Shown here one piece after another: positions 1 to 64,000 of a stretch of DNA of 64,000 nucleotides. Each line of letters opens with the position of its first letter. The stretch's first letter is position 1. The stretch comes from Bacteroidota bacterium (GTDB taxonomy: Bacteria > Bacteroidota > Bacteroidia > Bacteroidales > JAADJA01): positions 558,001 to 622,000 of the forward strand of contig JAHLKX010000001.1 in the NCBI GenBank assembly GCA_020444515.1. Reading direction: 5' to 3'. The position numbers were made by a program, and so were the translations under genes. The notes under the pieces are model-generated. The model saw nothing but the letters and a program-made list of their open reading frames with translations, was not told the DNA's origin and did not search any database.

Positions 1-1188
1 AATGGACAAATTGAAAATTACACCAAAACCTGGGAAGATATCAATGAATTATTGCTCGACGATGAAGATTTTGGAATGCAATTGAAAGGAGGTGGTTTTT
101 TGAAGGATTTGGAAGATCAAATCAATGCATTGGCTACCGGACCGTTTGAAAAAATGGTTTTGGCCTATCAATTCATCCAAGACCACATGAAATGGAATGA
201 ACAAAATTCGGTTACTACCAGCCAGAATCTACGATCCGCATTTCATGACGGAGCCGGCAACAGTGCCGACATCAACCTCATCCTTGTCCTGCTTTTAAAT
301 AGATTAGACATCGAAACAGAGCCGGTTGCCATCAGTACCCGGTCTCATGGTATTATTCACCCAGCACAACCTACATTGTACGGATTTAACTATGTAATTG
401 CAGGTGCTTTTTATAGTGATCAGGTATTTTTAATGGATGCCACTGATCCCATGTTGCCTTTTGGTATGCTGCCTAAGCGGGATCTGAATGATCGTGGCCG
501 GATCATTTCCACAACCCGGTCGGATTGGATCAGTCTCAACACGGATAAACCCTTCAAGGTATTTACCATGGGTAATTTAACCCTGTCCGAAGAACTGTCC
601 TTTACAGGATCGCTGCAATCAGCTTTTCAGGACTATGCAGCACTGGCACAACGACGGAAAATCAATGGATTTACAACAGAAGATGATTATATTCAATCCA
701 TTGAAGATGATCATCCCGGACTTGATATTGCAGATTATGAGCTGATAAACAGAAGTGCATATTCAGAACAATACAAAGAAAAATTGGATGTTGAAATAAG
801 TGACCACTTGATAAATGCAGGTGATGTCCTTTATTTCAGCCCCATGTTGACAGAAATGATGGCTGAAAATCCTTTTAAATTGGAGGAACGCAAATACCCG
901 GTTGAGTATGCCTATCCAATCGATATTTCATATATGCTCTCTTTTACCGTTCCCGAAGGATATACAATTGATGAAATTCCTGAAAATGTAATGGTGCAAT
1001 TGCCTGACGAAGGAGGCACCTTTGTTTACTCTGTCAGCCAAATGGGAAATATGTTACAGGTGATGAGTAAAATTCAAATCAGTAAAAACATATTTTTTGC
1101 AAATGAGTATGAATACCTGAAAGCATTTTACGATCATATCATTACTAAGCATAAAGAACAGGTGGTTCTTAAAAAACAAGGAGGATGA
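1..1188 (+). CDS. Transglutaminase-like / DUF3857-DUF3858 protein, C-terminal part (5' end outside window)
   Basis: Frame is open from base 1 (NGQIENYTKTWEDINELL...). Contains GNSADINLILVLLLNRL...PVAISTRSHG and a C-terminal beta-rich region typical of Bacteroidota DUF3857 proteins. Confidence 0.7.
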   Translation, partial: NGQIENYTKTWEDINELLLDDEDFGMQLKGGGFLKDLEDQINALATGPFEKMVLAYQFIQDHMKWNEQNSVTTSQNLRSAFHDGAGNSADINLILVLLLNRLDIETEPVAISTRSHGIIHPAQPTLYGFNYVIAGAFYSDQVFLMDATDPMLPFGMLPKRDLNDRGRIISTTRSDWISLNTDKPFKVFTMGNLTLSEELSFTGSLQSAFQDYAALAQRRKINGFTTEDDYIQSIEDDHPGLDIADYELINRSAYSEQYKEKLDVEISDHLINAGDVLYFSPMLTEMMAENPFKLEERKYPVEYAYPIDISYMLSFTVPEGYTIDEIPENVMVQLPDEGGTFVYSVSQMGNMLQVMSKIQISKNIFFANEYEYLKAFYDHIITKHKEQVVLKKQGG

Positions 1189-3095
1189 GCAAGTTTTTAT
1201 GGACGATATTGGTTTTTTTAAATTTTTCCCCGGTCTTGATTATAGCCGGTGATCCCATCTATCCTGCCTATTTGATCCCAGATTCCCTGAAAGAAAATGC
1301 CAATGCGGTGATACGGTTCAGTGAAACTAACCTTCAAGTTTCCTCCGGATACAAAGCAACCTATTCGGTCAAAAATGTGATTACAATATTGAATAGCCGG
1401 GGAGATGATTATGGCATTTATATTGGATATTACGACAAGCAGCGCAAAATCAGTCACCTTTCTATCAGAATATATGATCAGTTGGGTAATTTGGTGGATA
1501 AAGTGAAAAACTCAGACATTGAAGACTACAGCGCTATATCGGGCTTTTCTTTATACGAAGATAACCGGGTCCGTTTTTATGAACCCACGGTAAATCGTTA
1601 TCCATATACCGTCATCATTGAATATTCACTCAATTACAATGGCTATATCCAGTTCCCTTACTGGCAACCCCAACCTGGATCAGATGTAGCCATCGAGCAT
1701 GCCATTCTGAATTTAAAAATGCCTTCGGATCATCCTATTCGGTATAAAACATACCACATGAAAGGTAAACCAACGGGGCGAGAATCAGGGGGTAGCATCG
1801 ATATTCACTGGATCCTGAAGCAGGTTAAAGCTTTTCAACCTGAACCCTTCCAACCTCTCATGAATGCTGTTTTACCGGTGGTATACCTTGCTCCTTCAAA
1901 TTTTTCTTATGATGGTTCTCGCGGAAATATGGATAACTGGGAAAACTTTGGGTACTGGGTTTACGAACTGCTGGAGGGAAAAACTTCGTTATCTGAATCA
2001 ACCCGACAAAAGATCACCGATTTGGTGATCGATGTTCCTGACACCCTCGAAAAGGTCCGCAGGATATACCAGTATATGCAAGAGTATACTCGTTATGTAA
2101 GCATTCAACTTGGGATAGGGGATTTCCAGCCATTTGATGCCGAAACGGTGGATCGTGTGGGATATGGTGATTGTAAAGCATTGACCAACTATACCCGTGC
2201 TTTGCTGGAATCTGTTGGAATATCTTCCATCTATACGATCGTTAAAGCAGGTGAGAATTGGGAAAACATTAAAACAGATTTTCCATCCCAGCAATTTAAC
2301 CATGTCATCCTCGCTGTGCCATTGCATAAGGATACCATTTGGCTGGAATGTACAAACCAACAGATGCCCTTTGGCTTCCTGGGGGAATTTACGGATAACC
2401 GCTGGGCTTTGGCCATCACACCTATGGGAGGAAAGCTCATCAAAACGCGCTCTTATCATACCGATTCCAACCAGAAAATTTGCCATGGAACCATTATTCT
2501 TGATGAAAATGGTGATGGAAATGGAACATTGAAATTCAAATACTCAGGATTACAATTTGATGAAGTGTTCGGATTTGTTATGGCTGATGATAAATCACAA
2601 AAAAAATGGTTGAGTCAAAATTTATATATTCCCAATGGAAAAGTCACAGGATACAATGTCGATCATGAGGGTGATATGCATCCATCTGCAAACCTTGAAG
2701 TGCAATATGACCTCGAAAAATATGCTGTTCGAAGCGGCAAAAGATTGTTCATTACACTAAACCCCCTGATTGGCTATCCCGAATTACCTGCACGGGAAGA
2801 AAAAAGAAAATATGATATCTGTCTGCACAAATCCTATATTCACACAGATAGTATCGTTTATAAACTACCCGATGGTTTTGAGGCTGAACATCTGCCTGCC
2901 CGGGTTGAATTATCATCAGCATTTGGCACATTTTCAACATCGGTGAATATTGATGATGGTCGAGCCACCTATATCCGCTGCTTGAGAATTAATGAAGGCC
3001 AGTATCCCGCATCTGATTATCCTGATTTTTATGCATTCTATAAAACTGTCACCAGGGCGGATAAAGCCAAACTGGTATTAACATCCGGATTTTAA
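1185..3095 (+). CDS. DUF3857 / transglutaminase-like domain protein
   Basis: Signal peptide; transglutaminase core GYGDCKALTNYTRALLESVGI with candidate catalytic Cys; overlaps the previous stop as ATGA. Confidence 0.8.
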   Translation: MSKFLWTILVFLNFSPVLIIAGDPIYPAYLIPDSLKENANAVIRFSETNLQVSSGYKATYSVKNVITILNSRGDDYGIYIGYYDKQRKISHLSIRIYDQLGNLVDKVKNSDIEDYSAISGFSLYEDNRVRFYEPTVNRYPYTVIIEYSLNYNGYIQFPYWQPQPGSDVAIEHAILNLKMPSDHPIRYKTYHMKGKPTGRESGGSIDIHWILKQVKAFQPEPFQPLMNAVLPVVYLAPSNFSYDGSRGNMDNWENFGYWVYELLEGKTSLSESTRQKITDLVIDVPDTLEKVRRIYQYMQEYTRYVSIQLGIGDFQPFDAETVDRVGYGDCKALTNYTRALLESVGISSIYTIVKAGENWENIKTDFPSQQFNHVILAVPLHKDTIWLECTNQQMPFGFLGEFTDNRWALAITPMGGKLIKTRSYHTDSNQKICHGTIILDENGDGNGTLKFKYSGLQFDEVFGFVMADDKSQKKWLSQNLYIPNGKVTGYNVDHEGDMHPSANLEVQYDLEKYAVRSGKRLFITLNPLIGYPELPAREEKRKYDICLHKSYIHTDSIVYKLPDGFEAEHLPARVELSSAFGTFSTSVNIDDGRATYIRCLRINEGQYPASDYPDFYAFYKTVTRADKAKLVLTSGF

Positions 3096-3158
3096 CAATA
3101 ATCTTAATCAATAGGATTCTCCTTTCAATTTTCTGGTACATTTACATCGATTTCTCAA

Positions 3159-4124
3159 ATGAGTAATTGGCTTATGCCATTTGGTACCATCATACAGCAG
3201 ATTTTGATACTCGGCATCCTGGCACTTACAGGTGTTTTTGCCGTCAGGTTTAATGTATTGAGTGTTTCAGCCAAGGAGGTGATCGAGAAACTGGTATTTT
3301 ATATCACCCTGCCATTGATGATCATCACCAAACTTTCAACGCTTGAATTTTCACCCATCATTCTTCAAAATGGCATATTCGTGATTGTAATGACCTACAT
3401 CATTATACTGGTACAGATTCTGGTCGGATCATTTGTGGCAAAATTGTTAAAACTCGAAGCATCAAAGGCCGTTATCCATACACTCCATACTTTCCTGGGT
3501 AATATAGTATTCCTGGGTTTCCCACTCCTGGATGCCTTGTTCCCTGGAGGCGAGGCAATTCTTTATGCTGCCCTTTACCAGCTTACCATGAATACCGTAT
3601 TATGGACCTGGGGGATTGGAAAACTTGATCAAAAGACCCCGGGGCGAAAATTAAAAAAACTGCTGAATCCCAATACAATTGCGCTGGTATCGGGCTTACT
3701 CCTTATGGGGTTGCACATTCCAATTCCTGAAATTGCAATGGCATCTCTGGGTGGTTTGGGTAAGACAACCCTTTACCTGGCCATGCTTTATATTGGTATC
3801 CTGCTGAGTGAAACGGCAGTTTGGCAATCCCTTAAACAAACAGACACACTGATTCTGAGCCTAAATAAACTACTCATTCTGCCTATTGGCCTGTTATTGG
3901 GTTTACAGTGGATCATTGAATTCGCCGGCATTCCGGTAAATCAGCTGGCATTATCTGTTGTCATCATTGAAGCTGCCATGCCTTGCATGACCATCCTGGT
4001 GATTCTGGCCAAAAGATACGGTGCCAATGACCTTAAGGCCATGGAGAATTTTGTGGTAAGCACCATATTAAGTATTATTACCCTTCCTTTGGTGATCTAT
4101 ATAATACATCAATTTAATTTGTAA
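3159..4124 (+). CDS. AEC (auxin efflux carrier) family transporter
   Basis: About 10 TM helices; FNVLSVSAKEVIEKLVFYITLPLMIITKLS and C-terminal EAAMPCMTILVILAKRYGAN typical of the AEC family. Confidence 0.8.
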   Translation: MSNWLMPFGTIIQQILILGILALTGVFAVRFNVLSVSAKEVIEKLVFYITLPLMIITKLSTLEFSPIILQNGIFVIVMTYIIILVQILVGSFVAKLLKLEASKAVIHTLHTFLGNIVFLGFPLLDALFPGGEAILYAALYQLTMNTVLWTWGIGKLDQKTPGRKLKKLLNPNTIALVSGLLLMGLHIPIPEIAMASLGGLGKTTLYLAMLYIGILLSETAVWQSLKQTDTLILSLNKLLILPIGLLLGLQWIIEFAGIPVNQLALSVVIIEAAMPCMTILVILAKRYGANDLKAMENFVVSTILSIITLPLVIYIIHQFNL

Positions 4125-4283
4125 TACATTGAGGTGGCGCTCATATGAATTAACCTAATCCTGTTTTTAAGTTGGTCATTGCAGCAGCTAATATGATCCA
4201 AAACATCCTCACGAACAAGAATCATATAGATCATTGTTAAGGAGTTGGGTCTGATGAAAGCAAAATCAAAAAAATATCGAAAT

Positions 4284-7200
4284 TTAGAAGACCAATCTAA
4301 TAAATTTTGTTTCGTTGTGTTCGATGAGGAAGTCCGTTGTAATTGGATTCAGGTTCTCTTCCAGAACATTGGCTTCGAAAGCTTCCACGGCACCTGTTTC
4401 CATTAGTAAGGCATTAATATCAATGTGGGCATGGTTCCCCTCGGTTTCCCGTATTTGCAGAATGACCCCATTACCCTCCATGGCTGGTGTTGTGCTTACC
4501 AGCAAAAGATTGGGAGCGTCCAGCGTAAGGAAGGATCTGTTGCTAATAATCGTCCCATTGCTTCCCTGCTGTGGCATGATTACACGCGACAATAAAGGAA
4601 TTCTTTCACCCCAACCAAAGCGAGTAGCCGAAGTTGTTGAAGCATCCGGACCGGAGGTGATGGTGTAACTCCACTGCAATTCACCTTCCTGGCTGGCCTT
4701 AAAATTGGTAACCCAGTAATTGTTCAGAACCCATGAAAAGACATGGTTGGTTTTGGGTCGAAGCCGGAAGTAATAATGGCCTGTGTTGATATCCCCGAAC
4801 TGAACAAGGGGTATGTCCGGGCTGATAAATACGATTTGTTCTTTCGAGTTCCTTACTGCAGCGAAGTTCTGAATCGTATTCCAATCGGAAGCGGTTCCTT
4901 CTATCTGGTTGATACCGGGCATGACCACACCTCCTTGAACTTCATATGCCAATTCCCCTTCGTCCATAACAAATGGAAAAGCCACATACAATCCTTCAGG
5001 GTCGGTAACCGGAAGTTTGAACATCCTGTAAAGGAATTGTATCTTTTTCTCATAATGGTACAATCTGATTTCCAGATCTACTCCACGTTCATCAGCACAA
5101 ACAGGAAGATCGCCATGCAGGAAAATGCTTTTATAAATTGCCCCATTTCGCGTATCAGTAATTTCAATATTTTGTAAAAGACTCCGTTTTAGATCCAACG
5201 GTCGATAAACCGTATCTCTATTATTATTTGTGAGCCGTTCCAGATCATGACGGTTGGTCAATTGTTCATAAATCATCTGTCCCATACTGAGTGTATCAGC
5301 CGGATCAATAAGTTCATTATTTAAAGTTTTATCATACAAGCTGGAGATGACCCCACACTCCTCATTGATGACCAGTTGGTAAAAGTTATTTTCAAATTGC
5401 TTTCCGTCGTCAGGCCGGTTTTTGGCACCCTGTTGATCCAGATTGATCTGTAGGGTTTTATAACCCACAGGCGGGATATCCTTTACCCAAAGTACATAAT
5501 AGGCTCCTTCCATTCGTTGTTCAATGCGTTGCCAGGCAATCTCCTGCTGATCGCTATCGGTGATGGTAAAGTCAATGCCCTCAGGGATCACCTCATTTTG
5601 AATAAACAGTTCCACCAAACCTGATCGCATCCAGTTAAGGGTATTGAAAACAGTGATGGTAGGCTTATGGGATTGTTCGAGCAGGGGTTCAAAATAAGCC
5701 AGTGCCTTCTCTTCCAGGGCGTGCGCCTTTTTAAAAGCTTCCCATGCATAAGCAGATTTCATGGACCATTGATTGATGGTATTTTTTGCCCTGGGATCCG
5801 ATACACTTTCAGCGGCACCATGGGTATGTTCATCATAAAACAGCAGGTTGTCATAAATATTTCGGATATCTTTTAGCGTACCTTCCGGCAGAGCGTCATT
5901 CATCATCCTCAACATCGCCAACACACCGGTGATGGCTGTCATTTGCGACTGAGTTTTTCTTACGATTTGGGTTTCATGGGCAGCTGACGCCACGCCATCG
6001 GTCCACCAATCAGGCCAGGCAGCCTGATGGACCGGTAGATCATCTGCATGTTGTTCATCCAGCCAGACCATAAAATCTCTTGCCAGGGCACTCTTTAATT
6101 TGGGCCATTCATATTTTTCATTCCATGCATTAATGATATCACACACTTTCGCAGAAGGAGGAGAGTTGTCGGTGATGTATCCCGAGAACTGCAAGGATAT
6201 CCGATTATAAGGATAGTTTTTAGTTTCAAGTTTTGAGAGGTATTGCGACAGGTTGGACCGAAAAACATCCTGCTGTCCTGTTGTCAGGCTCAAGGCATTA
6301 CCATGCTGGTAGTGTTCGCTTCGGTATGCCATGAGGCGGTTGCCGGCAGGTGACTCCCACCAGAATGAAGTGGGTTTATCAAAGGGCTTACGGGCGCGAT
6401 GAGCATGAATTCCCATGGTGAGATAACGAACATCGGTGTGCTGATAATAATCGACCATGCACCAGGCGATGCCATTGACATCATTTTGCATGGCTGTAGT
6501 CACATCGATGCCCTTGCTCTTGAGCATATGCAGTGTTTTGGTTTGCATGGCCATAGCCGGCTCGTCGGTGATCTCCGAAAAATTAAGGAACATACCGGTA
6601 GCTTCAATCCTGCCTTCCTTGATGCGCCGGATAAGACGTTCGACTTGTTCTTTTGGCCGACTTTCAAGGTATTCCCTTACCGACCAGGAGGTTTCGCAGG
6701 TCCATCTGAATTTAGCATCTTCAGGATAATGATCGGTTTGATCACAAAAATCGAGTGCCATGTCAATATACCTGAGGTGCTCCGGCAATATTTCCTGCTG
6801 TGGGCGGGTATAACCAATGTCGGTATGGGTATGTTGCACCAAATAGATGGTCCATTCCCTTATGGGTGCCAGAATTATCGGTTTTGGAATCGGGGGAGCA
6901 TCGCCTTTCTGAATCGTTGCGATCAAATAGGTGGTGTCGTTCACCATCGGCAGGTCCATTTCAGCTTTGTTATATCCAGGCTGAAGATCAATAACAAGGG
7001 TTTGGTCTGCTATTGAAAGCTGAACCTGCTGGGGGGCTCCAATGTGGACGAAATCCGCACTGATTGAATGCCATAGCCTGCTTTCCTTTTTTACGACAAC
7101 TTTATTTTGATAAATATTGATGCTTTCCAAAACCGGTGACTTAAAAGTCATATACCAGGCATTGTTTGCTCTGGTATCAGTGGCAACCCTGAATGTCTGC

Positions 7201-7685
7201 GCTACTCCTTTCTTAAGAGCTGAAACAGGTAGCTTCAAAATGGCAAATCCCATCTGATCCTCATATTTGTCGAGCATCGTGACCTTGAAGGTCAATTCAG
7301 CACCATCTTCACCTTTAAAAATAACAGGACCTGTTTCGCTGGTGGTGGAATTGTTGAAAGTAAACCAACGCTTGCCATTGACATCAAGAAAGAAGGTGGC
7401 CGGATCGGAGACCACATCCATACCAAACAACCAGATAAAGTGGATAAAAACCTGGTTGTAATTTTCAGGTACGACTTCACTTTCCCATTCAATGGGTGCA
7501 TAATCTTCCCGTCCCCGGATGAGCAAAGAAGTATTCACTTCTGGGAGGGGAGAATGATAACCGAACCGGGTGCCACTTACATCTTTTTCATATCCCTGGA
7601 AATACTGGGAGTGAGTAGCCTGCCCAAAAGTGTAAGTCATTGATATAAAGAATGTAATTACAAGTAACCAAAAGTTATACTTCAT
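4284..7685 (-). CDS. Glycoside hydrolase family 38-like alpha-mannosidase (secreted)
   Basis: VQHTHTDIGYTRPQ zinc motif, FRWTCETSWSVREYL, QNDVNGIAWCMVDY; signal peptide MKYNFWLLVITFFISMTYTFG. ORF track extends to 7721; start moved to the signal-peptide Met. Confidence 0.85.
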   Translation of the reverse strand: MKYNFWLLVITFFISMTYTFGQATHSQYFQGYEKDVSGTRFGYHSPLPEVNTSLLIRGREDYAPIEWESEVVPENYNQVFIHFIWLFGMDVVSDPATFFLDVNGKRWFTFNNSTTSETGPVIFKGEDGAELTFKVTMLDKYEDQMGFAILKLPVSALKKGVAQTFRVATDTRANNAWYMTFKSPVLESINIYQNKVVVKKESRLWHSISADFVHIGAPQQVQLSIADQTLVIDLQPGYNKAEMDLPMVNDTTYLIATIQKGDAPPIPKPIILAPIREWTIYLVQHTHTDIGYTRPQQEILPEHLRYIDMALDFCDQTDHYPEDAKFRWTCETSWSVREYLESRPKEQVERLIRRIKEGRIEATGMFLNFSEITDEPAMAMQTKTLHMLKSKGIDVTTAMQNDVNGIAWCMVDYYQHTDVRYLTMGIHAHRARKPFDKPTSFWWESPAGNRLMAYRSEHYQHGNALSLTTGQQDVFRSNLSQYLSKLETKNYPYNRISLQFSGYITDNSPPSAKVCDIINAWNEKYEWPKLKSALARDFMVWLDEQHADDLPVHQAAWPDWWTDGVASAAHETQIVRKTQSQMTAITGVLAMLRMMNDALPEGTLKDIRNIYDNLLFYDEHTHGAAESVSDPRAKNTINQWSMKSAYAWEAFKKAHALEEKALAYFEPLLEQSHKPTITVFNTLNWMRSGLVELFIQNEVIPEGIDFTITDSDQQEIAWQRIEQRMEGAYYVLWVKDIPPVGYKTLQINLDQQGAKNRPDDGKQFENNFYQLVINEECGVISSLYDKTLNNELIDPADTLSMGQMIYEQLTNRHDLERLTNNNRDTVYRPLDLKRSLLQNIEITDTRNGAIYKSIFLHGDLPVCADERGVDLEIRLYHYEKKIQFLYRMFKLPVTDPEGLYVAFPFVMDEGELAYEVQGGVVMPGINQIEGTASDWNTIQNFAAVRNSKEQIVFISPDIPLVQFGDINTGHYYFRLRPKTNHVFSWVLNNYWVTNFKASQEGELQWSYTITSGPDASTTSATRFGWGERIPLLSRVIMPQQGSNGTIISNRSFLTLDAPNLLLVSTTPAMEGNGVILQIRETEGNHAHIDINALLMETGAVEAFEANVLEENLNPITTDFLIEHNETKFIRLVF

Positions 7686-7846
7686 AATAAGATCAAGTTT
7701 ATTATTGGGAAGTTGGAACAACGCATTGAATTTGAATGCTAAACTAATGGAAAAAAATAAGATGGATACTACGAATTTCAGCTTTGAATTTTCTTCGTTA
7801 AATACAGGCTTGATTAAAACTTCAAGGTGTAGGTAGCGTATTTATT

Positions 7847-8287
7847 TTAAAAAACCCAGGGAAAAATCCGCCAGGTTGATAGTTGGTAAGTGCCATAACG
7901 GGTATAACGCTCCTTTAACAAACGTTCTTCAAATAAGAGTTTAACCACCAGATTGATCGTGAAAATGGCCAGCAATACAATGGATAAGAGGTTACCATCT
8001 GGTAAAATCATGGGGTATAATATTAAAATAAGGCTGAGATACATGGGGTGCCTCACCAATCGATAAGGACCGGTCGTGATCAGAACGGAATCATGAAGTG
8101 GAACCGGGGTAACATTGAGCCGGCTTTTTCGCATCTCTAAAATGGCCCACAGTCCAAGTATCATACCTGAGAATTGCACTCCCAAAAGCAGCGGAATCAT
8201 GGCAAACCAGTCATTATAAAAGAGTAATAATCCCAGGGTAAGGAATTGGATGGTGGTTAAAATGCCTGATTTGACAGTTCTGTTCAC
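7847..8287 (-). CDS. Isoprenylcysteine carboxyl methyltransferase (ICMT/PEMT)-like membrane methyltransferase
   Basis: GPYRLVRHPMYLSLILILYPMIL plus C-terminal FEERLLKERYTRYGTYQLSTWRIFPWVF. Confidence 0.75.
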   Translation of the reverse strand: MNRTVKSGILTTIQFLTLGLLLFYNDWFAMIPLLLGVQFSGMILGLWAILEMRKSRLNVTPVPLHDSVLITTGPYRLVRHPMYLSLILILYPMILPDGNLLSIVLLAIFTINLVVKLLFEERLLKERYTRYGTYQLSTWRIFPWVF

Positions 8288-8342
8288 GATTGAATGTTTT
8301 TTTCAGAACATTGCTAAGCGTTCTTTGTTCACCGGAAGACAT

Positions 8343-8370
8343 AAAAAAGGGTTGCCGTTCCCGGCAACCC
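8343..8370 (-). terminator. Rho-independent terminator of the DUF4382 gene
   Basis: GGGTTGCCG-TTCC-CGGCAACCC, 9-bp stem; followed on the minus strand by T6. Confidence 0.85.
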
Positions 8371-8396
8371 CAACTACTGGTGGTTATTATGTTCTG

Positions 8397-9191
8397 CTAA
8401 TGCAAAACAATAATGCCTAGATCGGAGATAACTCCGTTTATGACGATCACATCCTCCAGGACCTGCATAGGATAATCTACAGGCCATATTTCAACCCTAT
8501 AGAGGCCTTCCTGCAAGCCACTGATTAAAAATTTACCTTCGTCATTTGAAAAGGCACCCGATGTGTCCAGCGATATTGGATCAATAGCGTAGATTTGGGC
8601 GAAAACTTGCGGATCAAGTTGACCCCGAATGGACCCATCGGTGCCTTTTGCAATGACTTTCAGAACCGGTTTTAATTTATAGTTTCCGTTTCCAGTTTGG
8701 TGGATCGATGCAGCCGCATCAAAATCAATGAGAACTGCATAACTGATCCCCGGCATCAATTCGTAATGCAAGTTAAGTTTTAAACCGGAACTTTGTCCGC
8801 TCGGTATGCTCAAGGAAAGTGTATCACCTTCGACGACCACCGAATTCTGGTCGCCTAAAATAAATCGTATTTGTGAAATGATCCCTGAAGGCAGCTCGTC
8901 TTCAGCAATCACAGTATCTATACCATTCGTTAATTCAAGTAAATCATAAATACCATCATTGGTTTGGATGGATTTCCAGCCCTCTGCATTACTGTGTACC
9001 TGTATTTCCATAATATCAATCAATACAGCATCGTAGTTTGCAGGATAATCCGTCATTCGCACCTGGAAAACGGCTTTTCCGCCAAGGGGTTGATTATCAT
9101 TTACATCTTTCTGACCGCAGGCTCCAAAAAGGATGGTTATGATGAGCAGGAATAGGGTATTCCGTAGACTATTTATAGCAATTAATTTCAT
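8397..9191 (-). CDS. DUF4382 domain lipoprotein
   Basis: Lipobox LFGACG after MKLIAINSLRNTLFLLIITI; VRMTDYPANYDAVLIDIMEIQVH typical of DUF4382; C-terminal carboxypeptidase-regulatory-like segment. Start set at internal ATG. Confidence 0.75.
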   Translation of the reverse strand: MKLIAINSLRNTLFLLIITILFGACGQKDVNDNQPLGGKAVFQVRMTDYPANYDAVLIDIMEIQVHSNAEGWKSIQTNDGIYDLLELTNGIDTVIAEDELPSGIISQIRFILGDQNSVVVEGDTLSLSIPSGQSSGLKLNLHYELMPGISYAVLIDFDAAASIHQTGNGNYKLKPVLKVIAKGTDGSIRGQLDPQVFAQIYAIDPISLDTSGAFSNDEGKFLISGLQEGLYRVEIWPVDYPMQVLEDVIVINGVISDLGIIVLH

Positions 9192-9200
9192 TACATGAGC

Positions 9201-9223
9201 AACTTGCAAAAGCTATGCAAGTT
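9201..9223. promoter_or_regulatory. Perfect inverted repeat upstream of the DUF4382 gene
   Basis: AACTTGCA-AAAGCTA-TGCAAGTT. Confidence 0.4.
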
Positions 9224-9542
9224 CCTTCAGAAAAATCTATGGCTACCAGTCTTTGTTTTATTTTCTTCTGAAATCCTCATCAGATAACGATTTTGAATCT
9301 CATGGATTTTGAAAAAATAAATTGACCACGGAACAAACTCCCAATTTATTGTCAATATGAAAAGGTTTTTTGCAAAAAGAAATTAAATATGTAATAATGT
9401 GATCCAATATCTAAAATGTATATAAAAAATACAATAAGGGATGTTGATTCAAAAGTTTATTTTAAAACTCAATAGGCGCTATTAAGGATTGACTCGTATA
9501 ATTAGAAGGTATAAACTCAGCGTATGAAAATATCACTGGGCA

Positions 9543-10250
9543 TTATTCAATAGGATGGTTATTGAGCTCCAGAACTTTCAGCATTCGGATGAATTCATCA
9601 TGCAGTTTTGCTTCTATTTTTAGTAATTCTCCGGTTACGGGATGTACAAACTCCAGTGAAATTGCATGAAGCATCATGGTGCTCATGCCCCATTTTTCTT
9701 TGAAAAGTTTGTTCTGTTTATTGCATCCATATGGTCGATCTCCTATGATAGGATGAAAAATATGAGCCAAATGTTTTCGGATCTGATGTGTACGTCCAGT
9801 CAGGGGCTTTATCCTGATAAGTGAATACCGTGAAGTATTATGCTTTCCATATGGAAGGGGGATTTCCGAACGCGCGATTGTGATAAATGATGTTCTTGCG
9901 TCCTGTATGGTGCCATCTTCGCGAACAAGCGGATAATCAATGGTTCCTGTTTCTTCGGTGAATCCCCTCACAATGGCCAGGTATACTTTTGCCACCAGGT
10001 TTTTGGAAAATTGTGCCTGGGTCAATCGGTTTGTCTTCGGATCAAGGGCAAACAACAGTACCCCACTGGTCTTTCGGTCAAGCCGGTGGCAGGGATAAAC
10101 CCTTTGGTGGATTTGATCCCTCAGCACCTGCAAAGCACATGGAGATGCATCTCCTGCCATCGGCGTTTTATGCACCAATAATCCAGGTGGCTTATTAATG
10201 GCGACAAGATAAGGATCGTGATAAATGACATCCAATTGGATCTTTTCCAT
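9543..10250 (-). CDS. RluA-family 23S rRNA/tRNA pseudouridine synthase
   Basis: CHRLDRKTSGVLLFALD catalytic motif and PLTGRTHQIRKHLAHI. Confidence 0.88.
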   Translation of the reverse strand: MEKIQLDVIYHDPYLVAINKPPGLLVHKTPMAGDASPCALQVLRDQIHQRVYPCHRLDRKTSGVLLFALDPKTNRLTQAQFSKNLVAKVYLAIVRGFTEETGTIDYPLVREDGTIQDARTSFITIARSEIPLPYGKHNTSRYSLIRIKPLTGRTHQIRKHLAHIFHPIIGDRPYGCNKQNKLFKEKWGMSTMMLHAISLEFVHPVTGELLKIEAKLHDEFIRMLKVLELNNHPIE

Positions 10251-10290
10251 GTGGTCAAAGTTCTATATTTTTTCGGATGATCACCGCATA

Positions 10291-10318
10291 AAAAACCCGG
10301 ATTGCAAAAATCCGGGTT
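10291..10318 (-). terminator. Rho-independent terminator of the PKD/BNR gene
   Basis: AACCCGGAT-TGCAAAA-ATCCGGGTT with T-run on the minus strand. Confidence 0.85.
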
Positions 10319-10339
10319 AGTTGTCATTAAATATAAGTC

Positions 10340-13300
10340 CTATTCAGGAACCCAGGACTTATAAAAGATCTCATTTCCCTTGGCCGGAACCTGTCCGCCA
10401 CCTCCGAGATTGGGTTTCCAGAGATTCGTTTCATCGGTATTTTGAGTGAGGCCGTTCAAATCAAAGTCCCCTCCATCATATCCCGATGCACCCAGATCAT
10501 TTTTCCAGACAGCTGTTTCATCGGTATTTTGAACCAATCCATTGGCATTGCCATCTGCAGCGATCATGCCCCAAACACCAGGTTCAAGTTCTTTCACAGC
10601 GTTAACACCCCCATACGATTGCCCAGATGCGGATGTAAAATCCCATGAGTATGTTCCGCCGGATAATGTTAATCCTGTATTTGATATGATGCCAAGGTGA
10701 TTCCTGTGGAAAATCACTGCATATAAATTTTGAGTAAAACTGGCATTAAAAGTGAGCGGACTGAAACCATCCAATCCAACAACAGCGCCATTGTTGAGTA
10801 CAAAAGCTGCTTGTGTTCCAATGGCAGCAGCCGATGTGGCACTGGCAGGTGATGAGGCATCGCGCAGTTCAACCACCACCCAGTCAACCACATTGACCGG
10901 GATGGATGCCACTGACTCAGTTCCGGGATATTGCCAAACGGGATTGGTATTATCATAGTAAGGAATCGGCGGATTATAGGGCTGAGTTGTTGGGATGTAT
11001 CCAAAAGTATTTAATGAGGTTCCCATCGTATTGGTGGAAGTATTGTAAGGCCCTTCAAGCATTACTGCAAGGTCCAATACAAGGTCTGTTGGCATCACAT
11101 AAATGGTATAATCTTCTACCTGCCCGTAACTAAAGGTTTCACATGAAGTAGGGGTACTGCCAAATTTAATAAAGACCCGCATCCGTTTATTGCCTGGATC
11201 AATTCCTGAAGGTATGCTAATATTGGTATTTAACGTTCCCGGGCCAAATGTTGAACCAAGATCATAACTTTCACCAGGATCATCAAAATCACAGTCGTCA
11301 TTCCAATCAATAAATATCCAATAATATTCGGTCCATGTGCCCGTAGATCCGCAGGATACCGAGGCATTGTAAGTATTTCCCTGCTCAACATCAGTTGAAA
11401 TATAGGTGAAATCTTCATATCCGGCAATTGTATTGACTGAATTATTGATCGTATTAAAAGTTACATTGCTGATCCATTCTTCTGTGGCATTGTTTGAAGT
11501 TGCCGTACAGTATGTACAATTGGTAGCCCCGATATAGTTGATCTTTACTTCAGAATCACTTCCATAAGTATTGGTTGCGACCAATGTAACATTATAATTT
11601 CCAACTGCATTGAATTGCACCTGTGGGTTTTGTGAGTTTGGACCGGTTCCTCCCACATAGGTTATCGTAGCCGGATTAAATGACCAGACCCAAGATGTAG
11701 GTGCGTTGGTTGACAAGTCTGTAAAAGTTACCGTATTCCCAATAAAAGGATTAACAATATCTGCCACAAAATCAGCTACTGGTGGCGCCGGTTCAACAAC
11801 TTCGATGAACGCCTCCCTAATATGTACCGGCGTGCCGTTGGGCCCTTTACCGGTTACGGTCAGGGTGTAAAAGCCAGAGGGAACACTGTTATCCGTAACT
11901 TCTATTGGGATGGAACCGGGATAACTACTGAGTGTATTGCCCGCGGGGAAATTGATAGAAAAGGAACCGGAAGGTGGCGTTTCCATTGAAGCTGTAAATA
12001 TAACGTCATCCGTGTAGAGCTTAACATCAGGTACTTCGGCATAAACCGTATTAACGCCCTCCACTGATTTTCCGGCAGAGGTCAGTCTCATAGCATAATC
12101 GGGGAAATAGGCTGTAAAGCTGGCGAATGATCCCCATCTGAAATCGGCCCAGGCAGACATAGAAGTTACGGGATTCGATACAATGCCTGTATAATCACCC
12201 TGGTAGCGTGGTGTTCCACCGCCACCACAGGTCGAACAGTCGATCACCATTTTTTCATTTGAGATGGCCTTATTGGTAACAAAACTTACCCCTCCATTAT
12301 CCGAATAACTGGCATACATCATGGCACTATCGCTGGTTGGGGTATCACGGGTATCCATCCAATGCACATACAATCTTCCCGTGTTTACATCACACCAGAT
12401 AGCCGGCGCCCATTGATGGTTGTTTTGGGTGTTCACATCATCATTGACCTTAACCGCTGATGACCATGAACTTCCCGAATTGGTTGAATAGCGGCACCAG
12501 ATATCGGGTTTGTTGCCATCTCCTGCTGGCCAGTTGGAAGCATAGACTACATAAAGCCTTCCACGATACGGTCCATTGCTATTATCAGCTGCAATAAAAG
12601 GGTAGGGGCGGGTCCGCATGTTTTCAACTGAATTCCTTCCATTTACATAAGTACCAACATACCCTGCAAAGTTTTGATCTGATTTATAAGAAAAACTGGT
12701 TCCACCATTTGTAGACTGATAAAATGTATAGGTCGATGCATAGGATAGTCCGCTATTTGTAACCACATATACTGATCCTCCATCAGTTGTTCCGTTTGGT
12801 CCTACACATACCATCATGCCAGGGAGGGACTGAGTGGCAAATGTAGCGGTGTTGTTAAAAGTTGCACCAAGATTAGTACTTCTTGCAAAATTTCCTCCTG
12901 ATGAACTGGTCATTACAGTATAAATGTTATTTGAATAAGGGCCTGAAGTTTGGTCCGCAGCCATCCAGTTTTTATCTACGCCACTAATGGCCGTGGCAAC
13001 TGAGCTCCAGCTTGATCCGTTGTTAACTGAACTGGCAACAATACAACCAAGGATACTAGGAGAGCCATACATATTCTCATAATAAAGGTTGCCATCACTG
13101 TCGAAAGCTGTGAGTACATCTCCTCGAATGGTCGTTCCCCAGGCAACAGGAGTGGCATTATCCCAATCGTGACCATTTTGGGTTCGGTGTGTGTAGTCCG
13201 TATTAAAAGCACTGAAATATTCACCCGGAGCTGTAGGATTTTCGGAAATATGGCCCTCAGCAAAATCAACACCCAGGTAAAAATTATCATAATCATTCAC

Positions 13301-13486
13301 CGTAATTACCTGGGAGGGAGCTTTGCTTCCTTTTTGAATCTGGTCAATGTACCATTGGGGTATCTGATCCAGGTTCGGGTTATCTTCATATTGCTTTTTT
13401 TGTGATTGTCCGGTTATTGGCAATAGGATAGCCAAGATGAAGATTCCAAATAAGAATGCTGTTGAAAATGTTAGATTTTTTTTCAT
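10340..13486 (-). CDS. Large secreted BNR/sialidase-like protein with PKD and GEVED-type domains and dockerin-like C-terminal repeats
   Basis: Signal peptide; repeated SxNNGxSW-type motifs; PKD (VADFVADIVNPFIGNTVTFTDLSTNAPTSWVWSF); GEVED-like (IFIDWNDDCDF...QVEDYTIYV); C-terminal DGNANGLVQNTDE...DFDLNGLTQNTDE. Confidence 0.75.
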   Translation of the reverse strand: MKKNLTFSTAFLFGIFILAILLPITGQSQKKQYEDNPNLDQIPQWYIDQIQKGSKAPSQVITVNDYDNFYLGVDFAEGHISENPTAPGEYFSAFNTDYTHRTQNGHDWDNATPVAWGTTIRGDVLTAFDSDGNLYYENMYGSPSILGCIVASSVNNGSSWSSVATAISGVDKNWMAADQTSGPYSNNIYTVMTSSSGGNFARSTNLGATFNNTATFATQSLPGMMVCVGPNGTTDGGSVYVVTNSGLSYASTYTFYQSTNGGTSFSYKSDQNFAGYVGTYVNGRNSVENMRTRPYPFIAADNSNGPYRGRLYVVYASNWPAGDGNKPDIWCRYSTNSGSSWSSAVKVNDDVNTQNNHQWAPAIWCDVNTGRLYVHWMDTRDTPTSDSAMMYASYSDNGGVSFVTNKAISNEKMVIDCSTCGGGGTPRYQGDYTGIVSNPVTSMSAWADFRWGSFASFTAYFPDYAMRLTSAGKSVEGVNTVYAEVPDVKLYTDDVIFTASMETPPSGSFSINFPAGNTLSSYPGSIPIEVTDNSVPSGFYTLTVTGKGPNGTPVHIREAFIEVVEPAPPVADFVADIVNPFIGNTVTFTDLSTNAPTSWVWSFNPATITYVGGTGPNSQNPQVQFNAVGNYNVTLVATNTYGSDSEVKINYIGATNCTYCTATSNNATEEWISNVTFNTINNSVNTIAGYEDFTYISTDVEQGNTYNASVSCGSTGTWTEYYWIFIDWNDDCDFDDPGESYDLGSTFGPGTLNTNISIPSGIDPGNKRMRVFIKFGSTPTSCETFSYGQVEDYTIYVMPTDLVLDLAVMLEGPYNTSTNTMGTSLNTFGYIPTTQPYNPPIPYYDNTNPVWQYPGTESVASIPVNVVDWVVVELRDASSPASATSAAAIGTQAAFVLNNGAVVGLDGFSPLTFNASFTQNLYAVIFHRNHLGIISNTGLTLSGGTYSWDFTSASGQSYGGVNAVKELEPGVWGMIAADGNANGLVQNTDETAVWKNDLGASGYDGGDFDLNGLTQNTDETNLWKPNLGGGGQVPAKGNEIFYKSWVPE

Positions 13487-13646
13487 AAGGAAAGTTTTAA
13501 TGAGTGCAAGGGATAGATTAATTTATTTTAATTGCAGCTAATTTCTGTAATTTTTTAATGCCTGAAAGCCAATCAGCCTTTCACTTACCAACAAACATAT
13601 TTTAATAACTAAAAAAAATTATAACAGCATTGAACCCTTGATCCTA

Positions 13647-13667
13647 TTATTTGTTTACAACAAATAA
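13647..13667. promoter_or_regulatory. Putative MarR-type operator
   Basis: Perfect dyad TTATTTGTT-TAC-AACAAATAA 20 bp before a MarR-family start codon. Confidence 0.55.
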
Positions 13668-13687
13668 CGTGGTGAACAAATATTAGA

Positions 13688-14125
13688 ATGAGAGATTTGG
13701 CAAAAGATAATCCTTACATGAAAATGGTGGTGAATATACTCCGGACCGGGAATATCATTGACCACAAGGTAACAGAAGTACTGCGTAATTTTGATATTAC
13801 CCATATCCAGTTTAATATACTTCGGATATTGGAAGCTCGTCACCCTGAAAAACTATCGGTTGGCGAAATCAATAATGGATTGCTTTTCCCGACATCAGAC
13901 GTTACCCGATTGCTCGACAGACTCGAAAAACGATCATTGATCAACCGTATTGCGTGTCCAAAAAACCGCAGAAAGATGGATATATCGATTACAGAGAAAG
14001 GAATTCAAAAGATTAACGAAACATTGCCCGAAATCGAAAAAGTATTGATGGGTTATTATAGTGATCGAGTCAATGAAACTGAGCGGGATATAGTGATCGA
14101 CGTGCTTAAAAGATTAAATGTTTAA
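13688..14125 (+). CDS. MarR family transcriptional regulator
   Basis: Winged-helix core LSVGEINNGLLFPTSDVTRLLDRLEKRSLINRIACPKNRRKMDISITEKGIQ. Confidence 0.88.
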   Translation: MRDLAKDNPYMKMVVNILRTGNIIDHKVTEVLRNFDITHIQFNILRILEARHPEKLSVGEINNGLLFPTSDVTRLLDRLEKRSLINRIACPKNRRKMDISITEKGIQKINETLPEIEKVLMGYYSDRVNETERDIVIDVLKRLNV

Positions 14126-14161
14126 ATAAATTAAATAAATAATAATTATAATTTTAAAACT

Positions 14162-14800
14162 ATGAAAACAAACAAATTGTTCTATGTAATGATGTTAGCT
14201 GGGGGTCTCTTTATAGCTTCCTGTTCTAACAATAGTGAGACCAACACTGATTCAGCCTCCGCTGACAGCAATGAAACACTAAAAATAAGCAACGTGGAAA
14301 TTATTCCATCAGATAGCCGGGTATTTTGGAAAGGTGAAATGCTGGGTATTTATTCCCACTCAGGCACAGTTGACCTGACATCTTCTGACATTAAATTGGA
14401 CAACGGAAAAATCACAGGTGGCAGTTTTACCGTTGACCTCAGTACGATGATTCCTACGGATGAAAACTATAACCCTGAAGAGGGAAGCACCCCTGAAAAA
14501 TTGGTAGGGCATCTTTCTTCTCCGGATTTTTTCGATGTAGAAAACCATCCGACTGCGAAATTTGAAATCACCCGTGTTGATGGAAACACTGCCTACGGTA
14601 TGTTAACGGTACGCGGAAAAACAAATGAAGAAAAGGTGGAAAATATCAATATCAGGGAAATGGACGGAAACGTTGTCATTTCAGGCGATCTTGCTTTCGA
14701 TCGTAAAAAGTATGATGTTTCCTGGGATTCACCTGTGCAAGACAGGGTGCTTTCCAATAACATCGAAGTAAAAGTGGAATTGGTTGGAACCAAGGGATAA
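14162..14800 (+). CDS. YceI-family lipoprotein
   Basis: Lipobox GLFIASC; VFWKGEMLGIYSHSGTVDL, LSSPDFFDVENHPTAKFEITRV typical of YceI. Confidence 0.88.
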   Translation: MKTNKLFYVMMLAGGLFIASCSNNSETNTDSASADSNETLKISNVEIIPSDSRVFWKGEMLGIYSHSGTVDLTSSDIKLDNGKITGGSFTVDLSTMIPTDENYNPEEGSTPEKLVGHLSSPDFFDVENHPTAKFEITRVDGNTAYGMLTVRGKTNEEKVENINIREMDGNVVISGDLAFDRKKYDVSWDSPVQDRVLSNNIEVKVELVGTKG

Positions 14801-14853
14801 CATGTGTTGACAGCATGATTAACAGTTAATCAATCCGATCAATCTGATCTATA

Positions 14854-14880
14854 CAACCCCTTCGGAATCCGAAGGGGTTG
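14854..14880 (+). terminator. Rho-independent terminator after yceI-like gene
   Basis: CAACCCCTTCGG-AAT-CCGAAGGGGTTG, 12-bp perfect stem followed by TTCATTTTTC. Confidence 0.85.
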
Positions 14881-14960
14881 TTCATTTTTCTTTGCATCCA
14901 TTTTAATTAAATGTATCTTTATCGCCATGATAGCAGTATTTTTTTACTGATCCTTAATTA

Positions 14961-16715
14961 ATGATATTTTACAAAAACAGACAATTGATGAATTACAATT
15001 ACTTTAATTTGGTTTCAAAGGGAATCCTGTCAGCTTTCCTGATTCTATTCGCTTCAAATTTAGCTTATTCCCAGCAATTCAGACCGCAATCGGCCAAAGA
15101 TATTCCACCGCCACATGAAGTCGCAGAGGGCGATTATCAATACATTCCTCGAAGTTCGATGCCTAAATCGCCGGCCTATAAGTTTTCAATACCGGGGTTT
15201 TTTATGGTGCAAGTGAATGTGGATGAAGAAGGTAATAATATTGTTGGTGATGCGGCCAATGAGCCTTCCATTGCCGTTGATCCCAATGATCCCAATAAAA
15301 TGGCCATTGGCTGGCGTCAATTTGCAACAGTGAATAATAATTTCAGGCAGGCCGGTTACGGATATTCTGCCGATGGAGGACAAACCTGGACATTCCCGGA
15401 AGTCATTGACCCTGGCGTTTTTCGTTCAGATCCTGTTCTGGTGTCAGATTCTGAAGGAAATTTCTTTTACAACAGCCTGACCGTTGAGTTTGATGAATAT
15501 TCCTGTGATGTATATAAATCAATCGATGGTGGTGCTACTTGGGATGCTGGTACTTATGCCTATGGCGGTGATAAACAATGGATGACCGTTGACAATTCAG
15601 AGAGCATCGGTTCGGGTAACCTCTATGCCTTCTGGACTTCTTCCTACAGCATTTGTGAACCCGATTTTTTTACCAGGTCTACTGACTCCGGTCTTTCATG
15701 GGAATATTGCATTTCAGTGAATGGAAATCCCTATTGGGGTACACTTACTACAGATTCTCAGGGGAACCTCTATGTTGCCGGAATGCAATGGAACGGTTTT
15801 GTGGTGGTCAAGTCTTCCAATGCAAAAGATCCTGAAGCTGATATTTGGTGGGATTTTGACATCCCTGTTGATTTGGATGGTTCACTGGTCGGATTTGGAG
15901 GATATGATTGTCCCAATCCCTCAGGATTGCTGGGTCAAACCATCATTGATGCCGATAGGAGTGGAGGCCAGTATGATGGGAACATCTATATTTTAGCTTC
16001 GGTAGAAAGGAACTCCAATGCTGATCCCTGTGATGTTATGTTCACGAGAAGTACCAACGGAGGACTTTCATGGAGCACTCCCATAAGGATCAATGATGAT
16101 CCATCAAATCAAGCCTATCAGTGGTTCGGAACTATGTCGGTGGCCCCAAATGGCCGGATTGATGCGGTGTGGTTGGATACCCGCGAAGTTCTCGGTGATG
16201 TTTGGTCATCATTATATTATTGTTATTCTGAAGATGGCGGTTTAACCTGGGTGGAAAATATTAAATTGAGTGAATCATTCAACCCACATTTGGGATGGCC
16301 ACAACAGGATAAAATGGGTGATTATTTCGACATGATTTCGGATGAAAATGGTGCTCATCTGGCCTGGGCGGGTACATTCAATGGTGAACAGGATGTATAT
16401 TATGCTTATATCTCAATGGAAACCACTGGAATAGCCCAAAATCAATCAGCGACCTCCATGATACTGGAACAAAACTATCCCAATCCGTTCAAAGGCGAAA
16501 CTCAAATTCAATATGTCCTTCATCAATCGGGACCTGTTTCGTTGCACATTACTGATCTGCAGGGAAGGGTAGTGGCCAATCTGGTAAATGAGGTTCAAGT
16601 TGCGGGCCAGTATCAGGTGCTATTCAACGCATCAGATCTGCCTGATGGAGTTTATTATTACACATTGGTCACCAACGCTGGTAGAAATACAAAAAAAATG
16701 ATCGTTCTGAAATAA
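14961..16715 (+). CDS. Secreted BNR/sialidase-like repeat protein with T9SS type A C-terminal sorting domain
   Basis: SADGGQTWTFP, STNGGLSWSTP, SEDGGLTWVEN repeats; C-terminal LEQNYPNPFKGETQIQYVL...GVYYYTLVTNAGRNTKKMIVLK. Confidence 0.82.
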   Translation: MIFYKNRQLMNYNYFNLVSKGILSAFLILFASNLAYSQQFRPQSAKDIPPPHEVAEGDYQYIPRSSMPKSPAYKFSIPGFFMVQVNVDEEGNNIVGDAANEPSIAVDPNDPNKMAIGWRQFATVNNNFRQAGYGYSADGGQTWTFPEVIDPGVFRSDPVLVSDSEGNFFYNSLTVEFDEYSCDVYKSIDGGATWDAGTYAYGGDKQWMTVDNSESIGSGNLYAFWTSSYSICEPDFFTRSTDSGLSWEYCISVNGNPYWGTLTTDSQGNLYVAGMQWNGFVVVKSSNAKDPEADIWWDFDIPVDLDGSLVGFGGYDCPNPSGLLGQTIIDADRSGGQYDGNIYILASVERNSNADPCDVMFTRSTNGGLSWSTPIRINDDPSNQAYQWFGTMSVAPNGRIDAVWLDTREVLGDVWSSLYYCYSEDGGLTWVENIKLSESFNPHLGWPQQDKMGDYFDMISDENGAHLAWAGTFNGEQDVYYAYISMETTGIAQNQSATSMILEQNYPNPFKGETQIQYVLHQSGPVSLHITDLQGRVVANLVNEVQVAGQYQVLFNASDLPDGVYYYTLVTNAGRNTKKMIVLK

Positions 16716-16728
16716 AAATCTACAGACC

Positions 16729-17034
16729 ATGAAAGAAAAACCAAATCATTACGAAAAGGTTAAAAAATATCATCCTGAATACATGGAAGCTGTTGAACGA
16801 CTTGGAAATACAACCAAATCAGGCCCTTTGAACGAAAAAGATGCACAGCTCATTCAACTGGCTGCCTCCATTTCTATACGATCGGAAGGAGCTACCCACA
16901 GCCATACAAAAAGAGCGCTTGAAGCCGGAGCTACGGTGGAGGAGATCAGGCAAACCGTATTATTGCTTACCAATACCATCGGTTTTCCCAGTGTAATGGC
17001 AGGCATGACGTGGGTGAATGACGTTTTGGGATAA
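16729..17034 (+). CDS. Carboxymuconolactone decarboxylase family protein lacking the CxxC pair
   Basis: LNEKDAQLIQLAASISIRSEGATHSHTKRALEAGATVEEIRQTVLLLTNTIGFP. Confidence 0.78.
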   Translation: MKEKPNHYEKVKKYHPEYMEAVERLGNTTKSGPLNEKDAQLIQLAASISIRSEGATHSHTKRALEAGATVEEIRQTVLLLTNTIGFPSVMAGMTWVNDVLG

Positions 17035-17081
17035 TTGTTGACACTTTGGAAAACATTTGATTTCATTGAGGAAACCGTCGG

Positions 17082-17300
17082 TTACCTTTCCTTGTTGACT
17101 TTTTTTCTATTATTTCGACGAATCAGATAGAAGCCCACAACGATCGCTATGGGAATGATAATAAATACTATAATATTTACTGCATTAAAATGAACCGGGT
17201 CATGCTCAGTGGAGGGATAATGAGTTGGATTTTGCCCGTGAACACCGACAAATAAAATATAGAAAATACCAGTTAATATTGCAGATCCTGCCTTTTTCAT
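17082..17300 (-). CDS. Small membrane protein of unknown function
   Basis: Signal-like MKKAGSAILTGIFYILFVGVHG plus one TM IIVFIIIPIAIVVGFYLIRRNNRKK; start chosen at internal Met. Confidence 0.45.
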   Translation of the reverse strand: MKKAGSAILTGIFYILFVGVHGQNPTHYPSTEHDPVHFNAVNIIVFIIIPIAIVVGFYLIRRNNRKKVNKER

Positions 17301-17490
17301 TGTCTTAAATTTACAGCACATATATACTATAGCAAATCTATCCATGATTTTGTTCAAAATAAATTTGATTGGCTGTCATTAAACAAGGTGATATTTGTCA
17401 CATCTTTTAGGTGATCAGAGAAAATTTATTCAATAAAAATTAAAGGCCTTTTGGCTCATAAAGGCCATATTATTAAATAATTATAGTAGA

Positions 17491-17513
17491 GTTTGATCAT
17501 ATAATGATCAAAC
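17491..17513. promoter_or_regulatory. Perfect 10-bp-arm inverted repeat upstream of the PsiE/cytochrome operon
   Basis: GTTTGATCAT-ATA-ATGATCAAAC. Confidence 0.5.
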
Positions 17514-17639
17514 ATTATTTTTAAGTTAGAAGATAAATCCCATGATATCATCATTATTTTTTCTTGATCCATATTAAAGAATTATGGATATTCGCTAGGG
17601 TAAAACATGTTCTTTTCTTTACCATTTATCCTATGATCA

Positions 17640-18074
17640 ATGCAAACCAATCCAAAAATTGATAAAACGATTACCGCCGGTGAAAACATTATCTATATCG
17701 TCATCATCGTTTTGCTTTTTGCCAGTGCAGCGCTATTAATCTATGACGAGATCAGAACTTTCTTGCATGTCACCAGCGATACATTTGGAATAAAATTGAT
17801 CATTGAGATCATCGCAAAAACCCTCCTCTTGTTAATGATCATTGAGATTCTGACTACTGTAAGGATTTCTATACGTGAGCATAGCCTCAGTGCTGAACCA
17901 TTTTTAATAGTTGGGCTGATTGCTTCCATTCGAAGAATATTAATTATCAGTGTTGAAACTGCCTATGTTCCCGAGCATTTCAATCATTTCATGATAGAAA
18001 TCGGCGTACTCACTGTTCTAATTTTCATCTTTATTATCTCCATCGTTTTATTGCGCAAACACAATGTCAAATAA
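17640..18074 (+). CDS. PsiE-family (phosphate-starvation-inducible E-like) membrane protein
   Basis: Four TM segments; LLLLMIIEILTTVRISIREHSLSAEPFLIVGLIASIRRILIISVE matches PsiE-like proteins. Confidence 0.7.
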   Translation: MQTNPKIDKTITAGENIIYIVIIVLLFASAALLIYDEIRTFLHVTSDTFGIKLIIEIIAKTLLLLMIIEILTTVRISIREHSLSAEPFLIVGLIASIRRILIISVETAYVPEHFNHFMIEIGVLTVLIFIFIISIVLLRKHNVK

Positions 18075-18097
18075 CCAAAATATCTAAATCAAACGTC

Positions 18098-19174
18098 ATG
18101 GATCCAAACACCTTAATTCCTACTCCAGATGCCATCCCGGCGCCTCCTTGGGTATTTATTGTCTTGGAGCAATTGTTGTTTCTGCTTCACATTCTTGTTA
18201 TCAATGCTGTTCTTGGGGGATTGCTAATTCTTTTAATCTCTCGGTTCAGAAAGCAAACAGTTCCCGATCAATCAGATTCAGGACAACCCGTTGCCAAAAA
18301 GCTCCCGATTTTAATAGCCCTGGGAATCAACTTCGGTATACCGCCTTTGCTTTTTTTACAAGTGGTTTACGGTCATTTATTCTATTCCAGTTCAGTGTTA
18401 ATGGGTACTTACTGGATTTTGATTATTCCTGTTCTGATTTTGGCCTATTATGGAGCTTACATTCATTCCGTTAAGTTTATAACGGCACCATGGTTTTCTA
18501 AGTCAGCCCTGGTTGTCGCGGTCATATTCATACTTTATGTAGGATTCATGCTGGTAAACAATAATTCCCTCATGGAGCAACCCGAAAAGTGGAGTGCCTA
18601 TTTTGAAAACAGGGGCGGTACCATTTTGAATTTGACTGATCCTGCTTTTATTCCCCGTTATCTGCATTTTATTGTTGCATCATTGGCTGTCGGCGGATTA
18701 CTTTATGCGCTTATTTACAAATTTAGTAAGAACTCCACGGAGAAAGACCAAAGGATCAAACAGGGACTGTTGATCTTTGCGATTGCTACTTCGATACAGG
18801 TTGTGGTTGGATTCTGGTATTTACTTTCCATCCCATCTGATTTTATGCCCAATTTCATGGGACAGGATCTTTTTAGCACCATCATGCTGATGGTTGGTAT
18901 CGCAGCGGGAATAGCTTCCCTGGTTTTTGGTTTTTTAGGAAAACTGAATGCAGCCATTGCACATTTGGTGATTACCGTTATCGCCATGATCATCAACCGT
19001 TTTAATCTCCGGATGATGTATTTGAGCGACAATTTTCAATTGAATCAATTAACACTTTCACCTCAATATGGATTACTCATTTTATTCATTTTCATTTTGT
19101 TGATAGGGGTGGGGTCGATCATTTACATGCTAAAAGTCAGTTCCACTAAAACAGAAAGGGAGGTATCATCATGA
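18098..19174 (+). CDS. Cytochrome bd-type CydA-like membrane subunit (divergent, first half of pair)
   Basis: FLLHILVINAVLGGLLI, ALGINFGIPPLLFLQVVYGHLFYSS, RYLHFIVASLAVGGLLYALIY resemble CydA TM motifs; 23 bp after the PsiE-like gene. Confidence 0.55.
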   Translation: MDPNTLIPTPDAIPAPPWVFIVLEQLLFLLHILVINAVLGGLLILLISRFRKQTVPDQSDSGQPVAKKLPILIALGINFGIPPLLFLQVVYGHLFYSSSVLMGTYWILIIPVLILAYYGAYIHSVKFITAPWFSKSALVVAVIFILYVGFMLVNNNSLMEQPEKWSAYFENRGGTILNLTDPAFIPRYLHFIVASLAVGGLLYALIYKFSKNSTEKDQRIKQGLLIFAIATSIQVVVGFWYLLSIPSDFMPNFMGQDLFSTIMLMVGIAAGIASLVFGFLGKLNAAIAHLVITVIAMIINRFNLRMMYLSDNFQLNQLTLSPQYGLLILFIFILLIGVGSIIYMLKVSSTKTEREVSS

Positions 19175-21852
19175 ATTATCCGATTTGGGAACTTTACGGA
19201 TTTAACAGTGGCACCATCGTTGCCATTATTGCTGTTACACATGCATTTATTGCACACCTTGCCGTGGGTGGTGGCTTATTCCTCTGGCTGACCGATTTAA
19301 AAAGTGTTCGGGAAAACAATCTTCAAATAAAAGCTTATGTTAAAAAGCATATTTGGTTTTTCCTCTTGCTGACGATGGTTTTTGGTGGAGTATCAGGTGT
19401 TGGGATTTGGTTTATTATTGCCCTTTCAAACCCTGCTGCAACATCTTCGCTGATCCATAGCTTTGTATTTGGGTGGGCTATTGAATGGGTATTTTTTATA
19501 GGAGAAATCGCAGCCCTGCTGATTTACCATTATCGTTTCGACACAATGAAACCGAAATACAGGTTGCAGGTTTCCTTTCTTTATTTCTTGTTTGCTTGGT
19601 TAAGCATGGTCATTATCAATGGCATACTGGCTTATATGCTTACACCAGGGAAATGGCTTGAAACGCAAAATTTTTGGGATGGATTTTTTAATCCAACCTA
19701 TTTTTCTTCTCTCTTTTTCAGAACAGCTGCAGCAGTCATGATCGCCGGTTTGTTCGGATATATTACGGTTGTTTTTCGTGAGACAGGAGAGTTCAGAACA
19801 AAAATGCTCAGGTATTGCACGAAATGGTTATTGTATCCGACACCTTTCATTGCCGTTACAGCTTACTGGTATTATATTTCAGTTCCAGGAGTAATTCGAG
19901 AAACTGCTTTTCAACTGAATCCCCAATCAGAATTGGTTGTCGTTGTATTTTTTATCACCTCAGCACTGGTCTTTGTTGGAGGATTGTATTTCGCCTTAAA
20001 AACCAGTCCTGCTATACAAAGAATCCTGGTGTTTGTTTTTATTTTGTTCGGGTTGGGATGGTATGGAAGTTTTGAGTATCTGCGGGAGTACGCTCGAAAA
20101 CCTTACATCATTTACGATTATATGTATTCAACATCCATCCTGAAAAAAGATGTAGCCATGCTGAATAAAGAGGGAGTGCTGCGCCATGCAAAATGGACAC
20201 CATTAAAAAAGATCACTGCTGAAAACAGTTTACAAGCAGGCAGGGAGTTGTTTAATATTCAATGCCTGCCTTGTCATACCGTAGGCGGCGTTAAAAATGA
20301 TATAAAGGAAAAAACCCAAAACCTGACCTATATGGGTATGATTTCCCAGATTTACGGGCAGGGAAAAATTCTGGATTACATGCCGGAATTTGTGGGAACG
20401 CAGCATGAAATGGAAGCACTGGCAGCATTTATAACAGCCGACATAAATAAAAAGAATCTCACTACCGAATTATCTCAATTTGAGCCGAAACCAGTTAAAA
20501 ATGAAATCCCCGACTTTGATCAGAAAAATGATGAATATGTGCTTTTGGCCTGGAATGATCTTGGAATGCATTGCATTTCTGACTGTGAACCCTGGTTCAT
20601 TTTATTACCTCCTGCTAATACACTGGAAGCCCAATTGATTAAAAGAGGTCCTTTACCTGAAATCATTCATGAAGGTGTTGAAATACGGTATCAGGTCCAA
20701 AAAGGATTTGAAAACCCATCGGACCATGTTCAATTGTGGGAGTTTGCAGAAAGTTATTTTGGCAAAAAACTGGAAAAAAATATTGGTTTGGCAGGAAAGG
20801 GATTGAGCGGTGTCTTTGATTACAACCAAGACCGGAATAGTTTTATAGCAGAATTTATCCCGGTTGTTCCTTATAATGATGATGGTTCTTTTAATCCGTA
20901 TCCGCAATTTTATTTGGAGGCTGTTGATAAAGGTACCGGGAAAATATTGATGGCTACAAAAACAGTGGCGCCTGTTTCAACTGAAATGGGCTGTAGAAAT
21001 TGCCATGGAGGCGGATGGAAAGTTAATGGTGTTTCGGGAGTGGCAGATGAAACCGCGATCAATATTCTTAAGGTACACGATAGGATCAATGGTACAAATC
21101 TATACGAAACTGCATTGGCAGGAAAACCTCAATTGTGCCAGGGATGTCATGCAGATCCTGCTCTAGGGGCACCCGGAAAACCAGAACATAACAACTTTTC
21201 TACGGCCATGCATGGCTGGCACGCCAATTATATGTACATTGAAGGTGGTAAAGCTTGTGTGATGTGTCATCCGGCTTCTCCAACGGGCAATACACGCTGC
21301 AACAGGGGAATACATCCACAATTGGGTCTGAATTGCACCCATTGCCATGGAACCCTTGCCGATCATGCTTCAGGCTTGCTAAATGCCCAACTCACAACAA
21401 ACAGCAGCAAAAGACTAATCAAGTATTTGAAAACAGTTTATGCGGAATCACCCAGCAATATAAATCCAAGGTTACCCTGGTTGCAAGAACCAGATTGCCT
21501 GGGGTGTCACGAAGACTTTAATAAACCGGAGGAAGGTTTTACCAGTTTTAACAAATGGAATAAGGAATTTGAAGAACTCTTCAGGATCAGAACCGGTGAT
21601 GGAGGAGTAAGATGTGAAGCGTGTCATAATTCAACTCACTCCATCTATCCGGCAAGAAATGATTTTGGATGGAATAAAGATAATACTCAACCCATGCAAT
21701 ATAGTGGTAAACCTTTGCCGATCGGTTCTGAGTTTTCTTGCGAAGTATGCCATAAACAAAAAATGGAGGGATCGATTCACCATCCCAATATGGAAAGGAT
21801 GTTTAGAAATATTGATCTGCCAATAAAAGAAGGGTTGATGATCGGTCTTTAA
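19171..21852 (+). CDS. CydA-like membrane domain fused to c-type cytochrome region with eight CXXCH motifs
   Basis: N-terminal ITHAFIAHLAVGGGLFLWLTD...GWAIEWVFFIGEIAALLIY; CLPCH, CRNCH, CQGCH, CVMCH, CTHCH, CLGCH, CEACH, CEVCH; ATGA overlap with the previous gene. Confidence 0.75.
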   Translation: MNYPIWELYGFNSGTIVAIIAVTHAFIAHLAVGGGLFLWLTDLKSVRENNLQIKAYVKKHIWFFLLLTMVFGGVSGVGIWFIIALSNPAATSSLIHSFVFGWAIEWVFFIGEIAALLIYHYRFDTMKPKYRLQVSFLYFLFAWLSMVIINGILAYMLTPGKWLETQNFWDGFFNPTYFSSLFFRTAAAVMIAGLFGYITVVFRETGEFRTKMLRYCTKWLLYPTPFIAVTAYWYYISVPGVIRETAFQLNPQSELVVVVFFITSALVFVGGLYFALKTSPAIQRILVFVFILFGLGWYGSFEYLREYARKPYIIYDYMYSTSILKKDVAMLNKEGVLRHAKWTPLKKITAENSLQAGRELFNIQCLPCHTVGGVKNDIKEKTQNLTYMGMISQIYGQGKILDYMPEFVGTQHEMEALAAFITADINKKNLTTELSQFEPKPVKNEIPDFDQKNDEYVLLAWNDLGMHCISDCEPWFILLPPANTLEAQLIKRGPLPEIIHEGVEIRYQVQKGFENPSDHVQLWEFAESYFGKKLEKNIGLAGKGLSGVFDYNQDRNSFIAEFIPVVPYNDDGSFNPYPQFYLEAVDKGTGKILMATKTVAPVSTEMGCRNCHGGGWKVNGVSGVADETAINILKVHDRINGTNLYETALAGKPQLCQGCHADPALGAPGKPEHNNFSTAMHGWHANYMYIEGGKACVMCHPASPTGNTRCNRGIHPQLGLNCTHCHGTLADHASGLLNAQLTTNSSKRLIKYLKTVYAESPSNINPRLPWLQEPDCLGCHEDFNKPEEGFTSFNKWNKEFEELFRIRTGDGGVRCEACHNSTHSIYPARNDFGWNKDNTQPMQYSGKPLPIGSEFSCEVCHKQKMEGSIHHPNMERMFRNIDLPIKEGLMIGL

Positions 21853-21949
21853 CATCAATAGTTTACTGATGTTTCCAAATCAAGCTCAGCCAACATCACA
21901 CTAGCATTTGTCCTATAATTAATATTATGTTAAATTGATGATTTATTGT

Positions 21950-21982
21950 AAAGGGGGATCAGAATCAGACCTGTCCCCCTTT
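21950..21982. terminator. Bidirectional terminator between convergent genes
   Basis: AAAGGGGGA...TCCCCCTTT, 9-bp stem. Confidence 0.65.
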
Positions 21983-21999
21983 AGTTTCTTTAAGTGTTA

Positions 22000-23262
22000 T
22001 TACATCCCATCCATTTCTGCCTCAATTTCGTTTTTCTTATCCATCATATCCAAACGGATATAAATTTCTTTGAGGGATGCCATGGTAGCCATATCATTAG
22101 GTTCCATTTCATGGGCTTTTTCAAGATATGGTAAACTTTTTTTCAAATAGTCATCAGCTAAGGATTTTAAAACCTCATATTCTTTTTGTTTGTCAATGGG
22201 TAGATTATTGGCGCTATCAATGACAACTGCCGCTTTATTCACATACAAAGCTCCCATGTTGTAAATCGGGTCAAAATAATCCGCTCTAATGGCTATAGAA
22301 CGCTCATAAGCATTGACTGCTTTTAAGAAAGCGTCTTCCCTAACCTCTCCTGATTTGGATTTATCATCAGCAATTTCATTGTATTTGGCCCCGATTGCAA
22401 AAAAGATGGTGGCGTTGGTTGTATCCATCTCCGCCGCTTTCTCCAGATTATTAAGCGCTTCTTCTGTCATTTCTTCTGCCAGGAACATATTGGTTTGATT
22501 CAGCAATAGGTTGAGATCATCAGGGAAACGCTCCCTGCCCATTTCATAAACTTTCAATGCCTTTTCAACATCTTTGTCCTGATTGTAGTTGATTCCAGCC
22601 AATGAGGAATAAATACTGGATTTGGGATAATTCATTTCTACCAGTTGCTCAAGGGTTGAGCGCGCTTTGTCATAATCCTGCCCCAGTTCGGCTGAGACGC
22701 TGATATAGTATATGGTTGTGGTATCATTGGTGCCTGCCTCTTTATAGATGTCATAGGCTTTTTCGAATGATTTTACCGCACCCATGAAAGCATTCCTTGC
22801 AGCTGCAGAGTCCTGAACATCCAATGCCCCCATACCATCATTGAATCTGTTGGCTCCATCATTGAAATAAGCCTCCCCGACAATGGGCATGAAATTATTG
22901 ATATCATTGGTGTACTGATCCTTATCATCAAGTTCTTTGGCCCTTACATAAGCCTCATAAGCTTTATTCAGGGCATCAGGATCCAGGTTCCGGTACTCGT
23001 CATTGGTACTCCTGTAAATATCAATATAAATGTTTCCTCGGTAGAACCATGTCTTGGCATCATTCATGGTTTTTTCGTGTGTAATGGCTTTATCGATATA
23101 TTCTTTGGCTTTGTCCAGTTTCCCGTCCTTGTGATAGTTATAGGCACTCACAACGGCAGCTTTCTGAGTAAAACCAGCAACCATCAGCATAACAAATGTG
23201 ATTAACAATGTTGTTCTCTTCATAACTATTTTTTTATTGTGTTGATATTTTTGTCTTTGCAA
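22000..23262 (-). CDS. Tetratricopeptide repeat protein
   Basis: Signal peptide and multiple TPR-like helices; lies downstream of gyrA. Confidence 0.8.
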   Translation of the reverse strand: MQRQKYQHNKKIVMKRTTLLITFVMLMVAGFTQKAAVVSAYNYHKDGKLDKAKEYIDKAITHEKTMNDAKTWFYRGNIYIDIYRSTNDEYRNLDPDALNKAYEAYVRAKELDDKDQYTNDINNFMPIVGEAYFNDGANRFNDGMGALDVQDSAAARNAFMGAVKSFEKAYDIYKEAGTNDTTTIYYISVSAELGQDYDKARSTLEQLVEMNYPKSSIYSSLAGINYNQDKDVEKALKVYEMGRERFPDDLNLLLNQTNMFLAEEMTEEALNNLEKAAEMDTTNATIFFAIGAKYNEIADDKSKSGEVREDAFLKAVNAYERSIAIRADYFDPIYNMGALYVNKAAVVIDSANNLPIDKQKEYEVLKSLADDYLKKSLPYLEKAHEMEPNDMATMASLKEIYIRLDMMDKKNEIEAEMDGM

Positions 23263-23394
23263 TGCAAAGGTATTAATTTAACAACAATTTAACGATTTTT
23301 CAAATCAATAACCAGGCCAATTTGGAACGGTTCTCAGTCTATCAAGTGGTTTTTACTTCAATAATAAGTTGAGTTAATTTAGTATAAATACCTG

Positions 23395-25944
23395 TTATTC
23401 TTCATTTTCAGGAATAGAATCCAGTGTTTCTGATGGGCCCTCTTCCCCACCTTCAGTTGTTTCGGTCAAAGCATCAGCCTGTTCCTCTGCATCCTCATCA
23501 ATTTCAACCCTAGCCACAGCGGCGATATGATCATCATCACGAAGATTTATCAATCTAACACCCTGTGTTGCTCTTCCCATCACTCTTAAGTTTTCTACTG
23601 CCAGGCGGATCAGGATCCCATTGCGGGTTATAATCATCAGATCATAGTTGTCGGTCACTGCTTTAATGGCGATTAATTTACCCGTTTTGTCCGTAATGTT
23701 AATGGTTTTCACACCTTTACCACCCCGGTTTGTGATCCGGTAATCATCCAGGTTGGAACGTTTGCCATAACCATTTTCAGAAACGACCAGTACATCCTGT
23801 TCTCCATTTTCCATGCAGATCATCCCGATCACTTCATCCCTGGACCCGCCAAGGGTTATTCCTCGAACACCAGAAGCATTCCGACCCATAGGCCTTACCG
23901 TATTTTCAGGAAAACGTATCGCCCTGCCCGACTTCAAAGCCATCATGATTTCATTTTGACCATTGGTAAGTTTGGCCTCAAGCAGGTTGTCGCCCTCTTT
24001 GATATTCACTGCAATGATCCCATTTTGGCGGGGTCGCGAATAGGCTTCCAGAGACGTTTTTTTGATGGTTCCCTTTTTGGTGGCCAAAACAATGAAATTA
24101 TTCTCACAATATTCCTTATCGGTCAAATCCTTTACATTGATAAACGCCCTTACATTATCATCCTGTGCAATATTGATCAGATTTTGTATGGCTCTGCCTT
24201 TGGATGTTTTTGTTCCTTCAGGAATTTCATAGACCCTTAGCCAGTAACATTTTCCAAGCTCCGTAAAAAGCAAGATATAATTATGATTGGTAGCAATAAA
24301 AAGATGTTCCAGAAAGTCTTCATCACGTGTTTTGCTACCACGTGATCCAATTCCACCCCTGTTTTGTCTTCTGTATTCGGTGAGGGGTGTGCGTTTGATA
24401 TAACCAAGATGTGAAATGGTAATGACGACCTCTTCATCAGCAATGGTATCGGTAATATTAAAATCTTTCCCTGTGTATTCGATCTCAGTTCTTGTATCAT
24501 CACCATATTTCTCCTTGATTTCAAGCATTTCATCTTTTATGATCTGCATTCTGAGTGCTTCATCTGCCAGTATCTCTTTCAATTTTTCAATCAGCTTCAA
24601 TAATTCAGTATACTCTTCTTTAAGTTTTTCCTGCTCCAATCCGGTGAGTTTTTGAAGACGCATGTCAAGGATGGCCCGAGCCTGGATTTCACTGAGATCA
24701 AATTGCTCCATGAGTCCATTGCGGGCATCTTCAGGAGTTCGTGATGCCCTGATCAAGGCGATGACATCGTCAAGATGATCCAGGGCAATAATCAATCCTT
24801 CTAAAATATGGGCTTTTTTCTCGGCCTCATCCAGTTCATACTGGGTTTTACGAATGAGAACCTTGTGTCTGTGCTCTACATAATAGTGGATCAGGTCTTT
24901 CAGGTTAAGCAACATCGGCCGGCCATTGACCAAAGCAATATTGTTGACACTGAAGGAAGACTGGAGCTGGGTATACTGATAAAGTTTATTCAAAGTGACA
25001 TTGGGTATGGCTTCCCGTTTCAGCTCATAGACAATCCTTAAACCATCTTTATCGGATTCATCCCGTATATCAGAAATTCCATCAATTTTTTTCTCGTTGA
25101 CCAGGTCAGCAGCTTTTTTAATCATTTCGGCTTTGTTCACCTGATAGGGAATAGAGGTAACGATGATCCTTGCCTTTCCATGATCATCTTCTTCAATAAT
25201 GGCCTCTCCCCTAACGACAATTCGTCCGCGACCGGTCTCGTAAGCACTTTTTACACCATCATAACCATAGATGAGCCCGCCGGTAGGAAAATCAGGTCCT
25301 TTGATAAATTTCATCAATTCAGGGATGGTAATGTCGCGGTTATCAATATAGGCTACAACACCCTCAAGGACTTCCGTGAGGTTGTGCGGTGGCATGTTGG
25401 TCGCCATACCTACAGCTATTCCGGAAGCTCCATTGACCAGAAGGTTAGGGATTTTAGCAGGTAACACCGTTGGTTCTTCCAGGGTGTCGTCAAAATTAAG
25501 TTGAAAATCTACGGTATTTTTATTGATATCAGCCAGCATTTCTTCCGCAATTTTCCTTAGTCTTGCCTCCGTGTACCGCATTGCTGCAGGGCTATCACCA
25601 TCCATAGACCCAAAGTTTCCCTGACCATCAACCAGGGGATACCGCAATGACCAATGTTGGGCCATACGCACCATTGCATCATAAACACTGGTATCACCAT
25701 GGGGGTGATACTTACCTAAAACCTCTCCGACAATTCTCGCGGATTTCTTATAGGACCTGTTTGAAAGTACACCCAGATCAAGCATTCCGTAAAGCACACG
25801 TCGATGAACAGGTTTCAATCCATCACGAACATCAGGCAATGCACGCGACACGATGACTGACATCGAATAATCGATGTAAGCAGCCTTCATCTGGTTCTCA
25901 ATATTTACCTTGATGATCCGTTCTCCGTTTTGTTCATTTTCCAT
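23395..25944 (-). CDS. gyrA: DNA gyrase subunit A
   Basis: [46 protein letters not shown] (active-site Tyr region [10 protein letters not shown]), GyrA beta-propeller with [24 protein letters not shown]; acidic tail. Confidence 0.97.
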
Positions 25945-26065
25945 TTTATACTAGCTTCAATAACAGTTAATTACAAGTTTTCAGAAAAGGATACGAATGT
26001 AGCAATTTTTCAGCTAAAAAACCTTGTTTTTAGCTTACTTTTATTACTAACACAGCCGTGTTAAT

Positions 26066-26090
26066 AAAAAAAGCCCCTCCGGCTATTTTT
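26066..26090. terminator. Terminator-like hairpin inside the gyrA/clpC divergent region
   Basis: AAAAAAAGCC-CCTCC-GGCTATTTTT (short stem, U/A runs both sides). Confidence 0.35.
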
Positions 26091-26290
26091 CCGTACATTT
26101 GTAAATAAATTTGAATCCTGCGTCAACTTGTCATGGTTGATTTTGTTATACACTTAGGTAGGGTTTTTGATAACAGCCTATCTAGCGAAAATATCGCGAA
26201 ACTAAAAAGTTATATAGACCGTTAATAAACGACTAAAGTCGAAATATCTGTTCGGCCTGATCGTTAAAGAATAGAATTTGAACGAAACAC

Positions 26291-28843
26291 ATGGAAGCTA
26301 AATTTTCTCAAAGAGTTAAAGACGTATTATCATATAGCCGTGAAGAAGCCATCAGGCTTGGAAATGATTATATTGGACTGGAACATTTACTTTTAGGCAT
26401 TATCAGAGAAGGTGAAGGTATGGCTATCCAAATTCTCACCTATTTTGGTATTGATTTATCAAAGATCAGAAAAGAGATAGAAGTGGCCATTGCCAATAAT
26501 TCAGAAGGTAAGTCCAGGAAAACAGAAAATATCCCCCTCATTAAACAGGCTGAGAGGGCTCTCAAGATCACCTATCTTGAGGCCAAGCTATTCAATAGCG
26601 AACTCATTGGAACAGAGCATTTATTATTGGCCATCTTGAAAGACAATGATAACATTGTAACCCGCTCTTTCAGTACATATGGCGTTGATTATGATGCAGT
26701 AAAAGATGAATTGAAGGCCATTATGTCCAATGCTGAAGATTCAGGAATTGAACCCCGGGATGAACTCCCAGGTGGCACAGCGCATGATGATCCTGATGAA
26801 GGTGGAAAGGAATTTGGGGGCAGTATTAAAAAAATATCGGATTCCAAATCAAAAACACCTGTCCTGGATAATTTTGGTCGGGATATTACAAAATATGCTG
26901 AGGAGGGTCGTCTTGATCCCATCGTTGGAAGAAAACGCGAACTGGAACGGATTGCGCAGATTTTAAGCCGTCGGAAGAAAAATAATCCCATCCTGATCGG
27001 AGAACCCGGTGTTGGAAAATCAGCTATTGCAGAAGGACTTGCCCTACGAATAGTTGAAAGAAAGGTTTCCAGGGCATTGTTCAACAAAAGGATTGTTACA
27101 CTTGATCTGGCTTCACTGGTAGCGGGAACAAAGTATCGTGGTCAGTTTGAAGAAAGGATGAAAGCCGTTCTCAATGAACTGGAAAAAAACCCTGACATTA
27201 TACTTTTTATTGATGAAATTCACACCATCGTTGGTGCCGGAAATGCATCCGGATCACTGGATGCAAGCAATATGTTCAAACCAGCGCTTGCAAGGGGCGA
27301 AATACAATGCATTGGTGCCACTACCCTGGATGAATACCGACAATATATTGAAAAAGACGGAGCACTCGAGCGTCGGTTCCAGAAAGTTCTGGTTGATCCG
27401 ACTTCACCGGATGAAACCGTGGAAATTCTGAATAACATTAAGGAAAAATATGAAGATCATCATTTGGTAAATTATTCGGATGATGCCATAAAGGCTTGTG
27501 TGAATCTTACCATGCGTTATATTAGCGACCGGTATCTCCCCGACAAGGCCATTGATGCCCTGGATGAGGCCGGATCACGGGTTCATATTACCAACATTCA
27601 TGTTCCGGTTGAGATCATTGATATTGAAAACAGGATTGAAGAAACCAAAGCAAAAAAGACACAGGCCATCAATAATCAAAAATTTGAAGAGGCAGCCAAA
27701 TTCCGTGACATAGAAAGAAAACTACAGGAAGATCTGGACCAGGAAAAACGGAAATGGGAAGAGGAATCAAAGATCCACCGTGAAGAGGTCTCGGAAGAGA
27801 ATGTTGCTGAGGTGATTGCCATGATGACAGGCGTCCCGGTTCAGCGGATTGCTCAAAATGAAAGTGAGCGTTTGGTAAGTATGGAAACAGATCTGGGAGG
27901 TTCTGTGATCGGACAGGATGAAGCCATTAAAAAAGTAGTCAAGTCCATCCGCCGTAACCGGGCCGGATTGAAAGATCCCAATAAACCGATTGGTACCTTT
28001 ATTTTCCTGGGACCAACCGGTGTTGGCAAAACCCACTTGGCCAAGGTTCTAGCCCGCTATCTTTTCGATACAGAAGATGCACTTGTGCGGGTTGATATGA
28101 GTGAATATATGGAAAAATTTGCCGTTTCACGGTTGGTTGGAGCACCTCCGGGATATGTTGGATATGAAGAAGGGGGTCAGTTAACTGAAAAAGTGCGACG
28201 CAAGCCCTACTCTATCGTTTTACTTGATGAAATTGAAAAAGCCCATCCGGATGTGTTCCATTTGCTACTCCAGGTCTTAGATGATGGTGTTCTGACTGAT
28301 AGTTTTGGACGAAAAGTTGATTTTAAGAATACCATTCTGATCATGACCAGTAATATTGGCTCACGCCAGTTAAAAGATTTTGGTCAGGGCGTTGGATTCA
28401 ATACAGCTGCCAAAAAATCAGCGCGTTCATCTTATGCAAAAGGTGTCATCGAAAATGCATTAAAGAAAGCCTTCACACCTGAATTCCTCAATCGGATTGA
28501 TGATGTGGTCATATTTGAATCACTTGAAAGAGAGGATATCCATAAGATCATTGATATTGAACTCAATTATTTATTTAAGCGAATTAAAGATTTGGGATAT
28601 ACCATTGATGTTACCAAAAAAGCCAAAGATTTTATTGTTGATAAAGGCTGGGATGAACAGTATGGTGCCCGTCCACTCAAACGCGCCATTCAAAAATATG
28701 TGGAAGATCCACTTGCTGAAGAGATCATCAAACACAATCTTGGCAGCGGCGATAAGATCATCGTTGACTTCAAAGGGAAAGGCGATGCGGAAGAATTGAT
28801 CATCAATATTCAAAAGGCTAAAAAAGAGATAGCAAAATCCTGA
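26291..28843 (+). CDS. clpC: ATP-dependent Clp protease ATP-binding subunit ClpC
   Basis: Clp_N repeats, two Walker A motifs ([28 protein letters not shown]), UVR-like middle region. Confidence 0.96.
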
Positions 28844-28849
28844 CGACAC

Positions 28850-28876
28850 AAGGCTGCTATTAAGCAGCCTTTTTTA
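28850..28876 (+). terminator. Rho-independent terminator of clpC
   Basis: AAGGCTGCT-ATTA-AGCAGCCTT followed by T-run. Confidence 0.88.
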
Positions 28877-29623
28877 TTAAAAGGTTACAGCCGATTCTTT
28901 TAAATCTTTTTTCTGTAGGTCGCTTCCGAAATGAACGCCCAGATTTCCCATCATCTTTTGTATCCATTCTATGTCCGGATTGTAGATATTTAATTCAACC
29001 GAAAAACCTGTGTCCCTGAATACAATTCTATTCCCATCATTATCTTTTAAAGTAAAGGCATTATTTTCATCGGTCGGTATGTGAACAGCATATCTCCTAT
29101 TCAATTTTTGGATAAGGGATGCAGCATCAATGGCCTCTTTCTCCCTTCTGAACCTGAATTGGCCCATTACCAGCATGTTATCAATGAAAAAATAAACCAG
29201 CATGGCTTCATAATCATAAACCAGGGCACGGTATCCTGCAACAATAAAATGAGGAAGTTTGGAGTGTGGATCCGATATAGTGAGATAATCAGGATCACCA
29301 TTTTTTCTGAAGAAATTATCATATTGCTTTCCCACCTTATAGTTGGCAAATCCAATTTCATCTTTTGTTTCGAACTCCACCTTGGGTTGGGTTTTGAAAA
29401 CGGACAGAATATAATCCCAGGGTTCATCTTTTATAGCATCGGGGTACGGCCTGTTAATCAGGTATCGGTTATACAAGCGAAGGTACTTATAATGGTACCG
29501 TCCATAAATTAGTCTGGTTAGCAGAAATTTTATTTGAATCCTAAAAATAAAAATCAGGATCATGAAGATGACTGCTGCAATCAATAAAATTTCAAATAAA
29601 GAAAGGGTTTCGATCAATGACAT
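28877..29623 (-). CDS. Hypothetical protein with one N-terminal TM helix
   Basis: Long ORF, TM LFEILLIAAVIFMILIFIFRI; no family recognised. Confidence 0.65.
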   Translation of the reverse strand: MSLIETLSLFEILLIAAVIFMILIFIFRIQIKFLLTRLIYGRYHYKYLRLYNRYLINRPYPDAIKDEPWDYILSVFKTQPKVEFETKDEIGFANYKVGKQYDNFFRKNGDPDYLTISDPHSKLPHFIVAGYRALVYDYEAMLVYFFIDNMLVMGQFRFRREKEAIDAASLIQKLNRRYAVHIPTDENNAFTLKDNDGNRIVFRDTGFSVELNIYNPDIEWIQKMMGNLGVHFGSDLQKKDLKESAVTF

Positions 29624-29677
29624 GAACTATATGGTTTATCACGATTTTTTTAGATTCTGCACAAAATTAGGAATTTT

Positions 29678-29698
29678 ATATATCTACCATTAGATATA
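29678..29698. promoter_or_regulatory. Inverted repeat in promoter region of acyl-CoA dehydrogenase
   Basis: ATATATCTA-CCAT-TAGATATAT dyad directly upstream of a TATTTTTG (-7-like) box at 29703-29710. Confidence 0.4.
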
Positions 29699-29742
29699 TT
29701 TATATTTTTGGCCGAAATTTAAAATTACTAAATCCCTGTACT

Positions 29743-31524
29743 ATGGATACTGAGAATTTGATCAAAGGCGGTGAGTTTTTAATCAAAGAAACCGATGCCA
29801 ATGATGTATTTATTCCCGAAGAGTTTGATGAAGAACAATTAATGATTGCACAGACCTGTGACGATTTTCTAGAAACTGAAATTTTTCCTATCCTTGATCG
29901 CATAGATGCACAGGAGCCCGGATTGATGCGCAGTCTTATCCAAAAAGCTGGTGAACTGGGGTTGTTGGGCATCTCTGTGCCCGAGCAATATGAAGGATTT
30001 GAACAATCTTTTGTCACTTCAATGCTGGCCAGTGCGGCCATGGGTGCTGGTTATTCATTTTCAGTGGCCTATTCCGCTCATACAGGAATAGGTACCCTGC
30101 CCATCGTGTATTATGGAAATGAAGATCAGAAACAACGCTATCTTGCAAAACTGGCAACCGGTGAATGGGCTGCCGCATATTGCCTGACCGAACCCAATGC
30201 CGGATCTGATGCCAATTCAGGTAAATCAAAGGCTGTTCTTTCTGAAGATGGAAAACATTATATTCTGAATGGACAAAAGATGTGGATTACCAATGGGGGA
30301 TTTGCTGATGTTTTTACGGTATTTGCTAAAATTGATAACGACCGTGTGCACAGTGCATTCATTGTTGAAAGCAAATATGATGGTGTGATAATCAATCCCG
30401 AAGAGAAAAAAATGGGGATCAAAGGATCATCAACTGTTCAACTTTTCTTCAATGACGTAAAAGTACCGGTTGAAAACCTGCTTGGAAAAAGAGGCGAAGG
30501 ATTCCGTATTGCCCTCAATATCCTTCATATGGGACGGATTAAGCTGGGTGGAACGATTTTGGGAGCAGCGAAAAGAGCCATTACCCAGTCTGTGAATTAT
30601 GCGAATGAACGTAAACAATTTGGTGTTTTCATCTCATCTTTTGGTGCAATTAAAAGTAAAATAGCTGAACAGATTATCAAAACATGGGTAACTGAATCAG
30701 CGGTATACAGGGTAAGCAAAAACATTGATGACCTGATCGCTCAGAATATTGAACAGGGAATGGAGAAACCCAAAGCTACCATTGAAGGAATTGCAGCCTA
30801 TGCCATTGAGGCTGCGGCCCTCAAGGTGTTTGGTTCTGAATCACTTGATTATGTCGTGGATGAATATGTTCAGGTATTGGGAGGTATGGGATTTTCAGCA
30901 GAAACAAATGCCGACAGAGCCTATCGCGATTCTCGAATCAACAGGATATTTGAAGGTACCAACGAGATCAACCGTTTGCTGGTAACTGATATAACCATTA
31001 AAAAAGCATTAAAAACCGGTTTTGATGTGGTACGATACGCCAATAGCATCGTTCGTGAATTGAATGAAGAAGAACCCCAGGTTGACCCCAATGATTATTT
31101 TGCAGTTAAACGACACGATATTGGAAATTTCAAAAAGGTAGCGTTATTATTAATGGGAGTATTATCTGATAAATATCAGCGTAAATTTCTGGAGGAGCAG
31201 GAAATACTCATGAATATTTCCGATGTGATCATGATGGTATACGGTACCGAATCAGCTATGCTCCGTGCAGAAAAGCTTCAGTCCATGAAAGGAGAAAAGG
31301 CCACTGGAATCTATAAAGATATTCTGAATGTGTATGTTTATGATTCATCCGCTTTGATCAATAAAGCTGCAAAAGATGCAGTGAATGCCTTCGTTGAAGG
31401 TGATGAATTGCAGATCATGCACGATCGGATTGATTATTTTACAAGATTGGCTCCTTATAATACCAAAGACGCCCGCCGCAGAATTGCTGAAAAAGCCATC
31501 GAAGAGAATACGTATTACTTATAA
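29743..31524 (+). CDS. Acyl-CoA dehydrogenase, long form with C-terminal extension
   Basis: AAYCLTEPNAGSDANSGKSKAVLSEDGKHYILNGQKMWITNGGFAD; YANERKQFGVFISSFGAIKSKIAEQ; IFEGTNEINRLL. Confidence 0.92.
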   Translation: MDTENLIKGGEFLIKETDANDVFIPEEFDEEQLMIAQTCDDFLETEIFPILDRIDAQEPGLMRSLIQKAGELGLLGISVPEQYEGFEQSFVTSMLASAAMGAGYSFSVAYSAHTGIGTLPIVYYGNEDQKQRYLAKLATGEWAAAYCLTEPNAGSDANSGKSKAVLSEDGKHYILNGQKMWITNGGFADVFTVFAKIDNDRVHSAFIVESKYDGVIINPEEKKMGIKGSSTVQLFFNDVKVPVENLLGKRGEGFRIALNILHMGRIKLGGTILGAAKRAITQSVNYANERKQFGVFISSFGAIKSKIAEQIIKTWVTESAVYRVSKNIDDLIAQNIEQGMEKPKATIEGIAAYAIEAAALKVFGSESLDYVVDEYVQVLGGMGFSAETNADRAYRDSRINRIFEGTNEINRLLVTDITIKKALKTGFDVVRYANSIVRELNEEEPQVDPNDYFAVKRHDIGNFKKVALLLMGVLSDKYQRKFLEEQEILMNISDVIMMVYGTESAMLRAEKLQSMKGEKATGIYKDILNVYVYDSSALINKAAKDAVNAFVEGDELQIMHDRIDYFTRLAPYNTKDARRRIAEKAIEENTYYL

Positions 31525-31533
31525 TCAATACTC

Positions 31534-31573
31534 AAAAAAAAGCCCGCTTTATAATATAAAGCGGGCTTTTTTT
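31534..31573. terminator. Bidirectional terminator between convergent acyl-CoA dehydrogenase genes
   Basis: AAGCCCGCTTTAT-AAT-ATAAAGCGGGCTT flanked by A8 and T7. Confidence 0.92.
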
Positions 31574-31586
31574 ATAGTCGCTGGTT

Positions 31587-32735
31587 TTATTGTTCCTTGA
31601 GAATTGCCTTTGAAATAACCAAACGCTGAACCTGATTGGTGCCCTCATAAATTTGGCACAATTTGGCATCACGCATCATTTTTTCAACCATAAACTCCCA
31701 GGTATATCCATCGCCTCCCATGGCCTGAACAGCATCCGTAGTAACTTCCATTCCGATATCAGAAGCATACAACTTCGACATGGCTGATAATTTATTCAGT
31801 TTGGACTTGTCGTGGTCATAAGCCCAGGCCGCATACCAGGTAATTAAACGGGCGGTTTCAATTTTGGTGGCCATATCAGCAAGCATAAATCCAATGGCCT
31901 GATTGGCAGCAATTGGTTTACCAAACTGTTTCCTGTTTTTGGACCATTCTTTGGCTGTTTCAAATGCTGCCCGTGCATTACCTACACTCAACGCAGCTAC
32001 GCCTGTCCGGGTTCTGTCGAAAGTCTTCATCGCGATGATAAAACCATAGCCTTCGTCTCCGATCATATTTTCTGCAGGTACTTCCACATCAGTAAAAATA
32101 ATTTCATTTTGAACCGATGCCTTCTGCCCCATTTTATTCAATCTGGGTTTAAATTCTATACCTGGCGTATCAGATGGAACCAGGAATGCAGTCAGGCTTC
32201 TTGACCCTTTTTCAGGATCTGTAAGCGCAAACACAGTTAAAAAAGAAGAAACTTCGGCATTGGTAATAAATCGTTTATGCCCATTGATGATATATTTATC
32301 CCCTTTTTTTATGGCACTGGTTTTTATTCCCTGAACATCGGATCCGGCATTGGGTTCGGTTAAACAATAAGCTGCAACGCCTTTTTCTTCATTGATTCTT
32401 CCAAACCATTTCTTTTGCAGGGTTTCGTTGGCTGCAATATAAAGGGGTGTTAGAGCAAGGGTGTTTGCATCGATACAAATTCCAATTCCAACACATCCTG
32501 CTCCAAGTTCTTCTGAAGCCAGCGCCCCATCAAGTAAACTGTGACTATGTCCACCAAATTCAGTTGACATGGGACCATTCATAATTCCTTCATCATAAGC
32601 AGCCTTGACAACCGACCATGGAAATTCGGCCAGTTGATCATACTTAAGCCGATTTGGGACAATCCAACGATCGGAGAAATCCCGGTATTTTGCCTTGATT
32701 TCCTCTTGTTCTTTGGTTAAACTAAACTCTATCAT
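31587..32735 (-). CDS. Acyl-CoA dehydrogenase
   Basis: AYCLTEPNAGSDVQGIKTSAIKKGDKYIINGHKRFITNA; MGGDGYTWEFMVEKMMRDAKLCQIYEGTNQVQRLVISKAIL. Confidence 0.93.
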   Translation of the reverse strand: MIEFSLTKEQEEIKAKYRDFSDRWIVPNRLKYDQLAEFPWSVVKAAYDEGIMNGPMSTEFGGHSHSLLDGALASEELGAGCVGIGICIDANTLALTPLYIAANETLQKKWFGRINEEKGVAAYCLTEPNAGSDVQGIKTSAIKKGDKYIINGHKRFITNAEVSSFLTVFALTDPEKGSRSLTAFLVPSDTPGIEFKPRLNKMGQKASVQNEIIFTDVEVPAENMIGDEGYGFIIAMKTFDRTRTGVAALSVGNARAAFETAKEWSKNRKQFGKPIAANQAIGFMLADMATKIETARLITWYAAWAYDHDKSKLNKLSAMSKLYASDIGMEVTTDAVQAMGGDGYTWEFMVEKMMRDAKLCQIYEGTNQVQRLVISKAILKEQ

Positions 32736-32770
32736 TTTATTTTATTATTTAATATTCATTCAACACTTTT

Positions 32771-33619
32771 TTATTCGAGCTCTTCGTCGCAATCATCACA
32801 ATCAAGTGATTTGTTATACATTCTCATCGCACGCAAACTCATACCCATACTGGAGAATCCACCATCATGAAAAATATTTTGCATGGTGACTTTTTTAGAG
32901 AGATCGCTGAACAGAACAATGGTAAAATTGGCACATTCTTCCGCTGTAGCATTTCCAAGAGGTGACATCCTTTCGGTGAAGTCCATCAATCCATGAATAC
33001 CTTTTACCCCGCTACCAGCCGTTGTCATGGTAGGCGATTGCGAAATGGTGTTCACCCTGATTTTCTTTTCCCGGCCATAGATATAGCCAAAGCTTCGGGC
33101 AATGGACTCCAGGAGGGCTTTGGCATCAGCCATGTCATTATAACCATACAGAACCCGCTGAGCCGCTATATAACTTAAAGCGACAACACTCCCCCACTCA
33201 CTGATGGCATCATGTTTATAACAGGTTTGCAACAACTTATGGAATGAAACGGATGATATATCCAGTGTTTTTTGAAAAAAATCATAACGCAGATCATTGT
33301 AAACCCGTTTTTTCCTGACATTGAGCGACATACCAATAGAATGGAGGATGAAATCAACTTTACCACCCAGAATATCCATCGACTTTGTGATGAGCATATC
33401 CAGATCGTCTACACTGGTGGCATCAGCAGGGATAACGGTTGAATTCGTTTTTTCAGCTAACTCGTCTAATTGCCCAAAACGAAGGGCTGTAGGGGTATTT
33501 GTGAGGGTAAAGATGGCTCCTTCTTCATGTGCTTTTTCTGCAACTTTCCAGGCGATGGATTTTTCATCCAGTGCGCCAAAAATAATGCCTCTCTTCCCCT
33601 TGAGCAGATTATAAGCCAT
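32771..33619 (-). CDS. fabI: Enoyl-[acyl-carrier-protein] reductase (FabI-type SDR)
   Basis: GIIFGALDEKSIAWKVAEKAHEEGA, DFILHSIGMS, active-site Y-x6-K in YGYNDMADAKALLES. Confidence 0.85.
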   Translation of the reverse strand: MAYNLLKGKRGIIFGALDEKSIAWKVAEKAHEEGAIFTLTNTPTALRFGQLDELAEKTNSTVIPADATSVDDLDMLITKSMDILGGKVDFILHSIGMSLNVRKKRVYNDLRYDFFQKTLDISSVSFHKLLQTCYKHDAISEWGSVVALSYIAAQRVLYGYNDMADAKALLESIARSFGYIYGREKKIRVNTISQSPTMTTAGSGVKGIHGLMDFTERMSPLGNATAEECANFTIVLFSDLSKKVTMQNIFHDGGFSSMGMSLRAMRMYNKSLDCDDCDEELE

Positions 33620-33688
33620 AATTCAAGTTTGTTTAGATTGGTATAGATTTGAATTATTTATTTCTGAGAAATTAATCGCAAAAATAAA

Positions 33689-35344
33689 CTAATTTTTTAA
33701 CAGATGCCGGGCCGATTCAACCGATGCAGATGTAATTTCGTGTCCGCTTAAAAGTTTTGCTATTTCGATAATCCGCTCATCTGGTGTCAGGCGTTTTAGA
33801 TTGGTTCTTGTTTTGCTCTTATGGCTTTCTTTGTAAACCATCAAATGATCATTACCCAATCCTGCAATCTGAGGAAGATGCGTTATAGCAAACACCTGCA
33901 TAGTTTTGGAAAGAGATGCCAGGATGTAACCTGTTTTTTCAGCAACTGCACCGGAGACCCCTGCATCAATCTCATCAAATATGATGGTAGGAAGCAAACT
34001 TTTCTGTGAAATAAGTGATTTTATTGCCAGCATCAGCCTTGACTTTTCTCCGCCCGAAGCAACCCTGGAAAGATCTTGTAAATGTTGACCTTTATTGGCA
34101 TTGAACTGAAATAAGATTCTGTCCAATCCTTTTTTCCCGGGTTCTTTTTGAAGCTCGTTTTTAATCATAAATTGAGCATCCGGCATACCCAGCGAATGCA
34201 AAGTTCTTTCAACGGATTTCTGCATTGGGTTAAAAACAGCTGTCCTTTTTTGTGTAAGTTCATTTGCCTGCTGGTGAAGTTGTTTTTGGGTTTGCTCAAG
34301 TTTTTTTGCTAAATCCAATAGCTCCTGATCCAACGTCTGAATATTATTGAGTTTTTCTTCTAAATCCTTAACAAGGTTTATCAAAGCTTCTGTAGAATTT
34401 ACGCGATGTTTGCTTTGAAGCTGATAAAGAATGTTCAACCGGTCCTGAATTTCTTCGGCCCGGCCGGGATGGTAGGAAACCGATTCCTCAAGTTTTTCGA
34501 TTTCCCTGGCCATATCCGTGAGCTCGATGTGGGCACTTTTGATCCTTTGAGCCAGATCGGTCAGGGATTGTCCATAGGATGATATCCGGTCGATATTGGA
34601 TTTGATTTCTGAAAGTCGGTTGATAATTCCGAGGTCATCATTGTTTAGTGACTGCCCAGCTTCATAAAGGGTGGTTTTAATTTCTTCGGTATGGTTGATC
34701 ATCTCCAGTTCTTCCTCCAATCCTTCCTGCTCGCCTGGTATCAATCTAGCTTCTTCCAGCTCATTATAAAGAAACTCAAGAAAATCTTTCTCAGCAGCAG
34801 CCTGTTTTTGTTGTTCGGTTAGAGCTGCCAGTTTATTTTTCAGGTCAGTAAAAAGTCCGTATGTCTCATGATATGTTGCTGTTTCCGCTTCAATTTTAGC
34901 AAAACTATCAATGACGGCAAGCTGGAAAGATGCATCACCCAGTAATAGCTGGTCATCCTGTGAATGGATATTCACCAGCCGGTCGCCGATTTCCTTTAAT
35001 AAACTCAGGTTTACAGGCGTATCGTTGATAAAGGCCCTGGATTTTCCCCCAGCATTGATTTCACGACGGATAAGGGTTTGTTTATCGAAATCCAGATCAT
35101 GATTTTCAAAAAAAGTCTCAAGTCTGTAACCTCCAATCCTAAAGGTAGCCTCTACGATGCATTTTTTCTTTTTATCCATTAGTGCTGTTGTATCAGCTCT
35201 TTTCCCCAGGATGAGATTCAGGGCTCCCAGCAATATTGATTTACCGGCCCCTGTCTCGCCTGTGATTACAGTGAATCCATCGGTGAAATCCATTTCCAGT
35301 GCTTCAATTAAGGCATAGTTTTGTATGGACAGGTGTTGCAACAT
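33689..35344 (-). CDS. recN: DNA repair protein RecN
   Basis: LSIQNYALIEALEMDFTDGFTVITGETGAGKSILLGAL; SRVASGGEKSRLMLAIKSL; FDEIDAGVSGAVAEK. Confidence 0.95.
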   Translation of the reverse strand: MLQHLSIQNYALIEALEMDFTDGFTVITGETGAGKSILLGALNLILGKRADTTALMDKKKKCIVEATFRIGGYRLETFFENHDLDFDKQTLIRREINAGGKSRAFINDTPVNLSLLKEIGDRLVNIHSQDDQLLLGDASFQLAVIDSFAKIEAETATYHETYGLFTDLKNKLAALTEQQKQAAAEKDFLEFLYNELEEARLIPGEQEGLEEELEMINHTEEIKTTLYEAGQSLNNDDLGIINRLSEIKSNIDRISSYGQSLTDLAQRIKSAHIELTDMAREIEKLEESVSYHPGRAEEIQDRLNILYQLQSKHRVNSTEALINLVKDLEEKLNNIQTLDQELLDLAKKLEQTQKQLHQQANELTQKRTAVFNPMQKSVERTLHSLGMPDAQFMIKNELQKEPGKKGLDRILFQFNANKGQHLQDLSRVASGGEKSRLMLAIKSLISQKSLLPTIIFDEIDAGVSGAVAEKTGYILASLSKTMQVFAITHLPQIAGLGNDHLMVYKESHKSKTRTNLKRLTPDERIIEIAKLLSGHEITSASVESARHLLKN

Positions 35345-35393
35345 CCGGTTCAATTAATTTAGGAGATCCAAAGCAAAAGTAAGGATAATGATT

Positions 35394-36305
35394 CTAATTT
35401 CTTTGGGTGATCTTTGAATAACTTGATGAATTTGACGGATCAATTTCTTTCATGATATTTTGAGCATCTGTCTTCTCCCGGGGATTTCCTTCACTGAATA
35501 TATTGATGATCTCATCCCGCTTGGCATCAATAATGAGTCGCAAGGCAAATAATCCGGGCCGCTCATCATAGACGTTTTTCAAAAAGTTCAGGCTATTGGA
35601 AATGGCACTTCTTCCCTGTTCGGGGTTTTCGGCCATCACATCGAGTCCCTTACGGTGGTATTCATATAAAAACCTGCGCAGATCACTATAGCTGGCATTG
35701 GTAAGGTTTTCAAGCAACCAGTAGCGGTTGCGATTATTCTCAAATGCTTTCCATCCACTTTCCGGGGCATTTTGTGCCGCATTCACAATGTTTTGGGCCT
35801 TTTCATAAAATGGAGTACCACCGTTGGGTGAAAAAGAATCAAAGTCTATGGCCAATATCATATAAAGATAGTAGGAAACAACAGAAACCAAATTGGAAGT
35901 ATAGGTATTCTCCTGAAATTCCATGGGCTGATATTCCACATATTCAAACTCAAAATCTTTATCGGCATAATTCAACAGGGTTGAATTGTATGCCGTTTTA
36001 TAGGCCGGTCGACTGGCCACAAGATTCAATGTTGCCTGGAAGCGATCAGTTGATGGCCGACTTGAAATATTGATTACGAAACTGCATTCTATTCGCTCTT
36101 CCGGTTTAAATTCATAATTGGTCCATCGCCGGTTATTGATAAATTCGGTGATGGCTGTTTGCATGGTTTCAAACACTCGCTTGTCGGTTCCTTCTACCTG
36201 CTGCGAATTAACTTGAACATTGCATAAAAATTCCTGTCCCTGCAAAAAATAAGTTGTGAAAATAAACAGCGTAATCCAGAATGATTTTTGCAACTGCTTA
36301 TGCAT
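35394..36305 (-). CDS. DUF4835 family protein
   Basis: Signal peptide; QEFLCNVQVNSQQVEGTDKRVFETMQTAITEFINNRRWT typical of DUF4835; located between recN and coaBC as usual in Bacteroidota. Confidence 0.82.
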   Translation of the reverse strand: MHKQLQKSFWITLFIFTTYFLQGQEFLCNVQVNSQQVEGTDKRVFETMQTAITEFINNRRWTNYEFKPEERIECSFVINISSRPSTDRFQATLNLVASRPAYKTAYNSTLLNYADKDFEFEYVEYQPMEFQENTYTSNLVSVVSYYLYMILAIDFDSFSPNGGTPFYEKAQNIVNAAQNAPESGWKAFENNRNRYWLLENLTNASYSDLRRFLYEYHRKGLDVMAENPEQGRSAISNSLNFLKNVYDERPGLFALRLIIDAKRDEIINIFSEGNPREKTDAQNIMKEIDPSNSSSYSKITQRN

Positions 36306-37509
36306 TTTTATCCTTTCTTAATGATTGAATTTTATCTAAAATATCTGCGGCTACTGCGTTTTTTGATTTCAACGGGAACGTTTCTTCATTACCATTCCTA
36401 TCGATCAATGTGACCTTATTGGTATCGAAGCCAAAACCAGCACCTTTTTCTTTTAATGAGTTCAGAACGATCAGATCAAGGTTTTTAGTGCGTAGTTTCT
36501 TTTTGGCATTCTGCAGCTCATCATCGGTTTCAAGGGCAAAACCAACGAGTATCTGCTCTTTTCGTTTTTTTTCTCCAATCGATTTCAAGATATCGGTTGT
36601 AGGAAACAGTTTTAGGGTCAAATCATCCCCCTTTTTTTTAATCTTTTTAGTAGCTGATTTTTCTGGGGTATAGTCAGCGACTGCTGCAGCCATAATGATA
36701 ATTTGAGCTTTATCCAGTTTTTGATCCACTGCCTTTTCCATCTCTTTGGCTGATACAACTGCAGTGATATGAATGTTGGAATGGTTTGCAGGTTGATTCA
36801 CAGGTCCGCTGATGAGTTCGACAGCAGCGCCGGCTTCAGCAAATGCATGCGCGATGGCATAGCCCATTTTCCCTGAGGAATGATTGCCGATGAAACGGAC
36901 AGGATCAATGGATTCATAAGTTGGCCCGGCTGTTATGAGGACATTGATGCCCTTAAGTGCTTTTTTTTTTTCAAAGTGGGCGGAGAGAACTTTCAAGATG
37001 TTTTCAGGTTCTTGCAATCTCCCGGCTCCGGTTAAACCACTTGCAAGTTCCCCGACTTCGGGCTCGATCAGATGATTACCGTATTTGATAAGTGTTTGAA
37101 TATTTGACTGAGTTGAAGGATGATGAAACATGTCAACATCCATGGCCGGTGCAAAATAGACCGGGCATTTTGCAGCGAGGTAGGTGGCGATCAAAAGATT
37201 ATCTGCGATACCATTCACCATTTTTCCCAAACTGGTTGCTGAAACTGGTGCAATAAGAAAAACATCTGCCCAGTTGCCCAGATCAACATGGCTGTGCCAG
37301 CTACCATCATCCTTATCAAAAAAATCTGTGTAGACAGGCTTTCCGGATAAGGTGGATAAAGTGAGAGGGGTAACAAATTCCCGGGCCATTTGCGTCATGA
37401 TAATGCTGACTTCAGCCCCCTCCTTTACCAACAATCTCACCAGCAAAGGAATCTTATAGGCCGAAATGCTTCCGGTAATTCCGATAAGTATTTTTTTACC
37501 CTGCAACAT
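36298..37509 (-). CDS. coaBC: Bifunctional phosphopantothenoylcysteine decarboxylase / phosphopantothenate-cysteine ligase
   Basis: GKKILIGITGSISAYKIPLLVRLLVKEGA; PAMDVDMFHHPSTQ; NVLITAGPTYESIDPVRFIGNHSSGKMGYAIA. Confidence 0.95.
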   Translation of the reverse strand: MLQGKKILIGITGSISAYKIPLLVRLLVKEGAEVSIIMTQMAREFVTPLTLSTLSGKPVYTDFFDKDDGSWHSHVDLGNWADVFLIAPVSATSLGKMVNGIADNLLIATYLAAKCPVYFAPAMDVDMFHHPSTQSNIQTLIKYGNHLIEPEVGELASGLTGAGRLQEPENILKVLSAHFEKKKALKGINVLITAGPTYESIDPVRFIGNHSSGKMGYAIAHAFAEAGAAVELISGPVNQPANHSNIHITAVVSAKEMEKAVDQKLDKAQIIIMAAAVADYTPEKSATKKIKKKGDDLTLKLFPTTDILKSIGEKKRKEQILVGFALETDDELQNAKKKLRTKNLDLIVLNSLKEKGAGFGFDTNKVTLIDRNGNEETFPLKSKNAVAADILDKIQSLRKDKNA

Positions 37510-37514
37510 GCAGA

Positions 37515-37847
37515 CTAGAATTCATTGGGTGCCTTTTGTGGATTCCGATAATAAATTTTACCATTGGCAAATTCATGAACAGCAATCAGGGTCGGTTTGG
37601 GTAAACGCTCATAAAATCGGGCAATCTCAATTTGTTCCCTGTTTTCGAAGATCTCTTCAAGGTTGTCTTGTGAGGTACTGAACTCCTGGATCTTCTGGTC
37701 CAGTTCTTCTTTCATTTCCAGACCAATTTGATTCGCCCTTCTGGAGAGAATGGCTACCGTTTCATAAATATTGGCTGTGTCCTTATCAAAATCTCTGATT
37801 TTGCGGGTTACAGCTGTGGTGTCTGTTTTAACTTTTTTGTAATCCAT
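37515..37847 (-). CDS. rpoZ: RNA polymerase omega subunit (Bacteroidota type)
   Basis: NIYETVAILSRRANQIGLEMKEELDQKIQEF; synteny bamD-rpoZ-coaBC. Confidence 0.82.
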   Translation of the reverse strand: MDYKKVKTDTTAVTRKIRDFDKDTANIYETVAILSRRANQIGLEMKEELDQKIQEFSTSQDNLEEIFENREQIEIARFYERLPKPTLIAVHEFANGKIYYRNPQKAPNEF

Positions 37848-37867
37848 ATATAATGTTGATTTATTCG

Positions 37868-38665
37868 TTAATTGTTGATTTCTTTCATTGCCTTCTCATA
37901 CATATAGGCAACTTCTTTGTTGTACTTGCTTTCAGGATATTGTGTCACAAATTTCTGGTATATATCTGCCGCCTCCTGGTATCTTTCTTTCCGTTTGGAT
38001 TTTACACTCTTTGAGGCATAATAATAATAGGACTTGATGGTATAAAACATGGCATCTTCCCTGAATTCAGTATCAGGATAATCATTCAATAAATTCTTGA
38101 ATGATGTAACCGCCGCTTCATAGCGATCCATTTTCAGGTAAAGTTTGGCTATTTCCAGATCCTTACGTTGCAGTTTCAAACGCAGCTCATCGATCAGCTC
38201 ATTGCATTGCTGAACCCGTTCACTGGTGGGATAGGCGTTGATAAACAGCTGCATCTGACTAATTGCTTCTCGCGTGGTCGTTTGATCCAGTTTATAGTTC
38301 GGCGATTGCTTGTATTTACAAAAGGCTGCCATAAACATACATTCTTCGGCCTTTTCGCTTCGGGGATAGGTTTTGGCAAACCGGTCAAAATAATAGGATG
38401 CCATAATGTATTCCTTTTGATTATAATAGGCATAAGCATATTTGTAAGCAATATCTTCAGCTTCATCGGTTCCCCGATAAAAAGGTATTACCTGATCAAA
38501 CAAGCTCAATGCCCTGAAATAATCCTCCTTTTCATAATATTCCAAAGCCTTTTCATATTTATACTTAAAATCCTGGCTTTTCTGAATTTTATTGAATTTA
38601 CTACAAGAAACCGTAATTAATGCCAGAATGCTGATTATTAAGTATATGCCTCGTTTTACAAACAT
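37868..38665 (-). CDS. bamD: Outer membrane protein assembly factor BamD
   Basis: Lipobox ITVSCSKF; TPR-like EKALEYYEKEDYFRALSLFDQVIPFYRGTDEAEDIAYKYAYAYYNQKEYIMASYYFDRFAKTYP. Confidence 0.88.
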   Translation of the reverse strand: MFVKRGIYLIISILALITVSCSKFNKIQKSQDFKYKYEKALEYYEKEDYFRALSLFDQVIPFYRGTDEAEDIAYKYAYAYYNQKEYIMASYYFDRFAKTYPRSEKAEECMFMAAFCKYKQSPNYKLDQTTTREAISQMQLFINAYPTSERVQQCNELIDELRLKLQRKDLEIAKLYLKMDRYEAAVTSFKNLLNDYPDTEFREDAMFYTIKSYYYYASKSVKSKRKERYQEAADIYQKFVTQYPESKYNKEVAYMYEKAMKEINN

Positions 38666-38749
38666 GGGCGCAAAATTAAACATTTTAAATGAAAGTCAAA
38701 ACGCAATTATTACCATTAATATTATTGTTGAAAATTAATTGATACCCTT

Positions 38750-38781
38750 GTTGAATATCCAATCAAATAATTATAGATTTG
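38750..38781 (+). promoter_or_regulatory. Candidate Bacteroidota sigma-ABfr-type promoter for the Spt-like gene
   Basis: GTTG (-33) 20 bp before TAGATTTG (-7 consensus TAnnTTTG). Confidence 0.45.
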
Positions 38782-38827
38782 CGCCTTTTAATTTGGTTAA
38801 CAGTAAATTATAAAAATATTAACAAGA

Positions 38828-40078
38828 ATGGATATTTTCAATAAGATCGACACGACTTTTGGACCTTTAGGGCAATACATGGAACAAGCTCACGGGTATT
38901 ATATGTTTCCGAAGCTGGAGGGGCCGATCTCAAATAAAATGATTTTTAATGGGAAAGAGCGCCTTGTATGGAGTTTGAACAACTACCTTGGACTGGGAAA
39001 TCATCCCGAGGTTCGTAAAGCCGATGCTGAAGCTGCTGCAGAATGGGGGCTTGCCTACCCCATGGGTGCCAGAATGATGTCGGGCCAAACCAAATACCAC
39101 GAGGAACTGGAGCGCAGGTTGGCTGCATTTGTAAATAAAGAAGCGGCTTATCTTTTAAATTATGGTTACCAGGGAATGGTGTCCATCATCAATTCACTGG
39201 TCGACAGACGGGATGTGATCGTTTATGATTCTGAAGCACATGCTTGCATTATTGATGGGATGCGATTGCATTTTGGGAAACGGTTTGTATACCCACACAA
39301 CAATATGGAAAACCTCGAAAAAGAACTGGAAAGGGCAACCAAAATTGTGGAGAAGACAAATGGTGGTATCCTTGTTATTACTGAAGGGGTTTATGGAATG
39401 GCCGGTGATCTAGGTAACCTCAAAGAAATAACAGCCCTGAAAAAGAAGTTCAAATTCAGGCTACTGGTAGATGATGCCCATGGTTTTGGCACCATGGGTA
39501 AAACAGGTGCAGGAACGGGAGAACACCTCGGTGTTCAGGATGAAATTGACGTCTATTTTGCCACCTTTGCCAAGTCTATGGCAGGTATTGGTGGTTTTGT
39601 GGCCAGTAACAAAAAAGTTGTGAGCTACTTGATGTACAATATGCGTTCTCAGGTTTATGCCAAATCATTGCCGATGCCCATGGTTATTGGATCAATGAAA
39701 CGCCTTGAGCTGTTGCAAAATGAACCTGAGCACAAAGAAAAACTTTGGACCATTGTGAATGCGCTGCAAAAAGGCTTGCGTGAAAATGGATTCGACCTGG
39801 GCAATACAGAATCCCCGGTAACACCTGTCTTCCTGAAAGGAGGTGTTGTAGAGGCTACCAACGTAACCCGCGACCTCAGGGAGAATCACAATATATTCTG
39901 TTCCATCGTCTCCTACCCCGTTGTTCCAAAAGGTGTTATTATGCTGCGTTTGATCCCTACAGCCATGCACACGCTTGAAGATGTTGATTACACCATCAAA
40001 TGTTTTTCAGAAATAAAGAAAAACCTGGATGAGGGTAAATATGGCGGAGAACACATTGAAAAAATGGTTGTAAAATAA
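38828..40078 (+). CDS. Alpha-oxoamine synthase / serine palmitoyltransferase-like PLP enzyme
   Basis: WSLNNYLGLGNHPEVRKADAEAAAEWGLAYPMGARMMSGQTKYHEELE; LLVDDAHGFGTMGKTGAGTGEHLG; PLP Lys in FATFAKSMAGIGGFVA. Confidence 0.85.
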   Translation: MDIFNKIDTTFGPLGQYMEQAHGYYMFPKLEGPISNKMIFNGKERLVWSLNNYLGLGNHPEVRKADAEAAAEWGLAYPMGARMMSGQTKYHEELERRLAAFVNKEAAYLLNYGYQGMVSIINSLVDRRDVIVYDSEAHACIIDGMRLHFGKRFVYPHNNMENLEKELERATKIVEKTNGGILVITEGVYGMAGDLGNLKEITALKKKFKFRLLVDDAHGFGTMGKTGAGTGEHLGVQDEIDVYFATFAKSMAGIGGFVASNKKVVSYLMYNMRSQVYAKSLPMPMVIGSMKRLELLQNEPEHKEKLWTIVNALQKGLRENGFDLGNTESPVTPVFLKGGVVEATNVTRDLRENHNIFCSIVSYPVVPKGVIMLRLIPTAMHTLEDVDYTIKCFSEIKKNLDEGKYGGEHIEKMVVK

Positions 40079-40085
40079 CAATCTC

Positions 40086-40116
40086 AAAAAAGCCCGGTAT
40101 TAAACCGGGTTTTTTT
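40086..40116 (+). terminator. Rho-independent terminator after Spt-like gene
   Basis: AAAAAAGCCCGGT-ATTA-AACCGGGTTTTTTT. Confidence 0.82.
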
Positions 40117-40189
40117 ATACTTAAAGCCAACCATCAATAATTATTGGCTATTTTTGACTTCGCAAAATAATTATCAAATCCCGCGTTAA

Positions 40190-41593
40190 ATGAAAGAAAC
40201 GACCCGCCGCAAAATCATGGGAAATTGGCTGTATACTATCTACAGAAGGATGCGGTATATTCGTTTTATCAAACGCTTGCGAAAGGAACGGCAAAAAATG
40301 CTCAAAACCGAGCAGGAACAGGAACAACAGGAAGTCAAACTTACCATCAGGCAGCAACTTCGACTCGAAAGGAAGCTGGAAAAGGCCAAGCAGAAACGCC
40401 TCAAAAAAGAAGATAAAATCCAACGCAAGCAGGTTCGTGACGAGATACGTGCCAGACAGCGCGCGGAGCGACTGGCCGAGCAGGAAAAACAAAAAATTGA
40501 AAAACGAGAACTCAGAAAAGAACAACTAGAAGTAAAACAGCGGCTCAAAGAAAAAGCCGAACAGGACAGGCAACTTGAGCAACAACAAAGGGAGCAGGCA
40601 AAACTTCAAAAGAAATTACGCAAACAACGGATTCGCAGATTGAGGCCATATCTTTTAAAAAGGCGGACCCGTGAGTTTTTCAGGGGACTGCGTTCCATCA
40701 ACCGGCACACTTTAAGGGATTGGTTTGACTGGACAACAGAACTGGTAGCCAATAAGAATGATCGGAACCGGTTTCTAAAGATATTCTTTAATTCACTCTT
40801 CATGTTTATGCTTTCCTACCTCGTGATCTATATTATTGGTCAGTTGATCACAGTGTGGGCAGCAACTACATTTGATTACAAGCTTATCGTCTTTCCTTAT
40901 AAAATCTATTACAATATCGATAGTGATCAATGGACCCCCGATGCTGTTAAAATATTGTTCAGTATCCTCCCTTTCACAGGATTGATTTTAGGAACGATTG
41001 GCATCATTCTTTATAGCAGCAAACGCAATGAAGCTGGATATTTCAAATTATTTTTCCTTTGGGCATTTGTGCATGGCATGGTGATGTTCTTCGGATCAAC
41101 CCTCATGGGCACCCTACTCAATCAAGGTTTCGGCTGGGTGATTGCCTATTTGTATTACCGCGATACCGGCAAGATGATCTTTTCAATCATTTCCATATTT
41201 GCCCTCTTTATTGCAGGAACAAGTATCACAAGATCCTTTCTGATATCAGGGAATGCTTATTTTAACTTTGTAAAACATGAAAACCGAAAATTTTTATTCC
41301 TGAGCCAGGTTCTTTTGCCAGCCATCATTGGAACAGGCATCATGATCCTTCTTAAAATTCCCACCGATGATTACTATACCACCAATGAAGAGTATATTTT
41401 CGAGGTCAGTAAGATCAGTACCATTTTGTTGATCCTATTGCCGGTGGGGCTGGCCTTTAAATCGATGGGTGATATTTATTTTGATGAAGAACCAAGGATC
41501 GTTCGTTTTGCCTGGCCTTTTCTTCTGATAACACTGGCCATATTTCTGTTGCACATGTTCATTCTGGCTCCGGGGATTCCAGTCAGTCCTTAA
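40190..41593 (+). CDS. Membrane protein with long charged N-terminal coiled coil, unknown function
   Basis: Residues ~20-165 almost entirely K/R/E/Q; several TM helices in the C-terminal half. Confidence 0.75.
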   Translation: MKETTRRKIMGNWLYTIYRRMRYIRFIKRLRKERQKMLKTEQEQEQQEVKLTIRQQLRLERKLEKAKQKRLKKEDKIQRKQVRDEIRARQRAERLAEQEKQKIEKRELRKEQLEVKQRLKEKAEQDRQLEQQQREQAKLQKKLRKQRIRRLRPYLLKRRTREFFRGLRSINRHTLRDWFDWTTELVANKNDRNRFLKIFFNSLFMFMLSYLVIYIIGQLITVWAATTFDYKLIVFPYKIYYNIDSDQWTPDAVKILFSILPFTGLILGTIGIILYSSKRNEAGYFKLFFLWAFVHGMVMFFGSTLMGTLLNQGFGWVIAYLYYRDTGKMIFSIISIFALFIAGTSITRSFLISGNAYFNFVKHENRKFLFLSQVLLPAIIGTGIMILLKIPTDDYYTTNEEYIFEVSKISTILLILLPVGLAFKSMGDIYFDEEPRIVRFAWPFLLITLAIFLLHMFILAPGIPVSP

Positions 41594-41608
41594 TCTGCAC
41601 TTTATAGA

Positions 41609-43105
41609 TTAATCCAATACTTTGGAGGCAAAGTATTCTACCGGTGCATATTCATCCGTAAGGATTTCAGCTTCCCCTGTTCCTGAAATTGAAATATGAT
41701 GTTGAAGGTAGTTATTCAGCTCCGGATTCAGGCTGGACATCAGAACCGGGTCGTTGGATTTCAAAGCCACCAGCATAATGTTTTGAAAATGTTCCTTTTC
41801 TTCAGTTGTTGGATTTGGATATTGCACTGCAAAAAGATAAACTTGTGGAAAAACAGCTTGATAGGTTGCTGTTTGGGATAAGAGAAACTGGTTATTATCA
41901 GGGCTAAGCGAAGAAATGATATTGGCAAATACCGCTCCGCCTTCCGGAATGATATCATATAAATGCTGAACAGCTTCAATGGTTGTTAGTTGAAAAGGAA
42001 CCGTAAGCATCGATTTGTATGCATCCATAAAAACTACGTCGTAAGTATTTTCAGTCCGGTTTATAAAAGTCCGCCCGTCTTCATGAATGATTCTCAGTCG
42101 CGGATCATCTGGCAGATTAAAGTATTTCTTGGCCAGTCTGGTCAATCCGGGATCAATTTCCACGACATCAATATGAGCATTCGTATGGTGCTTGAGGAAA
42201 TCTTTGGGATATGCATAACCCGAACCGCCGATCATCAGAGCATGCTGAAATCCGGGCACGAAATGTTCTGCCAATCGATAGAATTTTAAAACATCGAAAA
42301 CGAGATCATTATCCTTATCATTGAACATGGCTGAGCTACGTTCATTATTGATGCGCAACATTTTAACCGGGCGACCGGTTGATTTATCTGTTGTATTATA
42401 AATCAAAACACGGTTATAACGGGTGTCTTCATCAATATAGTCTTGATCTTTTTCCCCACTGAAATACCAGGTCATAAGGGTGATCACCATTAAAATTCCG
42501 GGGGTGATGATGAGGATCCAACGGCGTGTCAAAATTATGATCCAACCGGCCAGAAGAATTAAAACAAAGCTAATGGCCATTTGCACGTTGGTATGCCCGA
42601 AGTTGGGCAAGAATAAAAATCCTGCAAAAAATGTCCCCAGGATACTGCCAAAGGTCGACAATGCATATAAACGTCCTACAGTCGTTCCAGAGGTTGTCAG
42701 ATTTTGCATTTTCAGTTTTACACCATATGGCAATATCATCCCAAAAAAGAAACTGGCAGGCGCAAAAAGTACCAGCGCCGATATCACCGTTCTGAGCTTA
42801 AAGCCTGGTATATATTTTATGATCCTGTCTAAAATATAAATATTGCCCGTAGCTGTTATCAAAATAAAGACAGAAGCAGACAGCAACATGGCCGACAGGT
42901 ATAAAAAACTGGTGCGCTTTACTGAAATAAGTCCACCGATCCAGTAACCTAAGCTTAAACTTCCAAAAATAATCCCGATAAGGCTGGTCCATACATACAC
43001 GGAAGTTCCCAGATATGGCCCCAATAGCCTTGAACCGACTATTTCAAAAATCATGGTGAAAGCTCCGGCTGTTAAAATGGTTATTTCTATAAAATATTTT
43101 TTCAT
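41609..43105 (-). CDS. Membrane-anchored spermidine synthase-like protein (fused MFS-like/spermidine synthase)
   Basis: N-terminal TM bundle plus ALMIGGSGYAYPKDFLKHHTNAHIDVVEIDPGLTRLAKKYF, YDVVFMDAYKSMLTVPFQLTT. Confidence 0.82.
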   Translation of the reverse strand: MKKYFIEITILTAGAFTMIFEIVGSRLLGPYLGTSVYVWTSLIGIIFGSLSLGYWIGGLISVKRTSFLYLSAMLLSASVFILITATGNIYILDRIIKYIPGFKLRTVISALVLFAPASFFFGMILPYGVKLKMQNLTTSGTTVGRLYALSTFGSILGTFFAGFLFLPNFGHTNVQMAISFVLILLAGWIIILTRRWILIITPGILMVITLMTWYFSGEKDQDYIDEDTRYNRVLIYNTTDKSTGRPVKMLRINNERSSAMFNDKDNDLVFDVLKFYRLAEHFVPGFQHALMIGGSGYAYPKDFLKHHTNAHIDVVEIDPGLTRLAKKYFNLPDDPRLRIIHEDGRTFINRTENTYDVVFMDAYKSMLTVPFQLTTIEAVQHLYDIIPEGGAVFANIISSLSPDNNQFLLSQTATYQAVFPQVYLFAVQYPNPTTEEKEHFQNIMLVALKSNDPVLMSSLNPELNNYLQHHISISGTGEAEILTDEYAPVEYFASKVLD

Positions 43106-43113
43106 AAATGCAT

Positions 43114-44838
43114 CTATCTGAGAATAAGTTTAACTGTCGCTGAAGCTGTTCCATCGGAAACAATTAAAAAGTAAATACCGACCGGTTGAGCCGATAAATC
43201 CAAATGATAACTTTGGTGGTAACCATTAAAAATAGTTGCATCCTGAAGGATTACACTTCCCTGCTCACTTAAAATTTGAAGGTTTGTTATTATCGGTCGA
43301 TGGCCATTATAATGCAGATTAAAATGACCGGGTCCTGGATTGGGCCCAACGGTGAACAATTCATCTGGCAAGTGCTCAATAACTTGAGAATTTGTGGATT
43401 TTAACGTGATATTTACAATGGATTCCTGACGGGTTTGGACCTCGACATCTTCAACTGTTTTTGGCTCATAGCCAGGTGCAAAAAATGTCAGATCATAACT
43501 GCCCTCAAAAATGGGTCTAAAAAACCATCCATCTTCTTTGTGACTGGCCACCCAGGAATTGTCCATGTCATGACCTTCTATGAAAATGGAAGCCTTTACA
43601 GGAAGTCCGGTTTGCTCATCGGTAATTATTCCCCTGATGCCGAATAAAGCCTGTTCCATATAACCTAGAAAAGAACGATAATTATATTCCCAAAAATCAT
43701 CTAACAAGCTTTCCGGCAACACCTTGTTTGATGATATCTCAAGTGTAACTTCACGACAATGATGAAAGTAGTTCATATAATCCTGTCTACTTCCCGTGGT
43801 GGTATACCAGGCATAACCATTGGTAACACCGTTATCGAGATCGGTAAAATATCCTGGCGGACTGTATTTATGAGCAGTATCGGCCCATTCACGCCCTACA
43901 TAATACCACCAGGCATCATCGGCATGGAAGTGCGACCATGTATCCCACGGGTAATTAAAAACTTCGGCGCCACCATGAAAATTAGCTGCCATTACAAAGT
44001 GATTGACTTCTGCCATAGCCATAAAAGCTTCCGTTTCAACCTGGTATTCATAGCCATCTGGATGGGGACCATCATCAGGATCCGCATAGTTGCGGTTCAA
44101 ATCGACATTATTGGAATTGAATCGTTTGGCACCAAACACGGTATTGTTCCCATTATAATAGGTTCCATCCGGATTGGCAAGTGGGTTAATCCAAATGTCC
44201 ATATTATTTACCAGGTTATCAACCACTGGATCAACACCATAATTCGACAATAGATAGTTGATCAATCGCAGCATCAGCACGTAGCCGGTGGTTTCATCGC
44301 CGTGCATGGAAGATGTATACAAAAATTGAGTTTCTCCCGGTTCCCACGAAGCATTGTCAGAAATCCTTGCCACCAGAAGATCCCTTTCCTCCTCAGATTG
44401 GCCAATATTAACAACAGTGCACAAATCGGGATATTCATTAGCAAATTGGTACATCATATCAACGTACGCCTCGTAAGTGGGATAAAAATCCCAATCGTTC
44501 AGGTTTTTCAAATCAACTGCTGCTTTCATCGCAGGTTTAAGTATCATTGAGGGCGGTTGTAATAAATCATAGTTCAAATCCAGATCCTTGAACTGCTCAA
44601 ACCCTTTGTTATTGGCATAGGCATATATCATACCGGAGGAGTCGATTTGATCAATGGAAAGAGCCTTAACCATTTCACTATTGAAAACATTGATGTCGGC
44701 TTTGAACCTAAAATAAACCTCTCCCCGCTCTTTAAGTTTCCTGTAAGCTTCTGAATGATCAGTTATCAAAATTTGACTGGAGCAAACAAAAGGAAGAATG
44801 ATTGATAAAAAAGTTATGAACCTGTAAAGTCTTTTCAT
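43114..44838 (-). CDS. M14 family zinc carboxypeptidase, secreted, T9SS C-terminal sorting domain
   Basis: SMHGDETTGYVLMLRLINYLL; WINPLANPDGTYYNGN; NVDLNRNYADP; C-terminal FTVGPNPGPGHFNL...GIYFLIVSDGTASATVKLILR. Confidence 0.88.
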   Translation of the reverse strand: MKRLYRFITFLSIILPFVCSSQILITDHSEAYRKLKERGEVYFRFKADINVFNSEMVKALSIDQIDSSGMIYAYANNKGFEQFKDLDLNYDLLQPPSMILKPAMKAAVDLKNLNDWDFYPTYEAYVDMMYQFANEYPDLCTVVNIGQSEEERDLLVARISDNASWEPGETQFLYTSSMHGDETTGYVLMLRLINYLLSNYGVDPVVDNLVNNMDIWINPLANPDGTYYNGNNTVFGAKRFNSNNVDLNRNYADPDDGPHPDGYEYQVETEAFMAMAEVNHFVMAANFHGGAEVFNYPWDTWSHFHADDAWWYYVGREWADTAHKYSPPGYFTDLDNGVTNGYAWYTTTGSRQDYMNYFHHCREVTLEISSNKVLPESLLDDFWEYNYRSFLGYMEQALFGIRGIITDEQTGLPVKASIFIEGHDMDNSWVASHKEDGWFFRPIFEGSYDLTFFAPGYEPKTVEDVEVQTRQESIVNITLKSTNSQVIEHLPDELFTVGPNPGPGHFNLHYNGHRPIITNLQILSEQGSVILQDATIFNGYHQSYHLDLSAQPVGIYFLIVSDGTASATVKLILR

Positions 44839-44898
44839 CTAAAAAAGGATTGATCCAATGCAAAGGTAAAAAGATTTGGCACGCCTTTTATCTTACAT

Positions 44899-45876
44899 TT
44901 AATCTTCAAACTTCAGTTCATTGTACAAGTCATCAACTGCATTCGTGTCACCTTCGGACTTATTGAATTTCAGTATCAAACCTGCTCCAACAATGACAGT
45001 TCTTGTTAGTCCATCAGCACGATAATCTCTCGCATGAAGAGGAATACCGACTGACAAATTGAGGAGTTTCCCAGGTTTCAATTCTTTCATCCAATTAAAA
45101 AAGACATTATAGGTAATTCCTGAAGAGCCGGGCAGTTTTTCATAAACGCCATCCCTTTTAATTTGATCCTCCTGGATGCGGTAAATGGGTAAAAACCCAA
45201 AATGGATCTTACTGGCTTCATTGAATTCTATGGTTCGTTGAATTCTCAGCATCAGGTCATCCCCTCTTTTCAGGAATGCTGATTCGTAATACAGTTTATT
45301 ATCGGGAAGCTCAACATCAAATGGATGAAGGTATTCATTAAGATTGGATCCAAAGGGATGTTGATAAGCGATACTTACACTCCATCGTTGACTTTGCCAG
45401 GCCATTCCTGCGATAATATCATAGGTTCCCAAACTTGATTGATAGACCATCGGCAAGGCCTCACCATCCAGTTTCTTATTGGTATCGTTGGTTTTCAGAC
45501 GTCCACCTGCAACCAAAGTAAAAATTGACTTTTCGCCGTTTATTACCTGCTGCGAAAAAGTGATTAGCAAATCACCCACACCACTTGTTGCACCTAAATT
45601 TCCAATGGTAACCAGGTAGGGAACACGAATTTCGAGATTGGATGTCGGGAATATTTCATGGTTGACCCGTAATTCAGAGCCCAGTACAATGGATTCTTTA
45701 TCCGCTAAGCCGATACTCTGGGAGTATCCCAGCATAAGCTTTGTTCTATCCAAATCATCATCCTTTAAACCCAATGATCCGGCAGAGCAGGCACCAGCAT
45801 CGCTGCAGCCCTGGCTGAAAGTATTCGGAAGGTTCAAAGCCAATAGAAACAGAAACAAAATCAGATGTGTGATCAT
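44899..45876 (-). CDS. Predicted outer-membrane beta-barrel protein, unknown function
   Basis: Signal peptide; alternating strands; SGVGDLLITFSQQV as in transporter-like OM barrels. Confidence 0.6.
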   Translation of the reverse strand: MITHLILFLFLLALNLPNTFSQGCSDAGACSAGSLGLKDDDLDRTKLMLGYSQSIGLADKESIVLGSELRVNHEIFPTSNLEIRVPYLVTIGNLGATSGVGDLLITFSQQVINGEKSIFTLVAGGRLKTNDTNKKLDGEALPMVYQSSLGTYDIIAGMAWQSQRWSVSIAYQHPFGSNLNEYLHPFDVELPDNKLYYESAFLKRGDDLMLRIQRTIEFNEASKIHFGFLPIYRIQEDQIKRDGVYEKLPGSSGITYNVFFNWMKELKPGKLLNLSVGIPLHARDYRADGLTRTVIVGAGLILKFNKSEGDTNAVDDLYNELKFED

Positions 45877-45981
45877 ATTAATAATTGACGATGAATACCA
45901 TCTTTCCTTACAATTCGCAAAGGCATTTTTGCCATTATTTAAAAAAACAACTTACTTTCGCATCGGTTCAGAAAGATATCC

Positions 45982-46848
45982 ATGAAAGTATCAGGTTTTT
46001 CATTTATCAGGAATGCTATTACATTTGACTATCCTATTGTGGAGGCCATTCGGTCCATCCTCCCCATTTGTGATGAAGTGGTTGTGGCAGTTGGGAAATC
46101 AGAGGATGAAACGCGTTCACTGATCGCTGGTATCGATCCGAAAGTAAGGATCATCGATACGGTCTGGGATGATAGTCTGCGGGAAGGTGGAAGGGTGCTG
46201 GCTGTTGAAACAGATAAAGCTTTCCAGGCTGTGAGAAAAGATTCGGATTGGGCTTTTTACATTCAGGGGGATGAAGTACTTCACGAGAAGTACCTGGATG
46301 AGGTTTATACCCGCATGATCAAATACAAAGATGATAAAAAAGTGGAAGGGCTTTTGTTTAAATATCTTCACTTTTATGGATCTTACCAGTATGTAGGTTC
46401 TTCATTGAAATGGTACAGCCATGAGATCAGGGTTGTCCGAAATGACAAGCGCATATATTCTTTCCGGGATGCCCAGGGTTTTAAAATCGGCAATAATCGT
46501 CGGTTGCGGGTGAAACCACTGGATGCTTACATGTATCATTATGGCTGGGTAAAAGATCCGCGGGCCATGCAAAAAAAGCAGGAAAACTTTCACAAACACT
46601 GGCATGATGATAAGTGGATTGAGCAAAATGTTGTAAAAGCCTCCGAATATGATTATTCCAATATTGATGCGCTTGAAAAATTTGACGGCACCCATCCGGC
46701 TGTAATGAAGGAACGACTGAGACGAATGCATTGGGATTTTGAATTTGACATGGCCAATAACCGATCCACCCCTAAAGACAAGCTAAAACTTTTCCTTAAG
46801 CATAAACTGGGAATAGATACAGGATACAAGAATTACAGGATCATTTGA
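45982..46848 (+). CDS. Glycosyltransferase family 2-like protein
   Basis: VSGFSFIRNAITFDYPIVEAIRSILPICDEVVVAVGKSEDETRSLI; DWAFYIQGDEVLHEKY. Confidence 0.82.
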   Translation: MKVSGFSFIRNAITFDYPIVEAIRSILPICDEVVVAVGKSEDETRSLIAGIDPKVRIIDTVWDDSLREGGRVLAVETDKAFQAVRKDSDWAFYIQGDEVLHEKYLDEVYTRMIKYKDDKKVEGLLFKYLHFYGSYQYVGSSLKWYSHEIRVVRNDKRIYSFRDAQGFKIGNNRRLRVKPLDAYMYHYGWVKDPRAMQKKQENFHKHWHDDKWIEQNVVKASEYDYSNIDALEKFDGTHPAVMKERLRRMHWDFEFDMANNRSTPKDKLKLFLKHKLGIDTGYKNYRII

Positions 46849-46850
46849 TA

Positions 46851-49418
46851 TTAGCGGTTTATGATAACCTTCCGAACCACTGTTTCATAACCTGATTGAA
46901 GTTTAATAAAATACGTACCTTTTTCAAGGGATGAAACATCCATGGTAACACTTTCTTCATTTATAAATTCAACATGCAGCGTTTCCCCGAGTAGGTTGGT
47001 GATAATGACTTGTTCAAATCCTTCAACATGATCCAGAATTATTTTATGATTTGCCGGATTGGGATAAATTCTGATTTCATCTTCGTTAATAGAAGGCTGT
47101 CCTGTCAAACTTTCAACTGTAATATAATCATTTTTGATGATCGTATTTGATCCGGCCATGTTTTCTGCCACCAGCATAGCACCATAAATTCCTGCATTAT
47201 TATAAGTTACGCTGGGGTTCTGTTCATTAGATGATGAGGGTATTCCTCCTTCAAATGTCCATTCCCAGGCAGTAGGATTATTGAGGGTCAGATCCGTAAA
47301 TTGAACTACCTCCCCTTCCAAAATAGTTGTTGCACTGGCTGTAAAGTCAGCTACCGGGGGCAGGAGTTCCATTTCACAACTCACATTGGCCATCCAGCCA
47401 GGTTCTGTTACCGACTGATCCGAATGAAAAACAAATGTTAAAGCACCTTCTTCGTTGGTTGCCACGACTGTCCCTGGAGAATCGGTCCCGCAATATTCTC
47501 CGATGAGTGTTGCTGATGTTGAGCTACCATCATAAATCTGTAACCAGTCATAATCGCAATTATTTTCATATTCAACATTGAAGGAAGTAAATTCTATTTT
47601 TACCTTACCGCCAGATTCTCCTGGCAGAAATATCATTGTATAGTCTTCGTTGTCAGCATAATTGTTGTCCGATCCCCCTGAATCGTAAAAAACACCAGTA
47701 CAGGTAGTAACCGTTGTGGTTTGCATGTTAAACTCTGTAGTAACGTTGATAAAATCTTCTTTGGTGATGGTTAGGGTATTGGTGCCATCAGAAACAGTGA
47801 GTGAAACATCAAAGCTTCCCTCCTCTTCATAGAGAATACCTGATGGGTTTTGTTCTGAGGATAAGGCTGGATTGCCACCTTCAAAAGCCCATTCCCAACT
47901 GATGGGCGAACCAAATGATTCATCGGTAAAGTCAACGGTTGATCCAATGGGTATCTGTGTGTCGCTGGCAGTAAAATCCACGATCAGATCCCCCGCCGAT
48001 AGCTGCACATCAAGTACAGTGAGCTCGCGGTTTTCAACCTGAACGTTTTCAATGGTTTGCGGATAATAACCATCTGCAGCGAAGGTGATATCGTAACTCC
48101 CCTCATACAGTGGTCTGAAGTATTTTCCAGTGGCCGGGTAGGAATAAACCCAGGAACTATCTTCATCATGGCCATTGATATAAATTTCGGCATACAACGG
48201 ATCACCTGTTGCAGCATCGGTGATGGTACCACTAACCCCAAATAGGGTTTGTTCCATATAATTCAGCAGCGACCTGTAATTGTATTCCCAAAAGTCAGGC
48301 AACTGGTTCGCGGGTGGAAGTTTTACATCTGAAATTTCAAGGGTGTATTCCCGGCATTGGTGGAAAAAATTCATGTAATCCTGCCGACCACCACTAATGG
48401 TATACCAGGCATATCCATTGGTAATGCCATCATCAAATCCGTTAAGATATCCGTTCGGTGAATACAACTGGGCGGTATCGGCATATTCATGACAAACAAA
48501 CTGCCACCAGTCATCATCGGGGTGAAGATCGGGCCAGGTATCCCATGGATAGTTACAAACCTCTGCCCCACCATGAATATTGGTGGACAATACAAACTGA
48601 TGGTCTTCAGCAAACTGCATAAAATGAACCGTTTCAGTTTGCCATGCATTTCCATCGGGATGGGGACCGTCTTCCGGATCGGGGTAGTTACGGTTCATAT
48701 CAACGCCATTGGCATTGTATCGTGTTGCACCATAAACGGTATTGTTTCCTCCGGCAAAAGTACCATCCGGGTTGGCCAGTGGATTGATCCAAATGTCGAG
48801 GTTATTGACCAGGTTATCTACCTCAGGATCGGAACCATAATTGGATAAGAGGTAATCGATCAATCTTAACATGAGCACGTATCCGGTTAACTCATCGCCA
48901 TGAATGGAGGAAGTATATAAAAACTGGGCTTCCCCTTCATCCTGGCCAATGTTATCAGAAATTCTGGCACATAAGAGTGCTCTGCCTTCAATTGATTGCC
49001 CGATACTGAACACTTCGCACAGATCGGGATAATCTGTTTGGAATTGATACATCATATCCAAATAAGCCTGGTAGGTTGGGTAAAAATCCCAATCATTGAT
49101 GGATTTGAGATTTACGTTATCCATCATGGTGGGTGGATAAAGCATACTGGGAGGTGTCAAGACTTCAAAATCCAGGTTATAGGTGATGAAATTTTCGAAT
49201 TCCATTTCATTGGCATAGGCCGTAACGTTCAATTGATCCACATCATCAATTGAAATGATTTTGGAAAGTGCATCCAGTGTTTTTATGCCTGGATTTTTAA
49301 ACTGAAAATAAACCTCACTCCTATTCTCGAAAAGGCGTGCTTGATTTTTATGTGAAACCTGCGCTGTTGTTGTAAAGGCTACCAGAACAATAAAGGAAAT
49401 CAAGAAGATGTTTTTCAT
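46851..49418 (-). CDS. M14 family zinc carboxypeptidase with PKD and CUB-like domains and T9SS sorting domain
   Basis: SIHGDELTGYVLMLRLIDYLL; WINPLANPDGTFAGGN; two PKD segments; CUB-like region YDWLQIYDGSSTSATLIGEYCG; C-terminal IRIYPNPANHKIIL...GTYFIKLQSGYETVVRKVIINR. Confidence 0.9.
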   Translation of the reverse strand: MKNIFLISFIVLVAFTTTAQVSHKNQARLFENRSEVYFQFKNPGIKTLDALSKIISIDDVDQLNVTAYANEMEFENFITYNLDFEVLTPPSMLYPPTMMDNVNLKSINDWDFYPTYQAYLDMMYQFQTDYPDLCEVFSIGQSIEGRALLCARISDNIGQDEGEAQFLYTSSIHGDELTGYVLMLRLIDYLLSNYGSDPEVDNLVNNLDIWINPLANPDGTFAGGNNTVYGATRYNANGVDMNRNYPDPEDGPHPDGNAWQTETVHFMQFAEDHQFVLSTNIHGGAEVCNYPWDTWPDLHPDDDWWQFVCHEYADTAQLYSPNGYLNGFDDGITNGYAWYTISGGRQDYMNFFHQCREYTLEISDVKLPPANQLPDFWEYNYRSLLNYMEQTLFGVSGTITDAATGDPLYAEIYINGHDEDSSWVYSYPATGKYFRPLYEGSYDITFAADGYYPQTIENVQVENRELTVLDVQLSAGDLIVDFTASDTQIPIGSTVDFTDESFGSPISWEWAFEGGNPALSSEQNPSGILYEEEGSFDVSLTVSDGTNTLTITKEDFINVTTEFNMQTTTVTTCTGVFYDSGGSDNNYADNEDYTMIFLPGESGGKVKIEFTSFNVEYENNCDYDWLQIYDGSSTSATLIGEYCGTDSPGTVVATNEEGALTFVFHSDQSVTEPGWMANVSCEMELLPPVADFTASATTILEGEVVQFTDLTLNNPTAWEWTFEGGIPSSSNEQNPSVTYNNAGIYGAMLVAENMAGSNTIIKNDYITVESLTGQPSINEDEIRIYPNPANHKIILDHVEGFEQVIITNLLGETLHVEFINEESVTMDVSSLEKGTYFIKLQSGYETVVRKVIINR

Positions 49419-49559
49419 AGATATATTCTAAAATGGTGGACAAAACTATAAAATTTTACCCTTAAAAAAGTTCAATGTAATGACATATCTGAACTTTAAT
49501 TGGTTGCGCTTACAACAAGGTTTATTGAAGTGAATGAGGAATTGTAATTGAATGGGATA

Positions 49560-50108
49560 TTAGCTCTTGAACATGCGGAGATAATGGAGGATTTGGAGTA
49601 TGTATTCTTCCTCCATGGCGTCTTTGTCCATTTTGATCATCATATCCAGCGCTGGTTGTGTAAATTCTAATTCAGGCCCCACCTTGAATTTCGACTTTGA
49701 AAGCCCTGTGATATAGCGGTTGATATATACATTTTCGAGGGTCAGGTCAATAAGGATATCAAACTCCTTGTCAATAAATGTTTTGATATAATCGTTTTTA
49801 GGGCCACCATACCAGTTCAGGTCTTTCCTTGAAAAATAATAACCGGCATTGGCTGCAACACAATAATTGGGGATGTCATTGCGATCGACAAAGCCAATGG
49901 CCAGAACTTGTTTTTTAGTGGAGGTTAGCGCCTTCGTGAGATCCTTGATGGCATTGAAGACCTTTTCGCTGTTAACTTTATAAACAATGCCTATTTGAAC
50001 GGCTTCATCAAGATTAACGAGCTTTTTATGTCTCGAAAATTTTTTCAGCTGACGGTTGAGGATCCAATCCCCGAATCTTCGTTTAATATTTTCAATAACC
50101 CCTGCCAT
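49560..50108 (-). CDS. DUF6913-like protein
   Basis: VQIGIVYKVNSEKVFNAIKDLTKALTSTKKQVLAIGFVDRNDIPNYCVAANAGYYFSRKDLNWYG typical of this Bacteroidota family. Confidence 0.65.
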   Translation of the reverse strand: MAGVIENIKRRFGDWILNRQLKKFSRHKKLVNLDEAVQIGIVYKVNSEKVFNAIKDLTKALTSTKKQVLAIGFVDRNDIPNYCVAANAGYYFSRKDLNWYGGPKNDYIKTFIDKEFDILIDLTLENVYINRYITGLSKSKFKVGPELEFTQPALDMMIKMDKDAMEEEYILQILHYLRMFKS

Positions 50109-50139
50109 GCTTTACCACTCAATCATTATAGAGTTCGGA

Positions 50140-50682
50140 TTAAGATTCTTTTTCATTTTTCAGGCACTTGATGACTTTTCCAATATACATGCGATGGTAA
50201 TCTTTATTTGGATAATTACGCTGTATGAGCCGGTCAACAAAATGCTCAGGCCGGATATCATCAAAATAGATTTTTTTACATTCAAGCACCAGTCGCGCTT
50301 GTTCAAAATAAATGTTGCCGAGATCGGTTTCACGCACAATGAGGCCTGTGTCTTTGATTTTATCATGGTTTATACCCGAGTGGGTGCCACAATAGGTCAG
50401 GATATTTTTATGTTTTCGATCAAAAAAGCAAAGGGTATAAAAATCATTACGCTCAGCAAAGTCATATGTATAACGTTGTGGCCTGATAAAAATAGTTGTA
50501 ACAGGTAGGTTCCATAAGTATCCGAAACCACCCCAGGCAGCCGTCATGGTATTGAATGATTTGGCATTGCCAGCCGTGATGAGCATCCATTGTTTTCCAA
50601 TGAGATGGAAGGGGTTTTCTTCTATTTTGTTGACGCTAAACTCTTTAAACATATTTTGTTGGATTCCATTTGCAAAAGTCAA
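50140..50682 (-). CDS. Flavin reductase family protein
   Basis: WMLITAGNAKSFNTMTAAWGGFGYLWNLPVTTIFIRPQRYTYDFAERNDFYTLCFFD. Confidence 0.85.
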   Translation of the reverse strand: MTFANGIQQNMFKEFSVNKIEENPFHLIGKQWMLITAGNAKSFNTMTAAWGGFGYLWNLPVTTIFIRPQRYTYDFAERNDFYTLCFFDRKHKNILTYCGTHSGINHDKIKDTGLIVRETDLGNIYFEQARLVLECKKIYFDDIRPEHFVDRLIQRNYPNKDYHRMYIGKVIKCLKNEKES

Positions 50683-50748
50683 ACATACAAAAAAAACCCA
50701 AACCGGGTTTGAATATTGTAGGATTAACTGATATATTGATGCTGCCGT

Positions 50749-51969
50749 TTATTGGGGTTCGTTCGGACAAAGTACATTGAATAATTTAACCACCAGTTCA
50801 AAGACCTCCCTTTGAGTTGTGATTTCTCCATTAAAAGCTTGCAAGAGGGCTTCACATTGAAGAAAATAAGGCATCAAAACCTCGTTCAGATTTTTATCGG
50901 TCACCGCTATATGCACATCATCTTCTAATTTAACTGTGTACAATATAAAATCATAGGTATTGGTTTCCTGGTTAAAGAGTCCCTTTTCAATACCTTTAGC
51001 CTCCCGGTAAAAGTCATAAAGTTTCATTCGTCCGTCAATTTTGCGCCAGACATGCTGTTTTCCTGCACCCGGACGCGAGGGATCCATAGGGATCAAATCA
51101 AACGTTTGCCCATTGATGCTAAAAGTTGGATAATTTTCACATTCACTGCGACCCAGGATGGAATAAACACGTCCATCAGGTGTGGTATATCGGATCCCAT
51201 TCACAATGCCTGATATCCTCCTGATTTCAATAGCCATACTGGGGATGGTATCTCCCTTTACATTGATGAGGTAATCCCTGCATTTATTCGACTTTCCTTT
51301 TGCCATTGCATTGCAATTGGCATTATAAACTTTGATCATATTGTCCAACTCTTCAAGTGAAAACTTGCCGTAGTAACCTGATCGAAATCCTTCACAATTT
51401 ACAAGGGAAGGCAGCAGGTAGCGTTTTATATCCCGTTTTTTTCGAATGCGATGCATTTGGTTATTCATCACGATGTATTTCCGGGTTTCCGTTTCAGGCA
51501 TATTTTGATCGTACCAGGCTGTTTCCGTGAAGTCCTGAACAAACAATTGAATGGGTCCATCCACTTTTTTCCAATAATATTTTTGTCTGCCCTTTTTTAT
51601 GGTCAACAGATCATATGTTCGACCATTAAGGGAAAAGGCTGTCACTCCAGCATCTTTTATACATTCAATGGTTTTCCCGGTTCCCGCCATGTCATACCAT
51701 TTGATTATTTCGCAGTTATTACTGGAGTAATACAGGATATGGGTACAAAAAGTGGTATCCTGATTCTGGACAAAAAAATCGAGGTTCTTTTTTTGCTGAC
51801 CATGAACCGGAACGAAAATAAAAAACAGGATGGCAATTAAGATCGCAAGAGACAATTCAATTTTTTGAAATCCTAAAATTATGAATTTCCGGTGGTCAAA
51901 ATGTTCTAATGAATCGTTATGGAACATGGTCATTAAAATTCCTGAATTCTGGCACCAACTTAAAAACAC
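50749..51969 (-). CDS. Hypothetical secreted protein with internally duplicated domain
   Basis: Two similar blocks FSLNGRTYDLLTIKKGRQKYYWKKVDGPIQLF and FSINGQTFDLIPMDPSRPGAGKQHVWRKIDGRMKLY. Confidence 0.68.
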   Translation of the reverse strand: MFLSWCQNSGILMTMFHNDSLEHFDHRKFIILGFQKIELSLAILIAILFFIFVPVHGQQKKNLDFFVQNQDTTFCTHILYYSSNNCEIIKWYDMAGTGKTIECIKDAGVTAFSLNGRTYDLLTIKKGRQKYYWKKVDGPIQLFVQDFTETAWYDQNMPETETRKYIVMNNQMHRIRKKRDIKRYLLPSLVNCEGFRSGYYGKFSLEELDNMIKVYNANCNAMAKGKSNKCRDYLINVKGDTIPSMAIEIRRISGIVNGIRYTTPDGRVYSILGRSECENYPTFSINGQTFDLIPMDPSRPGAGKQHVWRKIDGRMKLYDFYREAKGIEKGLFNQETNTYDFILYTVKLEDDVHIAVTDKNLNEVLMPYFLQCEALLQAFNGEITTQREVFELVVKLFNVLCPNEPQ

Positions 51970-52102
51970 CCCTAAAAATAATAATAATTATTTGTCATGG
52001 TTTTTGAAATATCCAAAGGAATTTAAAATGATGCAATTTCATATTCAATATCAGGTTGATCTGAAAAAATAATTACTTTTGACATTTAAAGGATAATCTG
52101 GC

Positions 52103-54265
52103 ATGGCGGTAAAAGTTACGCGAAAAATACCCCGTTTTTATGGGTTCAGAATTTACTTTTCTGCGTCTGTGTTATACTATTGGCTGGTATTGCCCTTTTT
52201 ATTGATCCTTACCATCAAGTATGCCCCGGAATTACAAAGGAGGAGTCAGGAACGATCACAATCGCATATCAGTGATACCCTCATTCAACCTGATACGCTG
52301 CGACAAATATTTAATCTTACCGTTCCTGACAGTATCAGAGCCATGACGGGTATGCGTGGAGATACACTACCGGAAGACAGCGATCCCGATATCATGATTA
52401 CACCCAATCAAGGAATTGTTTTAAACCAGGATCGGAATCAGACCGACACCGCTTCCAACAATGGAAGCCAGATAGGAAAAGCCTTTAACATCCTGTTTAA
52501 TTTCTTACTTGTTAGTTTTTTTCTTGGATTCGTCTTCAATCTGCCTTTTAAACGATATTTTGCAAGGAAACGAAAACACAAACCCATCAGCCCCAAACTT
52601 TTTAAATTCACCAAACGATTTTTATTGAAATCACCCCAGATCAATGCCGCCATCCTGGGCCTGGCTTTTTTGGGCAGCCACATTTTCATGCTGGTTAAAT
52701 TGTTTACAGATCAAACATTTGAGGATGATCTTGAACGCACCCTTTATGTGCACCTCTTTTATATTTCACTTACAGCATCCATATTGTCACTGCTTTTTGT
52801 TTATTACTGGGAAAAACACCGGGTGCACATCCGTTATATTGAACATATTTTCACTGCTGAGGAGTTGCGTAAACGGATCTTTAACATCAAGGTTGGCAGA
52901 ATCCGAAACCGGATGTTTATTTCATCAGCCATGACCACATTGCTGCCATTAACCATTGTGATCTTTTACCTTTTCCTGAGTATAACTTATCTGCGCGATC
53001 TGAATATTGATGAATATACCGATGAACAGCGCAATATACTTTTTGGTGATTATCAAAGATTTCGGACCATGTTTGGAGGAGGTGATGCGGAGTTGAACAT
53101 GCCTGGTTGGCTATTTTACATCAACGCCATCAACAGTTTCTTTATGTTTATCGGCATTTATAGCAGTGTATTTATTGCTTTCATCTATATTTTATTTCTG
53201 GTTAAATGGACTACCCAGGACATCGTTCATCCTGTAAAAGAGCTTTTGCAAAACATGCGGCTGACCGGCCAGGGAGAATTGAACAATTACAGTATCGTCA
53301 GGACCAACGATGAAATCGGTGAACTTACCGAGGGATACAATGAGATGACATCCCAGATTGGGGAGCATATTCAGAATATTTCCCGTATGACAGAAGCTTA
53401 CTCCTATTTTGTTCCACGCCAGTTTCTTGACTTTCTGGGCAAGAAAAGCTTTGTCGACATCCGGCTTGGCGACCAGGTAGAGAAAGAAATGACCGTGCTT
53501 TTTAGTGATATCAGATCGTTTACTGAGATATCGGAACAGATGACACCCAAGGAAAATTTTGATTTCATCAATTATTACCTCGGATATATGGAGCCAGTCA
53601 TCCGAAATAACAATGGTTTTATCGATAAATACATAGGCGACTCCATTATGGCCTTATTCAGTGAATCAGCAGAAGATGCAATCAATGCTTCCATTGAAAT
53701 GCGGATCAAACTTTCCCAATTCAATCAGGTGATGGATCAATTCGATAAACCGACGATCAATAGCGGGATTGGCATTCATTCAGGTTTACTGATGTTGGGA
53801 GTTGTTGGGGGAGAAGGAAGAATGGATGGAACAGTGATTTCGGATGCTGTTAACCTGGCGGCTCGGCTCGAAGGGCTTACCAAAGTGTATGGGAGTTCCA
53901 TTATAATCAGCCAGGATACGCTGATTAAATTAAATAATCCGGGTCAGTACAACTATCGGTTTCTTGATATTGTCAAAGTAAAAGGTAAAAAAGAAGCAGT
54001 TTATATTTTTGAGATCATCGATGGCGATCCTGAAGATATTCGTCAGATGAAAATTAAAACGAAAAACATTTTTGCTGAAGGCATCAATTTTTATAAATCA
54101 CAGCAATTTGCGAAAGCAAAAGAAAGTTTTGCTTCGGTATATGAACAAAATCCTGATGATAAAGCCGCTCATGAATACATCACCCGATGCACGAAATTCA
54201 TTGAACGGGGTGTTCCTGATGACTGGGATGGAATACGAACAATTGCATGGGATGAGAACAAATAG
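52103..54265 (+). CDS. Class III adenylate/guanylate cyclase with TM region and HAMP
   Basis: MTVLFSDIRSFTEISEQM, IDKYIGDSIMALF, VISDAVNLAARLEGLTKVYG; HAMP-like ELLQNMRLTGQGELNNYSIVRTNDEIGELTEGYNEM. Confidence 0.93.
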   Translation: MAVKVTRKIPRFYGFRIYFSASVLYYWLVLPFLLILTIKYAPELQRRSQERSQSHISDTLIQPDTLRQIFNLTVPDSIRAMTGMRGDTLPEDSDPDIMITPNQGIVLNQDRNQTDTASNNGSQIGKAFNILFNFLLVSFFLGFVFNLPFKRYFARKRKHKPISPKLFKFTKRFLLKSPQINAAILGLAFLGSHIFMLVKLFTDQTFEDDLERTLYVHLFYISLTASILSLLFVYYWEKHRVHIRYIEHIFTAEELRKRIFNIKVGRIRNRMFISSAMTTLLPLTIVIFYLFLSITYLRDLNIDEYTDEQRNILFGDYQRFRTMFGGGDAELNMPGWLFYINAINSFFMFIGIYSSVFIAFIYILFLVKWTTQDIVHPVKELLQNMRLTGQGELNNYSIVRTNDEIGELTEGYNEMTSQIGEHIQNISRMTEAYSYFVPRQFLDFLGKKSFVDIRLGDQVEKEMTVLFSDIRSFTEISEQMTPKENFDFINYYLGYMEPVIRNNNGFIDKYIGDSIMALFSESAEDAINASIEMRIKLSQFNQVMDQFDKPTINSGIGIHSGLLMLGVVGGEGRMDGTVISDAVNLAARLEGLTKVYGSSIIISQDTLIKLNNPGQYNYRFLDIVKVKGKKEAVYIFEIIDGDPEDIRQMKIKTKNIFAEGINFYKSQQFAKAKESFASVYEQNPDDKAAHEYITRCTKFIERGVPDDWDGIRTIAWDENK

Positions 54266-54309
54266 TTGATGCTTTCGTTTATACTAGTTAATAATGGATA
54301 AATTTTAAT

Positions 54310-54897
54310 ATGGATTATGAATCTCTGAGAGAACAAGTTCTGAATTGGCTCGAGAAGGAGTTAGACAAGAACCTTGCTTATCATTCGGTTGGACATACCA
54401 AAGACGTAATCAGAGCTGTAGAGCGTTTGGCCAAGATGGAAAATGTGAACGGGAAAGCCATGACTTTGCTCAAAACAGCTGCACTTTTTCATGATGTTGG
54501 TTTTACCAAGGTTTACGACGGCCATGAAGAAGCCTCCATAGAAATTGCAACTGAAATGCTACCAAAGTATGGGTATTCAGAAAATGATCTAGAACAGATC
54601 AAAGGGATGATACGGTCAACCCGAATACCCCAAAGCCCTCAAAATCATCTGGAAGAAATCATGGCTGATGCTGATTTGGATTATATCGGACGCGATGATT
54701 TATTTATGATTGGCCAGAAACTTCAATACGAATGGAATTATGTTGGAAAGATATCAAGCCTGCGTGAATGGCATGAAAAACAGCTTAGTTTTCTGAAGAA
54801 TCATTCATTCTTTACTCCTTCAGCACAAAAACTGAGAGAACGAAAAAAACAGAAAAACATAAAGGAGCTTGAAAATTTGCTTTGTCCAAAAAATTAA
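54310..54897 (+). CDS. HD-domain metal-dependent phosphohydrolase
   Basis: YHSVGHTKDVIRAVERLA, LLKTAALFHDVGF, GHEEASIEIA, DADLDYIG. Confidence 0.85.
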   Translation: MDYESLREQVLNWLEKELDKNLAYHSVGHTKDVIRAVERLAKMENVNGKAMTLLKTAALFHDVGFTKVYDGHEEASIEIATEMLPKYGYSENDLEQIKGMIRSTRIPQSPQNHLEEIMADADLDYIGRDDLFMIGQKLQYEWNYVGKISSLREWHEKQLSFLKNHSFFTPSAQKLRERKKQKNIKELENLLCPKN

Positions 54898-54972
54898 AAA
54901 CTTCTCCCCTTGCGAATAAAAAATTTCTATTTTTGTCTGAAATAATAACCTGCATCCAAATTTATAAAGTAT

Positions 54973-55809
54973 ATGGACACAAAAATGAATGACATAATCC
55001 TCGTCCCAACCGATTTTTCAGAGGTTTGTAACAATGCCATGAAACAGGCAGTGGAAGCCGCTAAATTCTTAAAACACAAAGTGGCCCTGCTTCATGTGGT
55101 TGATAAAAACACCAAAGCTCAGCTCAAAAAAGAGGGACAGGATGTCAATTCAATCGAGGGCAAACTGAATGCTCTGGCCGAAGAAATACGTAACGATCAT
55201 AACCTGGAGGTGGTCACCATTTCAAAAGAAGGAGATATTTTCACCACCATCGGTGAAGTAGCCAAAGATTTGGGAGCACATCTGATGTATCTCGGAACCC
55301 ACGGAAAAGTAGGAATGCAAAAACTAACTGGCAGTTTTGCTTTAAAGGTGGTGACCAGTTCACCGGTGCCGGTTGTTGTGGTTCAAAAACGACCTTTTGA
55401 TCAGGGATATAAAAAGATTGTTTTACCTATTACCAGCGATTCCGGTCCATGGGAAAAAACAAAGTGGGCCAGTTTTATTGCCAAGAATTTCGGAGCGGAA
55501 ATTCATGTTTATCAAATTAATGCTCCTGAATTGAATGAAGCTGTTACCATCATCACCAATCACTTCGATAAAGAAAACGTGAATTATAAGGTGGTAAAAA
55601 CCGATAGCAGTAATTTCTCCAAACAGGTTATTGACTACGCAACAGCCAATGTTGCAGATATGATTATGATCATGACCAATCCGGATAAGAGTTTTACCAA
55701 GTTCATCCTGGGAAGCTATGATGAGGAAATGATCTTTAACTCTTCCCAAATTCCTGTAATGTGTATCAATCCCCGCAAATATAACTGGGAAAAAATATTT
55801 AAATTGTAA
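54973..55809 (+). CDS. Universal stress protein (tandem UspA domains)
   Basis: IILVPTDFSEVCNNAMKQAVEAAKFLKHKVALLHVVD; HLMYLGTHGKVGMQKLTGSFALKVVTSSPVPVVVVQ; second Usp-like half. Confidence 0.9.
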   Translation: MDTKMNDIILVPTDFSEVCNNAMKQAVEAAKFLKHKVALLHVVDKNTKAQLKKEGQDVNSIEGKLNALAEEIRNDHNLEVVTISKEGDIFTTIGEVAKDLGAHLMYLGTHGKVGMQKLTGSFALKVVTSSPVPVVVVQKRPFDQGYKKIVLPITSDSGPWEKTKWASFIAKNFGAEIHVYQINAPELNEAVTIITNHFDKENVNYKVVKTDSSNFSKQVIDYATANVADMIMIMTNPDKSFTKFILGSYDEEMIFNSSQIPVMCINPRKYNWEKIFKL

Positions 55810-55834
55810 AACAAAAGCAAGACTTAATTATTTC

Positions 55835-55864
55835 AAAGCCAGGCCCTCAGGGTCTGGCTTTTTT
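55835..55864 (+). terminator. Rho-independent terminator of the usp gene
   Basis: AGCCAGGCCC-TCA-GGGTCTGGCT followed by T6. Confidence 0.85.
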
Positions 55865-55956
55865 GTTAAATGGATGTTAATTCTTTGGCCTGTTTTGCGG
55901 GAATTAATATATTGTGTTCCCTCTCATAACAATAATATTAATCAACAATTTCAATC

Positions 55957-57324
55957 ATGAAAACAAAATTACTTTCTATCACCACTATTTTGGTGTTAAC
56001 CACTGCTTTGTCACATGCACAAATGTGGGAACAACTGGCTGGAGAACCTGAAGGCGGAGGTATTACCGACATTTATTTTGATCAGGAGAGTGGCGACCTC
56101 TTCGTCGCTACCGGTTCATTGAACTGGCCCAGTGGAGAAGATGGTGGAATCAGACGGTCATCGAATGATGGCGCTTCCTGGGATAATATTTTCGATGCCT
56201 ATACCAGTCGTCTTATTATGAAAGGTCCCGATGGTCATCTGTATGCATCTGTATGGGAATACCCGCAGGACGAAGGGTTATACCGTTCGATGGACAATGG
56301 AAATAGCTGGGAACAACTGGTATCTGTACCTTCAGGAAACAATATTTTTTCTTGTGCCATTAAGGAAGGGAGTCCGAATATTATTTTTGCAGGTACCCGT
56401 CAGGGGGTGTATCGCTCTTTTGACAATGGTGTTACCTGGGCTTATGCCAATGACATTATTCCGGGTGATGCCTGGGTCAGGTCGATGGCCGTCGGGCCGG
56501 ATGGCACCATTGCTGCAGGAACTAGTTATGGACTTTATGTTTCTTCTGATAATGGCGATAGCTGGGATAAGGTAACCGGAGATGGAGCCAGTGACTATAT
56601 CATCAGTGTTGCATTTGATGAGGAATCTGGCTCAGGAGATCAAAACCCGATTATTAACCTGCTTTTTGGCAGTACAGACGGAGATTTATTTTTAGCCACT
56701 TCCATAGCATTGTTTACAGTCGCTGTTCATGTCGCTACCCTTGGTGCCAAGGAAATGACCAGGATTCGTGCCCATAGGGTGGCCAATCTTTTACCGCTTT
56801 TTCTAGTCTCGTTGTATGCGTCCACCACCGGTAATTTCTTTTATGCCCTGGGGGCCATGGCTTCATGGCAGCAATTTACAACCGGACTCCCTCCCAACCC
56901 GCTGATTTCTATCTTTTACTCAACAGTTCTCATAGCAACGGTAGCCACTATTGTGGTTTATCTTGGGATGTATGGAAACAGTAAAAGTATGACCTCTGGA
57001 TCTGAAATGTACAAAGCGACCTTTGACCTTACTACAGGTATTGAGCTTCAACCTTATGCAAACCCCTATCTGAAACTATTTCAAAACATACCCAATCCAT
57101 TTAAGGATCAAACACGGATCAATTTTGAACTCACGGATGGCGGACCAACTTCATTGTTACTTTATGATATGACGGGTCATAAAGTGCGATCACTCGTCAA
57201 TGACAATTTGACCAAGGGGAAGCATAGTATCCTCGTAGAGAAAGCTGGTCTATCTTCAGGAATTTATTATTACAGGCTCAATTCCAACAACCAGGTTCAA
57301 ACAAAAAAGCTGGTGATTCAATAG
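55957..57324 (+). CDS. Secreted BNR-repeat protein with hydrophobic mid-region and T9SS sorting domain
   Basis: Signal peptide; RRSSNDGASWDN, YRSMDNGNSWEQ, YRSFDNGVTWAY, YVSSDNGDSWDK; C-terminal LFQNIPNPFKDQTRINFEL...GIYYYRLNSNNQVQTKKLVIQ. Confidence 0.8.
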   Translation: MKTKLLSITTILVLTTALSHAQMWEQLAGEPEGGGITDIYFDQESGDLFVATGSLNWPSGEDGGIRRSSNDGASWDNIFDAYTSRLIMKGPDGHLYASVWEYPQDEGLYRSMDNGNSWEQLVSVPSGNNIFSCAIKEGSPNIIFAGTRQGVYRSFDNGVTWAYANDIIPGDAWVRSMAVGPDGTIAAGTSYGLYVSSDNGDSWDKVTGDGASDYIISVAFDEESGSGDQNPIINLLFGSTDGDLFLATSIALFTVAVHVATLGAKEMTRIRAHRVANLLPLFLVSLYASTTGNFFYALGAMASWQQFTTGLPPNPLISIFYSTVLIATVATIVVYLGMYGNSKSMTSGSEMYKATFDLTTGIELQPYANPYLKLFQNIPNPFKDQTRINFELTDGGPTSLLLYDMTGHKVRSLVNDNLTKGKHSILVEKAGLSSGIYYYRLNSNNQVQTKKLVIQ

Positions 57325-57344
57325 ATTTTAACCGAATATAATAG

Positions 57345-57372
57345 ACCACCTGCTGCGGCAGGTGGTTTTTTT
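57345..57372 (+). terminator. Rho-independent terminator
   Basis: ACCACCTGC-TGCG-GCAGGTGGT followed by T7. Confidence 0.9.
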
Positions 57373-57432
57373 ATGCCGGTAGTGTATCTGTCATGATCAA
57401 AAACCGTTAAATTAGTTGCTTAAAACAAACAA

Positions 57433-58551
57433 ATGCGGTTTCAAAACTTTCTTATATCCTTATTGTTTATTGCTTCATTAGCCGTTATTGAATCTAAAGC
57501 CCAGCAATCAGGCAGTAACTATTCTGATCCGGCTGCTGTATTGGCGATCATGGATCTGGTGAATCAACATTTTCTGAACAATGAATGGAAACAGAATGAT
57601 CGCAATTGGATCAGGGCTACCTATTACACCGGGTTAATGGCTTTTTATAAGACTACTGCAGACAGTAGCTTACGAAATCAGCTTCTGGCATGGGGTCAGA
57701 AACATGGCTGGAGAATCGGAACGGAGTGGATTTATCCGGCAAACAGATTGACCTGTTCTCAGACCTATATTCAACTCTATGAGATTTACTCAAATGCCAA
57801 TATGATTAAGAACACCAGGGAATTTATGGACAAAAGGGTAAACCAAAACAAACCCGCCTTTGAAGCCGGATGGGATTATGTAGATGCTCTTTATGTGGGA
57901 ACACCTGCTTATTTTATGATGAGTAAAATAACGCTAGATCCTTCCTATCAATCTTATGCTCATCGATTATTTGGGGAAGTTACCGAAGCACTATTTGATC
58001 CGGATTATCAGCTTTATTACCGCGACCTGAAAGCGAAAACACAAAAAACGGAAAGTGGCTTGCCGGAGTTTTGGTCTCGGGGAAATGGTTGGGCTTTTGC
58101 TTCTATCCCGAGAATTTTGAATTATTTACCTGAAGGCGATTCACTAAGAAATTATTACCTGCATCAATTTAAAGCAATGGCAACCAGCCTGCGAACATGC
58201 CAGGGAGGTGACGGTTTCTGGCGGAGCAGTTTGCTTGATTCTATTTCTTATCCCGATCCCGAAAGCAGTGGAACCGCATTTTTTGTTTATGGATATGCGT
58301 GGGGCATCAATCAGGGCATTCTTGACCAGGAAGTATATATTCCGGTTGTTATCAAGGCCTGGCAGGCACTTGCCGGAGCGGTTGATGACGACGGTAAAGT
58401 TTGCTGGGGACAGGATGTTGCCCGGGCACCCGGCAAAATTGATAAAGAGGACTCACGAGAGTTTGTTTCCGGGGCGTTCCTGCTGGCCGGGAGTGAAGTT
58501 TACAAACTCATTTCCTCAGATTTGATCCTGGATCATTTCAAAAAAGAATAA
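57433..58551 (+). CDS. Glycoside hydrolase family 88/105-like unsaturated glucuronyl/rhamnogalacturonyl hydrolase
   Basis: YYTGLMAFYKTTADSSLRNQLLAWGQKHGWRIG; PEFWSRGNGWAFASIPRIL; SSGTAFFVYGYAWGINQG. Confidence 0.85.
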   Translation: MRFQNFLISLLFIASLAVIESKAQQSGSNYSDPAAVLAIMDLVNQHFLNNEWKQNDRNWIRATYYTGLMAFYKTTADSSLRNQLLAWGQKHGWRIGTEWIYPANRLTCSQTYIQLYEIYSNANMIKNTREFMDKRVNQNKPAFEAGWDYVDALYVGTPAYFMMSKITLDPSYQSYAHRLFGEVTEALFDPDYQLYYRDLKAKTQKTESGLPEFWSRGNGWAFASIPRILNYLPEGDSLRNYYLHQFKAMATSLRTCQGGDGFWRSSLLDSISYPDPESSGTAFFVYGYAWGINQGILDQEVYIPVVIKAWQALAGAVDDDGKVCWGQDVARAPGKIDKEDSREFVSGAFLLAGSEVYKLISSDLILDHFKKE

Positions 58552-60590
58552 TCCCTTGAATAACGGAGCATCTGCTCGGCATACCCTTCGGAATAATCAA
58601 CAGTGATATCCGCGATCTCATCATTTTCAACAACGGGTTTCAATACAGGATTTACAAAACCCCCATAGGGAGCAAGATTGAGCTTTTGATACCGATCTAT
58701 CACCTCTTTGTGCAGTGTTGGGTCGACAACCACCCCGTATGTTTCCACGAGATCTTTACCAGCTTCATAATCTCCTTCTGATTTGATGCGTTGCACCTCT
58801 GCAAGTAAAGCTCCAAATAGATTTCGTAACTTATTGTAATCATTTATCTTGTAATAGGTTTTTCCGTCTTTTTTCACCTGTTCGATTACATTCTCAGCCA
58901 ATCCTTTTTCATAACACCATTTGGAGATCAACTGTCGGTTTCGCATATGAGCCTGTTCAATGTTTTTACCCAATTCAATGCGGGTAAGCTGGGTCATCAA
59001 TCCATTGCGGATATAACCATTGTACTCTGCTTTGGCAACATCGAGGCTGGGCATAATACCCAGCTCAACCATTTTATCATCCATAAGATAATAGAGGGCA
59101 AAAAGATCGGCACGGGACTCCTCCAGTGCTGAAGAGTAGTTTTTCAAGGCTTCGGAGCTGGTGCCCGGAAGAAGTTTACCCGAACCGTGTCCGAGGCATT
59201 CATGAAGATCGGTGTGAAGGTTACCCGCCATAAAACCATATTTTTTCGCCAGTTCAATTTCCTCTTCTGAGTAGCAAAATTCTTCGAGAAATCCATTGCC
59301 AATTGCAGCCTGGTCGTAGGCATAGGTAATATTTTCCATGGTTACCGACTTGGATCCATGCTCAGCCCTGATCCAATCAGCATTGGGTAAATTAATTCCA
59401 ATGGGGGTGGATGGATAACAATCACCACCCAATTGAGCTACCGTAATCACTTTGGCAGAAACGCCTTTAACACTTTCTTTTTTGAAACGGGGATCGGTGG
59501 GTGAATGATCTTCAAACCATTGTGCATTGGCACTAATGATCTCTGTCCGTTTGGTTGCTTCTTCATCTTTAAAATCCACCACTGATTCCCAGGTAGCTTT
59601 CATGCCTAATGGATCGCCATATGTTTCCGTAAATCCATTCACGAAATCGACGCTTGCTGATAGTTCCTGCACCCACAAAATATTAAATTCATCAAAAGTT
59701 TCCAGATCGCCGGTTTGATAAAATTCAATGAGTTTTTCAATGATGGCCTTCTGATGCTCACTTTCGGCCACCTCGGCCGCCTTATTGAGCCAGTAAGCAG
59801 CTTTTTCAAGGGCGGGTCCGTATAAACCTCCTATTTTATAAACTTCTTCTTTAATAACCCCGTTTTCCTTAACCAGCTTTGAATTGAGGCCATAAGAAAT
59901 GGGCGTAGGATCATTGGGATCTTTTTGTTTCGCATAAAATGCCTCCGCCTCTGCCTGGGTTACCCCTTCGTAAAAATTACAGGCCGAATTTTTAATCAGA
60001 TCACCGGAAGAATCCAGGCTTACTTTTTTGGGGGCCACCGTGGGATCGAATAAAATGCTTTGCATTTCCTGTTGGATTTGTGCCACGGTTTCTCCATCAG
60101 CGACTGGAAAGTCTGCATCCGGAGAATTTTTCATGAGTTCTGAAAGGTATTCAACCGGAAAAGCCGGGATGAACTTATCGGAAGAATAATGATGATGAAT
60201 GCCATTGGAGAACCAAACCCTTTTTAAATACACCACAAAGTTCTTAAAATCCTCGCTTTCACGGTTTCCCTGGTAATTTTTATAAATCTCTTCCAGGGTT
60301 TTTCTAACCTTCAGGTTGTTCTTATAATTCTGATCGAATATGATATCACGACCACACAAGGCAGCTTCACTCAGATAATATATGAGCTTTTTTTGCTGCA
60401 GATTCAGGTCTTCAAATCCGGGGACCTGGTATCGCATGATCTTCAAGTCCGCAAACTGTTCCACAAAATACTGGAAATCTTCTGTTGTTGTTGCTTTCAT
60501 TTCGTCCGTTGTTTTCATATCTCCTCCTGTATTACATGCTGTAAAAACTACTGTTAAGGTAACAATGAAGGATAAAATCTGTTTTCTCAT
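58533..60590 (-). CDS. Dipeptidyl peptidase III-like zinc peptidase (M49), lipoprotein
   Basis: HxxxGH motif LHTDLHECLGHGSGKLLPGT and EESRADLFALYYL; lipobox VFTACN. Confidence 0.85.
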   Translation of the reverse strand: MRKQILSFIVTLTVVFTACNTGGDMKTTDEMKATTTEDFQYFVEQFADLKIMRYQVPGFEDLNLQQKKLIYYLSEAALCGRDIIFDQNYKNNLKVRKTLEEIYKNYQGNRESEDFKNFVVYLKRVWFSNGIHHHYSSDKFIPAFPVEYLSELMKNSPDADFPVADGETVAQIQQEMQSILFDPTVAPKKVSLDSSGDLIKNSACNFYEGVTQAEAEAFYAKQKDPNDPTPISYGLNSKLVKENGVIKEEVYKIGGLYGPALEKAAYWLNKAAEVAESEHQKAIIEKLIEFYQTGDLETFDEFNILWVQELSASVDFVNGFTETYGDPLGMKATWESVVDFKDEEATKRTEIISANAQWFEDHSPTDPRFKKESVKGVSAKVITVAQLGGDCYPSTPIGINLPNADWIRAEHGSKSVTMENITYAYDQAAIGNGFLEEFCYSEEEIELAKKYGFMAGNLHTDLHECLGHGSGKLLPGTSSEALKNYSSALEESRADLFALYYLMDDKMVELGIMPSLDVAKAEYNGYIRNGLMTQLTRIELGKNIEQAHMRNRQLISKWCYEKGLAENVIEQVKKDGKTYYKINDYNKLRNLFGALLAEVQRIKSEGDYEAGKDLVETYGVVVDPTLHKEVIDRYQKLNLAPYGGFVNPVLKPVVENDEIADITVDYSEGYAEQMLRYSRDYSFLK

Positions 60591-60592
60591 AC

Positions 60593-61324
60593 TTATAAAT
60601 TGGTTAAAAATTCTCCGTCAAAACGGGGAATAACATTTGTGTTATTGAATGATAATGCATATTCTATATCGTCAAGTGCACCCAGCTGAACCAGTCTTTT
60701 ATAATGGGTTGCCGTTTCCATTACCTTATTCAGATCGGTCTTTGCTATTCTCCATAATTCCAGAGCTGCCAGGGCTTCATCATTGACGAGCTTATAATTT
60801 GCTGACGCAAGCAGATTGTCTGCCAGCGCCCCGGCAAAAAGGGTATCTTCCAGACTCAGATTTCCCATCCACCCCGAACAGAGTATTAAGATGGGATGAT
60901 CTTGTTTTTGCAGCCAACTGGTTAGTGCATCCATATTGTTAAAAGTGCCGATTACGATTTCCCCTGCTTTTTTAGCCATTTCAATTGCACGGGTACCATT
61001 TGACGTCGATAATATGAGGGGATGTTGTTGAGGAGCAGCTTTTGAAAGAGCCACCGGTGAATTACCGAAATCTGCAAAATCGAGTTTGATACCATCTCGT
61101 TCCCCGGCAGCCATCCATTTATTTTGAATTTTCAATTTGCGGGCAATCTCAACGTCGGAAACTGGCAGTATTTTATCAAATCCATGAGCCAGAGCGGCAC
61201 ACATACTTGAACCAGCCCTGAAAATATCGACCACCACGGTGATCAACTCTCCCCGGGTTTGTCTGAATTGAAACAATCCCGGTGTCAGGCAAATTTCGAT
61301 CGATCGGTTAAGATTCTTTTTCAA
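60593..61324 (-). CDS. comB: 2-phosphosulfolactate phosphatase-like (ComB) protein
   Basis: SIEICLTPGLFQF, VVVDIFRAGSSMCAALAHG, LILSTSNGTRAIEMAKKAGEIVIGTFNN, ILILCSGWMGNLSLEDTLFAGAL. Start proposed at TTG (LKKNLNRSIEIC) rather than the track's upstream TTG at 61405. Confidence 0.78.
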   Translation of the reverse strand: MKKNLNRSIEICLTPGLFQFRQTRGELITVVVDIFRAGSSMCAALAHGFDKILPVSDVEIARKLKIQNKWMAAGERDGIKLDFADFGNSPVALSKAAPQQHPLILSTSNGTRAIEMAKKAGEIVIGTFNNMDALTSWLQKQDHPILILCSGWMGNLSLEDTLFAGALADNLLASANYKLVNDEALAALELWRIAKTDLNKVMETATHYKRLVQLGALDDIEYALSFNNTNVIPRFDGEFLTNL

Positions 61325-62036
61325 GTTTTGAGTTATTGGAACCTGGGAAATATTCGCAATCACCCAGTTTGCATTGTTTGTTTCGGGATGAAAAACTGCA
61401 TGCAATTGGTTCGAGGGGCAAATTTACATTGAGATGTTCACTGAGATAATTTACAGCCTCGGCAATGGCTATAAAACTATCCCTTTTGCAGCATCTTGGA
61501 CCACCGGCTTTTGCAATCCGCAACAGAGACGTACCCGTTAGCGTATTGCTCATTTGCCATTCTTTTTCCGCAAGCGGAGTATTCCCGGTAATGATGCTCA
61601 TAAAAATTCCGGTTCCAACGGCTGCCCCACAATTTCCATGCGATCCACAAAACCCTCCCAGGACATATTCAGCCCGCTTTCGCGCAATGTGAATTTTGAT
61701 CGATTTATAGTCCTGCTTGTCTAAATGATTGTAATAGGCCGCCAGCAATGATGCCGGAACCAAAAAATGATGCTCAGGTCCATGCATTTTGATTTGTTGA
61801 TGCTTCATCAACAGGACTGCAATCTGTCCGGGGTCTGTAAGTTCAGTATGGTTACAGAAACCCTCGATCAGGTCGGCTCCGGATGCACTGTGGCAGTGGT
61901 TACAAATAAAATGTCCCTCCGGACAACTTACATTGACACTGAATTCCTTTCCACAAAATTCACAAGTATGCGGCTTATCTTCCTGCGAATAAATAAGCTC
62001 CTTACCACACAGTATACACCCTTCATCGAAATTCAT
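61308..62036 (-). CDS. DUF5714-like cysteine-rich protein
   Basis: CILCGKEL, CEFCGKEF, CPEGHFICNHCHS zinc-ribbon-like Cys pairs; GGFCGSHGNCGAAVGTGIFMSIITGNTPL; RIAKAGGPRCCKRDSFIAI. ATG at 62036. Confidence 0.72.
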   Translation of the reverse strand: MNFDEGCILCGKELIYSQEDKPHTCEFCGKEFSVNVSCPEGHFICNHCHSASGADLIEGFCNHTELTDPGQIAVLLMKHQQIKMHGPEHHFLVPASLLAAYYNHLDKQDYKSIKIHIARKRAEYVLGGFCGSHGNCGAAVGTGIFMSIITGNTPLAEKEWQMSNTLTGTSLLRIAKAGGPRCCKRDSFIAIAEAVNYLSEHLNVNLPLEPIACSFSSRNKQCKLGDCEYFPGSNNSKLEKES

Positions 62037-63139
62037 CAATTTTTATAAAATGGGAGTTTAACAATTTTAGCCTTTAAAAGCTTATTCCTGATCCTAATAT
62101 AAATTTCACTGTCAAATTTTGCAAAAGCGGATTGAATGTAACCCATGCCAATACCTTTATTCAATGCCGGAGCCATGGTACCCGAAGTTACTTCTCCAAT
62201 CACATTTCCATTGGCATCACAAATTTCGTAATGCTGCCTTGGGATGCCTTTGTCGATCATTTCAAAACCACGCAGCCGGCGGGCAACACCTTCCTCTTTC
62301 TGTTTCAGTAAAATTTCTTTATCTATGAAATCATTTTGATCATTGAATTTGGTAATCCAACCCAATCCCGCTTCTATGGGTGAAGTGGTGTCGTTGATGT
62401 CGTTTCCGTATAAACAAAAGCCCATTTCCAATCGCAAGGTATCGCGCGCTCCCAATCCAATGGGTTTAATACCGAACTCCTCCCCGGCCTTAAATACGGC
62501 CTTCCAGATGGATTCAGCTACATTATTGGGCATGTATATTTCACAACCCCCTGATCCGGTATAACCCGTTGTGGAAAAGATAATGTTATCTACACCAGCA
62601 AAATTCAAAACCTTAAAGGTGTAATATTCCATGTTTTCAACCGGTTCATCCGTAAGCTTCTGCATTGCCTTCAAGGCCAGCGGACCCTGCACAGCAAGCT
62701 GGGCCATATCATCCGATACGTTGATCAGTTCTTTACCAATATCCATGTTAAACTTTTTGGATTGTTCCACCAACCAGTTCCAGTCCTTTTGGATATTGGC
62801 TGCATTGATTACCAGGAGGTACTTTTCTTCACTAAATCGGTAAACCAGCAAATCATCCACAATACCACCTTTTCCATTGGGGAAGCAGGAGTATTGAACT
62901 TTACCATCGAAAAGCGCAGATACATCATTGGAAGTTACCCATTGCACAAATTCAAATGCTTTGGGCCCTTTTACCCAAACTTCGCCCATGTGCGACACAT
63001 CAAATACTCCTACTGAATTTCTGACGGTCATATGTTCTTTGATCAACCCCTCGTATTGGATAGGCATATAATATCCGGCAAACTCCACCATTTTAGCTCC
63101 AAGGGCTTCGTGGAATCCGGTAAATGCTGTATGTTTCAT
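62036..63139 (-). CDS. gcvT: Glycine cleavage system T protein (aminomethyltransferase)
   Basis: [68 protein letters not shown]. Start moved to ATG at 63139. Confidence 0.95.
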
Positions 63140-63290
63140 TCTAAAAGTATTAAATCTGTTGTATGCCGCAAATGTATAAAAAATAGGCACGGTGCAAAGA
63201 TGGACTTATTCTAAATTATTTATTCGGTTACAGTCATGGTTATCGAAACTTCATTCAAATTAACTTAACTTTGTGCGACAAAATTCCAGC

Positions 63291-64000
63291 ATGTTTTTAT
63301 CCAATCAAAATATGCCACGTTGGATGATCTTTATGATCGATATGTCCATCGTATTATTTTCAGTGGTACTGGCCTATATGCTGCGCTTTAACTTTCACGT
63401 ACCGGATGTGGAAATGCGCCAGTGGCCCCTGGTATTTACTACGGTATTATTGGTCAGGGCATTGAGTTTCATCATATCAAAAACCTATGCCGGCATCATT
63501 CGCTATACCAGCACCGAAGATGCCATAAGGATTTTCCTGGTCATCCTGTCGGGAAGCGTTTTGTTTTCCATCCTGAATGTTCTCTCCTATTATTTCATCA
63601 ACGAAAAATATGTTGTCCCCTTTTCCATTATCATCATTGAGTTTATCACGGTAATATTTGCCATGGTCACTTTCCGGATCGTGGTAAAAATTGCTTACCT
63701 CGAAATCATGAACCCATCGGGCAGCAAGACCCGGGTCATTATTTTTGGAGCCGGTGAAGCCGGAATCATTACCAAACGGGCCCTCGACCGGGACGTGGGA
63801 ACACGATACAAGGTGGTGGCTTTTGTGGACGATGATAAGTCAAAATGGGATAAAAAGATAGAAGGTGTTACCATCCATGGATTTGACAAACTTGAATCAG
63901 TGGTTTCCGAAAACAATGTGGAACATGTGATCATCGCCGTACAAAAACTTAAGCCGGAAAAAAAACAATCCATTGTTGATGTTTGTCTTCGCCACAATGC
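63291..64000 (+). CDS. Polysaccharide biosynthesis / nucleoside-diphosphate-sugar dehydratase (CapD/WbpM-type), N-terminal part, runs off window
   Basis: Read directly (not in ORF track): MFLSNQNMPRWMIFMIDMSIVLFSVVLAYMLRFNF... TM bundle, then VIIFGAGEAGIITKRALDRDVGTRYKVVAFVDDD. Confidence 0.85.
   Translation, partial: MFLSNQNMPRWMIFMIDMSIVLFSVVLAYMLRFNFHVPDVEMRQWPLVFTTVLLVRALSFIISKTYAGIIRYTSTEDAIRIFLVILSGSVLFSILNVLSYYFINEKYVVPFSIIIIEFITVIFAMVTFRIVVKIAYLEIMNPSGSKTRVIIFGAGEAGIITKRALDRDVGTRYKVVAFVDDDKSKWDKKIEGVTIHGFDKLESVVSENNVEHVIIAVQKLKPEKKQSIVDVCLRHN

Follow-up and report, generated by a model that had tools for sequence, protein, structure and literature searches.

A CydA-like protein pair with a fused eight-heme tail: a proposed cytochrome c-fed relative of cytochrome bd

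Those branches of the cytochrome bd superfamily that do not oxidise quinol have a proposed electron donor, which remains unproven in the literature that we found. A three-gene locus in a stretch of 64,000 nucleotides from a Bacteroidota bacterium (the whole stretch is hereafter called the window) raises this question anew: what might a pair of CydA-like proteins do when one of them carries an eight-heme c-type cytochrome, and from where would its electrons come?

The gene pair and its optional PsiE-family neighbour

The three genes of the locus are co-directional (Table 1). In the list of open reading frames, a 23-bp gap separates the PsiE-family gene from the subunit 1 gene, and the genes of subunits 1 and 2 share an ATGA overlap; the initial annotation is exactly confirmed on these points. 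The order subunit 1–subunit 2 was seen again in about 45 loci across about nine phyla in one genome scan, and the pairing of the two CydA-like genes is therefore more than a chance arrangement.

Table 1. Position of the genes and protein domains of the locus in the window
Feature	Coordinates	Strand	Description	Evidence
PsiE-family gene	17640..18074	+	144 aa; optional accessory	PF06146
Subunit 1 gene	18098..19174	+	358 aa; CydA/CydB-fold membrane paralogue	hhalign, AF2, Foldseek, conservation
Subunit 2 gene	19171..21852	+	893 aa; eight CXXCH	
Subunit 2 membrane core, residues 1-318	19171..20124	+	eight predicted TM helices, CydA-like	PF01654, 5doq_A, hhalign, invariance, positive-inside topology
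Monoheme cytochrome c domain, residues ~350-422	20218..20436	+	CLPCH at 365; Met404 probable distal ligand	PF13442
Beta-rich linker domain, residues ~449-603	20515..20979	+	NDLGMHC motif near start	AF2 strands
Heptaheme domain, residues 608-893	20992..21849	+	seven CXXCH	PF14522, PF22113, PF14537

The first gene had been described as PsiE-like and as paired with the bd-type complex. Its identity stands (PF06146 in the Pfam search, 40.5 bits for a cut-off of 23.9, E = 3.7e-10), but the pairing is not general. A survey of co-occurrence found a PsiE-family gene immediately 5' of subunit 1 in L026/L083, L029/L053, L030/L056, L047, L050, L052 and L054, all in one subclade of the eight-heme tree (7 of its 17 rows), and none in the remaining two subclades. 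The gene is also missing at L046, a syntenic relative. PsiE is therefore an optional accessory within one subclade and no defining partner; as a conserved subunit, it was rejected. The literature search found no PsiE role in respiration.

A bd-type fold, a complete O2 site and a heme wire

Both large proteins had been called CydA-like by eye, and profiles and predicted folds bear this out. The two subunits are paralogues of each other (hhalign, E = 5e-10), and the motif pairs picked by eye between them and CydA are consistent with the profile alignments. The CydA profile PF01654 matches 24 of 36 subunit 2 homologues (best E = 2.6e-15), but the window's own copy scores 22.4 bits in the genome search (E = 7e-5), under the cut-off of 26.2, and the Pfam search with subunit 1 found no match to CydA or to CydB (PF02322). 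Searches of Pfam, NCBIfam and PDB sequences using subunit 1 gave nothing informative, and its homology to CydA appears only by way of subunit 2, whose family profile finds Geobacillus CydA (5doq_A, E = 2.1e-5). The best 16 PDB matches in Foldseek to the AF2 model of subunit 1 (pLDDT 87.8, pTM 0.88) are all bd-oxidase chains, as are the best 18 matches to the subunit 2 core (5doq_A by fold, E = 1.2e-6). A chance resemblance to CydA was rejected, since profiles, folds and conservation concur. Both proteins are thus predicted to belong to the cytochrome bd fold, and subunit 1, by these comparisons and models, is a paralogue that occupies the place of CydB.

The heme sites were mapped on E. coli His19, Glu99, Glu107, Glu445, Arg448 and His186. 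In the homologue alignment of subunit 2, His24 is kept in 40 of 41 sequences and Glu105, Glu112, Glu306 and Arg309 in 41 of 41 each; by hhalign, these residues line up with His19, Glu99, Glu107, Glu445 and Arg448 of canonical E. coli CydA (see PMC6853902 for the roles of Glu99 and Glu445). Subunit 2 by itself retains every mapped residue around the two O2-site hemes. The ligand of low-spin heme b558, His186, is replaced by Arg184 (41/41). As 121-122 residues separate R184 from E306 in all sequences, vs. about 192 between the equivalents in canonical CydA, the Q-loop (about 70 residues between the equivalents of TM6 and TM7) is missing from subunit 2. From the positive-inside charge pattern, the heme tail and the N-terminus are predicted to face outwards.

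Subunit 1 of the eight-heme clade has four invariant residues (His31, Arg187, Met297 and Arg301) and a near-invariant His190 at the His186-like position (41 of 42 sequences), without the Glu pair. The ligands had initially been thought to be split between the subunits. This holds for His190 in subunit 1 and for Glu105, Glu112 and Arg184 in subunit 2, but not as a general rule: in the wider set, His190 is lost from most subunit 1 sequences of monoheme or heme-less relatives, in which the TM1 residue His31 is kept throughout, and subunit 2 alone keeps the mapped O2 site.

The fusion to an eight-heme c-type cytochrome is borne out by eight CXXCH motifs (residues 365, 608, 656, 696, 722, 776, 815 and 857) and by matches to PF13442 and the heptaheme Pfam families. 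The monoheme domain (PF13442, E = 3.7e-7) is present in 36 of 36 homologues, with Met404 in 41 of 41. In the linker, for which AF2 predicts strands across residues 456-599, NDLGMHC was rejected as a strict catalytic motif because of its incomplete conservation (Cys468 in 33/41). The heptaheme domain has seven invariant His outside the CXXCH motifs (636, 681, 684, 715, 823, 870 and 871; 41/41), the candidate distal ligands of its hemes. Since their number is exactly that of the CXXCH motifs in the domain, each of the seven hemes can be bis-His, and the domain needs no open catalytic site. The tail, with one His/Met-type heme and seven more, is therefore predicted to be a wire and not a second active site. 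The heptaheme part as a separate enzyme (for example, a nitrite or tetrathionate reductase) was rejected, each heme having its invariant candidate His; stand-alone heptaheme copies (L091-L093, L095) have no informative genes among the neighbours listed.

Distribution, gene neighbourhoods and probable function

The eight-heme proteins all lie on one side of a tree branch with a support of 93. L096, without a CXXCH-rich match, was left out, and L068 and L051, with broken or misread starts, were not interpreted. Within the window's genus, the complex is found in 2 of 17 genomes, several of them incomplete, including the window's own. The eight-heme pair also occurs in Draconibacterium orientale FH5T, a named species in culture, where subunit 1 lies at about 942735-943787 and subunit 2 at about 943784-946435 of NZ_CP007451.1 (L076).

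A gene for CydB, a flavodiiron protein or rubrerythrin lies within 10 kb of 8 of the 34 loci, vs. 1.16 expected (P = 1.2e-5, to be read with the three families having been picked post hoc, after viewing the neighbourhoods); 26 loci, including the window's own, have none of the three within this distance. The neighbours comprise cydAB (L028, L077 and L082; cydA by clustering in L086), flavodiiron proteins (L073, L082, L086), rubrerythrin/ferritin (L052, L080, L085, L086) and desulfoferrodoxin (L052, L073); SOD and a class III cytochrome c are found beside L086 and rubredoxin beside L082. Since 25 of 34 carriers have cydAB and 19 of 34 a heme-copper oxidase, the complex is not the sole oxidase of most of them. 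In the window's genome, the only PF02322 gene adjoins a canonical cydA (G000:C2:115343).

We consider it fairly probable, from sequences and models, that the pair is a cytochrome c-fed, non-quinol bd-type reductase of O2 (possibly of NO or peroxide), mainly for O2 removal. The absent Q-loop agrees with the initial view of a non-canonical bd-type complex that may not be a quinol oxidase. Electrons from low-potential periplasmic cytochromes would enter the seven-heme wire of a periplasmic tail, then pass to the higher-potential monoheme, which would stand in for heme b558, and finally reach the two-heme site of subunit 2, where O2 would be reduced to water using cytoplasmic protons. O2 removal is probably the main job, in oxygen-exposed anaerobes and microaerophiles, and fits the O2-defence neighbours given above.

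Low-potential bis-His multihemes are common in inner-membrane quinol dehydrogenase systems of metal-reducing bacteria. By analogy, electrons could flow in reverse: menaquinol would be oxidised at a site unlike the canonical one, perhaps located in subunit 1, and the octaheme tail would hand the electrons to periplasmic or extracellular acceptors; the tail resembles domains II/IV of MtrC/MtrF (PF22113), and many hosts come from anoxic sites. We hold this to be unlikely, as the O2-site residues, unnecessary for a plain quinol dehydrogenase, are invariant, the Q-loop is absent, the genes that recur beside the loci serve O2 defence, and the neighbours listed show no noticeable porin-cytochrome pattern.

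There is a small chance that the substrate is NO, peroxide or another small oxidant instead of O2: the flavodiiron proteins encoded near three of the loci have NO as a substrate besides O2 (Roo/NorV are bifunctional; PMC11451228), and canonical E. coli bd has catalase activity according to a title cited in PMC10839748. The adjoining cydAB, superoxide reductase and rubrerythrin genes, however, indicate O2 and its products, and nitrogen-oxide genes are not a recurring feature of the eight-heme neighbourhoods.

Cytochrome c as the input of the favoured O2 reductase fits the operons of monoheme relatives, which include Rieske and cytochrome b genes. Such operons in the wider family would also suit an energy-conserving terminal oxidase for microaerobic growth, not detoxification, like the bd-like oxidases proposed in Nitrospira and Nitrospinota (for this respiratory role in Nitrospira, see PMC6606698 and PMC12342949). 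This is quite unlikely, as no Rieske or cytochrome b genes recur beside the eight-heme loci among the neighbours listed, and the sporadic presence within the genus suggests an accessory role.

Comparison with known systems

A wider proposal, which we make tentatively, is that of a distinct class of O2 reductases in about nine phyla, probably horizontally transferred, whose bd-type site would be wired directly by the fused eight-heme chain to periplasmic multiheme cytochromes, with no passage through the quinone pool. Such an enzyme would be a cytochrome c3-type:O2 oxidoreductase that serves anaerobes in O2 defence. If true, this would raise to three the kinds of membrane-bound O2 reductase in the O2 defence of anaerobes, the other two being cytochrome bd and heme-copper oxidases, and with the octaheme chain fused as donor in the cultured D. 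orientale FH5T, the donor question becomes testable.

Canonical CydAB (PF01654 and PF02322; 5doq, 6rko, 9r2g) shares with subunit 2 the CydA-like core, the fold and the residues of the two-heme O2 site. The locus differs from it, and from the qOR pattern, by the absent Q-loop, by Arg184 of subunit 2 at the place of His186 (His being found only in subunit 1), by a CydA-like paralogue replacing CydB and by the fused octaheme tail.

Nitrospira and Nitrospinota have CydAA'-like oxidases of the OR-N/OR-C type (Murali et al. 2021, cited in PMC12342949 and PMC10839748), with which the locus shares two CydA-like paralogues, no quinol site and cytochrome c as proposed donor. Lack of a quinol site is reported for OR-C and OR-N in PMC10839748 and PMC13189123, and the Q-loop is absent from subunit 2. 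Compared by published description, the bd-like protein of Nitrospina has 14 predicted helices (PMC3578206), vs. eight here, and the partner genes differ. The literature search found no description of a CydA-multiheme (octaheme) fusion. The eight-heme pair adds a variant to the bd superfamily.

Homologous subunits 1 and 2 are encoded with Rieske and cytochrome b genes in other Bacteroidota (L032, L034, L037, L039, L041, L042, L045). Several of these subunit 2 copies keep a C-terminal CXXCH, without a heptaheme domain, and they lie inside a bc-type operon, whereas the eight-heme pair stands alone. Finally, the cc(o/b)o3 cytochrome c oxidase of Desulfovibrio vulgaris (PMC4383621) is, like the proposed complex, a membrane-bound, c-cytochrome-fed O2 reductase for O2 defence in an anaerobe, but it belongs to the heme-copper family, with a fold unrelated to that of the bd-like pair.

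Fold and superfamily membership

The ORF coordinates confirm the three same-strand genes described in the initial annotation.

Coordinates in the window and at homologous loci of other genomes (L handles)
Feature	Location	Strand	Remarks
PsiE-family membrane protein	17640-18074	+	PF06146, E 3.7e-10
Subunit 1	18098-19174	+	ORF; paralogue of subunit 2
Subunit 2	19171-21852	+	membrane core (~310 residues), monoheme domain, beta-rich linker, seven further CXXCH
91-aa ORF	17082-17357	-	gap before PsiE gene; TTG start, internal Met start, signal-peptide-like segment, one TM helix
Genes upstream of PsiE	13688-17034		MarR-type regulator, YceI-like lipoprotein, large secreted protein (C-terminal sorting-like domain), AhpD/CMD-family protein
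Stand-alone tail homologue	L091:8496-9767		7 CXXCH
Stand-alone tail homologue	L092:9752-11110		7 CXXCH
Stand-alone tail homologue	L093:9866-11152		7 CXXCH
Stand-alone tail homologue	L095:9320-11551		9 CXXCH
Broken eight-heme subunit 2	L068:3705-6356		ORFs of 611 and 264 aa
CydA-like genes interleaved with Rieske and cytochrome b	L032:9695-13907		
Tandem subunit 2 paralogues	L031:9659-13380		two monoheme CydA-like genes, then one subunit 1

PF01654 was matched by 24 of the 36 subunit 2 homologues (best E 2.6e-15), the window's copy scoring weakly (22.4 bits). The Pfam search also assigned its monoheme cytochrome c domain to PF13442 and returned no significant match for subunit 1. The profile of subunit 2 homologues retrieved Geobacillus CydA from the PDB (2.1e-5, residues 19-186) and aligned with four canonical CydA proteins (profile comparison, E 1.2e-5). 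By hhalign, subunits 1 and 2 are paralogues (E 5.3e-10), and the direct alignment of subunit 1 with CydA is weak and colinear (E 0.017). Good AlphaFold models were obtained for subunits 1 (pLDDT 87.8, pTM 0.88) and 2 (pLDDT 86.0, pTM 0.78), and the first 16 and 18 PDB fold matches, respectively, were all bd-oxidase chains. The CydA homology proposed for subunit 2 and the bd-type fold of both proteins are thus borne out.

Ligand residues and the heme tail

Among the 41 eight-heme subunit 2 sequences, H24 (E. coli His19) is kept in 40, and E105 (Glu99), E112 (Glu107), E306 (Glu445) and R309 (Arg448) in all; the equivalence of E306 and R309 depends on a global hhalign run pairing REYARKPY with AEMGRQPW, and a local run also pairs the ARKPY/GRQPW segment. 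E. coli His19, Glu107 and Arg448 have O2-site roles. Glu99 and Glu445 lie at hemes d and b595 (PMC6853902). As previously read from the sequence, the Glu pair is retained and the position of His186 is occupied by arginine (Arg184, 41/41). R184 and E306 are 121-122 residues apart vs. ~192 for canonical CydA proteins such as those of L001 and L082, which indicates that the Q-loop is missing. Three features defining quinol-oxidising bd enzymes were searched for, i.e. Q-loop, His186 and a CydB partner, and none was found. Judged from sequence, the complex is a bd superfamily member outside the quinol-oxidising family, in agreement with the non-canonical, cytochrome c-linked bd type initially proposed. 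Reverse flow, from quinol through the complex to outside acceptors, appears unlikely.

Under the positive-inside rule, the charge distribution of the core fits eight helices whose two ends face outward, which predicts a periplasmic heme tail. The monoheme motif CLPCH is accompanied by an invariant Met404. In the heptaheme domain, the seven CXXCH are matched by exactly seven other invariant histidines in 41/41 sequences (636, 681, 684, 715, 823, 870 and 871), a pattern that suits seven bis-His electron-transfer hemes and no open catalytic heme.

We consider a cytochrome c-fed, bd-type O2 reductase, with electrons entering via the heme tail, the probable function suggested by the sequences and models. 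Electrons from periplasmic cytochromes would enter the seven low-potential hemes, and a single His/Met heme would hand them on to the two-heme site of subunit 2, where O2 would be reduced. Subunit 1 would stand in for CydB, perhaps binding a heme via His31/His190. Reduction of NO or peroxide by the complex, and ordinary microaerobic respiration as its role, are each rather improbable.

In L094 (Desulfuromonas), one gene encodes the monoheme core and a neighbouring one the heptaheme protein, and stand-alone heptaheme proteins occur at L091-L093, which suggests that the tail is a module added by fusion. No CydA-like gene adjoins the stand-alone homologues at L091, L092, L093 and L095. The split at L068 reflects a frameshift, a real gene fission or an assembly error.

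Distribution and genomic neighbours

Scanning 84,980 species genomes with two peptide patterns only, which gives a lower bound, we found at least 51 loci, ~45 of them with an eight-heme subunit 2; a subunit 1 gene adjoins it at nearly all of the latter where the contig permits. Carriers belong to Bacteroidota, Thermodesulfobacteriota, Ignavibacteriota, Calditrichota, KSB1, Spirochaetota, Zixiibacteriota and Gemmatimonadota, plus deltaproteobacteria placed in Myxococcota by NCBI ranks. Of 16 further genomes of the window's genus, one carries the genes. In the core tree (quick method, unrooted), a branch with support 93 sets the eight-heme sequences and L094 apart from the rest, and the trait requires a single change. 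Three subclades are distinguished: a deltaproteobacterial one, a Bacteroidales one and a third, mixed subclade, which spans many phyla and includes the window. The suggested PsiE pairing holds in part: PsiE adjoins the genes in 7/17 sequences of the mixed subclade (5 changes on the tree) and is absent from the other two, and the relative L046 shares the window's downstream genes (TPR protein, gyrA-like, clpC-like) but lacks PsiE.

O2-defence genes neighbour several eight-heme loci: flavodiiron protein (L073, L082, L086), rubrerythrin or ferritin-like protein (L052, L080, L085, L086), desulfoferrodoxin (L052, L073), rubredoxin (L082), and thioredoxin reductase-like protein with thioredoxin (L073). 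L086 also has SOD, class III cytochrome c and a Fur-type regulator. Canonical cydAB lies near L028, L077 and L082, and a cydA assigned by clustering near L086. We counted cydB, flavodiiron and rubrerythrin genes across each genome; one of them lay within 10 kb in 8/34 genomes vs. 1.16 expected from these counts (P = 1.2e-5), and in 5/11 deltaproteobacterial genomes vs. 0.58 (P = 1.3e-4), P values that are optimistic because the three families were chosen after the neighbours had been seen. The window's own locus is outside these eight; its genome carries canonical cydAB at a separate locus and two heme-copper oxidase genes.

The genes upstream of PsiE, similarly ordered in the congener L026 (genome G006), possibly form a redox-stress neighbourhood in the lineage of the window. 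The 91-aa ORF may encode a genuine small membrane protein.

The wider family and related bd-like oxidases

Subunit 1 homologues occur in 22 of 396 sampled genomes of the phylum. In the wider family, subunit 2 mostly has 430-500 residues and one CXXCH (none in L041 and L045). Several loci are operons ordered subunit 1, Rieske, cytochrome b, subunit 2 (Pfam-confirmed in L032, L034, L037 and L041), which ties these proteins to quinol:cytochrome c reductase. Such interleaving, also seen in L039, L042 and L045, makes a bc-bd supercomplex a candidate; heme-copper oxidase-like genes adjoin the operons of L041 and L045. Bd-like oxidases without a quinol site, of unproven function, are described in Nitrospira, Nitrospina and Manganitrophaceae, and for the OR-N kind cytochrome c has been put forward as the donor (PMC10839748, PMC12342949, PMC6606698, PMC3578206, PMC9040806).
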